Shown piece by piece: positions 1 through 64,000 of a DNA stretch of 64,000 bases. The notes below the pieces were generated by a model. It ran no database searches. It was not told where the DNA came from and saw only the letters and a program-made list of their open reading frames with translations. This DNA is from Pisolithus tinctorius (Eukaryota; Basidiomycota; Agaricomycetes; Boletales; Pisolithaceae). Location: positions 186,001 through 250,000 of the forward strand of contig JANFAH010000058.1 in the NCBI GenBank assembly GCA_024663395.1, in the 5' to 3' direction. Within the stretch, counting starts at the first letter, position 1; every line of letters begins with the position of its first letter. The position numbers and the translations under genes are program-made.

Positions 1-509
1 TTTGTTAACTTTGCTGAGAGGATGGAAGGGTGGGAGATGCGATCGCATATGCTCTCGTTGCCCCACAGACCCCCAATGCCCTAGCCCCCTTTGACGCCTG
101 ACTCATGCCCTTCAATTCTGGAATTAATACTTCCCTATCTGGAAACACTGTCCATCTGTCATGCCATCTTTGGATCTAGAGATGTCTCCGCTGAGATCTA
201 ACTTGCATCACCACCCCCTAATGTGATATCAGTGCACTTACTCAGTTTCTGATTCTATTTGACTCGTTTTGTGATATTTTGACTATCCTTGACTCATTCA
301 TTGCCAATACTTACCAATCTTCTTTGCTTGCTTACTTTTCATTTCTCACTTACTCATCATGATTACCCAGTCCTTACTCATTACTTACCAAGTGTTTGTG
401 CCTTGTTTGTCACAAGCTGTGCTCCCCCCACAGTATATAAACCCCCGTGTACTTAGCTACCAGAAAGCAATCAAAAGCAATCAGAAGAAGTCACTCAGCA
501 GCCAGTTCA

Positions 510-840
510 GTGCATATCTCATCATCGACAGTTGAGGCTCATTCGGAAGAGTCTATCTGTCACCATCCATCATCCTTGGTAGTTGAGGCTCCATCAAGGG
601 TCTATCTACCTTCATTCATCATCAGCAGTATCATCAGTGCTTAGTCAGCAACCTCTTGTTTAGTCATTCTTCCACTCCTGCATAACTCGTCATCAACTTG
701 CGCCAGGAGCATATTCTATCAAAATCCATTACTCCCAAGTCCTTTTGGCTGAACACCCCTGCTCTGTTCAGCATCCCCTTCTCAATCAGCATTCATTCAT
801 CCTCTCTTGCATAACTTGACAACGACTTGCACCAGGAGCC
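510..840 (+). repeat. Short direct duplications in the Copia leader
   Basis: Two imperfect direct repeats are visible. A block beginning agttgaggct and ending gtctatct occurs near 528 and again near 580. A block beginning gcataact and ending ccaggagc occurs near 679 and again near 808. They lie downstream of the TATA-like site and look like local duplications in an LTR or leader. Confidence 0.5.
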
Positions 841-1003
841 CTCTACTTGAAGTCCCCCCCACACATTTAGGTTTCTCTGCACTCCAGGTACTGCAGAGGC
901 AAACCACCACTCGCTCATATTTGTCTTTGGTGTTGGTTTGGTTGGTTTATACTGCCTTTCCACACTTTGACTCACACCATCCCAGTCATGGACTTAACAA
1001 CAG

Positions 1004-2345
1004 GTGACATTGAGAAGTACAAGGTGCACCTCATCACTAGGGGGTTCACTCAAGTTCATGGAGTGGACTATACTGATATGTTTGCCCCCATTACAAAGTT
1101 TACTACTATTTGAATCTTGCTCACTCTTGCAGCCAAGTATGACAAATGGATGTCAAGTCAGCCTTCCTGAATGGAAAACTGGATGAAGAAGTCTTCCTTC
1201 AACCCCCTCCTGGGTTCTGTACATCTGCAGATGTAGTTTGGCACCTTCACCATGCCCTTTACAGCCTAAAACAAGCTCTGAAGGCTTGGTATACCTGCTT
1301 GAGGGAAGTTTTCGAAGCCCTAGGCTTCATGTGCAGCAATGCAGACCACAGTTTGTTCTACAAATTTGAAAGTGGAGTTCTGATTATAGTCACTGTCTAT
1401 GTGGATGATAAACTCATCTTGTTGAAGAGTCATGATGCTATTGACTGGCTCAAGACTCAGCTCTCCTCAGAGTATGACCTATCAGATTTGGGTGAGGCAC
1501 AATGGATCTTAGGAATGGAGATCATCCGAGACCATGATAAAGGAGAAACCAAGCTCTCACAGGAAAGATATGTCAAGTCTATACTCTGGCACTTTGGGTT
1601 GCAGGATATGCACCCTGTGGGTACACCTATTGAACCCAGTCTCAAACTCAAGAACTTGATCAGGCTGAGTCAGATGTTGCATGCTATCAGAGTGCTCTTG
1701 GAGCCCTGATGTATGCTATGTCAGCTACTTGCCCTGATCTTGCCTATGCAGTGGGTGTCCTTAGTAGGCATGCAGCAACTCCAGGTGAGTGCCACTGGGT
1801 GGCCCTCAAAAGAGTCTACCACTACCTTTGAGGGACCACTACCTTGCATCTCCACTATTCTGCAGCATCAGGACCCACTCCAGCTGGGTATGCTGATGCA
1901 GACTGGGTGTCTGATGTGAATGATTGATGTTCTATCACTGGCTATGCCTTCGTCCTATGTGGTAGTGCAGTGAGCTGGTCATCAAAGAAGCAAACCTCTG
2001 TTGCTCTTTTGAGCACTGAGGCCAAGTATATGGCTGTTTTGGCAGCTACAAAAGAAGCTATTTGAATCCACACACTGCTTGGTGAAATAGACATGGCTGC
2101 ACAAGCTGACCCCACCCCTCTCCATGTCAACAATCAATCAGCAAATTTGTTGGTGAAAAATGCAATGTTTCATGACTGTACAAAACACATTTCCATTTGC
2201 CATCACTGCATTTGAGAGAAGATCAAGTCAGGGACATCTCCATGGTGTACTTGCCTACAAATGAGCAGTTGGCAGATGTCTTAACCAAAGGACTCTCTAG
2301 AGATAAGCACATTCATTTTTCTATTGGCTTAGGTGTTACTTATTG
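1004..2345 (+). pseudogene. Copia reverse transcriptase/RNase H, broken
   Basis: In several frames the translation gives the order of a Copia polyprotein. First comes an RT start with a TRGFTQVHGVDYTDMFAP-like block. The RT core DVKSAFLNGKLDEEVFLQPP starts near 1147, and the catalytic YVDD box lies near 1399. It ends with an RNase H part containing ADADW and a SSKKQTSVALLSTEAKY-like block near 1980-2030. In-frame stops occur near 1111, 1707, 1923 and 2062, with frame changes between blocks. The gene cannot make a working enzyme. The YVDD box (rather than the YMDD of the Gypsy element at 40.6-43.8 kb) and the motif spacing identify Copia. Confidence 0.85.
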
Positions 2346-2547
2346 AGATTCACTGTTGAGTGGGTGTGTTGATGTGCATTAATTATGTTTCTTACACCAG
2401 TAATATCTTACATAAGCACAGTCATTTCAGCACATTGTTTTTTCCTTCATGCACCTCAGTCTTCTCCCAATAGAAGCCTGAGTACCTTCTCTTATTAGTC
2501 TGTCACTACTCAGAAACACCCCTTCAGAAGGAACAATGTTTGGCCAA

Positions 2548-2910
2548 CCTCTCTCAGGCCCCTCAAGTGACCAAAGTCATCATTTCCCCTTCCCCTTCCC
2601 TGTCTCTGATCTCCCAACAAACACAGGATTTGATAACTGGGCAAGTAATTGGATATGTATTGAATCCAAACTGACAAACATCGACTACAGGACTATAGTG
2701 TGATGGGCAATGAGGTTATGATCACCCAATCTCACTCAGGCCCCTCAAGCAGCCAAGGCTATGGATTCCTGATCCCCCTTCCCAATTTCCCAACCAATGC
2801 AGGATTTGACAATAGGGCAAGTAATTGTATTGTATATGTATTCAAACACTAGCTCACAGACATCAACTACAGGAACATAATGTGATGGGCAATGTGATTA
2901 CAATCAGCCA
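2548..2910 (+). repeat. Tandem duplication, unit about 180 bases
   Basis: The segment from about 2548 is repeated, diverged, from about 2733. Both copies share 'ctcaggcccctcaag' near their start, 'aggatttgacaatagggcaa' or a close variant in the middle, and 'tgtgatgggcaatg' near the end. No coding function is seen. It lies just outside the Copia element and may be the remains of another repeat family. Confidence 0.6.
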
Positions 2911-3286
2911 ACAACATCCAAGTCCCTCAGGCATGACATGGCTGTGTCTTGACAATCATGCCCTGGCACAATTCCATCAACTTACACCCACTTCATCTGC
3001 TATGCAATCCCAGTCCATCATGGATTTCTGTGAACTCTGACAGCATACCAAACACCCACATCACCCTGACCTTCTATTCTCTGGTGAACTATCTGTGCCA
3101 TGTGACATGTCCTTAACTACAAATGACTATGTAGCTGCTTGCATTCCAATTAGGTTGAGCCACCCTGGAGAGGCTACCAGAGGGGAGGTGTTTGATTGTA
3201 TTTGTATCATACCAGATACATGGTGAGCTGCTCAGAAGGCAGCTAAGGCATTGTGACCTGTCCATCTACCCCCAGTCCAAGCTCTA

Positions 3287-3902
3287 ATGCTAGCCACCAA
3301 TCCTCCTACCAATGTGATGACTGCACCCATTGTAACCCAAGCTCCCACCATCAGAAGTGACACAATCCCCAAGTTTGCCATCAAAAACATGAAGGAGGAG
3401 GCCCAAAGCTGTATCTGCTGTTACTTTGTTATGATGCAGCCACCATGGTCAAGTGCCAATGCAGAGTTCATCAAGCAGCTAGCTGTGGAGCTCACACAAA
3501 GGTTTCTTGACAACTCAAGTCATAAATTCCTTTCTTTTATTAATGGTTAATGAGTCTAAATCACATCATATTGCAGGTATCTGGCTTGAGAACAAACACA
3601 ACAAAGATAAATTTTGTGCTGCTGCTAAACACACTCTGAACAAGGTTATGACAACATTCAAGACTGTTGCCTGGATCACAATCAAGGATGCTTACAACCT
3701 GAGGATTCCAATCAACATGCAACATCCAATCAGCACAGTCTGGTGCCCAGCAATTGACCAGCTCCTTGACAAGTGGACTTTTGCAGATGCCACAATCATG
3801 GTATACCTCACTCAACCAATTGGAATTCATTGCAGTGCTGACCTTGGATATAGCTTCCAACAGGGCAAACATTGTGTGCCACTTTCCACCACCCTGCTGT
3901 GA
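3287..3902 (+). pseudogene. Unassigned coding-like stretch, two overlapping frames
   Basis: Two overlapping open frames (3287-3550 and 3507-3902) have protein-like composition; the first includes IKNMKEEAQ and the second IAGIWLENKHNKDKF. I do not recognise the family. Neighbouring sequence has stops in all frames and similar base composition to the adjacent Copia remnant. It may be a decayed gene carried in repeats, or exons of an unknown gene. The rest of 2911-4640 shows nothing I can name. Confidence 0.3.
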
Positions 3903-4704
3903 GTACAATAATCCACAAATGATCTACTCTCCCCAAGGGAAGCTATCAAATGCTATCCCACCCAATACAAGAAATATCAATTGTCTTATTGCATTCACCA
4001 TCACCATCATCTGATGGGCTCTTGTTTCTCTCAAAAGGGGTTGAGAACCAGAGTTTGAGGTGGACATCTATGAACCACATTACCTTGATGCACAGCAGCA
4101 CATTCAGACTGTAAGGGGGGATCCAGATCTGTCAACACACTTCAAGAAACTTACTTTAGACATCATTTGGTGTGGACAAGAACTACTCACACATTATGTT
4201 GACCCAGCCTCATAGAATACAATTTCCTGATTGATGGTGTATTTGAGTTGATAATCTCAACTAAAGGCTGATAATCTCAGATAATTTCATCAGAACCTTG
4301 ATAAGATGGCAACCAGACTGCACCAGTGCATGCCATAATACCAGCTACACAATTTTAAGACCTTACCAAATGGAGGCATCCATATGCTGCTCATCCCCTC
4401 AGGTAATTTTGCAGATGTAAGATGTGTGTCCAGACCATGCTCTCCACACCTTTTTTGGGGCAGTTTGATATGGCAACATCACACATAAAAGGATTTCTAT
4501 CAAACATTAGGTAAAGCATTAACACATTCGGCAGCATACAACGTTACCACGTCCCATGCGTCCAGAAATGGAAATGGCTGCATGTAAGTGACTCGGCTGA
4601 TAAGCCAAATCAGGACATGTCAAATGGCAGTCCCTACTAACTCGTCATTTTCACCGTAGACTTCACCGAATTGACAGCGTACGGAGTTCCCGGCAAGTCA
4701 ATAC

Positions 4705-6833
4705 ATGACGGTGACCGTATATATCGACCAGACGAGCGGTGTCGACGCTGCAGGCCGCGGCACTGTCGATCAGCCTTACCAAACCCTTGCGTTTGCAATA
4801 TTCCTGACGCCTGCGGCCGCCGTCGATACCACACGGTATCAGATCCGGAAAGGGTCTGAAGCGCAATATGATGCGCCTACGCAGTCCGCAACGAAGAAAG
4901 CCAAGAAAGACGCGCAAGGGTTGGAGAAGAAACGTGTGAAGGCTGAGGCAGAGGAAAAGGAGTCACGCGAGCGGCAGGAGAAGCGCGAAAAGAAGCTCGA
5001 GGAGAGTAAGAAAATCGTCCTCGTCGAAGATCTTTCTCTTCCGACCCCAATCAAGGTTTGAATCAATATCGCGCGTATGATCGTGTTCTGATCGTTTTAC
5101 TTATAGTCCAAGATCGTACGTCTCGTGAACTACAGAGACAAACGAGTACGTGTATGTGGATGGGTTCATCGTAAACGTGATCAGCAAGATATCATGTTCG
5201 TGGTATTAAGGGATGGAACTGGTTATCTGCAAGTGGTGTTTACGGGACAAACTGTAAAGATCTTATGCTCACAGGCAGAGTCATCGATGCGTATCTTACT
5301 TTCTGATCACCCTTTATTCACAGAACAAAACCTACGATGCCGTGACTCTCCAGCTAGAGGCGGCGATCGAGTTGACAGGAACTCTGAAGCTTGTTCCCGA
5401 GGACAAAAAGCACCCGGCGGTCACGAACTCGTGGTTGACTACTGGAAGGTCCTTGGACCAGCCCCGGTGGAGACGATGCCTTCACGAACAAGCTCAACGA
5501 AGTGTGTTACTTTGTCGTGAAGACAGAGTGCCTTGAATTAGACTGACCCCGAACTCCAGCAATCCGATCCTTCAATCTTGGCTGATAACCGCCATCTCGT
5601 TTTGCGCGGTGAAACTGCGTCTAACGTACTTCGACTACGCGCTGCCCTTCTCTCTGCTTTCCGTTCTACCTACGCTGAACACGACGTGATAGAAGTTACC
5701 CCTCCGTGTCTCGTACAGACACAAGTTGAAGGGGGTGCTACCCTGTTCAAACTCGACTACTACGGACAGCCCGCTTTCCTCACTCAAAGTTCTCAACTAT
5801 ATCTCGAAACATGTCTTGCGTCTCTTGGAGATGTATTCTGCATCCAGGAGAGTTTCCGCGCGGAGAACAGCCACACGCGTCGCCATCTGAGCGAGTACAC
5901 GCATCTCGAAGCCGAATTAGCATTCATCAACTTTGACGACCTGATGACCCACATCGAGACCGTTGTAAGTTGTTCGCATTCGCATCTTCTACATCGAATG
6001 TCGATCGATTGACGTTCATGAAGATCTGCGAGTCGGTAGATAAGATTCTCGCCAACCCCGCCACGACTGCATTAGTAAAAACACTTAACCCCAGCTTTAC
6101 CGCTCCTGAGCGACCTTTCAAACGGATGTCTTACTCGGATGCCATCGCGTGGCTCAACGAGCACGGCATCCTGCACGAAGCCGAGGATGCGGAAGGAAAC
6201 ACTGTTAAGGATGCTGACGGAAAACCCGTGATGGTCCCGCATGCGATCGGAGATGACATTGCAGAAGCCGCAGAGCGGCAAATGACAGACATCATTGGGA
6301 AGCCTGTTTTTTTGTACGGCTTCCCAGCGGAGCTCAAGGCATTCTATATGCAGAAGATGCCTAGGAAGGAAGGCGAGACTGGACCTGTGTTCACGGAGAG
6401 CTGCGATTTGCTTATGCCGAACGTGGGTGAGATAGTTGGTAAGTGTTTTAGGATGACACACTCGTCTACGGCTGCTAGATATTGAGCAATGATGCAAGGT
6501 GGATCAATGAGGATTGCGGACGGCCCGGAGCTGCTGGCAGCCTATGGGCGCGAAGGCATTGACCCCAAACCTTACTATTGGTACACAGATATGCGGAAGT
6601 ACGGTACGTGCCAACACGGTGGATACGGCCTAGGCGTAGAGGTAGGCTCCTATGTAATTCGCCTGCATGCCGTGGACTCAACACCCCGTTTTTCTTGTAG
6701 CGTCTTCTCGCATGGATGGCGAACAGATACACTGTCAGGGAGTGCTCGTTGTACCCAAGGTATGGTGTTTTTTTTTCTTTGGAAGCTGTGTTGACGACGC
6801 GCAACGCAGATGGCCTGGCGTGCCACTCCTTAG
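4705..6833 (+). CDS. Cytosolic asparaginyl-tRNA synthetase, class IIb (8 exons, three -1 frame breaks)
   Basis: Charges tRNA-Asn with asparagine in the cytosol. Exons: 4705-5055, 5107-5253, 5324-5501, 5560-5964, 6024-6438, 6499-6641, 6701-6759, 6810-6833, all with GT..AG introns of about 50-70 bases. The N-terminal extension and its lysine/glutamate-rich helix (about residues 45-110) are typical of fungal and animal AsnRS. Next come the OB-fold ([20 protein letters not shown]) and class II motif 2 ([21 protein letters not shown]). Motif 3 is GYGLGVERLLAW across the 6641/6701 junction. The conserved frame needs one extra base near 5411, 5466 and 6820; with those the length is 574 aa. Without the last base the expected C-terminus WPGRATP is lost. 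Assembly error is more likely than loss of an essential gene. The kelch gene follows in the same direction after 356 bases in which I see no feature. Confidence 0.93.
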
Positions 6834-7189
6834 ATTAGCTCATCCACATGGCGAATACCGATATAGAGACTTCTTGTTGATCACACCCAAGGCGCGAAAG
6901 TGCGATAGAACAAAGACATATGTTTCTCAGACGCTTCGAGAGAAACTTTCTCCTCAGTCTATTCCTTTGCTTTTGAGCATTTCCATATTCTTGGGTATAC
7001 CATCGTAGAACGAATGGAGTTCTACAACTCGGTGAAAAATACGAGTGTACAGTTGGAGCCTGCACAGCGTTCATGATAACGGGGACAGTGCACTGATGGT
7101 CCCCTCGGCCTCTTCATGCCTTGTAGTCTGAGTGAAACAAAACAATAAAGCAGTGATTTTCCCACGAGTGTTTCACCGTATCACCACTG

Positions 7190-8994
7190 ATGGCCAGTCG
7201 CGTCCGACAGCGAAAGCACTATCAAGGCAGCATTGCAAGCTCAGTGCCTGGGCTGTCGGACGTTGTCGACATGGACAACGACGGGGACACAGTCAGCAGT
7301 CTCTCAGCCAATGACGACTCCAGGACACCGACGATGTCCCTGTCCTCCCAGTCTCACCGTTCTCCGTACCTTCATCCGTCCCACCATGCGACGGCTTCTA
7401 CGTCCACCTTTAATGCGCATTCTAATACGCAGTCCGTTGCAGTGCCTTCGCAAACACAGACACCGGTTCCTACAGCACCGGGCACTCCCCGTATTGCAGC
7501 CTCCCGGAGACCGTCGTCCTTGCGCCATGGTTCAACCGCCGCCCCTCCCGAAGCCAGTCATACAACTAAGCGCAGGCCGTCATCTCCGTCTGGTCGTGAA
7601 GGAAAGGGGGGTAATCGCAGTGGTCGCGAGCAAAAAATCCGCACGACACCCCGTCTACCCCATGCTCACGACGTTCCTATCGCCCCTGCCACCACTATGT
7701 ACTGGTCACGTGCTCCTGTGCACGGCGCTCTGCCAATGCACAACACGCGCGCCCATACCGTGACCCTGGTTGATCACGTCGCTTGGATGTTCGGCGGTTG
7801 CGACGACAAGGGCTGCTGGAAGGATGTCTACTGTTTTGACACAGGTAAGTGGTTTGCACACCTTTTGGGGTGCTGTGTTTTCCTTAACTTTTGATTCTGC
7901 ACAGAAACGATGCATTGGTCACATCCAGATATGTTAGGGGATATACCTCCTCCGTGCCGCGCGCACACAGCGACACTCGTTGATAGAAAAATTGTTATCT
8001 TTGGTGGTGGTCAAGGTCCCGTTTACTACGATACAACATACATATTAGACACAACCACCCGCAGGTGGTACGCTCCTAATTTTCCGGCTCAGTCGCAGCC
8101 GCAGAAACACATACCAGACCAACAATCACAGTCACAAAACCCTTCCCAAGTTCCAGACCTATATCACCCTGCTCCTAGACGTGCTCACACAGCTGTGCTG
8201 TATATGGGCAGGATTTATGTATTTGGTGGGGGAAATGGCTTGACCGCTCTTAATGATCTATGGGCACTTGACGTTTCCCGTTTGGACTCATCTTTGCGTA
8301 GTGGTTCTTCCGAAAGTGGCCTAAAATGGAGTCCTATCAAGACCCATGGTGAACCCCCGGCCCCTAGGGGTTATCACACAGCCAATCTTATCGGTAACGT
8401 TATGGTCGTCGTGGGTGGCAGCGATGGAAAAGAATGCTTTTCGGATGTGTGGTGTCTAAATCTTGGTACGTAACATCCCCGAAAAAGTTCCTTTCTTCGG
8501 CGTCACTAAGTGAACTTCGCTCCTCCCGCCGATTTCCAGACTCATTGGTGTGGACGCGTGTAAACTTGACCGTGTCGCATCGCCGATTATCACACACCGC
8601 GACTCAGGTCGGGTCTTACCTGTTCATCGTTGGAGGACACGACGGAAACTCTTACAGTTCTGACATTCTGTTCTATAATCTCGGTATGCCTCATACACCA
8701 CTTCGTGACTCGGCTCTTTTATTGACGAAACGCCAAGTAAACCTCCAGTATGAACCTCGGGCAGTCCGGGGGTCCCCTCCGTCACCTCGTGGATATCACG
8801 TCGCCATTGTTGCAGATAGTCGACTGTTTCTTTTGGTGGGGTACGTTAAAAATCTCTGATGGATCGTTCATTCCCTTCTGATCTCTTCTTGCACCAAGTT
8901 CAATGGTCATGATGTTTTCGACGACGTATATACGCTCGACCTGGCGGGGGCAGCTTATCTCCCTCAAGTGATGAGCTTCCGGATCGATGTCTGA
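7190..8994 (+). CDS. Kelch-repeat beta-propeller protein (5 exons)
   Basis: Exons: 7190-7844, 7905-8465, 8540-8683, 8738-8840, 8899-8994. The first ~165 residues are low-complexity (Ser, Pro, Thr, Arg) and probably disordered. Then at least five or six kelch blades follow, each with the R-x-H-T...GG signature: RAHTVTLVDHVAWMFGG, RAHTATLVDRKIVIFGG, RRAHTAVLYMGRIYVFGG, RGYHTANLIGNVMVVVGG, RRLSHTATQ...IVGG, RGYHVAIV. Such propellers are protein-binding scaffolds; fungal relatives include Tea1-type polarity factors and Rab9/Ral2-like proteins, but no further domain identifies which. At the last junction (8840/8899) the frame needs one extra T to give the blade's GG followed by FNGHDVFDDVYTLDL; otherwise the last blade is out of frame. 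About 519 aa if so. Confidence 0.88.
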
Positions 8995-9399
8995 CATGTT
9001 CACATATCAAATTCAAGTACGAGACACAGCGCGATCTAGCACTTCGACTTTATATTGCCTGTTGTTGCGTGTGTCATGGTGGTTCGCTGTACGAACAGCC
9101 ATCTCATTGCCAACTTTCTCCCCTCATCACGAAGTATATTCACGCCTTTTCGCCCCTTTTAGATTATCTGCTCATACTGTAATACACTTCGCATCCACCA
9201 TATTCTTTGCATACGTACATACCCGGATAACGCTTTTACGACTTGTTTGCTGTGGCATGGCACGTTATGGGTGGTTTCCACAGGGAGCTCGTTCTTACAT
9301 CCGGCGGGCCACGATCGTCGAGATCTACCGTTACCGTTTGTGCTGAGAATGTTATGCTGTATCCATTGCACTTGTGATATTAAGTCCAACGTGAATATG
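8995..9399. other. Intergenic stretch between convergent genes
   Basis: Lies between the stop codons of the kelch gene (+) and the METTL14-like gene (-). Both 3' untranslated regions must lie here. No gene, RNA or repeat is seen. Confidence 0.6.
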
Positions 9400-11352
9400 T
9401 TACTGAAAGCCATCATAAGGTCCATGGTTCCATTGATTCATACCCATTCCGTTCATTGAACCCATCATGTTCCCCACCCCAACATTACCCATGTTCATTC
9501 CCATACCACCCATAGCCATGCCCATACCGTTCATCATACCATCACCCATACCTCCCTCCCACATTCCCCCCTCAGCAGCTTCTGGACCTACCCACATGGG
9601 TGCACCTGCCATACCATCCATATTCACTCCCATCATGGACATGTTCATGTTGCCCATGCCCATGCCCATCCCTGCCATATTCATATTCATACCCATCCCA
9701 GGCCATCCGCCCATCTCCACTGGCATCCCCACTCCCATCGGCATGTTTCCCATTCCCATTGGGCCCATCATTGGCGGGACAGCCAGCTGACTAGCAGGTG
9801 CCTGGTTAGGTGCAACGATAGGGGGTCGTCCGTTCCGTCCAGCCCCAGGTACGCTCAGGGCAACCCCACCACTAATGGCAACACCGACCCCACCGCTGAC
9901 GCCTCCGCCACCTGGCATCACGCCGGCTCGGACAGGAGACTTTGGCCGAAGGGTTTCGATTTCCGAAGTATTCGGTACGACGCACTTTCCGCCTCCTATC
10001 GATGTCAACTGTTTGACCGTTTCATCCCAATTTTCTTTCTCCCACCGCCGCACGTTTTCGGGTACACACACTGCGCGCTCTCGAATGAGTTCCTGGACGC
10101 GTTCTTCTTCGCCTTCTGCAAGCACGGTCACCCAGCCTCGTCGTAGCGACGACCGCGCCCGACCGAATATCTCAAGTCGACGTGTTCCAAGGCAAAAATT
10201 CTCGATCAGAGTATACATCTCCGGGGGTTTTCGAGTCGGATCATCAGGGTCACCTTCCCATATGATGACGTCGGTGTCTAACCGATAGGTGAGCACGACA
10301 CAGTCATATGGGCGAAGAGAACGTGTTGAGCCATACCAACATTGCAATGGACGAACCAACTATCTGTGGATCGTCGAACAGTACCTTTGATGCCCATCAA
10401 ACAATGTTGTTTTGTGCGGGTGAGTAAAGAGGTTGTGGGAGGATCTGTCTACAGAGTTGAATGGATCTCGATGCCGCATTGAAAAAATAGATGCATTTTG
10501 GGTACTCACCCCGGGTCCTCGATTTGAGTTCATATTAGTTTTTACCCAGACCACGTCTTCACACCGCCTGTAATTCCATTTGGCAAGGACCTCTCGGCCT
10601 CGTTCCAATCCCTCACCTGCACCGCTTCCGACCCACATAAAGATAAATGAGGGGTCCGCTGCTAGAGATGGTATCGGGAGCTCCTGCAGATCGTCCCATC
10701 CGAACGAAGAGTTGAATGGAGGATCGAGAAGAATCACGTCGAATTTATAGGGGTTAAGAGTTGCCAATTGCTGAAATGGAAGGTATGAAGAGGGTACGGC
10801 GTGGTTATCGACAGATTCTTTCTTGAGACCCAATAACCGTTGCTGTTTCGGGTATCTATATTATGCGATGGACACGCGCTAACGGGTGAGCACATGGGGG
10901 GCAATGACTGGACATTATAAAATGTATGATACATACTCTTCGAAGCGACGTTCCGGTTCTGCACCCAATACCCAGTTCTGAGGCCATTCTCCGCCATCGA
11001 CATACCTCTGAGAGTAGTCGTTTCGTATAGTTTCTTCTTCGGGGACGTAGTTGCTGTAACGCGCCAGACGGGCGCGTTTGGCTGGTGGGAGGTCTGGTCG
11101 GTGATTTGGTCTAGGTACAGGTTCTTTAGGCAAATAGGGCGAAGGCGGGGGTGATAGTGATGGCGATGGCAGCGGCGAAGGAATCAATGGCAAGCTCAAG
11201 AGATCGGTCGGTGGTGAGGACACGAGCGAGCGCAGCTGTCGTCGGTGGTTCTGCTGGGCCTGTCTTACTCTGGAAATCAGGTTTGCATGGGACTCAAGCA
11301 GCTTCTGAGCAGAACTCAGCACATCCGAAGTGTTCTGTGCGACGACAGACAT
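9400..11352 (-). CDS. METTL14/Kar4-type MT-A70 family protein (4 exons)
   Basis: Exons on the minus strand: 11352-10937, 10855-10510, 10448-10337, 10277-9400; the total is 583 aa, with no frame break. The ATG at 11352 is chosen because the longer frame to 11418 begins at TTG. Order: N-terminal helix and proline/serine linker, the conserved block [20 protein letters not shown], then the MT-A70 fold with [39 protein letters not shown], and IIWEGDP...[13 protein letters not shown]. These last blocks match METTL14 and yeast Kar4 rather than METTL3. Family members form the m6A mRNA methyltransferase complex with METTL3/Ime4, or act in mating and meiosis (Kar4). The METTL3 DPPW motif is DPPF here and the animal METTL14 motif is EPPL. 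The last ~150 residues are rich in Met and Gly (see repeat entry). It converges on the kelch gene and starts 81 bases from NOC2. Confidence 0.9.
9403..9790 (-). repeat. Met/Gly-rich repeat coding the METTL14-like C-terminus
   Basis: The 3' end of the METTL14-like gene consists of short degenerate repeats of codons for M, G, N and P (for example MGMGNMNM and [15 protein letters not shown]). The opposite strand is open too because of this repetition, but that is a shadow. The human METTL14 C-terminus carries RGG repeats that bind RNA; this tail has few Arg residues, so an equivalent role is only a guess. Confidence 0.75.
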
Positions 11353-11433
11353 GCTCGGCCAGGCTGCTCGTCGTCGGCGACTGTAGACGAGGCGCGCCTT
11401 CCTTTTTGGGCGACTCAACTCTTGGGTTCCACC
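11353..11433. promoter_or_regulatory. 81-base divergent spacer between the METTL14-like and NOC2 start codons
   Basis: The start codons face away from each other with only 81 bases between them, so the transcription starts must overlap this interval or lie inside the neighbouring gene. No clear TATA box is seen. A shared bidirectional promoter is inferred from the spacing. Confidence 0.5.
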
Positions 11434-14183
11434 ATGGGCAAGACAACAAAAAAATCGGCGAGAAAGTTTGCATCCAGCGGAAAACTAAAGCAGACGATAG
11501 AGGGTAGACGGAAGCACCAGCAAGCCAAGAAAAAAATCCAGGGCAGACGAGGTGCTCAAGGAAAAGGAAAAGGCAAGGAACGAGAAACTGCAGCCGACAA
11601 TAATGCTGCTAGTAGCGAAGAGGAGGAGGAGGAGATCAAGGAACCTAGCAAAAAGGCCAAGGCCAATCCAAAGTGCGTGTGCTCTCGGTATCGATGTAAT
11701 TGTTCGCCGCCAACCTTGAACAGAGTAAAGTCGGTTGATGACTTTCTCGGAGCCAAATTCATGGAAGACGACGACGATTCAGAAGGCGAGGTGAGCATAT
11801 TCGGTTATACACGAATGCGTGCCCCGCGTTGATGTTCGCAAGGAGGGCGAGGAGCAACCAGATTCTGAAGAGGTCGAAGATGAAGAAAGTATCGCAGACG
11901 ACCAATCGTTTGCTTCCATTGATGATTTGGAAGGTGACTATTTTAACTTCACACTCCCTAGTCGAAGAAAATACCGATATTTGCATCACAGATGAAGGCA
12001 CAACACACATCGCAGAATTATCCAAGCTAGCCGAGAAGGATCCAGAGTTTTACAAGTACTTGCAAGAGAATGACAAAGAGTTGTTGGAGTTCAACCCAAA
12101 TCAGTCAGACGACGACGAGGATGATGAGGACGAGCAAGTCGACCAGGATGGAGATACGGAAATGGATGACGAAAGTTTACCGATACTCACGAACGAAATC
12201 CTGCAAAGATGGAAAAAGTCGCTACTAGAGGTTAGTATGAGTCCGTCGGTGCAAAGGGTTAAAGCTGAACATCTGTCAAGCATCGGTCTTTGCGTGCACT
12301 GCGAAGGCTTCTCATCGCGTTCCGGTCAGCTGCACACATGAACGAGGAAGACCAGGTCCTTGCATGGAGTATCGACAGCTCGACTAGTAAGTATTTCTGT
12401 GAAGCCGTTCTTACCACCTAGCTCACGTTTTATCAAAAGTGTATAGGAAGTTAATCACTGCGACCCTTCGTTTCACTCCCATCGTTCTGGAACACCATCT
12501 CCCATACAAAATTCTCCCAAGTGGAAAATTGTGCGTGGCGAACCTCTCACATTTATCGTTTCACGTGTCACTAAAGCGGTCACTACCGAATCAGCAAACC
12601 ACCCACCCAATCTCCAAAGCAGAAGACCATACAGAAGCTAGTTCTCTCATACTTCAATAATATCATTCACCTCATCCCGCAGTTGACCGATAATGAGATG
12701 ATACAGCTTTCTTTAACAGAGAGTGCCAAAATATGCCGTACACCATCACCAGCCGGAAGTCAGTCAAGGCATACCTAAAGGTGAGCATCTCTGCACGAGT
12801 TGGCCCCTTTCACCCAATGGACGTGATTATTTTTTTAAAAAGAGATGCTTGGAACTTTGGTCCACGGCTGAAGATAGTGTACGCATAGCCGCCTTCCTTG
12901 CCATCAGGAAGCTGGCGTCCTCGCATGACGACACGATCCTGGACATCGTACTGAAGGTTGGCTTCTGCTCACGTATCCTTGTCCTGTTGTTCAAGTGCAT
13001 TTCACGCGCAGAGCACTTACCTTGAGCTTGTACGCTCGTCAAAGTCAACTAGTGTCCACAAGCTACCCTCTATCAACCTTATGAAAAACTCCGCATCGGA
13101 ATTGTTCTGCATGGACCACGCAGCTGCATACCAACACGCGTTTGGATATATTCGACAGCTCGCCATACACCTCCGAAACAGCATGAAGACGAAGACCAAG
13201 GTGTGTTCGCCACTTGTACCCGCGTTCCTCTGACCTGGTCGAACACACATAATCACAGGACGCGTATAAACTGGTCTACAACTGGCAATATGTACATTCC
13301 GTAGATTTTGGTCACTTGTGTTAGGGAGGGCATGCAGCTTGGAAACGCAGATCGAGCGGGGACAGGAAAGCGAGCTCAAACCCCTGATATATCCCCTGGT
13401 GCAAGTGAGCTTGGGGGCTATCAAGTATGTTTTCCGCATTCCTCCTTTTCTTGGGGTATACATTGAGCACGGGCGTCTAGGCTCGTATCAAATGCACGTT
13501 CGTTTCCCGTTGCATTTGCATATCATTCGATCCATGCTCCATTTATCACGACACACCAAGACCTTCATCCCGCTCCCTTCATACATAGTACCGATAATCA
13601 CTTCTGCATTGGCCTTCAAAAAAACCGAAACCATCGACACTTCGCCTTTGGATTTCGATTCGAACATCCGTGCGCCTTCACAGTATCTTAAGACTCGTGT
13701 ATACATCGATGGCCTGGTAGAGGAGGCGACTTTCGTTCTCGCCGAGTGGTTAGCGAGTCCGCCCATTCAAGGGAGTATCGCATTCCCAGAGATTGTTGTA
13801 CCCGTGGTCGTCACGCTGCGCAAGGCCCTTAAGAGTGCGAGATCCGCATCTCAAAGTGCGCTAGGCAAGGAAATTGGGATGGTAAAGGGGATGGTTGAGC
13901 GCACCGAGGAGAGCGCAAAGTGGATAGAACAGAAACGGAAAGGCGTTGGGTTTGCACCAGGGGAGATGGCCGAGGTGGAGAGATGGGAATCGACACTCAA
14001 TGTCAATGAGTCGCCCTTAGCCAAGTACGTGAAGGTCCAACAGAAGGCAAGGGCGAAAAGGAAAACTTTGATTGACAAGGTACGTTACATGCCCTTACCC
14101 GTCCTGGACGTCCCGTGTATAACAAACGCATTACGCTCGGTTCGCAGGCGGCCAAAGGCGAAGATGAGATCCTGGACGATTAG
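11434..14183 (+). CDS. NOC2: Nucleolar complex protein 2 (NOC2), ribosome assembly (about 11 exons, frame breaks)
   Basis: NOC2 pairs with NOC1 and NOC3 to move pre-60S particles through the nucleolus and nucleoplasm. Exons: 11434-11790, 11843-11933, 11992-12230, 12281-12386, 12440-12530, 12595-12780, 12843-12956, 13012-13200, 13259-~13432, ~13489-14079, 14148-14183. The basic start (MGKTTKKSARKF), acidic tracts, ELSKLAEKDPEFYKYLQEND and RSLRALRRLLIAFRSAAHMN mark the N-terminal half. SYFNNIIHLIPQLTDNEMIQ, the DAYKLVYNWQYVHSVDFWSL region and LHIIRSMLHLSRHTKTFIPL mark the Noc2 domain. One base is missing near 12732 (before MPYTITSRKSVKAYLK) and one T near 13308 (VDFW). A third break, +1 or -2, is likely near 13497, just after the exon 9/10 junction. 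With these accepted the protein keeps family order to its C-terminus KGEDEILDD. Confidence 0.9.
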
Positions 14184-15405
14184 ATGCCCGTTCGGAGTAC
14201 CACGCAGCGGAGGCACTACCTGATAGTTAAGTTAGTTTCTCCTTGATGTGGGCCTGTGGCAGAGCGTTTGCTGTAACCCGGGAGGGAGTCTAACTGGAAT
14301 AAGCATATCCGCGGAACAGGATGCATGGCGTACACCATCATGTGGCCTGGTCACCAGTTCACCATCATATCAACCAACTAGCGAACATGCTTCGTAGTTC
14401 CGACCGGACAAACCCGACCTGTCTCGCAGCCAGTAATCTCAGTGACTTTTGGCAGGCAAAGTAACCATGCGGCGAGATAGTCACTAGGGTGGGATCTGGC
14501 GAATGTCCGAGAAGAGGGCATAATGATACGGCGGGAAGACACTAATCAAACTAACGAGCAGCTGACGATGATGCTAACGCCCGGGGGCTATTGACCAAGC
14601 CCATGGGACCCACTTACAGAGAGTGCCATTCGGTTGTTCCCAGTCGTCCGCGGGTAGCGGGTAGCGGCGTGTGTCAGCCAGCCGCAAGGGGTTACAGCGG
14701 TGACATGCCCTGGCTGACTGCCGCACGGTTAGGTTGGGTTATTCGCCGAATGCCACCGAGATGTCAGGCGTTCAGGCATCAATTCCCTGAGCCAATGTGA
14801 GAACACTTCGACAATAGAACGCCTATTGGAAGTCGATATAATCGTGTGTAAGATCATCCCAACGTGGTCGCCGTGTACAGGAAACTCCATGATTCACAGT
14901 TGGTTGTTGACGGAGAATTCGGAGACTGCTAGTTCCGGCTCCAGACGTTTTGGTCTTCAACCTTCTCAACACGGTTGGCTTCGGAATCTCCCGAGTAGCC
15001 AATATCCAACCGAGTGTCGGCTGCGAGCATCCCAAAACGTCTGGTCACGAGACTAGGAGAATTTAGTTTTGGTCTTCAAGTCGGTGGTCGGCTTCGTCTT
15101 AGCACGCGGTAACAACCGACTGTCAGCCGCAAGCGTCCCAAAACGTTTGGTTAAGAGACTTAGAAATTCGCTAAGGAAATGATAGGGATGACCGGGAGAT
15201 TGTGATGACGTTGACACGAGCCGTGCATGGAAACCACGAGAAGCAGATGAAATTTCCCATGGAGCCCACTGCACGGATCAGCTAAGCCAATGCGACGAAA
15301 AGAACTCACTAGTAGCAGTTGCAAGTATCGAGAACGGTACCGGATATCACGGGAACGATCGTGAACAGGAACGTGGAATTCAAAGACTGAGGAAATTACT
15401 TATTG
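14184..15405. other. Intergenic region with a local duplication
   Basis: No gene can be supported; open frames here are short and unlike known proteins. The only structure seen is the imperfect tandem duplication listed separately. Confidence 0.5.
14948..15163 (+). repeat. Imperfect tandem duplication, unit about 100-110 bases
   Basis: Copy 1 (about 14948-15056) and copy 2 (about 15066-15163) both begin gttttggtcttcaa. Both contain 'gtcggctgcgagc' or 'gtcagccgcaagc', then tcccaaaacgt followed by ctggt or ttggt, and both end gagactagg or gagacttag. The middles differ more than the ends. It may be a minisatellite seed or a non-coding repeat relic. Confidence 0.65.
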
Positions 15406-15781
15406 CTATCTCCAAATCCCAAAGAAAATCTGCCACCACGGTCTTCCGGTTCCTCTAGCACTCCGCTCATATCCTTGGATGAGACGCTCGTAATGTTTAG
15501 GCATAGATGCGGGTTGAAGAGTTCTCTTCGATAGAGGGTACTGCTCAATCATGAATCGCTTTTGAACACAGTTACTGCAAGGGCAATGAACCCACACCCA
15601 CCTTCTTCTGGACGTTATTCTCAAGCAGACCTCGAGCTGCCTGGACAGCTTCCGGGGTCAAGTTGGGATGTGACGCAAGTGACTGGAAGAAATTTTTGAG
15701 CTGGATGTTAGGCCGAAATGGATCTGTTGGCCATCCAGCTGCGATGTCTCTGAGCTTCCGAGCTGATTTGGAGGCTGACAT
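15406..15781 (-). CDS. Small protein of 104 aa, possible mitochondrial assembly factor (2 exons)
   Basis: Exons 15781-15602 and 15540-15406 join in phase across a 61-base GT..AG intron. The ATG at 15781 is used because the frame further upstream starts at GTG. The protein begins MSASKSARKLRDIAAGWPTD and ends ARGTGRPWWQIFFGIWR, with a basic, helical N-terminus and a Trp-rich end. The order (LRDIAAGWP, then PEAVQAARGLLENN, then KHYERLIQGY) reminds me of small LYR/CBP6-like mitochondrial proteins that help assemble respiratory complex III. That is family resemblance only. The intact two-exon frame makes it a real gene with good confidence. Confidence 0.65.
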
Positions 15782-17271
15782 GGCCACCTTCGAGCTGATC
15801 GCCGCGGATATGTTCTGTTCACACCTGGTTGGATGGTGTGGTGAATGAATATTTGAATGTTACTGTGCACACGCTTGGCACACGCCACCTCGCGGACTCG
15901 AAGTTGGGGTCGGCAACCTTCGCGGCAACCCCTGCCCGCTGGTTCTCTGTCAGCACCCAGTGACACCTGACCAACATCTAACAATACTGCGTCCTCCAAG
16001 TGCGCTGCGTACCATTGGCCGTGGTATGGCTAATTTCCGAGTGTGACTGGATGCTTGCACAGTTCCATCTCGGAAAATATCAAGATATCAAATTTGATGG
16101 ATGGTTGGCATTTCAACTTCCCATTATTAAAGCTTTCCTCACATCAACATATCTACCACTGGCGTATCGAACTCAGGTAAACGTGTTGTTGCACCTTCCC
16201 GTTGGACAGTCACAGGATGGGTGGCCATAAGATCAGTCGAAATCTGAGGAATATCAATATTCACCTTACACATGGCCCGCAGGTGCGCCGGATCGGCTGC
16301 CGCCTTAAGGACTAATATTGGATAGCTTGCCCTATTGCAAACAGGGCGGGACCCATTAGTTGGTGCCTCTTTTTTTCTAATCGGTTCACGCACCACACAA
16401 CTCTGGTGGGGCCAATGCATACAATACAACAGGACTGAAGTCAAATTCCCCCAGTAAGTGTATCCGATTGATATCAACTGTTCGGAGGCAATTAGTCGTC
16501 GGAAAAGGAAGCTGGCAGACGGTGACAGGAAGCCGTTGCTTCGTAGTGTTTTTGAAGGGCCTGGGGTTTTTCAAACCAACGAGTCTGTTGCAATTGGTAG
16601 GTATTCTTGGAAAAGGTAATACTTGCTAACTGGTCAACTAGGGTTCCCGCGAAGCCTGCTACCTACATACCTCACCGAGGACGTGCTCGTGATGCTTCTG
16701 CCCGCCGGCTCCACAAACATGGTTGTTTGGTATTGCATATCATGATATGGGGGATCCGGAATGCACCTACGATAATCGATGTGGGAGCTACAGACTCACC
16801 CCGAGAACATGTGAGCGACACACGCGCTCGGAGTGTATATAAATGATGTACAAGCACCCCAGAATCAATTCCTTGGACTCGAAAGTCCTACCGAAATCTT
16901 TTCAGTTTAGTTTAGGGTATGTTAAGGTTAAGGTTAGGTTCGGTTATTAGGTTCGATGAAGCCGATGATTATTATGGATGTTTGCCTCGACTGATAATTT
17001 TCAACAACCAGCTGTACATAAATATATTAGTAGCTTTCAAATACAAAGGTGTAGGTCCAATTCTGGTACACAGCAAGGACGTTCTACTGTAAGTCAGGCA
17101 ACCCAGGGGACGGCAGAGTGCTGTAGTTCCTGTGGTGATGAGGGCGTCTGACACCTCGCACTGCCACGGCCAAACTACAACCGAGCCTGCAGCAAGGTGC
17201 CCAGTATTAGACGACCATTTTTCGACAACGTCCATCCCCCCGGGAGTTTGTGGAGCCTCACCGAGCCAGCC
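15782..17271. other. Intergenic region upstream of the Hsp70-like gene
   Basis: Nothing coding can be supported. Near 16917-16945 there is a short run of ggtta-type repeats, too short and irregular to be telomeric. Confidence 0.5.
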
Positions 17272-20200
17272 ATGGGATGTTGTGGCGAGTCAGTTGCAAA
17301 GCCCAATGACCAGTACAACAACCGTGGGCAGCCTCCTCAGCAACCCAGTGTGGTGACCCAGCAACCTGGATACCACCCAGGCGCTCAAGTCTACGAAAAA
17401 CCGCCTTTGCTTACACCGACTACACCAGCACCGCCCGCGCCGATCCACCAACCCAATCCTGCACAACCAGTGAATCCTAACACACTAGGACAGTTGCCGT
17501 GGGGTCCCCACGTCCCCGGATCACCTTCTCCACCACCCCAGGGTGGTTTTCAATTTCAGCATGGTATGCCGCCGTCCGCGAATGTTCCCATGATGTCCGG
17601 GTTCCCAGCTATGCCGAACGCCGCGTACAATCCCGCTAACGGCCCTGTTCAACACAATCTTAGCGGTTCGGCTGTGTTCTCATCTCCTCCCCTACACCCG
17701 AATCCTGCACATGTGCCTCCACGTCATATGTCAACGTCCCCGTCGTTGTCCACCACAATCACCAACAATGCGGGAGAGTTCGGTAAAGTGCTATCGAACG
17801 AAGGTAGAATGTCCATCTCTATCGATTTTGGTACGTGCTGGTTCATATGTGACATAAGCTGTGCTCACCAGTCCCCTGTGCTCTTGTACAGGTACCACAT
17901 TCTCCGGTGTGGTGAGTGCTACCATATAAGGGCGTTGGATCCATCTCTGGCCTGTCGCTCACATACTATGTTTGTCTCAAACTACAGGCCTATGCTTCCT
18001 CACGTATACACTCGGGTACTATTCAACAGATCTTACGTTGGCCGGGCTCTTTTGAAACATTCCGCAAAGTGCCGACTTGCTTGCTTTATGACGAGCACGG
18101 ACAGGTGATGGCGTGGGGGCTCGAGGCCAAGAATGCTAGTCCTATGCCCGGAACTTACCGGTGTGAATGGTGAGCCGTTCCCTTTACCCCATCGGTTTTA
18201 ACAACGTTCATTTACAAATCTGATGTGGCGACTTGGCGATCACCGAATGTACGAATTCGGCGACTTCGTTTTGTGTACTTTTATGAATATGAAGGTTCAA
18301 ACTGTTCCTCGAACCGCGTGCCTTGCGTGACGAAAACGCCGTAGACTCCCGTCTGCCACAGTTACCCGTAAGTTGCCGTGATTCTTATTCATAATAGAGC
18401 AGAGGTCACTTAGACGGGAATATTGTTTTTGCCATATCAGCCGGGGAAGACTGCCATAAACTTGATAGTCGACTTCCTCTCCTGTCTATGGGAGTATGCA
18501 AAAGAGGAAATTACGCGAGAGATTGGCTCTGTGGCAGATCTGAGTACGTTTGGCATCATGCTAACGTTCCATTTCACTCCGTTCGCTGACCAATCCACAT
18601 AATTTTCTCATTGACGTCTTCTTTGTTTCGCGCCTGGTTCGCCTACCTCAGACACCGCAGATGTGATCTTGACGTGTCCAGCGGCGTGGGATGCTAAGGG
18701 GTGCGATATGATGCGTGCTGCTGCCATAGATGCTGGGCTTGTTCAGTCTGCGCATGCGGGCGACGCAAACTGGCGTGACCGTTTACAGATTATCACGTGG
18801 GTATTCAGCTTCCCTTTCCTAAGCTTAGAGCTTCCATTCGATCGCGTTTGTGACGCTTCGGAAACTCCCGCCAATCGTCACTTGGGCCTGGTCCATTAAC
18901 TGAGGTTTTGCAAACAGGGAGCCGGAAGCCGCTGCGGTTCATTGCGCGCGATTGACAGATTTGCACAAGCTGCGGCCGAGTCAGAATTTCATGATATGCG
19001 ATGCTGGAGGTGGTACAGTTGTACGTACAGACCACCGTTGAGTTGCGAAAATGGTAACTCACACGACCACAATCCTTTTATCCCCCAAAACAATTCGTAC
19101 CCCGCTCCACGCAAAATGTGAAACGCGGAACCGAATACCTTATACAAAATCTTAAAACAGGACCTCGCGGTGTACAAAATAACCGGTCAAATGGCGAACC
19201 TTGAGATCGCGGAGATGTGCGCGCGGTCGGGGGCAAACTGCGGTTCGCTTTTCCTCGATTTGCGCTTCCGCGAACTCGTCAGGACACTTTTGGCCGACCA
19301 CCCTGCCCATCTGGATCCCGCGAGTTTGGCATACTTCATGCATGCGTTCAGTCAGACGGATAAGTTGGAATTTAAGGGAGAATCTGACGACGGTTCGTAT
19401 CTATTCTTCTCTCCGTTTTTCCCGACATCAAAGAACTTATCTTGTTTGGAAATTGCCTTGGTGGTGGCCGAACGTTGGCTCCACCGCTGCATCTGGCGCT
19501 TGGGTACACTCTTCAGAGACCTACTTCCACTTTACGTGTTTCAACGTGGATGACCCTCATGATCCTTCTGTGGGACTTATCAATGGGGAATTAGCTATAC
19601 CCGGAACGTTGATTCGTCGGGAAGTTTTTGACCCGGTCGTTAACCAGGTATGAACAACGCCGGGGATGCGACCTCATCGCCGTTTCGAAGGAGCTTCTGA
19701 GCTAAAATGCGGGCGTCGTGCAGGTACTTGAATTAATTGAAGATCAATCCAGGAGGGTGGATCAAAGGATTGATGCGCTCTTGCTCGTTGGCGGCTTCGC
19801 GGGGAGCGAGTATTTGTTCAAAAAAGTCGAGGTGAGTTAGCCTAGTTTACAGGATGTTTGGCCGAGCGTCGTTGATGTTTCTCATTGTTGCTGTATGTTT
19901 CTCTCTGGTGCCAACTTGGGTTCGCAAATTGCCTCGAACTTTGCCCTATGATACGACATGGACGGACCTGGTGACTAGGAGCGCTTCTCCACGAGGATGA
20001 GAGTGATTGCGCGGCCCTCCGATGCGGACACGGCTACGCTTCGAGGTGCCGCTCTGTACGGCCTCTCACGAAAATTGGTAGTATCAACAGTGATCGCTCC
20101 ACGATCATATATCATGAAGGTGAGGCAGATCTAGTATTTCTATTGATGATGAACTGACACGTGCTTCTCCGGCAATTGTTTTTGCCACTGGCATGTTCAC

Positions 20201-21105
20201 CCTCGTGTTCCGTGTGGGGGAATGAAAATGCTGGGACTCGGATGGCGTGATCATGTGTTCCCTGACCAATAGGTCAAGCTTCCTGCAGAACCAGAGGACT
20301 GGATCAAGCGACCGGCTTACATTAAGGAGAACAGCGCAAGCGTCCCGATTTGCGAGAACAGGTACATTTTCTGTTCGGTATGTACGGACTGCTGATGGAG
20401 GCCCTGAGTTTAGGCTGCAATACCTAGTCGTAAAAGGTGCGATCCTAAGAAAGGGGTAAGTGATCCCTGCGAGAGCAAACTCTGAGCTTTGACTCACCAC
20501 GCTTCTGGCAGGCAACGCGTGAAGACCAAGTTTTGGTATGTGGTCTAGTTTTTTTTGACCCTTGTCACTGTGCCGCTGATGCTTCTACCCATGCACAGCA
20601 AGTTCTCACAGAATGGCCAAGGTAAGTGACGTGACAGGGTTGTAGGGGAGCAGAGGAGCCGTTTGATTTATTAATGCCACGTGTGCCCAGACTGGAACTT
20701 TGTAGCCGTGTTGTACACGTCGGATACAGATAAGATCATGCGATACACGGATGAGGCAAGTGGTCGCGGCATTTATTCTTGGGGCCGCGTGTCGTTAATT
20801 CGGTCCGATTTGAACTTCATGACACAGGGCGAGACGATGGAACTGTGCAAATGGACGGTTGATCTGAGTACGTTGCCGTCTTTCCGGCAGAATGCGAGCG
20901 TACCGCAACCAAACGGTTTCTATACTGGTGAGTGTAGCCACACTGGAGGGTGTCCCATCACATCACACGGACATAACTTGATGACGTGTTGCGTGCTACC
21001 ACAGAGTTCGAGCTTGGTCTTGAGATGGACAGTGCAGAAGTGCGAGGAGTATTATTTTATGAGGGACAGGAATGGAGTCGCGTCGTGTTTGATTTCTTTA
21101 ACTGA
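17272..21105 (+). CDS. Hsp70-like ATPase with N-terminal Met-Gly-Cys-Cys (17 exons)
   Basis: Exons: 17272-17830, 17892-17911, 17988-18169, 18295-18367, 18441-18543, 18652-18796, 18918-19020, 19161-19392, 19517-19647, 19724-19831, 19979-20119, 20273-20361, 20414-20455, 20512-20535, 20599-20621, 20691-20927, 21005-21105. All junctions keep one frame. Residues 1-~185 are Pro/Gln/Asn-rich. The ATPase domain has the phosphate 1 loop ISIDFGTTFSGVAY, EPEAAAV, phosphate 2 ICDAGGGTVDLAVY, and an adenosine motif LLLVGGFAGSEYLF. The C-terminal half (ENRLQYLVVKGAILRKG...KFSQ) matches the large fungal Hsp70-like/HSPA12-like group, which lacks the canonical substrate-binding domain. The start MGCCGESV in a good context (gccATGG) predicts N-myristoylation at Gly2 and palmitoylation at Cys3/4, hence membrane attachment. 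Substrates are unknown. Confidence 0.9.
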
Positions 21106-21992
21106 TAGGGTGTGGGGATGTAGTTTCACTTTTAGGATGTTTGGGTTGGGGTGGACACCGTTTGTGGACTGGTTGTACCTATGAGACTAGTCCAAAAGTG
21201 CCTGCCTGGGATGATGATGGCGGGTCATGAGATTTGGGCCCGCGGACTATCATTGTGAGATGGTGACAGATCCTATGGGTGAACCGGCCAATAGATTGTC
21301 GGAATGGGGAGAAGAACACTGTAGATGGCGATTAGATGGCCAGGCATGCCATCATGCCACCCACTTGCACCACCATCATATCAGTGTGGCACACTCGGAT
21401 GTCGATGGATATTATGTAACCCGACGACACCCCGCCTCGGATGACACACCGAGGACCATCGTCCACACTATCAGCTGCTGGATTTAAATATTAATGAGGA
21501 ATCTACAATGATTAGATGCTCTTCGTGCGTCCACAGCAGCCCACAGCAAGTGGTCTTTCTTTAGTCGCCCGCAAGTTGCTGTGGTGACAGGACGTGAGGC
21601 ATTTGGCAGAACGACGGTTAGTAATTTGATGGTGATGATGAATGCGATAATGGACAACCGGCGAGCTTTCGGATATTGCCCTGGTGCCTCGTGCAGCTTA
21701 AAGTTCCATTCTTCCATCACCAAGCTGCTCCCTCATATTCGTTTCGGAGCCCCGAGCGCGGGCGCTCCGGAGTATTTTCTTTCTTTCCTTTTTTTCTATT
21801 TGGCCTCGTTCTTATTTTTTTTTCTTGCAGTCGGCCATATCCGTTGCTTATTTTTTTTTGCCATCGGGAAAATCCGAAGGACCGATCTGTCAGAAAATGG
21901 TCGATCGGCCATGCTTGTGAGATCACCGGCACAAAACACTTATAAAGCCGCATTCCAAACAGCAATGGCTGCTACACTAAGCTTCACCCCCC
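21106..21992. promoter_or_regulatory. Spacer and probable promoter of the lactone oxidase gene
   Basis: About 890 bases with no supported gene. T-rich tracts occur at 21776-21860. A TATA-like cttataaag at about 21939 lies 54 bases before the oxidase ATG. The first ATG downstream of it opens an upstream frame (separate entry). Confidence 0.5.
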
Positions 21993-22042
21993 ATGAACCC
22001 CCCTTCGTATCTCGACGCTGTTCCCACAGAGGCCCTCTATGA
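21965..22042 (+). other. Upstream ORF overlapping the lactone oxidase start
   Basis: The ATG at 21965 comes 28 bases before the oxidase ATG in another frame. It opens 25 codons that end at TGA 22040-22042, inside the oxidase coding region. If the transcript begins near the TATA-like site, ribosomes meet this ATG first, which could reduce oxidase translation. An alternative is one more base error joining the two frames. Confidence 0.4.
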
Positions 22043-23813
22043 GGCCCTCCGACCAGTCACCATACCCCCATCTTCCAAGTACGCCCGCTTCACTAACTGG
22101 AGCGGAACGTTTACGTGTTCCCCCCTTGCTGTCTTTGAGCCGGAGTCAGAGCATCAGTGCAAGCTTGTACTAGAGCTAGCTCGTAGAGAGGGCAAGGTCG
22201 TACGTGCCGTCGGCGTCGGTCATAGTCCGAGCGACCTAGCTTGCACAACCGGGTTCATGCTGCGTACCACAAAGCTCGATCGTGTTCTTGAAGTAAGTAT
22301 ATTATTCTGTTTTGTCTTGTTTGTCCACCTCCGACCCCACACTGGTGATTACGGCATATTTGTTTCCCTTCCAAATTTCCCGTCGGCCCCTTCCGTAGTT
22401 ACTTCCTATTTTTAATTCGAATTGACGCCTTCTTGCATTGCCTAGGTAAATGTAGATAAACAATATGTTATCGCTGAAGCAGGCATCACCCTCGAGGCAC
22501 TGCACGACCATCTTGCCCAACATGGCTTGGCCATGATAAACGTAGGTTCTATCTCGGACCAAACACTCGGCGGAATCGTCACAACCGCCACTCATGGGAC
22601 TGGCATCAATTATGGCGTTATCTCCACTAACGTTATGGCCCTCACCTTGCTGTTAGCCGACGGATCTCACATATTCTGTTCTCGGACTGAGAGATCAGGA
22701 TCTCTTCGTTGCGTCTATCTGCGGGCTCGGAAGTACCGGCCTCATCTTGAATGTTACCCTTCAGGTCGAACCAGCTTTCCGTCTTAGGGAAGTTCGAGGA
22801 GATGCATAGCTTTCATGACGCTATTCGTCAACTGCATTCGTTCATTCATGCGTCTCAGCATGTGCGTCTATGGTGGTATCCAACCGCCGACCGAGTCCGT
22901 GTCAGTTCGGCAGATCGTACCGTAGAGGTAAGGGTTCCCCCCTTTTTTTGCCGTCCTATATTGACGGAGCTCTGTTCCCCCGGTATGTCAGCCCTGCAAG
23001 TCTGTAGGGAAACTGGTTCTGGGATAGCTTTCTGGCGTATCATGTCACCCTGTTTCTCCTGTTCGTTTCCAGATATGTCCCTTCGCTCGTTATTTTTGTC
23101 GGCCGATTTGCCGCTTGGCTCACCTCGGGGTATGTCGTTGCCATCGACACGAGCCATCGAATATTCAACCTGGAATGTGGCGTGCGTCGTTTCCATCCGT
23201 TTCCGGCTTAGTGGACATCAGGTCGTTGACGACCACTCCGTAGTTCCCACAACGTACGACGGAATGGGCAATCCCGTACGAGAACACACAGGCATGTCTC
23301 GAAGATCTGCACACCTGGTTGAAGCGAGAAGTGGATGACCCTCGTGGGCTCCGACCCCATTTTCCTATCGAGATCCGGTTCTCAGATAGCGACGACATAT
23401 GGCTCAGTCCGAGTAGTGGGAGGAAAACGTGCTGGATCGGGATCGTTCAATACAAGTGAGATTTTTCTCCGTGGAACTACGCCTGCTCCCGTATCATATT
23501 ACTGAAAACAATATACTGACGATCTATTAGGCCCTACGGTTTCAATGTACCCTATAGAAAACTCTTCGCACATTTTGAGGCTATCCTGGAACAGCATGGT
23601 GGTCGACCACATTGGGCGAAAGCCCACGGACTTCGGCCAGATGCATTGCGGCGACTTTATCCCCACTTCGACGATTTCGTGCAAGTGCTGCAGGAAGTGG
23701 ATCCGAAAGGCATGTTCAGGAACGAATATGTGCAGCGGCACATCTTCGGAAGGGAAGAGAAGGAATTCGATGGAAGGGTCTTTAAACGTTATAAGCCATC
23801 TCAGAGGATGTGA
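21993..23813 (+). CDS. ALO1: D-arabinono-1,4-lactone oxidase (5 exons, two +1 frame breaks)
   Basis: Catalyses the last step of erythroascorbate synthesis, oxidising D-arabinono-1,4-lactone with O2 in the mitochondrial outer membrane. Exons: 21993-22292, 22446-22927, 23008-23181, 23244-23455, 23531-23813. The FAD-binding part includes RAVGVGHSPSDLACT, whose His is the covalent flavin site in the family, and GSISDQTLGGIVTTATHGTG. The ALO domain includes HASQHVRLWWYPTADRVRV, RPHFPIEIRFSDSDDIWL and near the end PHWAKAHGL, the HWxK signature. Two places in exon 2, near 22696 and 22793, each hold one base too many to keep family order (ending up as DLFVASICGLGSTGLIL and EEMHSFHDAI). A hydrophobic stretch after 23008 (AYHVTLFLLFVSRYVP) fits a membrane segment. 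Convergent with UBC7 downstream. Confidence 0.9.
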
Positions 23814-24768
23814 GAGGTGCTTGTATGAGGTGGTTTTGGTTAGGACGATGCGTGCATGTGGACTGGCTATGGTGCGTTTGTGCGCCGAGCCATATACGGC
23901 ACATATTCACAGGGCTAAGTGGAGAGGGCAAGGCGTGCGTACGGAGATGCCCGCGGCGGCCAATGGGTTTGGTTTACCGCTGTTGTGGGCGTGCTTTTCA
24001 CTTACCGTTTGGTTGGAGTGAGAAAACCTCCACGACAGGTAGGCACTGGAGCTGACAGTGTTCGGTTCGGTTATGGTTATAGGTGATCGCTGGTGAGCCA
24101 TTTACGCACGTACTGCCGCGCCCTTCGGCATGTTTCTCTGCATGTTACATCTATTTTTCACCTTCCATTCACATTTAAGGCTTCGTTCCTCTGCAAAAGT
24201 ATGATGACACGTACGACGTCCTTATTTTGTTGGTGACGATCCGTTCCATTGCGGCACAGGAGATCGCTTCTCCCTGTCTGCATTATTTTACTGCTTACAC
24301 TTAGCATACGAAGATATCCACTACTAACTAGCATATGCGCCATTCTTTCATACCTGCCCATCTAGGGACTCGTTAACCCTCGGGACTTCTGAATATGCCG
24401 CAATTGATTCCTTCTGATCGCTTGCTCAGTAAGTTGGTGTCCGCAGGTACGGTAAGTGTGTACGGGTTACAGTTGATCGCGGCCCTCGGGCCACAGTTCC
24501 CTTTCAATCAGAATGTCCATGATTCAAATTATGCCCTCTAGGCTGTCAAGACCGTAAGCGATCCGTATGAAATGTGAAAAATCTTCCTTCGGGTACCCCC
24601 GTCCCTCTCGCACGACAACGAACCTGAATCCTTCCCTACGCCAACTTCCCCATTTGGTACCAGTGAGTTATAACTTCCTTCCCGTCAGTCCCATACACGT
24701 ATTTCGACCGACAGTATCTTGTTCCTGAGAAGTCATGACGCGCACCAAGAGGAGGGCTCTGTTGCATA
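23814..24768. other. Intergenic stretch between convergent genes
   Basis: Between the stop codons of the lactone oxidase (+) and the UBC7-like gene (-). Only short open frames; nothing recognised. Confidence 0.5.
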
Positions 24769-25766
24769 TCACAATCCGAGCTGTTGTTTGATGGATTCAC
24801 GAACGCGGCGTTCGTACTCCTGCGCACCTGCGGTCACATACTAAGGATATACTACCCCGCAAAATCGACGTACTGCTTTGTTCTCCCGGTATAGCTTACA
24901 ACAATCAATGTTGGCACCGCTCTCGAGGTTAGGCTCTGAATACGTGTACAGTGGACGACGGGGGAAAAGACCGGGAAGACGCACCGGCTAGCATCGAAAT
25001 GACACTCAATATGACCTTTTCGATACTCTGGACGGGTGACCACCGTTCCGAAGCTTGTTCATACATCGTCGGGTCATCACCCGGCGTGTGTAAAATGGAG
25101 ATACAGACAGTGCCATCGGGGTAAACTGTGGGTTGCATGACGCAGAATCCTTAATTGTCCTGAGCGTTGGGAAGGAGGGAAACGTACTGTTGGGGTGATA
25201 GATGGGCGGCTCGAATCGCATCTTAAAAGGCGAGAGAGGGTAATCCGTAGGCTAGAAACAACAACCAACCAAAGTGATGGTCTCTTAATATTTCTCGACA
25301 ACACATATCTTGCGACACAAGTAGACGTACGAACGTGAGTTTAGCAACAAAGACACCTCCTTCCTGATATGTGGTTGAGGTTACGACGCACACACAATCA
25401 CACTGGTCAATTCTGACTCACAAAGGGAGTATCCTTTGGACCACATATCAGTGCCTCCCAGGTGAAGAAATCTGACTCCGATATGGGACCTGCAATCATG
25501 GCGACATCAGTGTACCAAATTCGGTCCCCGTATACCCACATACCTGCAGTGAACATCCCATCAGGTGAACCTTGACGATTTGCAGCCAATGAAGTGACCA
25601 ATCAAGCGTGTGGGTGCGTGAAGGTCCAAGGTGAGCAGATGATCGGGAGAGACAGAGAAGGAAATGGCATGAACATACCTCCGGAGGTGAGTTGCCTGTA
25701 TTCCGTCATCAGCCTCCGCAAGGCTATCGCGCTGTTGCCACTGCTGTTCGATCCTCTGCTATTCAT
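24769..25766 (-). CDS. UBC7: UBC7/UBE2G2-type ubiquitin-conjugating enzyme (about 8 exons)
   Basis: An E2 of this class works with ER-associated degradation ligases (Hrd1, Doa10). Reading from the ATG at 25766, spliced exons give [20 protein letters not shown], then [40 protein letters not shown], and [20 protein letters not shown]. Next is [20 protein letters not shown], containing the catalytic Cys, followed by [20 protein letters not shown]. The protein ends [20 protein letters not shown] with TGA at 24771-24769. The acidic loop after the active-site Cys ([14 protein letters not shown]) is the 13-residue insertion that separates the Ubc7/Cdc34 class from other E2s. The gene is intron-dense, and no frame break is needed. 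Confidence 0.92.
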
Positions 25767-25862
25767 CGTGATCATTGGAGAGTGTAAGGGTGGGGGTAGA
25801 TGAAAACAAGGCAAAACAAAAGTGACTCCGGTAATCAATTAACGAAACACCCAAACTTCTTT

Positions 25863-26290
25863 CTAAAAGAACTCGGCCAACGAGCGCTGGCATGATCCGG
25901 TAGTGATCTCGGCCAGTCGACTTGTGGCAGCATTCTCGACTTCGAACCACCTTAACCCAACTATGTCCGCACCTCCCAAGGGCCGGGGTACACAAAATAG
26001 CCTATTCGTCACGATAGGTATGCCGCTGATATCATCATCGTTGACGTGGTGAACTTCCAAGCGAATATTTGGCTAATGCAACAAGATAAGCAAAGCCACT
26101 CAGGTAAGTTCTTTTAGGGTGCGCTCGCCGGAAGTCTTGCCATCAGCAATACCTTGAAATCTCACGCAAAAACCAGATTTTGTCCTTCTGTTACTAAAGC
26201 CATACCAGGGCGATCGATCGCAGGAAGGCATACAGGCGTACAATATCCGCGCGCTGTGGCCATGTCATCTCCCTAATACAGGCGCGCAGA
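25863..26290 (-). CDS. Unassigned coding-like segment, at least one intron
   Basis: On the minus strand an acceptor (gcattag) precedes PNIRLEVHHVNDDD, which runs open through GGADIVGLRWFEVENAATS to a stop near 25863. Upstream, 26090-26290 has further open sequence in another frame with a TGA inside. The composition looks like protein and the splice site is good, but I do not recognise a family and cannot place a start. It sits between UBC7 and the polymerase gene, both on the same strand. Confidence 0.3.
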
Positions 26291-26738
26291 TCAAGTTGTT
26301 AAGCCGGGTCTTTTCCTGCCATGTAATAGTGGCGACGGCCCTGTTCAGGTCTGCGTGGATCATGATTGCGTCCGGCGCCCAAGAGCTTTTCTCACCCCGC
26401 AGGGACATGTGTCTCGTGAGTATACGTAGTTATACATATATGTAATTAGACGATCTAGAAATGCTTCCTCTCTCCCTCTGAATCCTGGATATTTTGGGTG
26501 TGGTGCGCGGGACCGAGTTTTGCCGGATGAATGGGGAAAGAAGGCGTAACGTGGACGACCCTAACGATTGATTGTGTCTAGGTTATGCATCGCGGCTGTA
26601 AGCGGGTCATGGATACAATCAGGAAGATGCGCGAAGTACTTGTTATCTCATACTGCGATGTGATGGAGCCATGCAGTCGGCATCCCGGAATATCCGAGGG
26701 AACCCCATCACCTTAAGGGTGCGATAAGGACAGTATAT

Positions 26739-29700
26739 TCACGCATCATCTAAAACGAGACGTGGTACGACGTTCATCGCCATGAGCTGCGAATACACCG
26801 GATCAGTCATGGAAAGTTATGAATGGGGATAACTTTGGCTACACACCTCTTGGAAGAGTAGTTTGGCAGCGTAAGGTATGGTAAGCTTGGCCATCTTTTT
26901 CGAGCTCTTGCAGTAAGGACACCACCCATTGTAACCCATCAGTCCGCACTCCTGACACGCGTTCACTTCAAACTTGTCTGACGAAATCATGAGACGCTCG
27001 AGCAACAATTGAGTAGCGCCATATCCAATGAGACAATCGCGTTCCATTTCACCCAACCGTAGACCACCATCCCGGGATCGGCCTTCTGTCGGTTGTCGCG
27101 TCAATGTTGCACGTGGGCCTCTGTTTCAATGATATGGTTGGTTAACGCATGTATTAGTTATTGGCCGAACCCTATTCGCTTACCTTGCGCGGGCGTGCAT
27201 CTTGTCCATCACCATGTGCTCTGTTGACACGGTGAGAAAATTAACCTTGAAATGATATACGTTTTTACGACTGACTGAGTTTCTGTAGGTAAATTGTTAA
27301 TTGGGCGTGTTTCGGAAAGGCAACACACTAACTTGGTAGAATATGGGCCCAAAGTACACATATGCTTCCATCGGCTCTCCAGTGATACCGCTGGTAAGCA
27401 TGTCTTTCCCTGCGTAGTTGAAGCCATGCTCAATCAAGATCCGGGACATGTCTTCCACCTACAAAAATGGATTGGACACAATCAAATCACGCATCAATTT
27501 TTTTCGGCTTACCTTGGACCCTCCGAACGCTGTGCCGTATTGAAGTTTCCCTGACAATACTCCAGCCTGTCGACTCGCGTGAATTTAACCATTTAAGGGA
27601 AACAAAATTGGGAACTCGACCTTTCCAGCCAGCAGCTCGATCATTTTTCCTACTGTCATCCGAGACGGAAAGCCGTGGGGGTTCATGATTGTATCTGTAC
27701 ACCAATGTCTTTAGGCTGAGATAATATGATTTCTGGAGTCACATACCCGGACTGATACCTTGGTCGTTGAAAGGCAGATCCTCCTGGTTCACAATCAGAC
27801 CACACACACCCTTCTGACCATGACGAGATGAGAATTTGTCGCCCAGTTCCGGCCTCCGAGTCTGCCGGATCAAGACCTTGATTAAGGTCTGGTCGTTTTC
27901 GGTATCACTAACCAGCACTTTGTCTATATAGCCCGCCACAGGAGATTTGTACGTGAGTGGCGTGTTCTTGTATGGAACGGTCGCGGCCTGGCCGGTGAAC
28001 GTGTTGTCATTTGCATTCGTGGGGGTCTGCTTATTTACGTAGATGTCCCCCGGGTCCACTCGTTCTCCCACACCGGCCAGGCCGTCCAACTGGATGATGT
28101 CGTATTTCTTTTGTGTTGACCCGTTCTCATCCAATGGTGCGTCTGCCAACCGGTCGAATCTGCCCAATTATGCCATCAGTAGCGGGCAGCGCTCATCGCA
28201 TCACTAACACAACTCACGTGCCGTTAGGGTACTTGCGAATAAGGGTAGCATTTTTACGCAGCACTTGGCATCTCCCATACCCGCGGTCAAGGCTTGCCTA
28301 ACGAAGGAAAGCAAATCAGATCGTTCCATTCGAGACGTTATCCACCAGAACGGTACTGACCTTGTTGAGAATGAGCGCATCCTCAATATCGTAACCAGAA
28401 TAACTCATGACAGCCACGGTCGCATTCTGACCTGCCGGAAGGCGATCGTAACCAATGAGCTCGATAGTTTTCGTCTTTACCATTGGTTGCTGGGGATAAA
28501 CTGACAAATAAAGAAGTGTGTCGATCCTGTTGAATTGGTTGTACGCGATTGCGCCTATCGCCTGTTTGCCCATCGCGCATTGGTACGTGTTGCGAGGGGA
28601 CTGATTGTGGTGAGGATAGGGGATGAGACCTGCAACTGCCCCCAATACGGTGAAAGGCTCGATCTCCAGATGCGTAGTGGCTGGAACTATGTTTGATTCG
28701 TACAAGGCAATGTACGAGTCATTTTCCTCATTGACATCAAGGTATTCCACAAGACCATTTCGCAAGAAATCATCAAACGTGAGGGCGCCAGCTTTCAGTC
28801 GCTGTAAACATCAGCATAAGGTAAATTAGTGGATCACCAGATTGAATGCAATGCATCACTAACCTGGATGTGCTCTGACGTGACTCTGGGACACCCATTT
28901 TCAACGATAATTAGGGGCCGGCAGATCCGACCGCCATCAGCTCGCAATGTGAACAACGCGGTGGATGATAGTGCACGTAGACGCTCACAAATTCGCTAAA
29001 TCGGCCCGACCTGCGCAGCCTTCGGAAGTTGGAAACGAACCGTGCAGGATGACGCGTCAAACCAATGATGGTTCCATTTACGTTTACTACGAAAGTGTGT
29101 GGACCATATATCTCCGTACCGGTGGCCATGCTGATATCTTGAGTATTTGAGGTTAGTGCGCTGTTGTTGGGACGTACCATTGGGGCGAAACTCACCTTCC
29201 ACTCCAAGCATAAATGCTAAACGTATGATAGGCTCTTCTTCTACATCAGTCGTAATATGTGTCATGAGCGCAAGATTCTTGACAAGGACCACAAGCTTCT
29301 CCTTCAGGGGTGTCACTGGGACACAGCATGCCCCACTGACTAGGTTGAAGGGCACGAGGACCGCTGACTTTCCGGGTCTTTTCAAACTGAGACGAGATAC
29401 GAGTCATCATTCCAAGAGCGGATATGAAACTCAGTCTGCTCAAAACGTGCGTGACGCCAGCTCCTTTCCATCTTGAATCGCTTAAGTGACCAATTACCAG
29501 TGGAAATTGCACGAACAAAACCGGATGTGATATGGTCACCTTGGAATTGCATCGTGTTGAATGCGTCAAACTTCGTTCGTCCGTGATGGCTTCTTGAGAA
29601 CTTTATCGATGGATGCCTTTCAGGTTCGCATTAAAGGTTTTGAACAAATCCTCGAAAAGGAGGGCAAGAAGCTGACCGGCGCTGCCACAAGCGTTGGTGA

Positions 29701-30962
29701 CTGTCGAACGAGAGTAGCGAGAGTGACGCACAGCTCAAGACGTTTATTGCCTACATAAGTCACGATCATCGACCATCTTTTCATCGTGCATTGCCATCAA
29801 AACACGGCGATGTCATGGTAGCAACGAAGATAGCCTTAGATCGAAAATCCATTCCGGCGACAGGGACGTGGGCCAGAACGATCGTTGCAAGCGCCTCCAT
29901 GGCTTCTTCCCATGCTGGCCGCTTTGGTCCCGACAACTTTACGGTTCACCTTCACCCTGGAACCTATCCATTCTAGTGCCTGGTGGCGAGTGAAGACCCC
30001 AAGTTTGGCGGCTTCCTCAAGGTTCGCCGAGAAGGCGGATTTGTATGCTTCTGTGTTACCTGCTGTAAGGAGAAGGATCTCCTTGTCTGATTGAATGCCA
30101 AGCGCTTTAAGAGCGATGACTATAGGGAACATCATCGTGAACAGAATTGTGGCGTAAATAGATTTTGCCCTTTTTTGTAGCGACGTAGGTCTTAGACTTG
30201 AGGCCGCCGTGCGTTGAGCTGCGGCGTAGGACATGAAACTACAGGTAGGCCGACACAATTCAATGATCCACTTACGAAGTACAAGAGGCCTGGACAACAC
30301 CCTTGACAGGGTCCGTTTCCACGATTATTCGGTTCTTGCTCAGTTGTTCCTGGACAAGGATGACCTTTTCCGTGCCTTTGACAACGAAGTAACCGCCTGG
30401 ATCAAGAGGACACTCATCCATACGAGCAAGCTGAGCCTCCGACTTGCCGGTCAAAATGCACTTGTTGCTGCGAAGCATGATAGGCAGTCTTCCGATGTTG
30501 ACGTTGGGCCTCCTCACAACATTTTTTCCACGAGTGTACTGAATGGTGACAAGGAATGGGTGCGCTATAAGTTATATCTCGAAGACGACATTCATGAGGA
30601 GTGATACTCTTGTCGATGGCATCCAGGTCAGTACGATCGGGGAAACCGACATGGATGTCCGTGTATTTGAGCCAGAATCGTGGATCGACGTCGGAAGTGA
30701 CTTTGTTGTTAGCTTTGACAATGTTTTTAATGTCGACATCGACGAAATAGTTAAACGAATCGATGTGTTGTTTGACAAGACCTTTCACTTTCAAGAAAGC
30801 GGGGAGTAGGAGCCATTTGTCCTGTCGGTGATTTGAGTCACCATGTGCGCAACGCTGTCAGGCACTCACCTCTACGTTTTTGATGGGATCTGCGACACCC
30901 AAACCGCGCCAGTTTGGACGACTCAAGTCCTCCCAATCCGCGTCTTGGTTGACCGCAGACAT
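26739..30962 (-). CDS. RPC2: RNA polymerase III second largest subunit, RPC2 (many exons, eleven +1 frame breaks)
   Basis: One of the two catalytic subunits of the polymerase that makes tRNA and 5S rRNA. Start ATG at 30962 ([20 protein letters not shown]); stop at 26739, after [15 protein letters not shown]. Family blocks in order: [18 protein letters not shown]; the lobe ([20 protein letters not shown]); the fork region ([18 protein letters not shown]); the hybrid-binding domain ([35 protein letters not shown]). [20 protein letters not shown] and the zinc ribbon [16 protein letters not shown] come near the end. It resembles RPC2 more than RPB2 or RPA2 in the ribbon and C-terminus. From 26.7 to 28.9 kb exons read cleanly. 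Between 28.94 and 30.56 kb one extra base must be skipped at about 11 places to keep the frame. Introns separate most exons. Confidence 0.92.
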
Positions 30963-31091
30963 GAACAAAATGTTACCGCTGATCAGAGTTCTCGGGTATT
31001 GACCTCACTCGGTAATTACGTAATTGCCGTTCAGATGGCCACCTTTTAGGGGCAAATCTCGTCCACTGCACCTTACCGCCTTTCCACCATC
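30963..31091. promoter_or_regulatory. 129-base divergent spacer between RPC2 and the MYND gene
   Basis: The start codons of RPC2 (-) and the MYND-finger gene (+) face away from each other with 129 bases between them. A shared promoter is inferred; no distinct element is seen. Confidence 0.45.
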
Positions 31092-31973
31092 ATGGCCCCG
31101 CCGAAAGGCCAGTGTGCAAAATGTGGAAAAGAGTTCAGCATGAACCAGCTGATGCGCTGTTCGCACTGCAAACGTGTTCTCTATTGTGTATGTTGCAATG
31201 TGCTTCGGCCCCTCTAAACTTGACCGAGAAACGAAATAGAGCAACGCCTGCCAGTTTTCCCACTGGCGGTCTCACAAAAAGACATGTGCTCCTCCTGCGG
31301 ATGCTTCGGCGCCTGTAGCAGGGCCTTCGTCGCAGACGGGACAAGAGGCAGGACGCTGTTGTTGGAATTACTATTGCCTGCGAGGCTGACCGCAGGCGAG
31401 GATCTGCAATTTTCACGCCAACGATCATCCATCCGTCTCATCCCATTTGGTCCCAGGGTCAATCTTCGCCGTTGTTTCGGCAGGTCGGGTTGCCCATCAT
31501 CGTGTATAGGGACCACCCTGGCAACCCACTGACCATGATTGGAAACGCTGGCCTTGATAATCAAATCGCAACGTATCTTATGGTTGAACCAAGCACAGGC
31601 TTTGCGGGATATGGGTACGTATATTTCTTGTTTACTCAGTCCAAAGACCTGGTACTCAGAGTCCCAATTTGCAGGTGGGTGAGAGGAGGCGTAGTCGGCA
31701 CCGTAAGTCCAGTGCTACGATGTGGTTTGGGATCCTGACTTTTATACGTTACAGGTGATCGTCGTACGACAAGACAAAAAACCTCTCACGTGCGAAGCCA
31801 TCGAAACCTTATGGATGTACGCTGACTTCATCCTGGATCTGTATGGAGAGGGCTATGGTACACCCGCCCGCCAATTGACTCCACAGAGTTTCCGCCGCTT
31901 CTGTAAAGAGTATAAAGAAGGAAGGCTCCTCAATGGATATGAAGCATTTGAGGACATGCCTCTTCCACTGTGA
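31092..31973 (+). CDS. MYND zinc-finger protein (about 4 exons, one +1 frame break)
   Basis: Starts MAPPKGQCAKCGKEF at the ATG 31092. Splicing a short intron (donor after 31187, acceptor before AGCAAC) gives a MYND finger: CAKC, CSHC, YCSNAC, and HWRSHKKTC, all zinc ligands present. After a linker rich in Ala/Pro/Ser the frame must skip one base near 31351 to enter VVGITIACEADRRRGSAIF. It then continues through LFRQVGLPIIVYRDHPGNPL, LDNQIATYLMVEPSTGFA, and VIVVRQDKKPLTCEAIETLW to the stop at 31971-31973. I recognise this as a MYND-plus-unknown-domain group common in Agaricomycetes. MYND fingers bind proline-rich partners; the C-terminal domain has no known activity to me. Confidence 0.75.
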
Positions 31974-32429
31974 AGCTCTGGGTACTTCAGTTTCTCGTCC
32001 CCTTGCCAAAAAAAACTGCGCATACTCCTAACATACACATACGGACTCGAGTCTCATCTAATGTACATTTAGCGTGTATTAGCAATTCCGGACCTCCCTA
32101 CGTAAATCTCTCGGTTAGGCTCTGCGGCCGGGAGGGGTATGAATTACCTGGCTCCGTCTCCATCTGGTGCTTGTCATTTTGCTGCTTTAGGAGTGTTTTC
32201 ATTGTCACAACCTGGTCAGGGATGGAACATTTCAAACCCTGGTAATTGCAGGGGGTCGGATTCCTGCCCGAAAGACACTGGCAGTTCATTTTCTCCAGTA
32301 ATACACAGACTAATCATCTGGACTCAGGTAAGACACGAACGTGTTTATAGCCAAGTTTGCCAAGTTGGGGAGAAAGTTGCATAGGATGGAATCTGGTACA
32401 CCACCGCTTCAATAACAAGTTCCGCACTG

Positions 32430-32749
32430 ATCATGAATTGAGCGAAGTTCCAGTGCTGAGTAAATCAGCGATTCAGAATGCTAAACTGGGTGAGCTGAGC
32501 TTCAAGTTATTGCAGGTTATGCTTCGTGGTAATGCTTCGTACGGGAAAGCCTCCTCCGCTCGAGTCTATGGCTTCCAAGAAAGATGGGACCGTGCACTAG
32601 CTTTACCAGCCAGCCAAAGAATCAAGGTCTACTTCGAAGTGTCCCTAGGGACCCTGGAAGGACACGACTCGGAACTCATAAGGGTCCATCATCCTGATAT
32701 CGTGCGCTCAGCCTCGTGTCCACCGTCTAGCGCTCAAGGCTGGCCTTAA
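32430..32749 (+). other. Unassigned coding-like stretch
   Basis: An open frame contains AKLGELSFKLLQVMLRGNAS and FQERWDRALALPASQRIKVY, with protein-like composition and a stop at 32749. No family recognised, no start fixed. It may be the 3' part of a separate gene or a 5' exon of the G-domain gene that follows. The rest of 31974-32876 shows nothing I can name. Confidence 0.3.
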
Positions 32750-32876
32750 CGGCTTCCTTCGCACCTGCCGCTGGGCAACCCTGTACCACCACGTCGTAGG
32801 CTCACATTGACTTGCTATCATGTCTATAGCTCAGCCTCTGCGAATCTCATGTACGGCGTTCGAAATCTCTATTCCC

Positions 32877-35441
32877 CATGACTGACACCGATGAGGCAGA
32901 CATCGAGTTGCAGAGTGCCAAGGATAATATTGAATTTATCGAGTTAATCCTCCCTGGTTGTCGACGCAGTATTCAACGGCAGGATAAAAACCACTTTCGT
33001 GAAGAATTCTCTCAATCTCTGTAAGAGCATCTGTTTGATACGCTTGCCGTTCCTCAAGCCCTTCATACTCGATAGCACCGTTGAAGGCAAAGCCTTCTCT
33101 TTATCGGTTCATAAGAAAAGGTGGTATTCTATAGTCATACCAGCCGTCAAGGCCGTCCCAATCGACATCGATGAGGTGCTATCTAACTTGCCGGAGCTGA
33201 GTGAGTCGGAGGATGAGCTAGTCCCTTCCCCTGTGTTCCATCTGAATGCTCGCAGAATTTCACACAGTGCGCAATGGGCTGGACATTACCATTGGTCTCT
33301 CACCCAGTAGCACTCCGGTCGTACGTGCAAATGGATGGAGCCTCGAAAGATTCTGATGGAACATCTACAGAACGTAACGCGCGTTCAAGACAATTCCACG
33401 CGTCCGAGCACTGACGTCCTACATCCTACTACAGAAGGACTCCTTGAGGAGTGTCCTCGGTGAGTACGTCCAACCTACCACTACACAAATATCTCACACC
33501 GCTACGATAGTTTTCGGGTATTAGTGATCGGGCAGGTAATGAGCATTTGTAGTCGCCACTGAGTTAATTTTTGACGATGATATCGTTTCAGTCTGGTGTC
33601 GGGAAATCCACTCTGATTGGCCAAGCCTTCGGGATCAAACAGGCAGTTGAGAAGCTGGAAACATGCCCACGCTCTTTGTTCATAATATGCCCAGGTCGCT
33701 GAGGACGAGAAGCCGGGAGAAGCTGACATCGAGAAAGAATTCATCTCACCGCAGAACGACCGGTTCGTCTTACATGACAGCAAGGGTTTCGAACCGGCGG
33801 AACGCAACAACTATAGCAGTGTGAAGACATTCGTAGAGAACCGTAAACGTCAGCCACATATCAAAGATCAATTGCATGCAGTCTGGTAAGCCGATCCAAG
33901 GTGATCATAAAAACCTTGACGGACGGTTATGCCACAGGCTATGCTTCCGAACTCCTCTCGCACCTTATGGCGAACGGCTTGTAGAAAGAAGCGCGGAGAG
34001 GCTCTTGCAACAAGATATGGATGCTATCAGAGGCAGTAAGCAGATCAGCACTTTTGTCGCATTTCCCAAGCTCTTGACTGCCGTTAGTTCCGACCATAGT
34101 GGTATTCACAAAATATGACAGGCTTCTGGTCAGCCTGAAAGTGCAGGGAGTGGCCAACCTTGGCTCAGTTGCAAAAGAGTACTTAGACCGGCATTGCATC
34201 AAGCCCATCCAACAGCTCACTGAGAACCCAAACCTAGCACACATTGCAGTTAGCTGTGGTGGGTTAAGTTTATTTTGACTCTGTTCCATGGTCCAACCGT
34301 TGTGCTGTTAGCGGAGGGTGAACATAGGGAGGGGCTTGAAAAATTAATTGAGCTCACCTATGAGAAGGTCACCGCGACTTTTGGGTCCCAGATGGGCACA
34401 CCATCGCCAGTCTCGGTCGTGACCCAAATGGCGCAAAGAGTCTCGCCAAGATTGAAAATTGAAGGATCGATAGCGTAAGTCCTGCTCACATGTTACCGTA
34501 TTACGATCTGAAGTCGTTTTCTTGTATAGTATTGGAAAGCAGAGTAAGCAATCGTGTGTGGTTGTAGACTATGCGAAACATTCATACGCACGTTTTGAAG
34601 GATATTGGAGGGCACTGACTTCTGGTGCCAATTTTTGGGATCACACAATTCTTGAATGCCTCGCTGTTGTTCACACCGATATCGTGTCTGTCTGGAATTT
34701 CAATGACCCATCTCAAGTGAGATAACCCAATCACCACTACAGTGAGCCACAAACTGACGCCTGTCTCGCAGTATCTGTATAGCACTGAATTTCGAGAATT
34801 GATGGTAAACTTAGTGGGGACTGTGGATGCATCGACACCCACACCCCATCTCCCTCGTGTCGATACTACCAGCAAAATATGCGAGTAAGTACTACTATGC
34901 AAACCGCTACTACATCACACTTATGAGGAACTACACTAAGGCCAGGTCCCCCCCTCTTGGCCGCTCTACCTGTAATTCTGCCATTTAAAGCGGGATTGAA
35001 CCTTGTACAGTGGGTTTACGAAACCTATCAGCGATTGTGAGTGACATGTTATTCAGTATTTCCACCGAGTGACTTCTCCTTAGACCGGACGTGCATCGCA
35101 AGTTCATGGCTTACATTGTCGATCTGGTACACATCTTGGAGATATTGTTCGCGCTTACCGCCAATAAGAACGAAATAAAGCTTACCCGTGGGGCCATTAG
35201 TTTGGCTTTCAACACATACTATCCATCGGCAATACAGCGTGATGCTCACCAGAATATCAAGACTCGGGACTATAGAATCCCGGGCCGCGATGCCGTCCTC
35301 GAGGAAATCGTTTCTTTACTCGGGACGAGCGCAATTGACGACAGTGGCATCTCCAGGGTGCTTGTGAATATTTCATCTGCGGTCCTAGAGCGAGACGATG
35401 AGTGGCGTACCGTCACTGACAATTCCAAGAAGACCCGTTGA
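32877..35441 (+). CDS. G-domain GTPase-like protein of the Agaricomycete type (many exons, frame breaks)
   Basis: ATG at 32877 opens MTDTDEADIELQSAKDNIEF. The N-terminal region (PAVKAVPIDIDEVLSNLPEL, HSAQWAGHYHWSLT) leads into the G domain. The G1 P-loop is VIGQ/SGVGKSTLIGQAFGIK across an intron near 33533-33590. The G3 box is HDSKGFEPAE (near 33772) and the G4 box VVFTKYD (near 34103-34123), so GTP binding is likely. The rest includes HAVWLCFRTPLAPYGERLVE, EKVTATFGSQMGTP and a C-terminal part ending VTDNSKKTR at 35441. One extra base is needed to be skipped near 33307 and 33352. Proteins of this kind are expanded in mushrooms; their job is not known. They resemble dynamin/AIG1-like GTPases in G1-G4 order. 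Confidence 0.72.
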
Positions 35442-35689
35442 ACAGCAGTTATTCAGTCTTTCGTACTTGTTCGACCGTTGAGCTACTCTTCGTTTAACTA
35501 CCAGGTCCGCTATCGCTGTCACCGTCACACACTGTAATTGTACTATGACATACCCTGGAGTATATACATACGATTTAGCGAATCTACCCAGTCCTTTGCT
35601 CCTGTCAGCAAGGTCACGGGTGTGAGTACAAGATGGACAAAACCGTGTGGCCAAGGGGTGGCAACCCATGACATCGAACGCTCCCGACC

Positions 35690-36149
35690 GAATCTCTGGT
35701 TACTCGGTCTTCCAGAACATCAATACTATTCATGAGGTACGTCTCAACAGTATTTCTTAAGTACGATGAACGTTCTGTGCTGGCAGTGTCGCCAACATCT
35801 TTTTGGTCGCGTCCGAATTTCCCAAGGAGAAGGTTGCGTTGACCATTGACCCCGACACGCCACGGAAGTGATACGACGAGAACTTTATCAACCAGCTCGT
35901 CGCGTTTCGTCGCAAAACTGTCGTCTACGTCAGTTTCAAGGTTCATATGCAAGTGGGGGGCGTGGGGATGATTGTTGATAAGATGGGCAGAGATTGTAGA
36001 CGAGCATAAGGGAAGGTATGTGATAGAGAATCTGAGAAGATTGATTCGTTCGCCCAGACAGCGCAACATAGAGTCTGTCTGTCGTTATGCTTCGACTGAT
36101 CCGTTGGCCGGTCTGGAGAAAGTGATGGAATTTGCATCAGCAAATTAAC
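35690..36149 (+). pseudogene. Unassigned 3' gene fragment, frame-broken
   Basis: Pieces in different frames have strong protein character. They are GYSVFQNINTIHE (near 35698), VANIFLVASEFPKEKVALTI (near 35788) followed by an in-frame TGA at about 35869, then YDENFINQLVAFRRKTVVYV, and GRYVIENLRRLIRSPRQRNI ending FASAN with TAA near 36148. I do not recognise the family. Given the frame errors in neighbouring genes it may be a real gene with base errors. Confidence 0.35.
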
Positions 36150-37381
36150 AAAATCCTATTCACACTATTTTGCACTATTTCGGACTTCTTTTGTGACTTT
36201 TGTGACTTTTGAGTCTCGCTGGACATTTCAAAGAATGAAAATAACTCGAAGTGTTAAAAAAAGTCAGAAAAGTACAGGAAGTATAGTAAAATCACAGAAG
36301 TATAAGAAAGTATGGTATTGCCTTCACCATCAAATGGTGGCAGACCAGCTGGTGGTGCATACGCTGCAGTGTCGTACGGTGCGTCATAAGTAGGGATCTC
36401 GTCCATTCTCACACACATCTTCAAAAGAAAAGGCATGTGAACCAACTCACGTGTAAGTGCATCAACTTGCAACTTACTGAGTCCAAAGATGCTTCTGGCC
36501 AATCTTTCCTCCTTTCGAGTGGTTTCGGGGCAGTTCTTCTCAAAGAAAATGAGGGCTGTGGGGGGGTGCTCAAGCAACGCGGAGTCCATGGCGAGAAGGG
36601 CGTCGGGAATGGAGACAATGGCAGCAACAGTCCTACGTTTGTAGGGTGTACAGTGGTTACTGCACAATTGAAGGTTCAAACAAATGGAAACAACGGCAGT
36701 AGTAGTTCTACATTTGTAGGGTATATGATTGTTAGTCAAAACCAGTTGCCCGCAAGACGTCGCAGGTACCATACACCGAGCCAGAGTAACCAAACGATCA
36801 AGGAAATGCAGAATGATATGATGAATTGGGTCACCATAGGGGCAGCAAAAACTGTAAACGGCAGGGGGGACGGCTGTGCTTCCTCTTCGAACGGCTGCAA
36901 CTCTATATCTCCGGCGTGCATAAGGCGAACGTCATCAGTTGCCTCACGGATGGATGGGCCTCTGGCGGCGGCATGGGTCGTGCTGATTCTGTTGCTGCCG
37001 TTCCTGACTCTACGCCCTCCGTTGCCGAGTTCTTCACGGCCCATCGTTTATTAGTTTTCATCGTGCACGTTAACAGATGATATCATGTACCGATCGACCC
37101 TGCCGAACTTCCAACTCCAGAGGTCAGTCTTGTCATCCTATGTGACTGCTTGATCCTGGTGTATTTCCACATTCTCCTCGTGTGTTTCATGGCTGTTCGG
37201 TAAGAGTTTCATTAGTTATACACATAAAGAATACCCTGACACTCACAAATAGTTGTAGATTAGGGTTTAGGTGGAATTTTGTGCGAAGGTGAGCAAGGGG
37301 AGGCCTGGGAGCGGGAAATGAACACCATACGAGGAAATAGGAGTTAGTGAGTCAAACAACTTCACGCGCCATAACTCGCGG
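36150..37381. other. Region without a supported gene; short direct repeat
   Basis: Open frames exist on both strands (36254-36793 minus; 36437-37054 plus) but neither resembles a known protein. A direct repeat of about 38 bases occurs at about 36612 and 36684; both copies start tggaaacaa, and contain acatttgtagggt or acgtttgtagggt. Otherwise nothing recognised. Confidence 0.45.
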
Positions 37382-37615
37382 CTAGGATGCAATTTCGAAT
37401 GCATGATGGTCAGCAAATCTATTCACATAATAATAATAAAACTTGTTGTATGATTCGTTAGGCTTGATGCTCGCTGGGTCAATTTGGTGGCTCGCATATA
37501 TAGGGATGAGTTGAGCTGCATGATAGATGGTATCGATGTGGATGATAGCGACGTCTTGAGTGTTGTGTGTACGAACTATCCACATCCCTGTGTTAGTGTC
37601 TGGGCCATCTCCTAC
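37382..37615 (-). pseudogene. Plavaka transposase, C-terminal part (separated by the foldback element)
   Basis: Minus-strand translation gives DGPDTNTGMWIVRT, IIHIDTIYHAAQLIPIYASH and YYVNRFADHHAFEIAS then TAG at 37382-37384. This is the usual C-terminal end of Plavaka transposases, the DDE-type CACTA-like elements of Agaricomycetes. The rest of the gene lies 15.5 kb away at 53080-54905 on the same strand. The first bases (37609-37615) are one copy of the target duplication of the inserted element. Confidence 0.85.
37609..37615 (+). repeat. Left 7-base target-site duplication (CTCCTAC)
   Basis: CTCCTAC here is repeated exactly at 53080-53086, directly outside the two inverted ends. Keeping one copy and removing the rest restores the Plavaka frame as RWFDRV-GDGPDTNTGMWIV. 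Confidence 0.9.
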
Positions 37616-37660
37616 GACCCCATGTAGTCCATTTAGTCACAACACATGGGCAGCCTGTGC
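37616..37660 (+). repeat. Left terminal inverted repeat
   Basis: After the target duplication the element reads gaccccatgtagtccattta then gtcacaacacatgggcagcc. The right end (reverse complement of 53079 downwards) reads cacatagtgtagtcacactt then agtcacaacacatgggcagc. The last ~20 outer bases are diverged with small gaps; from ttagtcac inwards the match is nearly perfect. Confidence 0.8.
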
Positions 37661-38633
37661 GCCAAAACACCAACACTTATATAGACCCCGAGACGGGCCC
37701 GCCTAAATAGATTAGCCAGTACACATGGACAGGCCCGAGGGACTAAAGTGTGAGCAACATATGTACGGGCCTGTAAGTGCATTACCACAACATATGGGAG
37801 GGCCCGTGGTGGGTAAGGATGTTGAAACATTTAGACGGGCCCATGACCAATTAAGAATACTGAGCTGCTATAAGACATGGGCGGGCCCGTCCTGGTAGGT
37901 TACACCCCTGTCACAACATCAAGGTGGGCCTGCCTATCATAACATGGAGAGGGTCACAACATAAGGATGGGCCTGGGAGGAATATCATTTATGGTGTTGC
38001 AACATATGAACGGGCCTGTTCATCATAAGCCATACCCTGGTCACAACATATGGACGGGCCTGTCAATAGCAAGATGTACCGCTGTTGAAACATAAAGACG
38101 GGCCCATCATTAATATCATTTAATAGAGTCACAACATAAGGGCGGGCCCTTCAGTAGTATTATTTATATTGTTGCAACATATGGACGGGCCTGTCCACAG
38201 TAGGATGTACCTCTGATGAAACATAAAGACGGGCCCTTCAGTAGTATTATTTATATTGTCACAACATATGGGCGGGCCTGGCCCCAGTAAGATGTACCCT
38301 GTCAAAACATAAAGACGGGCCTGTCATTAATATCATTTAATAGAGTCACAACATAAGGGCAGGCCCTTCAGTAGTATTATTTATATTGTTGCAACATATG
38401 GATGGGCCTGTCCACAGTAAGATGTACCTCTGATGAAACATAAAGACGGGCCCTTCAGTAGTATTATTTATATTGTCACAACATATGGGCGGGCCTGGCC
38501 CCAGTAAGATGTACCCTGTCAAAACATGAAGACGGGCCCGTCATTAATATCATTTAATAGAGTCACAACATAAGGGCGGGCCCTTCAGTAGTATTATTTA
38601 TATTGTTGCAACATATGGACGGGCCTGTCCACA
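37638..38633 (+). repeat. Outer minisatellite of the left arm, part 1
   Basis: Degenerate units of about 60-70 bases, each with a core like acatatggacgggcctgtcc or acataaagacgggcccttca, spaced by AT-rich pieces such as agtattatttatatt. The GGGCCC or GGGCCT core is itself nearly palindromic. It is cut by the chromovirus at 38638 and continues at 45478. Confidence 0.85.
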
Positions 38634-38638
38634 GTAAG
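38634..38638 (+). repeat. 5-base target duplication (GTAAG) of the chromovirus, left
   Basis: GTAAG directly before the left LTR is repeated directly after the right LTR at 45478-45482, as expected for LTR retrotransposon integration. The interrupted word cagtaagatgtacc occurs many times in the minisatellite. Confidence 0.92.
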
Positions 38639-39088
38639 TGTTACGCTCGACCGAAGTCAAGACGTAGGGAGAGCTCAAATGCAGACTAAGGTTTCTACTG
38701 AGCAACGGCTGCAGTAACCTCTGTAAATGACAGAGGATTTGGGGCAACGCCGGTAAGAGTGGTCCTGGTAAGGGACACTGAGGGCGAAGTTCTGAGGAAC
38801 GCTGCGTATGATTGAGCAGCTCAAGTCTGGGTTTCCAGGACTTGAGCCGGCAGTCTAAATACTACACAGAAACGGACCATGAGGCATCCGCATGTAACGA
38901 GGTAACTACGCCATTGGTTGAACAATGACGACACATGTCCTAAGCATGTAACGAGCCAGTAACGCTAGTGGTGGAAATAGGGAGCCGTCGGATCAGAGAG
39001 AAGACGGCTCTAAAAGGAAACTAAGTCCAACGGAACCAAGAACGAGGTAAACGTGCATAAAGGGAAAAGTTAGGGGTGAAACGTAACA
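38639..39088 (-). repeat. 3' LTR of the chromovirus (450 bases)
   Basis: Begins TGTTACGCTC and ends CGTAACA on the plus strand, with short inverted ends TGTTACG/CGTAACA. It matches the other LTR over the full 450 bases with about 11 substitutions, all transitions, no gaps. Confidence 0.95.
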
Positions 39089-39101
39089 TTACCCCCTTCC
39101 T
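39089..39101 (-). other. Polypurine tract
   Basis: On the element's sense strand aggaagggggtaa lies directly before the 3' LTR. This is the expected plus-strand primer site. Confidence 0.85.
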
Positions 39102-39125
39102 AAGCGTTGAAGTCCCCGACTTCAA

Positions 39126-40629
39126 CTATTCTCCGTAAGGTTCTCCGGTCATGTTGCTGATGGCGGAGTCATCGAAGTCAAAATCATTGTCGTACAGATC
39201 ATTATCCTCGCTCCCAACGAGGGTACGATCATCTACCAGAGCGGGGGTAGTTATTCTTTCCTGTAGAGGACGACGAGGGCGGATGGAAGGGCATTGGGCC
39301 TGAGTATGCCCGGGGCGAGTGGCGTGACAAAGGGGACATTCGTATAGTCCACAGTTGACGCGAATATGGCTGAGATGACGACAGACATAACACGCTTGAC
39401 GATAGCGTGGATCAGACGGAGTAAGAGGGATGTCGAACTCGGTCAAAGCATTCAACACAGGAGACGGCGGCAACTGTGCAAGGTTTTCGACAATGTTTAA
39501 CGTGTAGTCGAGCTCAGCACGGGAGACGCCAAAGGCAGTCTCGGGGTCTACTTCGGACGGCGAACTATGAGATTTGCAGGGTTGAGGGTTCGGGCCTGAC
39601 AAGCAGCAGGCGCGAGGTCTATCAGCTCTTCGAAGAGAGCGGGATGAACGGGAGGATGACGATGACGACGGTGCGGGAGGAGAGGACGACACGGAGGAAA
39701 CCGGAGGAGAGGTTGCAGTTGAGGGTCTTCTAGACCCAGGCGGGGGAGGTGCGATCAGCGTTGGATGTTGGCGAACGTTATAAATGAGGTCGGCGCCTCC
39801 AAGGACATCAAAAAGTTTAAGAAGCAGGGGAACCTGCTGGAGAGCAATCTCATTCAGGATGGTGCGGGCGGGGGACAGAAGGGGATTCTGTCGGTTTACA
39901 TAGTGAGAAAGTTCTTCAAGCCGAAGGGCTTGGATGGTGGCGTGATATACGAGGTCAAGGGGGGAGTCTTCATCCACCTCATGATAAACGGTGCCGACGA
40001 CAGCGGGGTCAGCAATGAAGAGTCGGTAAGAGGCGACCATTTGGTCACCAGCTGGCTGTCGTTGTTGGCGGGCAAACGGGGTGTGGCGACGAGAAGGTTC
40101 ACGAGGATAGGTGTAACGGCGAGGGGGCATCTCGAGGGTGATGTTTCTGATAGAGTGGGTGGTGCGTCTAGTAGGTTGTTTTTGAAGGGAAAAGTCTTTG
40201 GGAAACTGTTTCTTATAGGCGGAGAGCGTATCTTCCGCATGTTCAAGGTGTGACTCTTTTTGCCACGAGTTCTCGGAAGACGGGTAGCCTTTCCACTTGA
40301 CTAAAAAGGCATGTCCGCGGCCGGACCTTTTATGGCCGACTATTGCCTCAACTTCGTACTCTTCTTCCTCGTTGACCAGGTCAGGTGGTGGAGCCGGGAA
40401 GTTCGGTCCGTGAACGTCGTTTTCGCGATAGGGCGATAGAAGAGAAGCATGGAAGACGTTATGAATCTTCCATCGCGAGGGAATTGTGAGGCGATACGTT
40501 ATCGGGGATAGGACATCGGAGATTGTGAAGGGTCCTTCTCGTTTGGGTGCGAGCTTCCTATTTTCATAGGAGCATTTTAAATTTCGTGCTTCTAGCCAAA
40601 CCCTATCACCTTTCTGGAAGGGGGTGAAG
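39126..40629 (-). CDS. Pol C-terminal segment: chromodomain plus a tail with two zinc knuckles
   Basis: In the same frame as the rest of pol and separated from it by one TGA. It starts with the integrase end ([20 protein letters not shown]), then a chromodomain ([13 protein letters not shown] then [17 protein letters not shown], near 40250-40370). Retrotransposon chromodomains guide integration to particular chromatin. About 330 residues follow: a helical part, a Pro/Ser tract, and near the end [14 protein letters not shown] (CX2CX4HX4C) and [16 protein letters not shown] (CX2CX6HX4C). Such a long knuckle-bearing tail on pol is not usual for Tf1/sushi elements as I know them. Confidence 0.85.
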
Positions 40630-43600
40630 GGTCATGACGAGCGGTCTTTCATAGTTTTTCTTGCTAGGTCATGGGCCGCTAGGGCTTCTTCTCTAGCCTT
40701 CTTGAGTTCATTGAGTCTAGACTCGGCGGTGGGAAGGTGGGTTTCGGCAATCAGAGACGGAAGGGGTTTCGGTTCACAGCCGTACATGAGGTAGAACGGC
40801 GATTGATGTGTGACAGAGTGGGGTCGGTGGTTGTGCGCGAATTCTGCCATGGGAAGGTTGGCCACCCACGAGGTGGGATCGTTCTGGCAAAAGATGCGGA
40901 GATAGGTTTCCACCTCTTGGTTCACTCGTTCCGTTTCCCCATTGGTCTGCGGGTGATACGCCGTTGACAGGGCAAGGGAATACCCCAAGAGGGAAGCGAG
41001 TTCTTTTGCAAAGGCGGAGGCGAATTGAGGGCCTCGATCAGATATGATTTTGTCATACAACCCAAAGCGGGAGTAGACCTTCTTGAAAAATAGTGCCGCG
41101 ATATCAGCAGCGGAAGCAGCTTTCTTGGTTGGTGTTAAGATTACCCCCTTTGTAAGCCCATGGTCTACCACGACCAAAAGGGAATCATAGCTGTTTGAAA
41201 CGGGTAAATCGGTAACCAGATCACAAGAAATCTGTTGGAAAGGGCAGGTCGAGGTGGAGGGGATAGGCGTAAGGGGTGGTGTCGTCGGGTGGGTATTTGC
41301 TTTATTTTGCTGGCACACAGCACAGCCTTCAACGTACTTTCGGACAAAGGATGCAAGTCCAGGCCACCAGAATTCAGACGAGACGAGTTGTCGAGTTTTC
41401 AGGACACCAGGGTGTCCGGCAGAGGGATGATCATGGTGGTTGGACACGACGGTTCGTCGGAGGGTAGGGTCATCGGGGATATACACCCGGTCTTTATAAA
41501 GCAACACCCCGCTGTCAAATCTCCAATCAGACAGATGGGATTTAAATGGGAGTGGCATGTCGACGTTTTCGATGGCATGAAGTGCCATCTGGACCACAGG
41601 GTCTTTTTCGGAGGACGACGCGACCTTCTGAGTAAGGTTGGTGTCGATAAGGTTGACGAACAAGGTTTGTGGAAGGAGGGTAACTCCTTTGTTATCTTCG
41701 TCATTTTCGGGAATATGATCGGGACGACGGGAAAGTGCATCAGGTGCTGCCAGGTCTTTTCCTGGGACGTGTTCCAGTTGCAGATCAAAGTCTGCGAGGT
41801 CGAGGAGCCAGCGAGCCTGGCGGTGATTCAAGTTTTGAGGCGACTTGAAGTAAGTCAGATTTTTATGGTCTGTGAGGACCTTAACTGGGAAAGGGGATCC
41901 GTGGAGGTAATGTCTCCAGGATTTCAGTGCTCGAATAACCCCTAGCAGTTCCCTGTCATAAATGTCATAGTTTCGTTCTGCAGGATTAAACGATTGAGAC
42001 AGGAAGGCGCAGGGTTGCCACTGTCCATTCGAATCTTCTTGAAGGAGGATTCCTCCTGTTGCGTACTTGGACGCATCCGTAGTGATTGCGAATGGTCGAG
42101 AGGTATCAGGCATCCGAAGGGTTGGTTGTGCCATGAAGATTCTTTTTAGGAGCTCAAAGGCGTCCTGACATTTTCTTGACCAACTCCAATCGACTGTTTT
42201 CTTGGTAAGGTCGATGAGTGGTCGTGCGATGTCCGAGTAGTAGGGGACAAATCTTCTGTAAAAGTTTGCGAATCCTAGGAAGGATCGCACGTCTTTGACC
42301 TTCTTTGGGACAGGCCAGTCAGCAATACCCTGGACTTTGACGGGGTCCATGGCAACGGTGTTTTCTTTGATGATCATTCCGAGGTATTCGACTTCGGCTA
42401 GATCAAAGTGACATTTTTCCAATTTTAAGGGAAGAGAGAGTTCCCTCATTCGTTCGAGAACACGACGGGTTCTTCGTTTGTGTTCTTCGGGGTCGTTCGA
42501 GAATATGAGGAGGTCATCCATGTAGACGACTAACCATCCTTCGGCGATCATGTCTCGGAAGGAGTCATTCATGAATCGCTGGAAGGTGGCAGGGGAGTTG
42601 CAGAGGCCGAAGAACATAACGGTGGGTTCAAAAAGTCCCTTGTGTGTGATAAACGCTGCCTTCCACTGGTCTCCCTCTTTGATACGGACATTGTTGTAGC
42701 CCGACCTGACATCCATCTTTGTGAAGATGGAGGCTCCTTTTAACTTGTCTACCAGGTCTGAAATGAGGGGAAGGGGGTATGCATCCTTCACAGTATTCCT
42801 ATTCAGGTACCTGTAGTCTTGGCAGGGTCGCAGGGAACCATCCTTCTTTCCTACGAAGAAGAAGGGGGCAGCTTGGGGAGACTTTGAGGGGCGGATCTTT
42901 CCTTCTCGAAGGTTTTCTTCGATAAACTTTTCTGCAGAGTCTCGTTCGGAGGGAGAGAGAGGATATGCCTTAGCCACCTTGGGGACGAAGTCCTCTACAA
43001 GGTTTATGGCATGGTCATATGGTCGTGATGGAGGTAAAACTCCATCAGATGGTTTCTCGAAAACCGAGGCGAAGTCCTTGTACTCTTCAGGAAGGACAGC
43101 CTTCAGTTTCTTCTTATGTTCTTCCTGGGCCAGTTCCGTGGCTGTGGTGATTTTTCGGAGAAGACTATTATTGGGGTTTATTTTCTTTGCTTCTTCGACA
43201 AGTTTTCCAACTGACATCACGAAATGTGCCCGGACGGTTTCATCTTCTGGTTCTTCGTAATCCATGAACTTGTTTATCCCCTTCTTTTCAGCGGGGGATA
43301 CAAGATTCACAGTTGGTTCTTCGACAACAACGGAAGAGACATTGCGTCTTAATTCCTTGGATCTATCGGTTTTCTCTTCGATAGATAACGTGCCCATCCT
43401 CCAGTCCACAACAGGGTTGTTTTCCTGGAGCCAGGGGAGACCCAAAATGATGTTTTCTGTCCCACAGTTGATGACATGGAAAAAGGACTGGTGAACGAGT
43501 CCTTTAACTTTGAAGTAGAGGGTGGCGGAAAACAATATTTTTCCTTTAGAGTTTTGGGTTCCATCGGCATTTTTGGCGAGGATGGGTTCGGCGAGTCGTT

Positions 43601-43832
43601 GAGTGGGGATTCGGTGCTTTCGCACAAAGCCCCAGTCGATGCAAGAAATTTCTGCTCCAGAATCAACTAGAGCGGCGGTGTTGACGACTTTCAGAGTAGT
43701 TCCTGATGTGTAGAGGGAGATGGGAATCTGCATAGTACGTTCGGGTGTAGACGTTACAAGTACAGGTGCAACAGAAACTAAACTGTCCTTAGTTTGGGGA
43801 ACATCTGGCGTCAACGCAGAGTTCCCATTCAA
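40630..43832 (-). CDS. Gypsy pol: protease, reverse transcriptase, RNase H, integrase (ends at a premature TGA)
   Basis: Order along about 1066 residues: aspartic protease ([13 protein letters not shown], near 43670), RT with [10 protein letters not shown] (near 42510), RNase H ([30 protein letters not shown]), integrase zinc region ([11 protein letters not shown]...[12 protein letters not shown]) and the DDE core ([33 protein letters not shown]). All catalytic residues seen are intact. The frame begins with TTG at 43832, so it is expressed as a gag-pol fusion by -1 slippage at TTTTT just before the gag stop, or by another route. TGA at 40634-40632 replaces what was probably CGA, cutting off the chromodomain. 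If read-through fails, the element is disabled. Confidence 0.93.
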
Positions 43833-44941
43833 AAATCCTTTCCAAGAGCTCTAGCGATGTTAACTAGAGCGATGGATGGACCAGCGACTTTTTCTTCATC
43901 GTCGCTTTCTTCTACTTCCACAATTTTGCGGATCTTCTTTACTTTCTTTTGGGGGGTTTTCCCCTTATCTGGACATTCTCGGGAGAGATGTCCTTTGTTT
44001 CCACAACCGAAACATCTTCCTTCCTTGATGTGACGGTCTCTTTCTTCTTTGGAGAGTCTCACTCCATCCACATCCATAGCGTTTGGATCTTTTTCTTCAG
44101 CGAAGTTGTTCCTGGGGTGGAACGTTTTCTTTTCTTTTCTTCCAAAAGTTTCATTGACCTTTCTCCACTTAGCATCAAACTTCTGTGCTTGGGTGTACCA
44201 CTCGGTAATTTTGGTGGGAGTGGTTTCCATCATGTGGATTCGGTTCGCGATGAAAGGCTTGAGTCCTTGTGAGAAGAACTCAATCAAAGCGACGTCTTCC
44301 GTGATGGTAGAGTCGGCGGCAGCAGTTCGGAAATCGGTGATATACTGTTCAACCGATTCTTTTTGTTTCAGGGTACGTAGTTTGGCGATGGCAGTACCCG
44401 CGGTGTCTGCGGAGGTGAACGAGGCTTTGAAATCTTTTATGAAATCGGCAAAGGTGCCGAAACTCGGGGGGTTCTTTTCCAGAGACGTTTTCTGGAAGGT
44501 AGCGGCCCAAGAGTGGGCAACGTCTTTCTTCATGTACGACAGCGCATAGACAACCTTTTTGGTGTCAGAGTCGTACAATTCTTCGTTGACCAAGAGGTAG
44601 GTCTGTACTGAGTACAGCCAGCTCATGGCGTTCTTTTGGTTTCCATCAAAATCAGATGGAGCACCAATCTTCAGTTCAGTGGCTTTGGTGGCATTGCCAA
44701 CCGGTGCCTTCGACGATGAGCCAGACATCGCAATCTGTGGTGGGGGCGGCGGTGTAGGGAAGAGTGGTGGGGGACTTGGTTGGATGGGGGTACCAAGTGA
44801 CGCAAGTGACTGGGAGAAAAGGTTCGAGAGAATTCCAGAGGTAAAACCTCTATCTGGCTGTTCGGGTTCGTTGGAGGAGGTGTCTGTGACAGTGCTCTCC
44901 TGTTCTTCGTCAGACGACGATTCTTCATGAGTGGGTCGCAA
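43829..44941 (-). CDS. Gypsy gag with CCHC zinc knuckle
   Basis: About 370 codons. A Pro/Ser-rich start is followed by the capsid region (LKIGAPSDFDGNQKNAMSWL, YALSYMKKDVAHSWAATF, LRTLKQKESVEQYITDFRTA) and one knuckle CFGCGNKGHLSREC (CX2CX4HX4C). The frame is open upstream to a TGA near the leader but contains no ATG before 44728 (MSGSSSKAPVG). Either translation starts at 44728, losing about 70 residues, or the start codon has been lost or is non-AUG. It overlaps pol in the -1 frame at its stop (GAT TTT TGA). Confidence 0.88.
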   Translation of the reverse strand: MRPTHEESSSDEEQESTVTDTSSNEPEQPDRGFTSGILSNLFSQSLASLGTPIQPSPPPLFPTPPPPPQIAMSGSSSKAPVGNATKATELKIGAPSDFDGNQKNAMSWLYSVQTYLLVNEELYDSDTKKVVYALSYMKKDVAHSWAATFQKTSLEKNPPSFGTFADFIKDFKASFTSADTAGTAIAKLRTLKQKESVEQYITDFRTAAADSTITEDVALIEFFSQGLKPFIANRIHMMETTPTKITEWYTQAQKFDAKWRKVNETFGRKEKKTFHPRNNFAEEKDPNAMDVDGVRLSKEERDRHIKEGRCFGCGNKGHLSRECPDKGKTPQKKVKKIRKIVEVEESDDEEKVAGPSIALVNIARALGKDF

Positions 44942-45014
44942 CGGTGCCCAACGTCGATTGTTTCGGGGGTTCGTGGTGGTTCACTAAGCAGTGACCGATT
45001 CGGCCAAAGGCTGT

Positions 45015-45025
45015 AGACTTGAGCT
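45015..45025 (-). other. Self-priming primer-binding site
   Basis: Two bases inside the 5' LTR, the sense strand reads agctcaagtct. Its reverse complement, agacttgagct, occurs in the LTR sense strand (45217-45207 in the 5' LTR). Elements of the Tf1/sushi group start minus-strand DNA by folding the mRNA 5' end back on this site instead of using a tRNA. No match to a tRNA 3' end (TGG...) is seen here. Confidence 0.7.
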
Positions 45026-45027
45026 TT

Positions 45028-45477
45028 TGTTACGCTCGACCGAAGTCAAGACGTAGGGAGAGCTCAAACGCAGACTAAGGTTTCTACTGAGCAACGGCTG
45101 CAGTAACCTCTGTAAACAACAAAGGATTTGGGGCAACACCGGTAAGAGTGGTCCTGGTAAGGGACACTGAGGGCGAAGTTCTGAGGAACGCTGCATATGA
45201 TTGAGCAGCTCAAGTCTGGGTTTCCAGGACTTGAGCCAGCAGTCTAAATACTACACAGAAACGGACCATGAGGCGTCCGCATGTAACGAGGTAACTACGC
45301 CATTGGTTGAACAATGACGACACATGTCCTAAGCATGTAACGAGCCAGTAATGCTAGTGGTGGAAATAGGGAGCCGTTGGATCAGAGAGAAGACAGCTCT
45401 AAAAGGAAACTAAGTCCAACGGAACCAAGAACGAGGTAAACGTGCATAAAGGGAAAAGTTAGGGGTGAAACGTAACA
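45028..45477 (-). repeat. 5' LTR of the chromovirus (450 bases)
   Basis: Same length and ends as the 38639-39088 LTR. The 5' role is set by the minus-strand direction of gag and pol. If self-priming is right, transcription starts near 45217, inside the LTR at agacttgagct. Confidence 0.95.
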
Positions 45478-46174
45478 GTAAGATGTACCTCTGATGAAAC
45501 ATAAAGAGGGGCCCTTCAGTAGCATTATTTATATTGTCACAACATATGGGCGGGCCTGGCCCCAGTAAGATGTACCCTGTCAAAACATAAAGATGGGCCC
45601 GTCATTAATATCATCTAATAGAGTCACAACATAAGGGCGGGCCCTTCAGTAGTATTATTTATATTGTTGCAACATATGGACAGGCCTGTCCACAGTAAGA
45701 TGTACCTCTGATGAAACATAAAGATGGGCCCTTCAGTAGTATTATTTATATTGTCACAACATATGGGTGGGCCTGGCCCCAGTAAGATGTACCCTGTCAA
45801 AACATAAAGACAGGCCTGTCACTAGTATCATTGAATAGAGTCACAACATATGGACGGGCCTGTCCACAGTAAGATGTACCTCTGACAAAACATGAAGACG
45901 GGCCCATCAGTAATCTCATGTATAGCATCACAACATATGGACAGGCCCTTCAGTAGTATAATTTATATTGTCACAACATATAGGCAGGCCCATCCACAGT
46001 AAGATGTACCTCGGATGAAACATAAAGACGGGCCCATCAGTAATCTCATGTATAGCATCACAACATATGGATGGGCCCTTCAGTAGTATTATTTATATTA
46101 TCACAGCATATGGGCAGGCCCAGCCCCAGTAAGATGTACCCTGTTGAAACATAAAGACGGGCCCATCACTAATG
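45478..46174 (+). repeat. Outer minisatellite of the left arm, part 2
   Basis: Starts with the second GTAAG (45478-45482) and continues the same units as 37638-38633, up to the first 161-base repeat. Parts 1 and 2 together give about 1.69 kb against about 1.27 kb in the right arm. Confidence 0.85.
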
Positions 46175-48235
46175 GATGTGGTATCCCTGGCACCCACTGA
46201 ACAGCGGCTTTCAATGGACACCATGCTGGCATGAATTGGAGATGATTTGAGTGACCCAGATCTCACAAGCTGCAGTCTGGATGTATTTGGCATTAATCGG
46301 ACTATTGCCAGCCATCCGCCCATCCACATTGAGTGGATGGGGCATCCCCAGCACCCCCTGAATATTGGCTTGCCATGGACACCATTCTGGCATGGATTGG
46401 AGCTAATTTGAGTGACCCAGACGTCACAAGCTGCACCCTTGGGGTATTTAGCATTAATCAGACTATTGCCAGCCATCCGCCCATCTGTATTGAGCGGATG
46501 CAGCATCCCTGGGACCTGCTCAACAGTGACTTTCCATGGAAACCATTCTGGCATGAATTGGAGCTGATTTGAGTGACCCAGACCTCACAAGCTGCACCCT
46601 TGGTGTATTTGGCATTAATGATGTTATTGCCAGCCATCCGCCCATCCACATTGAGCGGATGTGGCATCCCTGGCACCCCCTCAACAGTGGCTTTGCATGG
46701 ACACCATTCTGGCATGAATCGGAGCTGATTTGAGTGACCCAGACCTCACAAGCTTCACCCTGGATGTATGTCCCATTAATTAGACTATTGCCAGCCTTCC
46801 GCCCATCTGTATTGAGCGGATGAGGTATCCTCAGCACCCGCTCAACAGCGGCTTTCCATGGACACCATTCTGGCATGAATCGGAGCTGATTTGGGCATCC
46901 CAGACCTGTCCCAGACCTGACAAGCTGCACCCAGGAGGTATGTCCCATTAATTAGACTATTGCCAGCCTTCCGCCCATCTGTATGGAGCGGATGTGGTAT
47001 CCCCAGCACTCGCTGAACAGCAGCCTTCCATGGACACCATTATGGCATGAATCAGAGCTGATTTGAGTGACCCAGACCTCACAAGCTGCACCCTGGATGT
47101 ATGTCCCATTAATTAGACTATTGCCAGCTTTCCACCCATCTGTATTGAGCGGATGAGGTATCCTCAGCACCCGCTCAACAGCGGCTTTCCATGGACACCA
47201 TTCCGGCATGAATCGGAGTTGATTTGGGCATCCCAGACCTGTACCAGACCTTACAAGCTGCACTGGGGATGGATGTCCCATTAATTAGACTATTTCCAGC
47301 CTTCCGCCCATCTGTATTGAGCGGATGAGGTATCCTTGGCACCCGCTCAACAGTGGCTTTCCATGGACACCATTCTGGCATGAATTGGAGCTGATTTGAG
47401 TGACCCAGATCTCACAAGCTGCACCCTTGGTGTATTTGGCATTAATCACACTATTGCCAGCCTTCCGCTCATCTTTATTGGGCGGATGTGGTATCCCCAG
47501 CACCCGCTGAACAGCAGCTTTCCATGGACACCATTCTGGCATGAATCGGAGCTGATTTGAGTGACCCAGACCTCACACGCTGCACCTGGGGTGTATGTCC
47601 CATTAATCACACTATTGCCAGCCTTCCGCCCATTTGTATTGAGTGGATGAGGTATCCTCAGCACCCGCTCAACAGCGGCTTTCCATGGACACCATTCCGG
47701 CATGAATCAGAGCTGATTTGAGTGACCCAGACCTCACAAGCTGCACCTGGGGTGTATGTCCCATTAATCACACTATTGCCAGCCTTCCGCCCATTTGTAT
47801 TGAGCGGATGAGGTATCCTCAGCACCCGCTCAACAGCAGCTTTCCATGGACACCATTCCGGCATGAAACGGAGCTGATTTGGGCATCCCAGACCTGTCCC
47901 AGACCTGACAAGCTGCACCCAGGAGGTATGTCCCATTAATTAGACTATTTCCAGCCTTCCACCCATCTGTATTGAGCGGATGAGGTATCCTTGGCACCCG
48001 CTCAACAGTGGCCTTCCATGGACACCATTCTGGCATGAATTGGAGCTGATTTGAGTGACCCAGATCTCACAAGCTGCACCCTTGGTGTATTTGGCATTAA
48101 TCACACTATTGCCAGCCTTCCGCTCATCTGTATTGGGCGGATGTGGTATCCCCAGCACCCGCTGAACAGCAGCTTTCCATGGACACCATTCCCACATGAG
48201 TTGCAGCTGATTTCCATGACCCAGATCATATCTGC
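46175..48235 (+). repeat. 161-base tandem array, left arm (about 13 units)
   Basis: Each unit contains cagcggctttccatggacac, cattctggcatgaatcggag, ctgatttgagtgacccagac, tcacaagctgcaccc and attgccagccttccgcccat or close variants. Some units carry an extra ~10 bases (gacctgtccca). Units lack stops in one minus-strand frame, which explains the series of similar open frames of 68-153 codons there. The period is not a multiple of three, so these frames shift from unit to unit and are not genes. Confidence 0.9.
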
Positions 48236-49130
48236 CCACCCCCCCTCATGCCCGTTGGAGTTTCTCCCCACAAATCCCCACAGTTTATTTTCATCACTCC
48301 TCTGAATTTTATGGAATTACATAAGCCACAAAAAGCGCAGCCACTACTCCCAGAAACATGTCCTCATTTGGCATGTGCCTGATATCCAACATTCCCACAC
48401 ACTTCCCTCATTGTCCCCAGCCTCCCCTTTCTTTCTGGGCTCTGTCCCTTCACTGTAGGCATTGTATAAGATAGTTACATGTACTACAAGTCCATTAGCC
48501 CATAAATGGATGCTTTTCTGCCCATCCTAATGGGCCTAAATAAATTGCAATGTCTGATTGGGGCAAAACCAGAAAAAGCAATTGCTTTTTTGATATATTG
48601 GTCATATCTATCTATTTATTGTGTCCCCTTGAAGGGGCCATGTGTCCCTACAACATATCACAAGTTGATAGGCTGGGATGGCGTGCTTCAAGTGTAGTAA
48701 AACTGGAAATTATCTTAGGGTCCCAAACAAAAAAGTGTTCGCATTTTTGATATTTTTGACATGGGCACTTGAAAAAGGAACTAGCTTTGAGGATGGTTCT
48801 GTACCTACAACATACCAACAGCTCATTATGTGGGGCAGACACCTTGAGGTGTTGTGCCATGATCTCTTCCTGCTGGTATGTAGGGGTTTCATCATGTTCT
48901 AGGCTGTTTACTGCTATTCTGACTATCTAGGCAGCACTGTAATACTGATTGGCAGTCACCACAACATTCCCAAGCTCATCCCTTCAGGGGAGAGCACTGG
49001 GGAACTGAAACAATCCTCCAGAGAGCGTGGGAAAAGGTGCAAAAAATTGCGGAGACTTTCAAAACATATCAAAAACATGAAATTGCTCACCCCACACAAT
49101 GTATGACATTCAATGGATCATAGTACTGAG
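48236..49130 (+). repeat. Inner unique part of the left arm
   Basis: About 0.9 kb matching 49349-50244 in reverse with few differences (for example tgacattcaatgg against tgacatccaatgg near the centre). No coding is supported. It contains AT-rich stretches and several acaacata words similar to those in the outer minisatellite. Confidence 0.85.
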
Positions 49131-49348
49131 TGTCCCTTGGTGATGGGATATATATACATGTAACATATTATCTTCATCACTCATTAACACCCAAAAATGC
49201 GAAAATTGATAAACTAGGTCCTGTCATTCAATGGATACATTTGACTACTCAAGGTGTAGGAGACTAACAACAAGTCTGAAGTTCTGAGTTGTGTTACACT
49301 CAAGTAGGTCTAATATAGTCCCAGTAGGTCCTATCATATGAACAAAAT
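49131..49348. other. Central loop of the foldback element (218 bases)
   Basis: The inverted match stops at tagtactgag on the left and resumes at ctcagtacta on the right. The sequence between is unrelated on the two sides and has no coding. It is the only unpaired part if a single strand folds on itself. Confidence 0.85.
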
Positions 49349-50244
49349 CTCAGTACTATGATCCATTGGATGTCATACATTGTGTGGGGTGAGCAATTTC
49401 ATGTTTTTGATATGTTTTGAAAGTCTCCGCAATGTTTTGCACCTTTTCCCACGCTCTCTGGAGGATTGTTTCAGTTCCCCAGTGCTCTCCCCTGAAGGGA
49501 TGAGCTTGGGAATGTTGTGGTGACTGCCAATCAGTATTACAGTGCTGCCTAGATAGTCAGAATAGCAGTAAACAGCCTAGCACATGATGCAACCCCTAAA
49601 TACCAGCAGGAAGAGATCTTGGCACAACACCTCAAGGTGTCTGCCCCACATAATGAGCTGTTGATATGTTGTAGGTACAGAACCATCCTCAAAGCTAGTT
49701 CCTTTTTCAAGTGCCCATGTCAAAAATATCAAAAATGCGAACACTTTTTTGTTTGAGCCCCTAAGATAATTTCCAGTTTTACTACACTTGAAGCACGCCA
49801 TCCCAGCCTATCAACTTGTGATATGTTGTAGGGACACATGGCCCCTTCAAGGGGACACAATAAATAGATAGATATGACCAATATATCAAAAAGCAATTGC
49901 TTTTTCTGGTTTTGCCCCAATCAGACATTGCAATTATTTAGGCCCATTGGGATGGGCAGAAACGCATCCATTTATGGTCTAATGGACTTATAGTACATGT
50001 AACTATCGTATACAATGCCTACAGTGAAGGGACAGAGCCCAGAAAGAAAGGGGAGGCTGGGGACAATGAGGGAAGTGTGTGGGAATGTTGGATATCAGGC
50101 ACATGCCAAATGAGGACACGTTTCTGGGAGTAGTGGCTGCGCTTTTTGTGGCTTATGTAATTCCATAAAATTCAGAGGAGTGATGAAAATAAACTGTGGG
50201 GATTTGTGGGGAGAAACTCCAAAGGGCATGAGGGGGGGTGGGCA
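49349..50244 (-). repeat. Inner unique part of the right arm
   Basis: Reverse complement of 48236-49130, apart from scattered substitutions. No gene is supported. Confidence 0.85.
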
Positions 50245-51796
50245 GATATGATCTGGGTCATGGAAATCAGCTGCAACTCATGTGGGAATGGTGTCCATGG
50301 AAAGCTGCTGTTCAGCGGGTGCTGGGGATACCACATCCGCTCAATACAGATGGGCAGAAGGCTGGCAATAGTGTGATTAATGCCAAATACACCAAGGGTG
50401 GAGCTTGTGAGATCTGGGTCGCTCAAATCAGCTCCGATTCATGCCAGAATGGTGTCCATGGAAAGCCACTGTTGAGCGGGTGCCAAGGATACCTCATCCG
50501 CTCAATACAAATGGGCGGAAGGCTGGAAATAGTCTAATTAATGGGGCATACCTCCTGGGTGCAGCTTGTCAGGTCTGGGACAGGTCTGGGATGCCCAAAT
50601 CAGCTCCGATTCATGCTGGAATGGTGTCCATGGAAAGCCGCTGTTGAGCGGGTGCTGAGGATACCTCATCCGCTCAATACAAATGGGCGGAAGGCTGGCA
50701 ATAGTGTGATTAATGGGACATACACCCCAGGTGCAGCTTGTGAGGTCTGGGTCGCTCAAATCAGCTCTGATTCATGCCAGAATGGTGTCCATGGAAAGCC
50801 GCTGTTGAGCGGGTGCTGAGGATACCTCATCCACTCAATACAGATGGGCGGAAGGCTGGCAATAGTCTAATTAATGGGACATACATCCAGGGTGAAGCTT
50901 GTGAGGTCTGGGTCACTCAAATCAGCTCCGATTCATGCCAGAATGGTGTCCATGGAAAGCAGCTGTTGAGCGGGTGCTGAGGATACCTCATCCGCTCAAT
51001 ACAGATGGGCGGAAGGCTGGCAATAGTCTAATTAATGGGACATACATTCAGGGTGAAGCTTGTGAGGTCTGGGTCACTCAAATCAGCTCCGATTCATGCC
51101 AGAATGGTGTCCATGGAAAGCCGCTGTTGAGCGGGTGCTGAGGATACCTCATCCGCTCAATCTAGATGTGCAGAAGGCTGGCAATAGTGTGATTAATGGG
51201 ACATACACCCCAGGTACAGCTTGTGAGGTCTGGGTCACTCAAATCAGCTCCGATTCATGCCAGAATGGTGTCCATGCAAAGCCACTGTTGAGGGGGTGCC
51301 AGGGATGCCACATCCGCTCAATGTGGATGGGTGGATGGCTGGCAATAGCATCATTAATGCCAAATACACCAAGGGTGCAGCTTGTGAGGTCTGGGTCACT
51401 CAAATCAGCTCCAATTCATGCCAGAATGGTTTCCATGGAAAGTCACTGTTGAGCAGGTCCCAGGGATGCTGCATCCGCTCAATACAGATGGGCGGATGGC
51501 TGGCAATAGTCTGATTAATGCTAAATACCCCAAGGGTGCAGCTTGTGACGTCTGGGTCACTCAAATTAGCTCCAATCCATGCCAGAATGGTGTCCATGGC
51601 AAGCCAATATTCAGGGGGTGCTGGGGATGCCACATCCACTCAATGTGGATGGGCGGATGGCTGGCAATAGTCCGATTAATGCCAAATACATCCAGACTGC
51701 AGCTTGTGAGATCTGGGTCACTCAAATCATCTCCAATTCATGCCAGCATGGTGTCCATTGAAAGCCGCTGTTCAGTGGGTGCCAGGGATACCACAT
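50245..51796 (-). repeat. 161-base tandem array, right arm (about 9.6 units)
   Basis: Same unit as the left array in reverse orientation, with about three fewer units. The innermost and outermost units match their partners in the left arm, so the change in number happened inside the array after the palindrome formed. Confidence 0.9.
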
Positions 51797-53061
51797 CCAT
51801 TAGTGACGGGCCCGTCTTTATGTTTCAACAGGGTACATCTTACTGGGGCTGGGCCTGCCCATATGCTGTGATAATATAAATAATACTACTGAAGGGCCCA
51901 TCCATATGTTGTGATGCTATACATGAGATTACTGATGGGCCCGTCTTTATGTTTCATCCGAGGTACATCTTACTGTGGATGGGCCTGCCTATATGTTGTG
52001 ACAATATAAATTATACTACTGAAGGGCCTGTCCATATGTTGTGATGCTATACATGAGATTACTGATGGGCCCGTCTTCATGTTTTGTCAGAGGTACATCT
52101 TACTGTGGACAGGCCCGTCCATATGTTGTGACTCTATTCAATGATACTAGTGACAGGCCTGTCTTTATGTTTTGACAGGGTACATCTTACTGGGGCCAGG
52201 CCCACCCATATGTTGTGACAATATAAATAATACTACTGAAGGGCCCGTCTTTATGTTTCATCAGAGGTACATCTTACTGTGGACAGGCCTGTCCATATGT
52301 TGCAACAATATAAATAATACTACTGAAGGGCCCGCCCTTATGTTGTGACTCTATTAGATGATATTAATGACAGGCCCATCTTTATGTTTTGACAGGGTAC
52401 ATCTTACTGGGGCCAGGCCCGCCCATATGTTGTGACAATATAAATAATACTACTGAAGGGCCCGTCTTTATGTTTCATCAGAGGTACATCCTACTGTGGA
52501 CAGGCCCGTCCATATGTTGCAACAATATAAATAATACTACTGAAGGGCCCGCCCTTATGTTGTGACTCTATTAAATGATATTAATGATGGGCCCGTCTTT
52601 ATGTTTCAACAGCGGTACATCTTGCTATTGACAGGCCCGTCCATATGTTGTGACCGGGGTATGGCTTATGATGAACAGGCCCGTTCATATGTTGCAACAC
52701 CATAAATGATATTCCTCCCAGGCCCGTCCTTATGTTGTGACCCTCTCCATGTTATGATAGGCAGGCCCACCTTGATGTTGTGACAGGGGTGTAACCTACC
52801 AGGATGGGCCCACCCATGTCTTATAGCAGCTCAGTATTCTTAATTGGTCATGGGCCCGTCTAAATGTTTCAACATCCTTACCCACCATGGGCCCTCCCAT
52901 ATGTTGTGGTAATGCACTTACAGGCCCGTACATATGTTGCTCACACTTTAGTCCCTCGGGCCTGTCCATGTGTACTGGCTAATCTATTTAGGCGGGCCCG
53001 TCTCGGGGTCTATATAAGTGTTGGTGTTTTGGCGCACAGGCTGCCCATGTGTTGTGACTAA
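51797..53061 (-). repeat. Outer minisatellite of the right arm
   Basis: Reverse complement of the left outer minisatellite, without the retrotransposon and with fewer units. It is an uninterrupted copy, which shows that the chromovirus entered only the left arm. Confidence 0.87.
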
Positions 53062-53079
53062 GTGTGACTACACTATGTG
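53035..53079 (-). repeat. Right terminal inverted repeat
   Basis: Partner of 37616-37660. The outermost bases cacatagtgtag differ slightly from the left end gaccccatgtag. Confidence 0.8.
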
Positions 53080-53086
53080 CTCCTAC
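53080..53086 (+). repeat. Right 7-base target-site duplication (CTCCTAC)
   Basis: Exact copy of 37609-37615. On the Plavaka coding strand it reads GTAGGAG, within codons for V-G-(D). Confidence 0.9.
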
Positions 53087-54905
53087 ACGGTCAAACCAAC
53101 GTATGATCGCGCAAGGATACTCCGTGCCTAGGTACTTGAAAGAAACAAAACACAGAACACGAGCGACGTCCAGCCCAAGCATGCCCTTTGCATGAGGATC
53201 AGTTACAACGAAGACACAGTCATAACGGGGGCCTTCATTCCTCCACATAGGGGAACAACATATATGTTCGCGACGCATGCCGTGGAGGCCACTCACATCA
53301 CTGGGTGCATAGAATGTCGAGGATGCAGAGTTGTAGACACAGACAGATCCATCATAAAAGGGATATTCATCCAAGGGGACATCTTCCAGATTGCGATCGT
53401 CATGCTGAAGCTGCGATTGAAGAAAACGGCGCAAGATATCGAGGAGCTGGGGTATGTTGAGTTTGGTTGCTAGGTCCCTCATATTCCTTGCATGTGTACG
53501 TTCTATGATCAACAGATTAGAATTCATACGCATGAAGCTATGAGCAAAGGCATACGGTAGGTCCAGGCCAACGATATGTGGGCCTCGACTGACATAGGAG
53601 AGTTGTCCGTATTGCCTGCGTCTTCTTCGAAACTTGCTGTGGGTTCATCAGTACCATCTTCGCAGTCCTGATTGTTTGACATGTCGTGGTCAGTCTCATT
53701 ACGAGTCTCATTACGATATTGTTCTAGAATACAGTCAGCGTCAAGAACAGTGTCTAAGAAAAATGCTCACACCTAGAGTTCCAAGCACATGTGACAGGCA
53801 AGTCCCTCTCAACATGCCACGTTTTTCGAAGTCTGCACACACTGCAGCAAATTTGTCAAGCCTCTGGTTGATCACAAGCATCTGTCCAAGAGCCTGAAAG
53901 CGGTTAGTATGCCGATAAGGTCGCTTGACTGCTTTGATATGTTTGGACTCAGTAATCGATGAACAGAGCCCATTTGGTGCGCCGAACTGGTGTATAAGAT
54001 AGGGATAATGCTTCATAGCATGTTGCCAGGGTAATGAAAATGTAGTGATTACTTGGGCATTCCGGAAGACTTCACGATACAAGTGGAAGTGTGTGAGTGC
54101 GTCCTCGATCGCGGTAAGCGTTGGTTCGGTGATAACATTTCGGCAGACGAGGTAGCAAAACTCAAGAAAGGCACGAAACGTGTGGATGACATCCTCTGGG
54201 ACATAGCCTTCGATGGCTGCAATATATACCTGTAGAGGACCGGTCAATCATCATACACCATTTAAAAAGGATTGGGGAACCTTCATGAGGCCTTTGGAGT
54301 CATCACCAGTCCATTGTTTAAAGTGTCGGCCTTGAGGGAAACGTCGCAGCCCAGTAAATGGGGTGACAGCTGCGATCCTGGAAATCAATGAGGTCAGTCA
54401 GTACGTGATAACAGAGGTCAGCCAACACACCTTCGATCAATATCATCCAGTATTTTTTCTGCAGCGCCCTTTCCATGAATATGGATGAGGTACCTTTCCA
54501 CCCAGTCAACCAGGTGATCTTTGAATCCACCCTTGATGAGTTGATGAAGAATGTCCGGAGAAAGCATTCTCTGGATGTCCACATGTGGAAACCCGCTTGT
54601 AAATGGCTGTCCTTGATCAGTCATGAAAAAAGAAGCAAGTATATTGTACATACCACTATATCTCCGTCAATTCCATACCCTTCCCAAAGTGTCTGAGGGT
54701 CCAACTCCCTGATGATCAATTCGGTGTGTTCGCGGTGACGCCAGAGTGCATCTTCGTCAAGGTTCTCCCAGTGTGCGAGACATTTCGGACACCAATTACA
54801 CAAGCCCATGCACCTGGTTAGGCCATATGAGACGGTCAGTGGAGGCTGACAATCGGCCGTTGGTGATGGGCCAGCGGAAGTTGAGCCCATGTATGGCTTG
54901 TGCAC
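53080..54905 (-). pseudogene. Plavaka transposase, main part, interrupted by the foldback element
   Basis: Spliced minus-strand pieces give, in order, [132 protein letters not shown]; an acidic linker; and NIPQLLDILRRFLQSQL through FKYLGTEYPCAIIRWFDRVG. These are typical blocks of Plavaka (DUF6830-type) transposases, which move CACTA-like elements. The reading frame stops in the inserted element and resumes at 37608. The N-terminal half upstream of about 54905 was not found, so the gene may also be truncated there; I did not find Plavaka terminal repeats. Confidence 0.82.
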
Positions 54906-55319
54906 GTGGGTTACATGAGAGCCATGAACCTATTGTCACCTTGTAGTATGGGAGAGCCCAACTGATGAGTGTCACCATGTAGTACAGCTGAGCCTGAGAG
55001 GAAATGTTGTCATGAGGAATGGTGCAGCTGTGGTTTGAATTGTCATTGTCAGTTACAAGCAGGCTGGGGAGTAAGTGTCATCATGGACTATGGGGGGGGC
55101 CAATAAATGAGTGTCACCATAGCATACAGCTGAGCCCATAAGTAGGAGTCACTATAGAGAATGGCCGCGCAGAGGTTAGAATTGTCATCATGGGGTACAA
55201 GCCAGCTGTGGGACTAGGGTGTAGCCACTGCAATATGAGTAGTCCCAGGTAAGCCCAGAGTTGGGTGTCCCCAGAAGGTATGGATGGGCTCAGCGCCTGA
55301 GTTCACCCCTGGCAGCACT
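54906..55319. other. Spacer with short repeated words
   Basis: No gene supported. The word gagtgtcaccat and close variants occur several times between 54965 and 55150, suggesting a degenerate minisatellite. Confidence 0.4.
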
Positions 55320-56570
55320 GTCATGCAAGCCGGCCCAACACCAATGCCATGCTAGCCGTCCCGGCAACACTGCCATGTGGGCCGGCCCACCACAAATGCC
55401 ATGCAGGCCATCCTGGGACGAATGCCATGCGAGCTGGGCCAACACCAATGCAATAGGAATAGGCCCAATACCAATGCCATGCAGGCCGGCACAACACCAA
55501 TGCCATGCTGGCTGTCCTGGGATCGATTCCACGTGGGCAGACCCAATACCAATGCCATCCAACGCGTCCCAGCACCAAAGCAATGTGATCCAGGCCAACA
55601 CAAACCCAGGACTAATGCCATGGAAGCCGTCCATGCTGGCACTGATTGAATGTGAACTGGCACAATGCCACGTGCTCCGGCACATCGCCACTGCCTTGGG
55701 GCCATCATGGAAGCTGTCCCGGCACCGATGTATTGTAAGCCGGCACCGGCACCAGGTCCATGTGTTCCAGCACATCCCCAATGCCATGGGGCCATCATGC
55801 AGGCCATCCCGGCACCATTGGAATGTGTTCCAGCACAACACCAATGCCATGGAAGCCGTGCCGGAACCAATGCCGTATGTTCCGGCCATCCCAAATACCA
55901 TGAGGCCTATCGTGCAGGCCATTCTGGCGCCATTGTAATGTGTACTGGCACCAGTTCCATGTATTCCGGCATATCCCCAATGCCACAGGTCCATCATGCA
56001 AACCATCCTGGCACCTTTGTAATGAGTTCCGGCACATCCCCAATGCCATGGAGGGCGTCCCGGCACCAGCTCTATGTATTCCGGCATATCCCCAATGTGA
56101 TAGGTCCATCATGCAAGCCATCCCGGAACCTTTGCAATTAGTGCCGGCACATCCCCAATGCCATGGGGCCATCATGCAGGCCATTCCGGCACCATTGTAA
56201 TGTAATGTGTTCCAGCACAACACCAATGCCGTGGAAGCCGTCCCGGAACCCATGCCATTGTAATGTGTTCTGGCACAGCACCAATGCCATGGAAGCCGGC
56301 CCGGCACCAGTTCCATGTATTCCGGCATATCCCCAATTCCATGACTCCATCATGCAAGCCATCCCGGCACCATCGTAATGTGTTCCAGCACAACACCAAC
56401 ACCGTGGAAGCCGTGCCGGCACCTATGCCATATGTTCCAGCACATCCCCAATTCCATGAGGCCATCATGCAGGCTGTCACAGCACCATTGTAAGGAGTTC
56501 CGGCACATCCACCAATGCCATGAGGCCATCAGTCAAGCTTTCCCGGCACCAATGGCATGGAGGCCCGCCC
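55320..56570 (+). repeat. Minisatellite with core 'caccaatgccatg'
   Basis: Degenerate units of about 27-50 bases built from accaatgccatg, gaagccgtcccggcac, gtaatgtgttccagcaca and catcatgcaggccat. Both strands have long open frames (for example 55261-55938 plus and 55290-56087 minus) only because the repeated words lack stops. The translations are repetitive (His, Trp, Met, Pro or Gly-rich) and do not look like real proteins. Confidence 0.85.
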
Positions 56571-56947
56571 AGAAATCATACCATGCCATGCCTGACCTGC
56601 CTGACCTCCCGGGAGCAGGTCCACAGTGTATGTATGTACTGGTACCAGTACCATGCCAGAGATGCATGTATTACCACAATGGTGGCTCTGGTAATGTCCA
56701 GAAGACTAGCCAACTACCCAGTACATTTAAACTGTGAATTCAATGCCTTACGGCCTCCAGGAAGCCAGAACAATACCATGAAAGCCACCATCATGCTATA
56801 CAGCAAAAGCAATTGAGTTATGCCAGCCAGTCATCATTCAATCATCTAGGTGAACCATGACTCCATTGGCCCTTAGCACTTGTCACACCATGGCCTTGGT
56901 ACAGACATCACCATACCAGATTGGTTTTCCAGTATCTGAAGCATCAA

Positions 56948-58950
56948 CTACCAGCAGCGGTAGCTACTTCTTCCTGGAGATTGCATTTTGACAATATAGA
57001 ATATATTGCTCCAGCTAACAAAGTACAAGTACAAAGACAAAAAAACACGAATGGATTGTGAAATGACATGTACATTAATGTTAGTCGACCTCCATCCTAC
57101 CTTCCTGTTCGGGCGCTGATCCAACTGCTGGTGGTGGCGGAGTAATAGAGATTGCCGGACCTCCAGCAGGTCCATGCACAGGTTCAACATTCGAAGGAGG
57201 GTACTTCCAAGCCAGCACCTCCCTCGAATGAAGCCGGGGGGGGGTTCAGTGGACTCCTGTCTTGAGCCGCTTCGGGATGATTGAACCTCTACAACACCGG
57301 TGGCAGTGCCAAGTTCGACCATGACCAGCATGTGAGGTACCGGTGTAGGGTTGGAGGTAGTGTGAAATGGGACCAGAGGATGGTTAAGCACGTCTGGGGC
57401 CGGGAATAGGTGATTACGGATGGCATCTACCACCCGATGGAGAGCGGCAAGCTCAGTACGGGTTACTTCTATCTCCCGCCTCATGTCAGCATTCTCCCGC
57501 TTTAGGATGGTAACCTCTTCCCGATATTCGTCACAATGGCACGGATCATCAGCACCAGTTGTAGTAGTCGGCGCTGGAGTGATGGGTGGGTCTGTTGCAG
57601 CGCTTCTTGCACGAGACTGTGACTGGGATAGCCATGATGGAGTAATAATTTCCACTACTCAATAGAAATATTAGTTCAACCGATTAGCCAAAAATATAGG
57701 ACTGTGAACAACTTACTGGGGCAGCCAGTCCGTGGGCCAGGAGACGAATGACGGCTTGTTATTTTGGATGGACTGGCGGATTGATTTCGGCTTGGTGCCC
57801 TTTGACGTTTGGCTCATCGACCGGTCGATGGAGCTGGCACAGCAAGCATTGAAGTGGTGGGAAGGCCGGCGGTGTCTTCTGGGGATCGTTGCCGGCGAGG
57901 CCTTGATCGGGAGGCTTTTCGCTGCATCTCGGACTTGTCTCCCCTCCCCTTGAACAAGCTGCATGAGTATTTCGTACAGTGGCATTGCCAGCATGCCCTG
58001 CCAGCTAGCACCGTACAGGGCCAACTCCTGTCCCAGCATCTCACACACCACTCAGCTTCCGGCACTACCTCCCAAGACTTGGGAGGGTTGTTGATGTCTC
58101 GCCGGTCCTGCACATCCTCGTCGACTGGTTTCGCCTTCTTCGTTGGTCTCCTTGACCGGCTCCGGCCTCTACTGGTCTGATCACTGGCATCGACAGGCTT
58201 GGCCGCTGGCCGGCCACATCTTGACTGGCTATGGCCCCGTGCCTTCTCCCAGTTCTGATCCTCTTCATTTCCTGGCTTCTGCATCGCAACTCCAGTGGTC
58301 TTAGCCGTAATGTCTGTGGGTGCATGTTCGGATCCCGTGTCAGTGGTCTACCCAATTGCCATCGTCAGAATCAGTGCTCACCTGGAAGCCGAGTCCCTTG
58401 AGCCTCATCCGTACCCAACTCTTTCCCCTTCCCCTTATCCACCGGCTGTGCCTGGTGCTCGGCCCTCGACGAAGGCCTGGTAAGCTCCTCCATCACCTTG
58501 TAATATGGGTGAGACTTAGGCTGGTGACGAAGGCGATACCATGGATGATCCTTCACATCGGCCTCTCGTGCCGTCATCATCTGGTTGAAAGGGGGCCACG
58601 TCTGCGTCGCTACGATTATTGCCGGGTCAACCATGTGCATATCGATAGCAATAAGATGCGGAGGAATCTCGAATGCCGGGGGTAGATGTTGAACAACTGT
58701 GCGGACCATTCCCTACATAGATGTCAGGAACGGATATCATGGCTGCAATTTCACTTACCAGCTGGGCCCACACAAGCTGAGCCGCTTTGCGCCAGTGCGT
58801 ACCATCCCGGCCGCGAAGCCCTTTTAGTTCCTGCATTGTAACCCTGGCAGCCTCCTCGACCATCTGCTTGGCATTTTCAGCGGTGATGACCGGCTGGATG
58901 TTGTCAGTCGATTGTGCCGGGATGAAGGTGCTGGTGTTGGCGGTAGACAT
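56948..58950 (-). CDS. Protein with a Zn2Cys6-like cysteine cluster and coiled coil (multi-exon)
   Basis: ATG at 58950 (MSTANTSTF). Exon 1 ends WAQL before an intron with donor GTAAGT; exon 2 runs GMVRTVVQHLPPAFEIPPHL to LPG. Exon 3 gives QNWEKARGHSQSRCGR, a basic stretch, then WCVRCWDRSWPCTVLAGRAC and WQCHCTKYSCSLFKGRGDKS. Its spacing, C-X2-C-X6-C-X7-C-X2-C-X6-C, fits the fungal binuclear zinc cluster. A downstream exon (about 57655-57000) has the coiled coil EEVTILKRENADMRREIEVT. I know such proteins only as an unnamed group in transposon-rich regions of Agaricomycetes. DNA binding is an inference from the cluster. The 3' end is not fixed. Confidence 0.6.
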
Positions 58951-59586
58951 AGTGCTGTTTAACCCTGGGTGTGCAGGTGGTGGGTGCTTGAGCGGTGTGG
59001 TGAATTCGCCGGCTAGCATACACCATTCAACAGGCTTACATAAGCACAATACAAATGCTCACTCCGGTGATGCTGTGATTTACAATATTCAATGTACTGG
59101 TTTAACCATTGAACATATTTTGCTGGGAGTATTGTATGGCAGTTGACAGTCATTCCACTAAGTGCCCATTTACATTATGTATGCACTTGCACATCCTGCA
59201 TGATGACTCGTGAAAAAATATTGTGTAATACAATCACCTTGTTTATAAGGTCACTCCAGCCCCAAAATGAGACGCTTTTTTCGACATCCACGCATCTGCC
59301 TGACAATTGACTCCGCACGGCAAAACCCACTGGTCGTGACTGGGTTCCGGCATGGTAAACAAGGTGCCTGCCGGCAGCACCGGCCATGTTCTAGTCTTAT
59401 CACTGGTACCGAAATCATTCTCAAACATTGGTGTAATCCCCACGGCGCCTACAACGTTTCGAACTTTCATATGGCTCCCAGAAATGTTAGATTCAGTTCC
59501 GGCAGTCCAGATAAACTCCGTAAGTCAGCTGGTCCAAGGACCATTACTTCTAATGACTGTGTGCAGTAATTCCGTCACGCCATGAT
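58951..59586. other. Spacer with one possible small exon
   Basis: A minus-strand open frame at 59243-59470 contains TRTWPVLPAGTLFTMPEPSH, protein-like but unassigned and without a fixed start. Nothing else is supported. Confidence 0.3.
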
Positions 59587-60662
59587 ATGCAGCGGCTCAC
59601 ATCTCTCGATGAGGATCAGGAAATGCTTACTGAAGATGACCTGCTGGACACGCCATCATCCCCATTACGCGAGCCACCTTTCGAGCTGTCCCCAGCTCAA
59701 ACAACACGCACAACCAGACCGGAACCCTCCTTCCAGTCCCCTGGTTCACCCAGATCACCTTTGATAGAGCCAGCATGGGAGTCATTTGCACTGTCTCCCT
59801 CCTCTAGCAGCCCATTGGTTGAGCCTCCTTGGGACTCCATATCAACACGCCTCTCTGACAGCACCCCATTACTTGAGCCGGCATGGGACAAATCACCACC
59901 GCCTGTTTCCCCAGGTACTCCATTGCACGAGCCGCCTTGGGGGTCGCCCCCACCATTTCAGTCCCCACCAGTCAGTCCTTTACAAGAACCGGCATTTCAG
60001 TCGCCTGCTGCCACAAGATCATCAGCTCACATCTACCCAACTCAAGCAGCTGGCCAATCATCACGACTGCTCATCCTATTGCATGAGCCCCAATTTCGGT
60101 CCTTGACTGCCTCTGTGTCACCAGCCCGTCGCAATCCTATCCCGGTTCCCAGCCCAACAACATTCACATCGCCCGGCGGCAATTTCCCCGGTCCTCATCA
60201 ACCTATGGACCTTTCAGACGCTCCTGCATCATTCAGCTCCACATCGATACCGCTGGCTAGATCCCCATCGCCAGTTCCAATCCCGTTGTTGCATTCAGAG
60301 CTTTTCGCAGTCTCCCAGGAGTTCGCCATACAGCTGGGAGTTGATACTCCACAAACAGAGCGTAAGTCCAGAAGTTCCTACACAACCATAGCTAAACATG
60401 TCTACCAGTTCAAATGTCAAGGCGGATCTCCGGTATTGTGGCTAGGAGTGGGGCGCGTCAGCCAGACATCAATGCCGCACATGATGCCAATCTGATCACT
60501 GCATATAGGTATTATGCGAATACCCTGGTGGATGCAACCAGGGAGTGGCGATCACATGTTGAGCGGCATGCCATGCTTACCAGATTCCAGCAACAGTTAG
60601 CAAATCTTGTGGAGGAAGAGCTGGCAGTTGTAGGCTACCATCTTAAACCAGACCAGCTTTAA
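59587..60662 (+). CDS. Proline-rich repeat protein, unknown function (2 exons)
   Basis: Exons 59587-60361 and 60408-60662, joined in phase (ER|LQMSRRISG). The N-terminal ~170 residues hold about eight imperfect repeats of the kind SPLxEPxWxS or TPLxEPPWxS (PLREPPFELS, PLIEPAWESF, PLVEPPWDSI, PLLEPAWDKS, PLHEPPWGSP, PLQEPAFQSP). They are probably disordered. The C-terminal part is helical (DANLITAYRYYANTLVDATR, then FQQQLANLVEEELAVVGYHL). I do not recognise a family. It lies in a divergent arrangement with the Zn2Cys6-like gene. Confidence 0.6.
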
Positions 60663-60867
60663 TTTGTATATTTAACTCATTTCAATGAACATTATGTTGA
60701 ATGGAATTGGAGAAGTGCACAAATTGGCTGTGATTGGATTGTGACAGTGGGTTATGGTACATGGTAGCTATGGGGCCGGTAATTCACCGGCAATTCTTGC
60801 ACTGTGCACTATATATGTTTGTCGCCAGTCTACGGGAAACCATTAGGTACCGGCCTCAATTCTACCT

Positions 60868-63071
60868 TCACCTCCTCATTGTTGGAGTAGGATAATTATC
60901 ATCTGGCCGCCATGGGGGCCTATGATTCCGCTCTGGGCGACGAGCCACACCATCCGCTTCTGCTTGATCCAACAGTCTATCGTCCCTGTCCATCACATGG
61001 CCTCTAGGCCTGGCATTCGAATTCCTACCCACCGGATCAACTCCTGACATAGATAAGCATGTGTAATTGTGTTATGGATGTATACCTACCATCATTAGGT
61101 GATATGACCGTCTTATCATTCTGGGCTGCTGTAGAATGCTGTAATGAGAGGATTAACCAAGTGTGCATGGAAACCGACCATTGGATCTGATTCTTGGCTT
61201 GGGCTTGGGCTTCCTTGCAGTTGAATCGACACCATCATTGGCATGATTGTCTGATACAATTCTATCAGCAATATTCATTGTTGCCAGATACCACTTACCA
61301 GCTGGATTGGGGTATGCAGTAGCCATATTGCACCGGTCTGATGTGGACTGGTTCCGCCGTCTGTTGTCCTCCTGTGCATTGGATGTTCCAGTGGGATGAT
61401 CTACAGCACACAATTCCAAGGTCATGTTAGGGTTACCAGTAAAAAATCTGACCAGCTCCGACATACCATCTATCCGTTGCCGTTTGGTGGAAGGTTTTGT
61501 GGGAGGAGCTGGTTCCTCCTCTGAGTGATGTCCGTAGTCAGAGCCATCATCGGAATTTACTTAATGCGCCATCAGTTATGTATATCCAAATTGATCATGA
61601 CCTCACCTTCTGTCCAGGGTCTCTTCCCTTTGGCTTTGTCTGACCGGCGTTGGTGTTTGGAGACCGGCTCCTCCAGAGAACCATCCTGAGATCTCCACCT
61701 TCGGAACCGGAAGACATCTTCTGGGTGCTCCTGCTGTCACTCCTTCCAGAACTCCAAGGTTTCGATTAGTTCATGATGTGTCAGCCTGGTGGGCTCTTTG
61801 AATGGTATATTGGGAGGAAGATACTTGGAAGACACGTAGGATGCCCGGTTGTCAGCTATTGCGGCCCAAGGTACACTGGCATTCGTCTTCCCACAAGCCA
61901 AGCCTGTGTTTAGATGTTAGTAACTCATCGCCCGTGGAAATTGGCACGTACGATAATGGCCGGTTACAAATACCCTCATGATGTCCTTCAATTCCAGTGT
62001 CTGTAAGTCCAAGAGATTCGGAAGAACGGGCGTGCCATCGTCATTGGTGGACAGGGAGAATTGAGACCGCTTTTTTCCTTTCCGTGCTTTTACTGTGGTT
62101 TGACTGGCCTCATCCTCTCCGCTGCCATCCTCCGTACCATTGGCCCCGAAGGCCTTCTTTGCATAGGCTGACCACTTTCCATGAAGGTCTTCCCAATCCG
62201 AATAGAGCTCTCCATCGCCCAGCTCATCATTGAAGTCATTCCTACACCGGTCAGATATGGTGAAGCCTGTCAGAAAGCACTCACACTCCAACCATCACTT
62301 CGCCATCCTTATCCTTCCATGCCAACATGATCACCACTCTCATCCCACACTGCTTCCACATGTCGTATGCAAACTGTTTTGCATACTTTCGGCCCTTACT
62401 TGTTGCGGCCCTGCATTTAAGTTAGTATTGCCCATGGGAGACCTTGGATGCTTACTCTGCCTGGGCTTCGGGTGGCAGCTTTCTCTCGTTCCACTCTTTC
62501 GCCAAACGTGCTGCCTGGTCCAATTCAGCCTTGGTCAATGACTGGACTACCTTCTGAACAGCCAGTTGATAGTGTTTGATCATAGCTGATGTCCCAGGCT
62601 GTATTCCAGCCTTCACAAGTACTTGCTGGATATCCTTCTTACGCTGCAGCTTGATCACCTTTAGGGCCGTCCATTTGGAGCCATACTTGACCAAGGCCTT
62701 CCGTGCCGGGACCGACTGTTGTTATACATCCAGTTCTTGATGGCCTGTAAAATATACTTAACACGACTGCAAGCACATCAATACTGTTAAGCTTACTGTC
62801 CATTTTCTATTCCATTCATTTTGTTGAGGCTCTTGTTGGCATCCAGCTGCTTGATTTGTTCCGCATGCCCTCCATCAGTGAGGCCCTTTGTTTGTGTCAG
62901 CTTCCTTCCAATCCTTTAGACCGTCTTGGAGGATTTGAAGTTCATCCGGTCTCAGCTTTCCAGCGCAGATTTTGCTGTCTCCGTGCTATCCGAGCTAGAT
63001 TCCTCATCGGAGGAAAAGTCCTCCTCATCTGAGGTATTAACACCATTAGTACTGTGATCACTGCTGGCCAT
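60868..63071 (-). pseudogene. Unassigned multi-exon gene common in mushroom transposon neighbourhoods, decayed
   Basis: ATG at 63071 (MASSDHSTNGVN, acidic). After a probable -1 break near 62957 comes LRPDELQILQDGLKDWKEAD. Further exons give YGSKWTALKVIKLQRKKDIQ, AELDQAARLAKEWNERKLPP, KYAKQFAYDMWKQCGMRVV, DFNDELGDGELYSDWEDLHG, LSTNDDGTPVLPNLLDLQTL, and CGKTNASVPWAAIADN. A TGA at 61739-61737 interrupts FWKE|QQEHPEDVFRF (probably from CGA). Downstream pieces (61153-61464; 60868-61050) may be last exons. I know the block order from Agaricomycete hypothetical proteins but no function is established. Confidence 0.5.
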
Positions 63072-63410
63072 TCTGAATGTTGGAGAAGGTGTTGGGGTTG
63101 GTTAGTTGCAGGTAATGTTACCCTTTGTTGAAAGAAAATTTGGAGTCCGTTCCTCATAGTTACCATCACCCATTCTTGAATAAAGTTCCAGGGGCTGAGT
63201 AATGTTCCGGTCATGATACATACCCATTGTTAGTATAGTCTTGTTCCAGTCGATCGGTACCGTAGCCAAACATGGTAAGCCGATTCGTCTATCATCCAGT
63301 CTGCTACTATATATAGATAAAGTATAGTTTGATCCCGATTGGATCTTCTGACATTGATTCCGAGATCCAACTCAAATCATAGTCGTGCCAGGCATCACAA
63401 TGAGGCATGT

Positions 63411-64000
63411 ATGGCTGAGGCTGCAGACATCTGCAAGGACTTGATACTAGACATGGGCAAGTCACGAATCGCCCGAGCTGCAGCAGCCACCCCAGTAACC
63501 CATGTCACTTGGAAAAAAGTGAAAACAACCAGGGGATCCAAAGAAAAGATGGTCAAGTTTACTCCGAGAAAGAAGGCAAGATATGCAACCGGCCAAAGCA
63601 ACGAATCACCTACTAGGGCAGGATCTTCAAGCATCCAGGAACCCAATTTAGTCCAGGGTAATGATGCTGACCTATATTGCTGACATGGATGATGCATCAC
63701 CGCCAAGGACATCAAGAATTCCAAAAAGCCAGGTGTGCATTATCAAACATCCTGGTGCTGGCAATGTGTGCCTTACCGTATTACAGAACAGTTATCTGGA
63801 AGAGTGGCTGCCCTATAAGAGTAGATACCTGTCTGTGCTCCTGGACATGGAGGCCCACCCGATGTCATGGCTTGTTTTGTGTGTAAAGCAGAAGGGGCAC
63901 CATATAGATGCATGGACTGTGTGCATCGCCCATTGTCTTGTAAAACATGTTGCATCGAGCAACACAAGCTCAGACCGTTCCATCGGGTACAAAAATGGAA
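63411..64000 (+). CDS. KDZ transposase, N-terminal part with CxC2 cysteine cluster (runs off the window)
   Basis: First in-frame ATG at 63411 (MAEAADICKDLILDMGKSRI); the longer frame starts at TTG. A basic region (TPRKKARYATGQ) is followed by DDASPPRTSRIPKSQ, a 54-base intron (63733-63786) and NSYLEEWLPYKSRYLSVLLD. Then comes the cluster CFVCKAEGAPYRCMDC, RPLSCKTCCIEQHKLRPFHR and VQKW at the window edge. This is the CxC2 cluster found in front of KDZ (Kyakuja-Dileera-Zisupton) DDE transposases. The frame needs one base skipped near 63676 and one added near 63861 (MEAPPDVMACF). The catalytic part lies beyond 64000. Confidence 0.75.

Follow-up and report, generated by a model that had tools for sequence, protein, structure and literature searches.

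A foldback element that splits a Plavaka transposase gene of Pisolithus tinctorius is very probably a non-autonomous derivative of a TET/JBP-bearing transposon of the KDZ superfamily, probably of the Kyakuja lineage. In the window (the whole 64,000-nucleotide stretch of DNA that was analysed) the motif CTCCTAC occurs at 37609-37615 and 53080-53086 and bounds a foldback-bearing element at 37616-53079 (15,464 bp). The flanks match over 7 bp and at none of 6, 8 or 9 bp, in agreement with the first-pass annotation of this DNA, which had taken them for a 7-base duplication. That annotation had also placed the foldback inside a Plavaka gene with exact ends and held that its excision with one duplication copy restores the frame. 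Both points are borne out: deletion of the element and one CTCCTAC in silico restores RWFDRVGDGPDTNTGMWIV within a 263-codon open frame, and a paralogue on contig C3 supplies the empty site, with 97.0% identity over 1,345 bp, no gaps and a single GTAGGAG. A paralogue mismatching across the junction had been named as a possible refutation, and all six of the Plavaka paralogues fetched align straight through it. The name Plavaka is based on the Pfam domain PF18759, which lies in exons preceding the split one; a Pfam scan of the joined C-terminal exon itself gave no significant match. The features of the region are as follows.

37382..37615, minus strand: Plavaka transposase, post-junction part comprising the final 77 codons with the stop (open frame, paralogue alignment)
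37609..37615, unstranded: target-site duplication, left copy CTCCTAC (flank comparison)
37616..37640, plus strand: KDZ-family A tip, A-specific over its first 17 bases (genome-wide tip search, alignment)
37633..38638, plus strand: left outer arm, first part, approximately 43-bp repeats, KDZ B-arm type (self-alignment, arm typing)
38634-38638 and 45478-45482, unstranded: gypsy target duplication GTAAG, 5 bp (flank comparison)
38639..45477, minus strand: nested Ty3/gypsy retrotransposon with chromodomain, 6,839 bp, in the left arm (LTRs, coding frames)
38639-39088 and 45028-45477, minus strand: gypsy LTRs, 450 bp, 97.6% identical (alignment)
43829-44980, 40632-43850 and 39126-40631, minus strand: gypsy coding frames (open frames)
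45478..46173, plus strand: remainder of the left outer arm, 43-bp repeats (self-alignment)
46174..48225, plus strand: left inner array, 161-bp repeats, not in the KDZ copy (repeat analysis)
48226..49130, plus strand: palindromic core, left half, common to an IS3EU-like foldback family (self-alignment, cross-element matches)
49131..49348, unstranded: central spacer, its orientation with respect to the two tips varying among copies (copy comparison)
49349..50251, minus strand: palindromic core, right half (self-alignment, cross-element matches)
50252..51798, minus strand: right inner array, 161-bp repeats (repeat analysis)
51799..53061, minus strand: right outer arm, 43-bp repeats, KDZ B-arm type (self-alignment, arm typing)
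53054..53079, minus strand: KDZ-family B tip, B-specific over its first 18 bases (genome-wide tip search, alignment)
53080..53086, unstranded: target-site duplication, right copy CTCCTAC (flank comparison)
53087..53644, minus strand: Plavaka transposase, split C-terminal exon, part before the junction (open frame, paralogue alignment)
54418-54929, minus strand: PF18759 in the Plavaka upstream exons (Pfam)

The arms of the element are inverted, long and built of internal repeats, and little lies between them, as is typical of foldbacks. Its outer arms (37630-38600 and 52094-53064) are 97% complementary over 971 nucleotides, and both an inner pair (45475-46907 and 51065-52497) and an innermost pair (48587-49130 and 49349-49892) are 98% complementary. 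The inverted ends originally described stand as far as the arms are concerned, but in alignment the two tips (hereafter A and B) differ over their terminal 17-18 bp and form no inverted repeat there. Likewise, the outer boundaries of the reported 15.5-kb foldback are correct and its size is not: this length includes the 6,839-bp gypsy element, without which the foldback measures 8,620 bp. The absence of any encoded enzyme thus applies to the foldback itself and not to the whole 15.5 kb, in which the gypsy coding frames lie. Insertion of the gypsy element into the left arm would have been later than the landing of the foldback in the Plavaka exon. Altogether 13 foldbacks were read, namely the window element and 12 others, and they share the same terminal bases and a duplication of 7 bp throughout (exact in 10, with one mismatch in 3), which disposes of the earlier proviso that other copies might have different end points or duplication lengths. 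An assembly artefact is ruled out by the location of these 13 elements at separate sites, each with its own duplication; furthermore, this insertion recurs on contig C182, together with the beginning of its nested gypsy element at 99.5% identity.

No nameable family had been recognized for this element at first, although a search for a KDZ element sharing its ends had been suggested, and such an element is present in the same genome. An 18,448-bp element at C2:500973-519420 has the tips of the window element and an exact 7-bp duplication, and encodes KDZ (PF18758, E 6e-27), CxC2 (2e-26) and Tet_JBP (PF12851, 6e-20) domains. Genome-wide, the A tip has 116 sites and the B tip 131 sites at no more than 3 mismatches; the reversed-pattern controls returned none for either, and chance is thereby excluded as the source of the shared tips. 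Convergent adjacent tips are an A with a B in 55 of 58 cases, as against a mean of 28.8 and a maximum of 42 in 5,000 shuffles. Reads of the ends of 40 further A/B pairs recovered the 7-bp duplication exactly in 27 and with one mismatch in 6. When the tips lie 17-110 kb apart, translated matches to KDZ and/or TET relatives are found between them in 34 of 39 pairs (TET relatives in 33), and in none of the 14 pairs below 17 kb, the window element included. The window element is hence not a KDZ transposon by its coding content, there being no KDZ or TET relatives within it, and is instead a non-autonomous derivative. Three longer foldbacks (L017, L021 and L023) were considered as transposase carriers and rejected: KDZ and TET matches are lacking within their spans, and among the 200 best matches of each none falls in the KDZ interior. 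Counting against the KDZ derivation are the 7 of 40 end-read pairs without a convincing duplication, the long pair at C5:2705182 that carries neither a KDZ nor a TET relative, and the 18 of 48 KDZ matches used that fall outside all A/B pairs. This evidence comprises one KDZ copy read whole, the other A/B pairs being judged from end reads and translated matches. We also considered the long pairs (up to 103 kb) as cargo-carrying giants; since they differ in size and the distance between the KDZ gene and the B tip varies among them, later nested insertions are the more likely explanation of their length. The one same-size exception is a single locus present twice (C12/C135).

The probable assignment to Kyakuja draws on the survey of TET-bearing elements by Kojima 2025 (PMC12730594), in which the Kyakuja target duplication is given as 7 bp and those of Zisupton and Dileera as 8 bp, and Kyakuja is the sole TET-bearing lineage reported in Boletales. 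It is to this order that the closest named proteins, from Pisolithus and Scleroderma, point. The 7-bp duplication is present in our foldbacks and A/B pairs, and the KDZ transposase and TET/JBP gene are present in the partner; the window element itself, unlike the TET-bearing Kyakuja described there (PMC12730594), is without genes. The CA..TG termini without TIRs described for two TET-bearing Laccaria Kyakuja families (PMC12730594) are absent: here the B tip starts with CA but the A tip with GA, and the repeat arms are long at both ends. CpG is depleted in the gene-less foldbacks and in a 1.2-kb MITE of the family, and is not depleted in the one TET-bearing copy measured.

Duplications of 7 bp and repeated arms also brought P/Galileo, Mutator and hAT elements into consideration. 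Galileo, from the P superfamily, combines 7-bp duplications with long internally repeated arms (PMC4168063), and hAT families with 7-bp duplications are reported from rust fungi (PMC12730594). An origin from such a superfamily, with the tips shared with KDZ being captured or coincidental, is nevertheless highly improbable: the tips and arms equal those of the KDZ copy to the base, KDZ or TET relatives accompany the great majority of the long pairs as noted above, and the empty reversed-pattern controls speak against coincidence. With a KDZ partner at hand, none of these superfamilies is needed.

Comparison of the arms suggests how the foldback arose. In the KDZ copy read whole and in the MITE a separate arm lies behind each tip, and the A end of both is A-like at 11/11 discriminating columns. 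In all 13 foldbacks, on the other hand, both sides are B-like at 10 or 11 of the 11 columns. As read from the sequence, the window element has the A tip, the B tip and the 7-bp duplication, carries a B arm behind both tips and lacks the KDZ genes. The A and B ends have 12 bp in common, TTAGTCACAACA. We propose that repair of the A end in an ancestral copy drew on the B arm, copied in inverted orientation, and that the switch fell within the 12 shared bp TTAGTCACAACA, leaving no more of the A end than its 17 terminal A-specific bases. The middle would have acquired the palindromic core and the 161-bp repeats, and exchange between the arms would have maintained their left-right likeness; this exchange is no clean rule, because in 7 of the 13 foldbacks the outer arms are closer to some other element than to each other. 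Transposase supplied in trans by the 18-kb KDZ copies would act on an A tip together with a B tip, making a 7-bp staggered cut, and mobilisation of this kind may have inserted the window copy into the Plavaka exon. An alternative order of events, in which head-to-head joining of two copies gave a B+B foldback that later gained its A tip by recombination with an intact copy, accords with the B-type arms on both sides and with the 15 divergent B-B tip neighbours in the genome. We consider it unlikely, as it takes an additional step in which the switch must happen to fall within those same 12 bases, while copying of the B arm is a single step.

The palindromic centre of the window element is also found in a stand-alone foldback family. 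The core halves are 97.5-100% alike across foldbacks, and the stand-alone copies have the ends TATGG..CCATA and 6-bp duplications. The 6-bp duplication and IS3EU-type ends are seen in L028 and exactly in 5 of 7 further copies, while two copies on C10 do not match the pattern; since some copies share flanks, these represent four independent sites, L028 included. IS3EU elements are described (PMC12730594) as having TAYGG..CCRTA ends and a 6-bp duplication, and the stand-alone foldbacks, here called IS3EU-like, agree with them in both. The window element differs from them in its KDZ tips and 7-bp duplication and has only the inner palindrome in common with them. The KDZ copy showed no match to the 161-bp array, the core, the spacer or the gypsy interior. 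When 40 of 58 candidate 161-bp repeat matches across the genome were scored, many fell inside known foldbacks, and others lay outside them (e.g. on C38, C8, C142, C11, C130, C26 and C48).

These observations lead us to suggest, tentatively and with slightly less than even confidence, that KDZ transposition requires two different ends, A and B; that what distinguishes the A end is contained in its last 17 bp, everything internal to these being interchangeable; that foldbacks arise by copying of the B arm and stay mobile only through the A tip they keep; and that the palindromic centre passes as a common module between foldbacks of two unrelated superfamilies, KDZ and IS3EU. A simpler reading, to which we accord a real though smaller probability, is that the A+B pairing merely reflects descent from one A/B founder and that the transposase would accept any two tips. 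The foldbacks are indeed close relatives, as the similarity of their core halves attests, and hence not independent trials, and the autonomous copies too have a single ancestor in common. Against descent alone, the left and right arms have apparently undergone exchange (the two core halves are identical within L019 and within L021, and the spacer occurs in both directions), and despite this the last 17-18 bp stayed unlike in the 13 foldbacks; nor was any A+A or B+B pair with a duplication seen among the 58.

In Galileo of Drosophila and other foldbacks the longest arms are found in gene-less copies, and an earlier proposal has arms lengthening when one TIR is copied onto its partner (PMC4168063, PMC3573991 and PMC3688188). 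The elements described in these sources and ours have in common gene-less long-armed copies, internal arm repeats and the 7-bp duplication, but the partner here is KDZ and not P, and the tips are unlike, have been kept unlike, and leave the switch point legible to within 12 bases. Among the literature matches listed, with subscription journals mostly outside coverage, no KDZ-derived foldback appeared. The tips of this family appear to preserve the formation of the foldback, with the A tip kept, the B arm behind it and the switch in the 12 shared bases, and because they record it, the question of how foldbacks obtain their arms becomes testable. The CpG contrast bears on a possible protection of its own element from methylation by TET, with age as a confounder. 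KDZ-type transposases are described from sequence in the literature covered (PMC12730594); judging by the A+B pairing, an assay of the KDZ transposase might need no more than about 30 bp at each end.

The insertion seen in the Plavaka transposase gene is confirmed and the family of the inserted element is identified. Copies of CTCCTAC flank the foldback at 37616-53079 on both sides; of the lengths compared, 6 to 9 bp, only a 7-bp duplication matches. Once the flanks are joined with a single CTCCTAC, a frame of 263 codons stays open and RWFDRVGDGPDTNTGMWIV is read over the junction. The decisive evidence comes from contig C3, where an intact paralogue (97.0% identity over 1,345 bp, 0 gaps) carries the 7 bases once. 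The alignment spans the junction in all 6 of the Plavaka paralogues fetched, none of which shows the mismatch named by the first-pass annotation as refuting, and many of the 97 pieces that matched in a genome-wide translated search cross it. Open frame and gap-free paralogue thus bear out the proposed boundaries, 7-base duplication and in-frame restoration. A Pfam scan of the split exon alone gave no significant match; PF18759 was found in the exons upstream of it, which identifies the target as a Plavaka gene, and its nearest named proteins, among the best 120 of 308 matches, belong to Pisolithus and Scleroderma. Plavaka coding sequence also occurs at C5:2928225-2928599, about 0.3 kb from the start of a further foldback copy (L012); this may be due to chance, Plavaka being common here.

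Features within and near the window element (forward strand)
38639-45477, Ty3/gypsy retrotransposon within the left arm
48226-50251, palindromic core
55322-56522, 26-bp and 115-bp tandem repeat arrays, upstream of the Plavaka exons

The description of a single 15.5-kb foldback holds for the span and the foldback structure and fails for its unity, since a Ty3/gypsy element with matches to gag, protease, RT, RNase H, integrase and chromodomain is nested in the left arm (LTRs of 450 bp, 97.6% identical; duplication GTAAG). The foldback proper measures 8,620 bp and comprises outer arms of ~43-bp repeats, inner arms of 161-bp repeats, the palindromic core and a 218-bp spacer. Contig C182 has this insertion too, along with the beginning of the nested gypsy element (99.5%), and is therefore probably the other haplotype of this locus.

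The terminal bases of the two ends are unlike, the A tip being GACCCCATGTAGTCCAT and the B tip CACATAGTGTAGTCACAC, and both are followed by TTAGTCACAACA. The genome-wide search that had been suggested recovered 116 A and 131 B sites at no more than 3 mismatches, and none with reversed controls. When the sites with no more than 1 mismatch were used (75 A, 95 B, from the first 100 matches listed per tip), 55 of 58 adjacent convergent pairs were A+B; 5,000 label shuffles averaged 28.8 and never exceeded 42. In the three same-type pairs the tips are separated by 190 kb, 343 kb and 16.0 kb, and the ends of the last, when read, showed no duplication. Two mixed pairs, with spacings of 146 kb and 838 kb, probably do not represent single elements and are omitted from the size classes below. 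We infer that transposition requires two different ends, a rule open to direct test. A second tip family, GACCCCATGTAGTCAGCTTAGTCAC (e.g. C4:1395962, C18:753563, C5:2529517), has KDZ relatives at ~77-82% and TET relatives at ~50% nearby. A larger palindrome (C5:2814100-2821500; arms of 1,702 bp at 99.9%) encloses two identical divergent tip-like ends and runs past them into the flanks.

Copies with another duplication length, also named as a refuting case, were not found among the 13 foldbacks read, 10 of which have perfect 7-bp duplications and 3 a single mismatch; the duplication is likewise exact in an 18.4-kb KDZ transposon and a 1.2-kb MITE with the same tips. In 40 further pairs, of which only the ends were read, the duplication is perfect in 27, differs at one base in 6 and is poorer in 7, with ~0.002 exact matches expected by chance; the C12 and C135 pairs have common flanks and represent one site. 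The pairs with exact duplications include tip spacings of 58, 63, 66, 80 and 103 kb:
C11:260056-318078
C43:425717-488982
C63:33578-99388
C17:623137-702771
C6:737632-840381
Judging from their ends, each of these would be one insertion unit, enlarged either by nested insertions or by cargo.

The assertion that the element fits no nameable family does not stand, as its tips and 7-bp duplication are common to the KDZ copy, and the proposed look for a KDZ element sharing the ends succeeded. This partner (C2:500973-519420; 18,448 bp; duplication GCTAGAC) has arms of ~43-bp repeats and encodes a KDZ transposase (PF18758, E 6e-27; CxC2, 2e-26) and a TET/JBP dioxygenase (PF12851, E 6e-20). With 150 of 330 candidates scored, 48 of the 49 KDZ matches at 80% identity or above were used; these occur in 29/39 A/B pairs of 17-110 kb and 0/14 shorter ones, and 18/48 lie outside every pair. 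Adding the TET set (57 pieces at 79% or more, 150 of 219 candidates scored), KDZ and/or TET is present in 34/39 long and 0/14 short pairs. The long pairs lacking both are C12:663600, a foldback by sequence with a 10-kb insert (L017); C7, C43 and C17:623137, foldback-type by the B-arm base at their A end; and the unexplained C5:2705182. Twelve of the 14 short pairs are foldbacks that were read; the other two are the MITE and C46:328702 (ends read only, without a duplication). Ten pairs span 17.9-19.0 kb, with the KDZ gene 6.7-7.9 kb from the B tip in 8; the remaining two are C20:502939 (TET pieces alone among the matches scored) and L017. CpG observed/expected, computed for 37616-53079, L009-L012, L019, L021 and L029-L031, is 0.33-0.35 in five foldbacks, young ones included, and 0.10 in the L021 core; the TET-bearing KDZ copy has 0.80-0.87, the MITE 0.05 and the nested gypsy 0.91.

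In the account of Kojima 2025 (PMC12730594), Kyakuja makes 7-bp duplications, Zisupton and Dileera make 8-bp ones, and Kyakuja alone is TET-bearing in Boletales. The partner agrees with Kyakuja apart from its A tip and arms, and is therefore filed as KDZ, Kyakuja-like. The combination of long, sub-repeated arms with a 7-bp duplication is reminiscent of Galileo, whose sub-repeats are described as binding transposase (PMC3688188); the 43-bp repeats are, by analogy, putative binding sites. No KDZ foldback was reported in the top results of a literature search.

The core is shared with a separate palindromic family typified by C1:935567-938309 (L028; 2,743 bp, arms of 1,266 bp at 99.9%), whose ends TATGGAAAGCC and 6-bp duplication TATGGG fit IS3EU as described in Kojima 2025 (PMC12730594). 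Exact 6-bp duplications flank 5 of 7 further copies and represent three independent sites. In the two without their own (C10:1206010-1209103 and C10:1223080-1225597), GGAATG lies to the left of one copy and to the right of the other, as if recombination between them had exchanged flanks. Among the matches listed, L028 has neither the 43-bp nor the 161-bp array, and the KDZ copy matches neither the 161-bp repeat nor the core.

The left and right arms of an element appear to evolve in concert. L019 and L021 each have two identical core halves of 904 nt, with best identities to any other element of 99.3% and 98.7%; in the window copy the halves agree at 98.2% and reach no more than 98.0% with other elements, and in L009, L010, L011 and L017 they are too similar for this comparison. 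Counter to a clean rule, 7/13 foldbacks have outer arms less similar to each other than to their best match in another element. The 161-bp arrays span 0.9 to 3.5 kb in 9 copies, equal left and right in 4 and differing by about whole units in 5. The spacer runs one way relative to the tips in 3 copies and the other way in 6; between L009 and both L010 and L011 the core halves are swapped together with it.

Behind each tip the KDZ copy and MITE have that tip's own arm. Across eleven columns discriminating A from B arms in the first 190 bp, all 13 foldbacks read are B-like on both sides (10 or 11 of 11). The first such column, base 30 of the A end, has, in the end reads, the A-arm base in 29/29 KDZ-labelled pairs, and the A-arm base in 7 and the B-arm base in 3 of 10 readable pairs without KDZ. 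Together these place the B arm behind an A tip in gene-less elements only, with the switch point falling, as aligned, within TTAGTCACAACA. For Galileo it has been proposed that one TIR is copied onto the other during repair (PMC3573991); here repair copying would have put the B arm onto the A end, once or a few times. The mode of foldback origin is thus readable, at the sequence level, from the tips, and the foldbacks would be mobilised in trans, which is a testable proposal.
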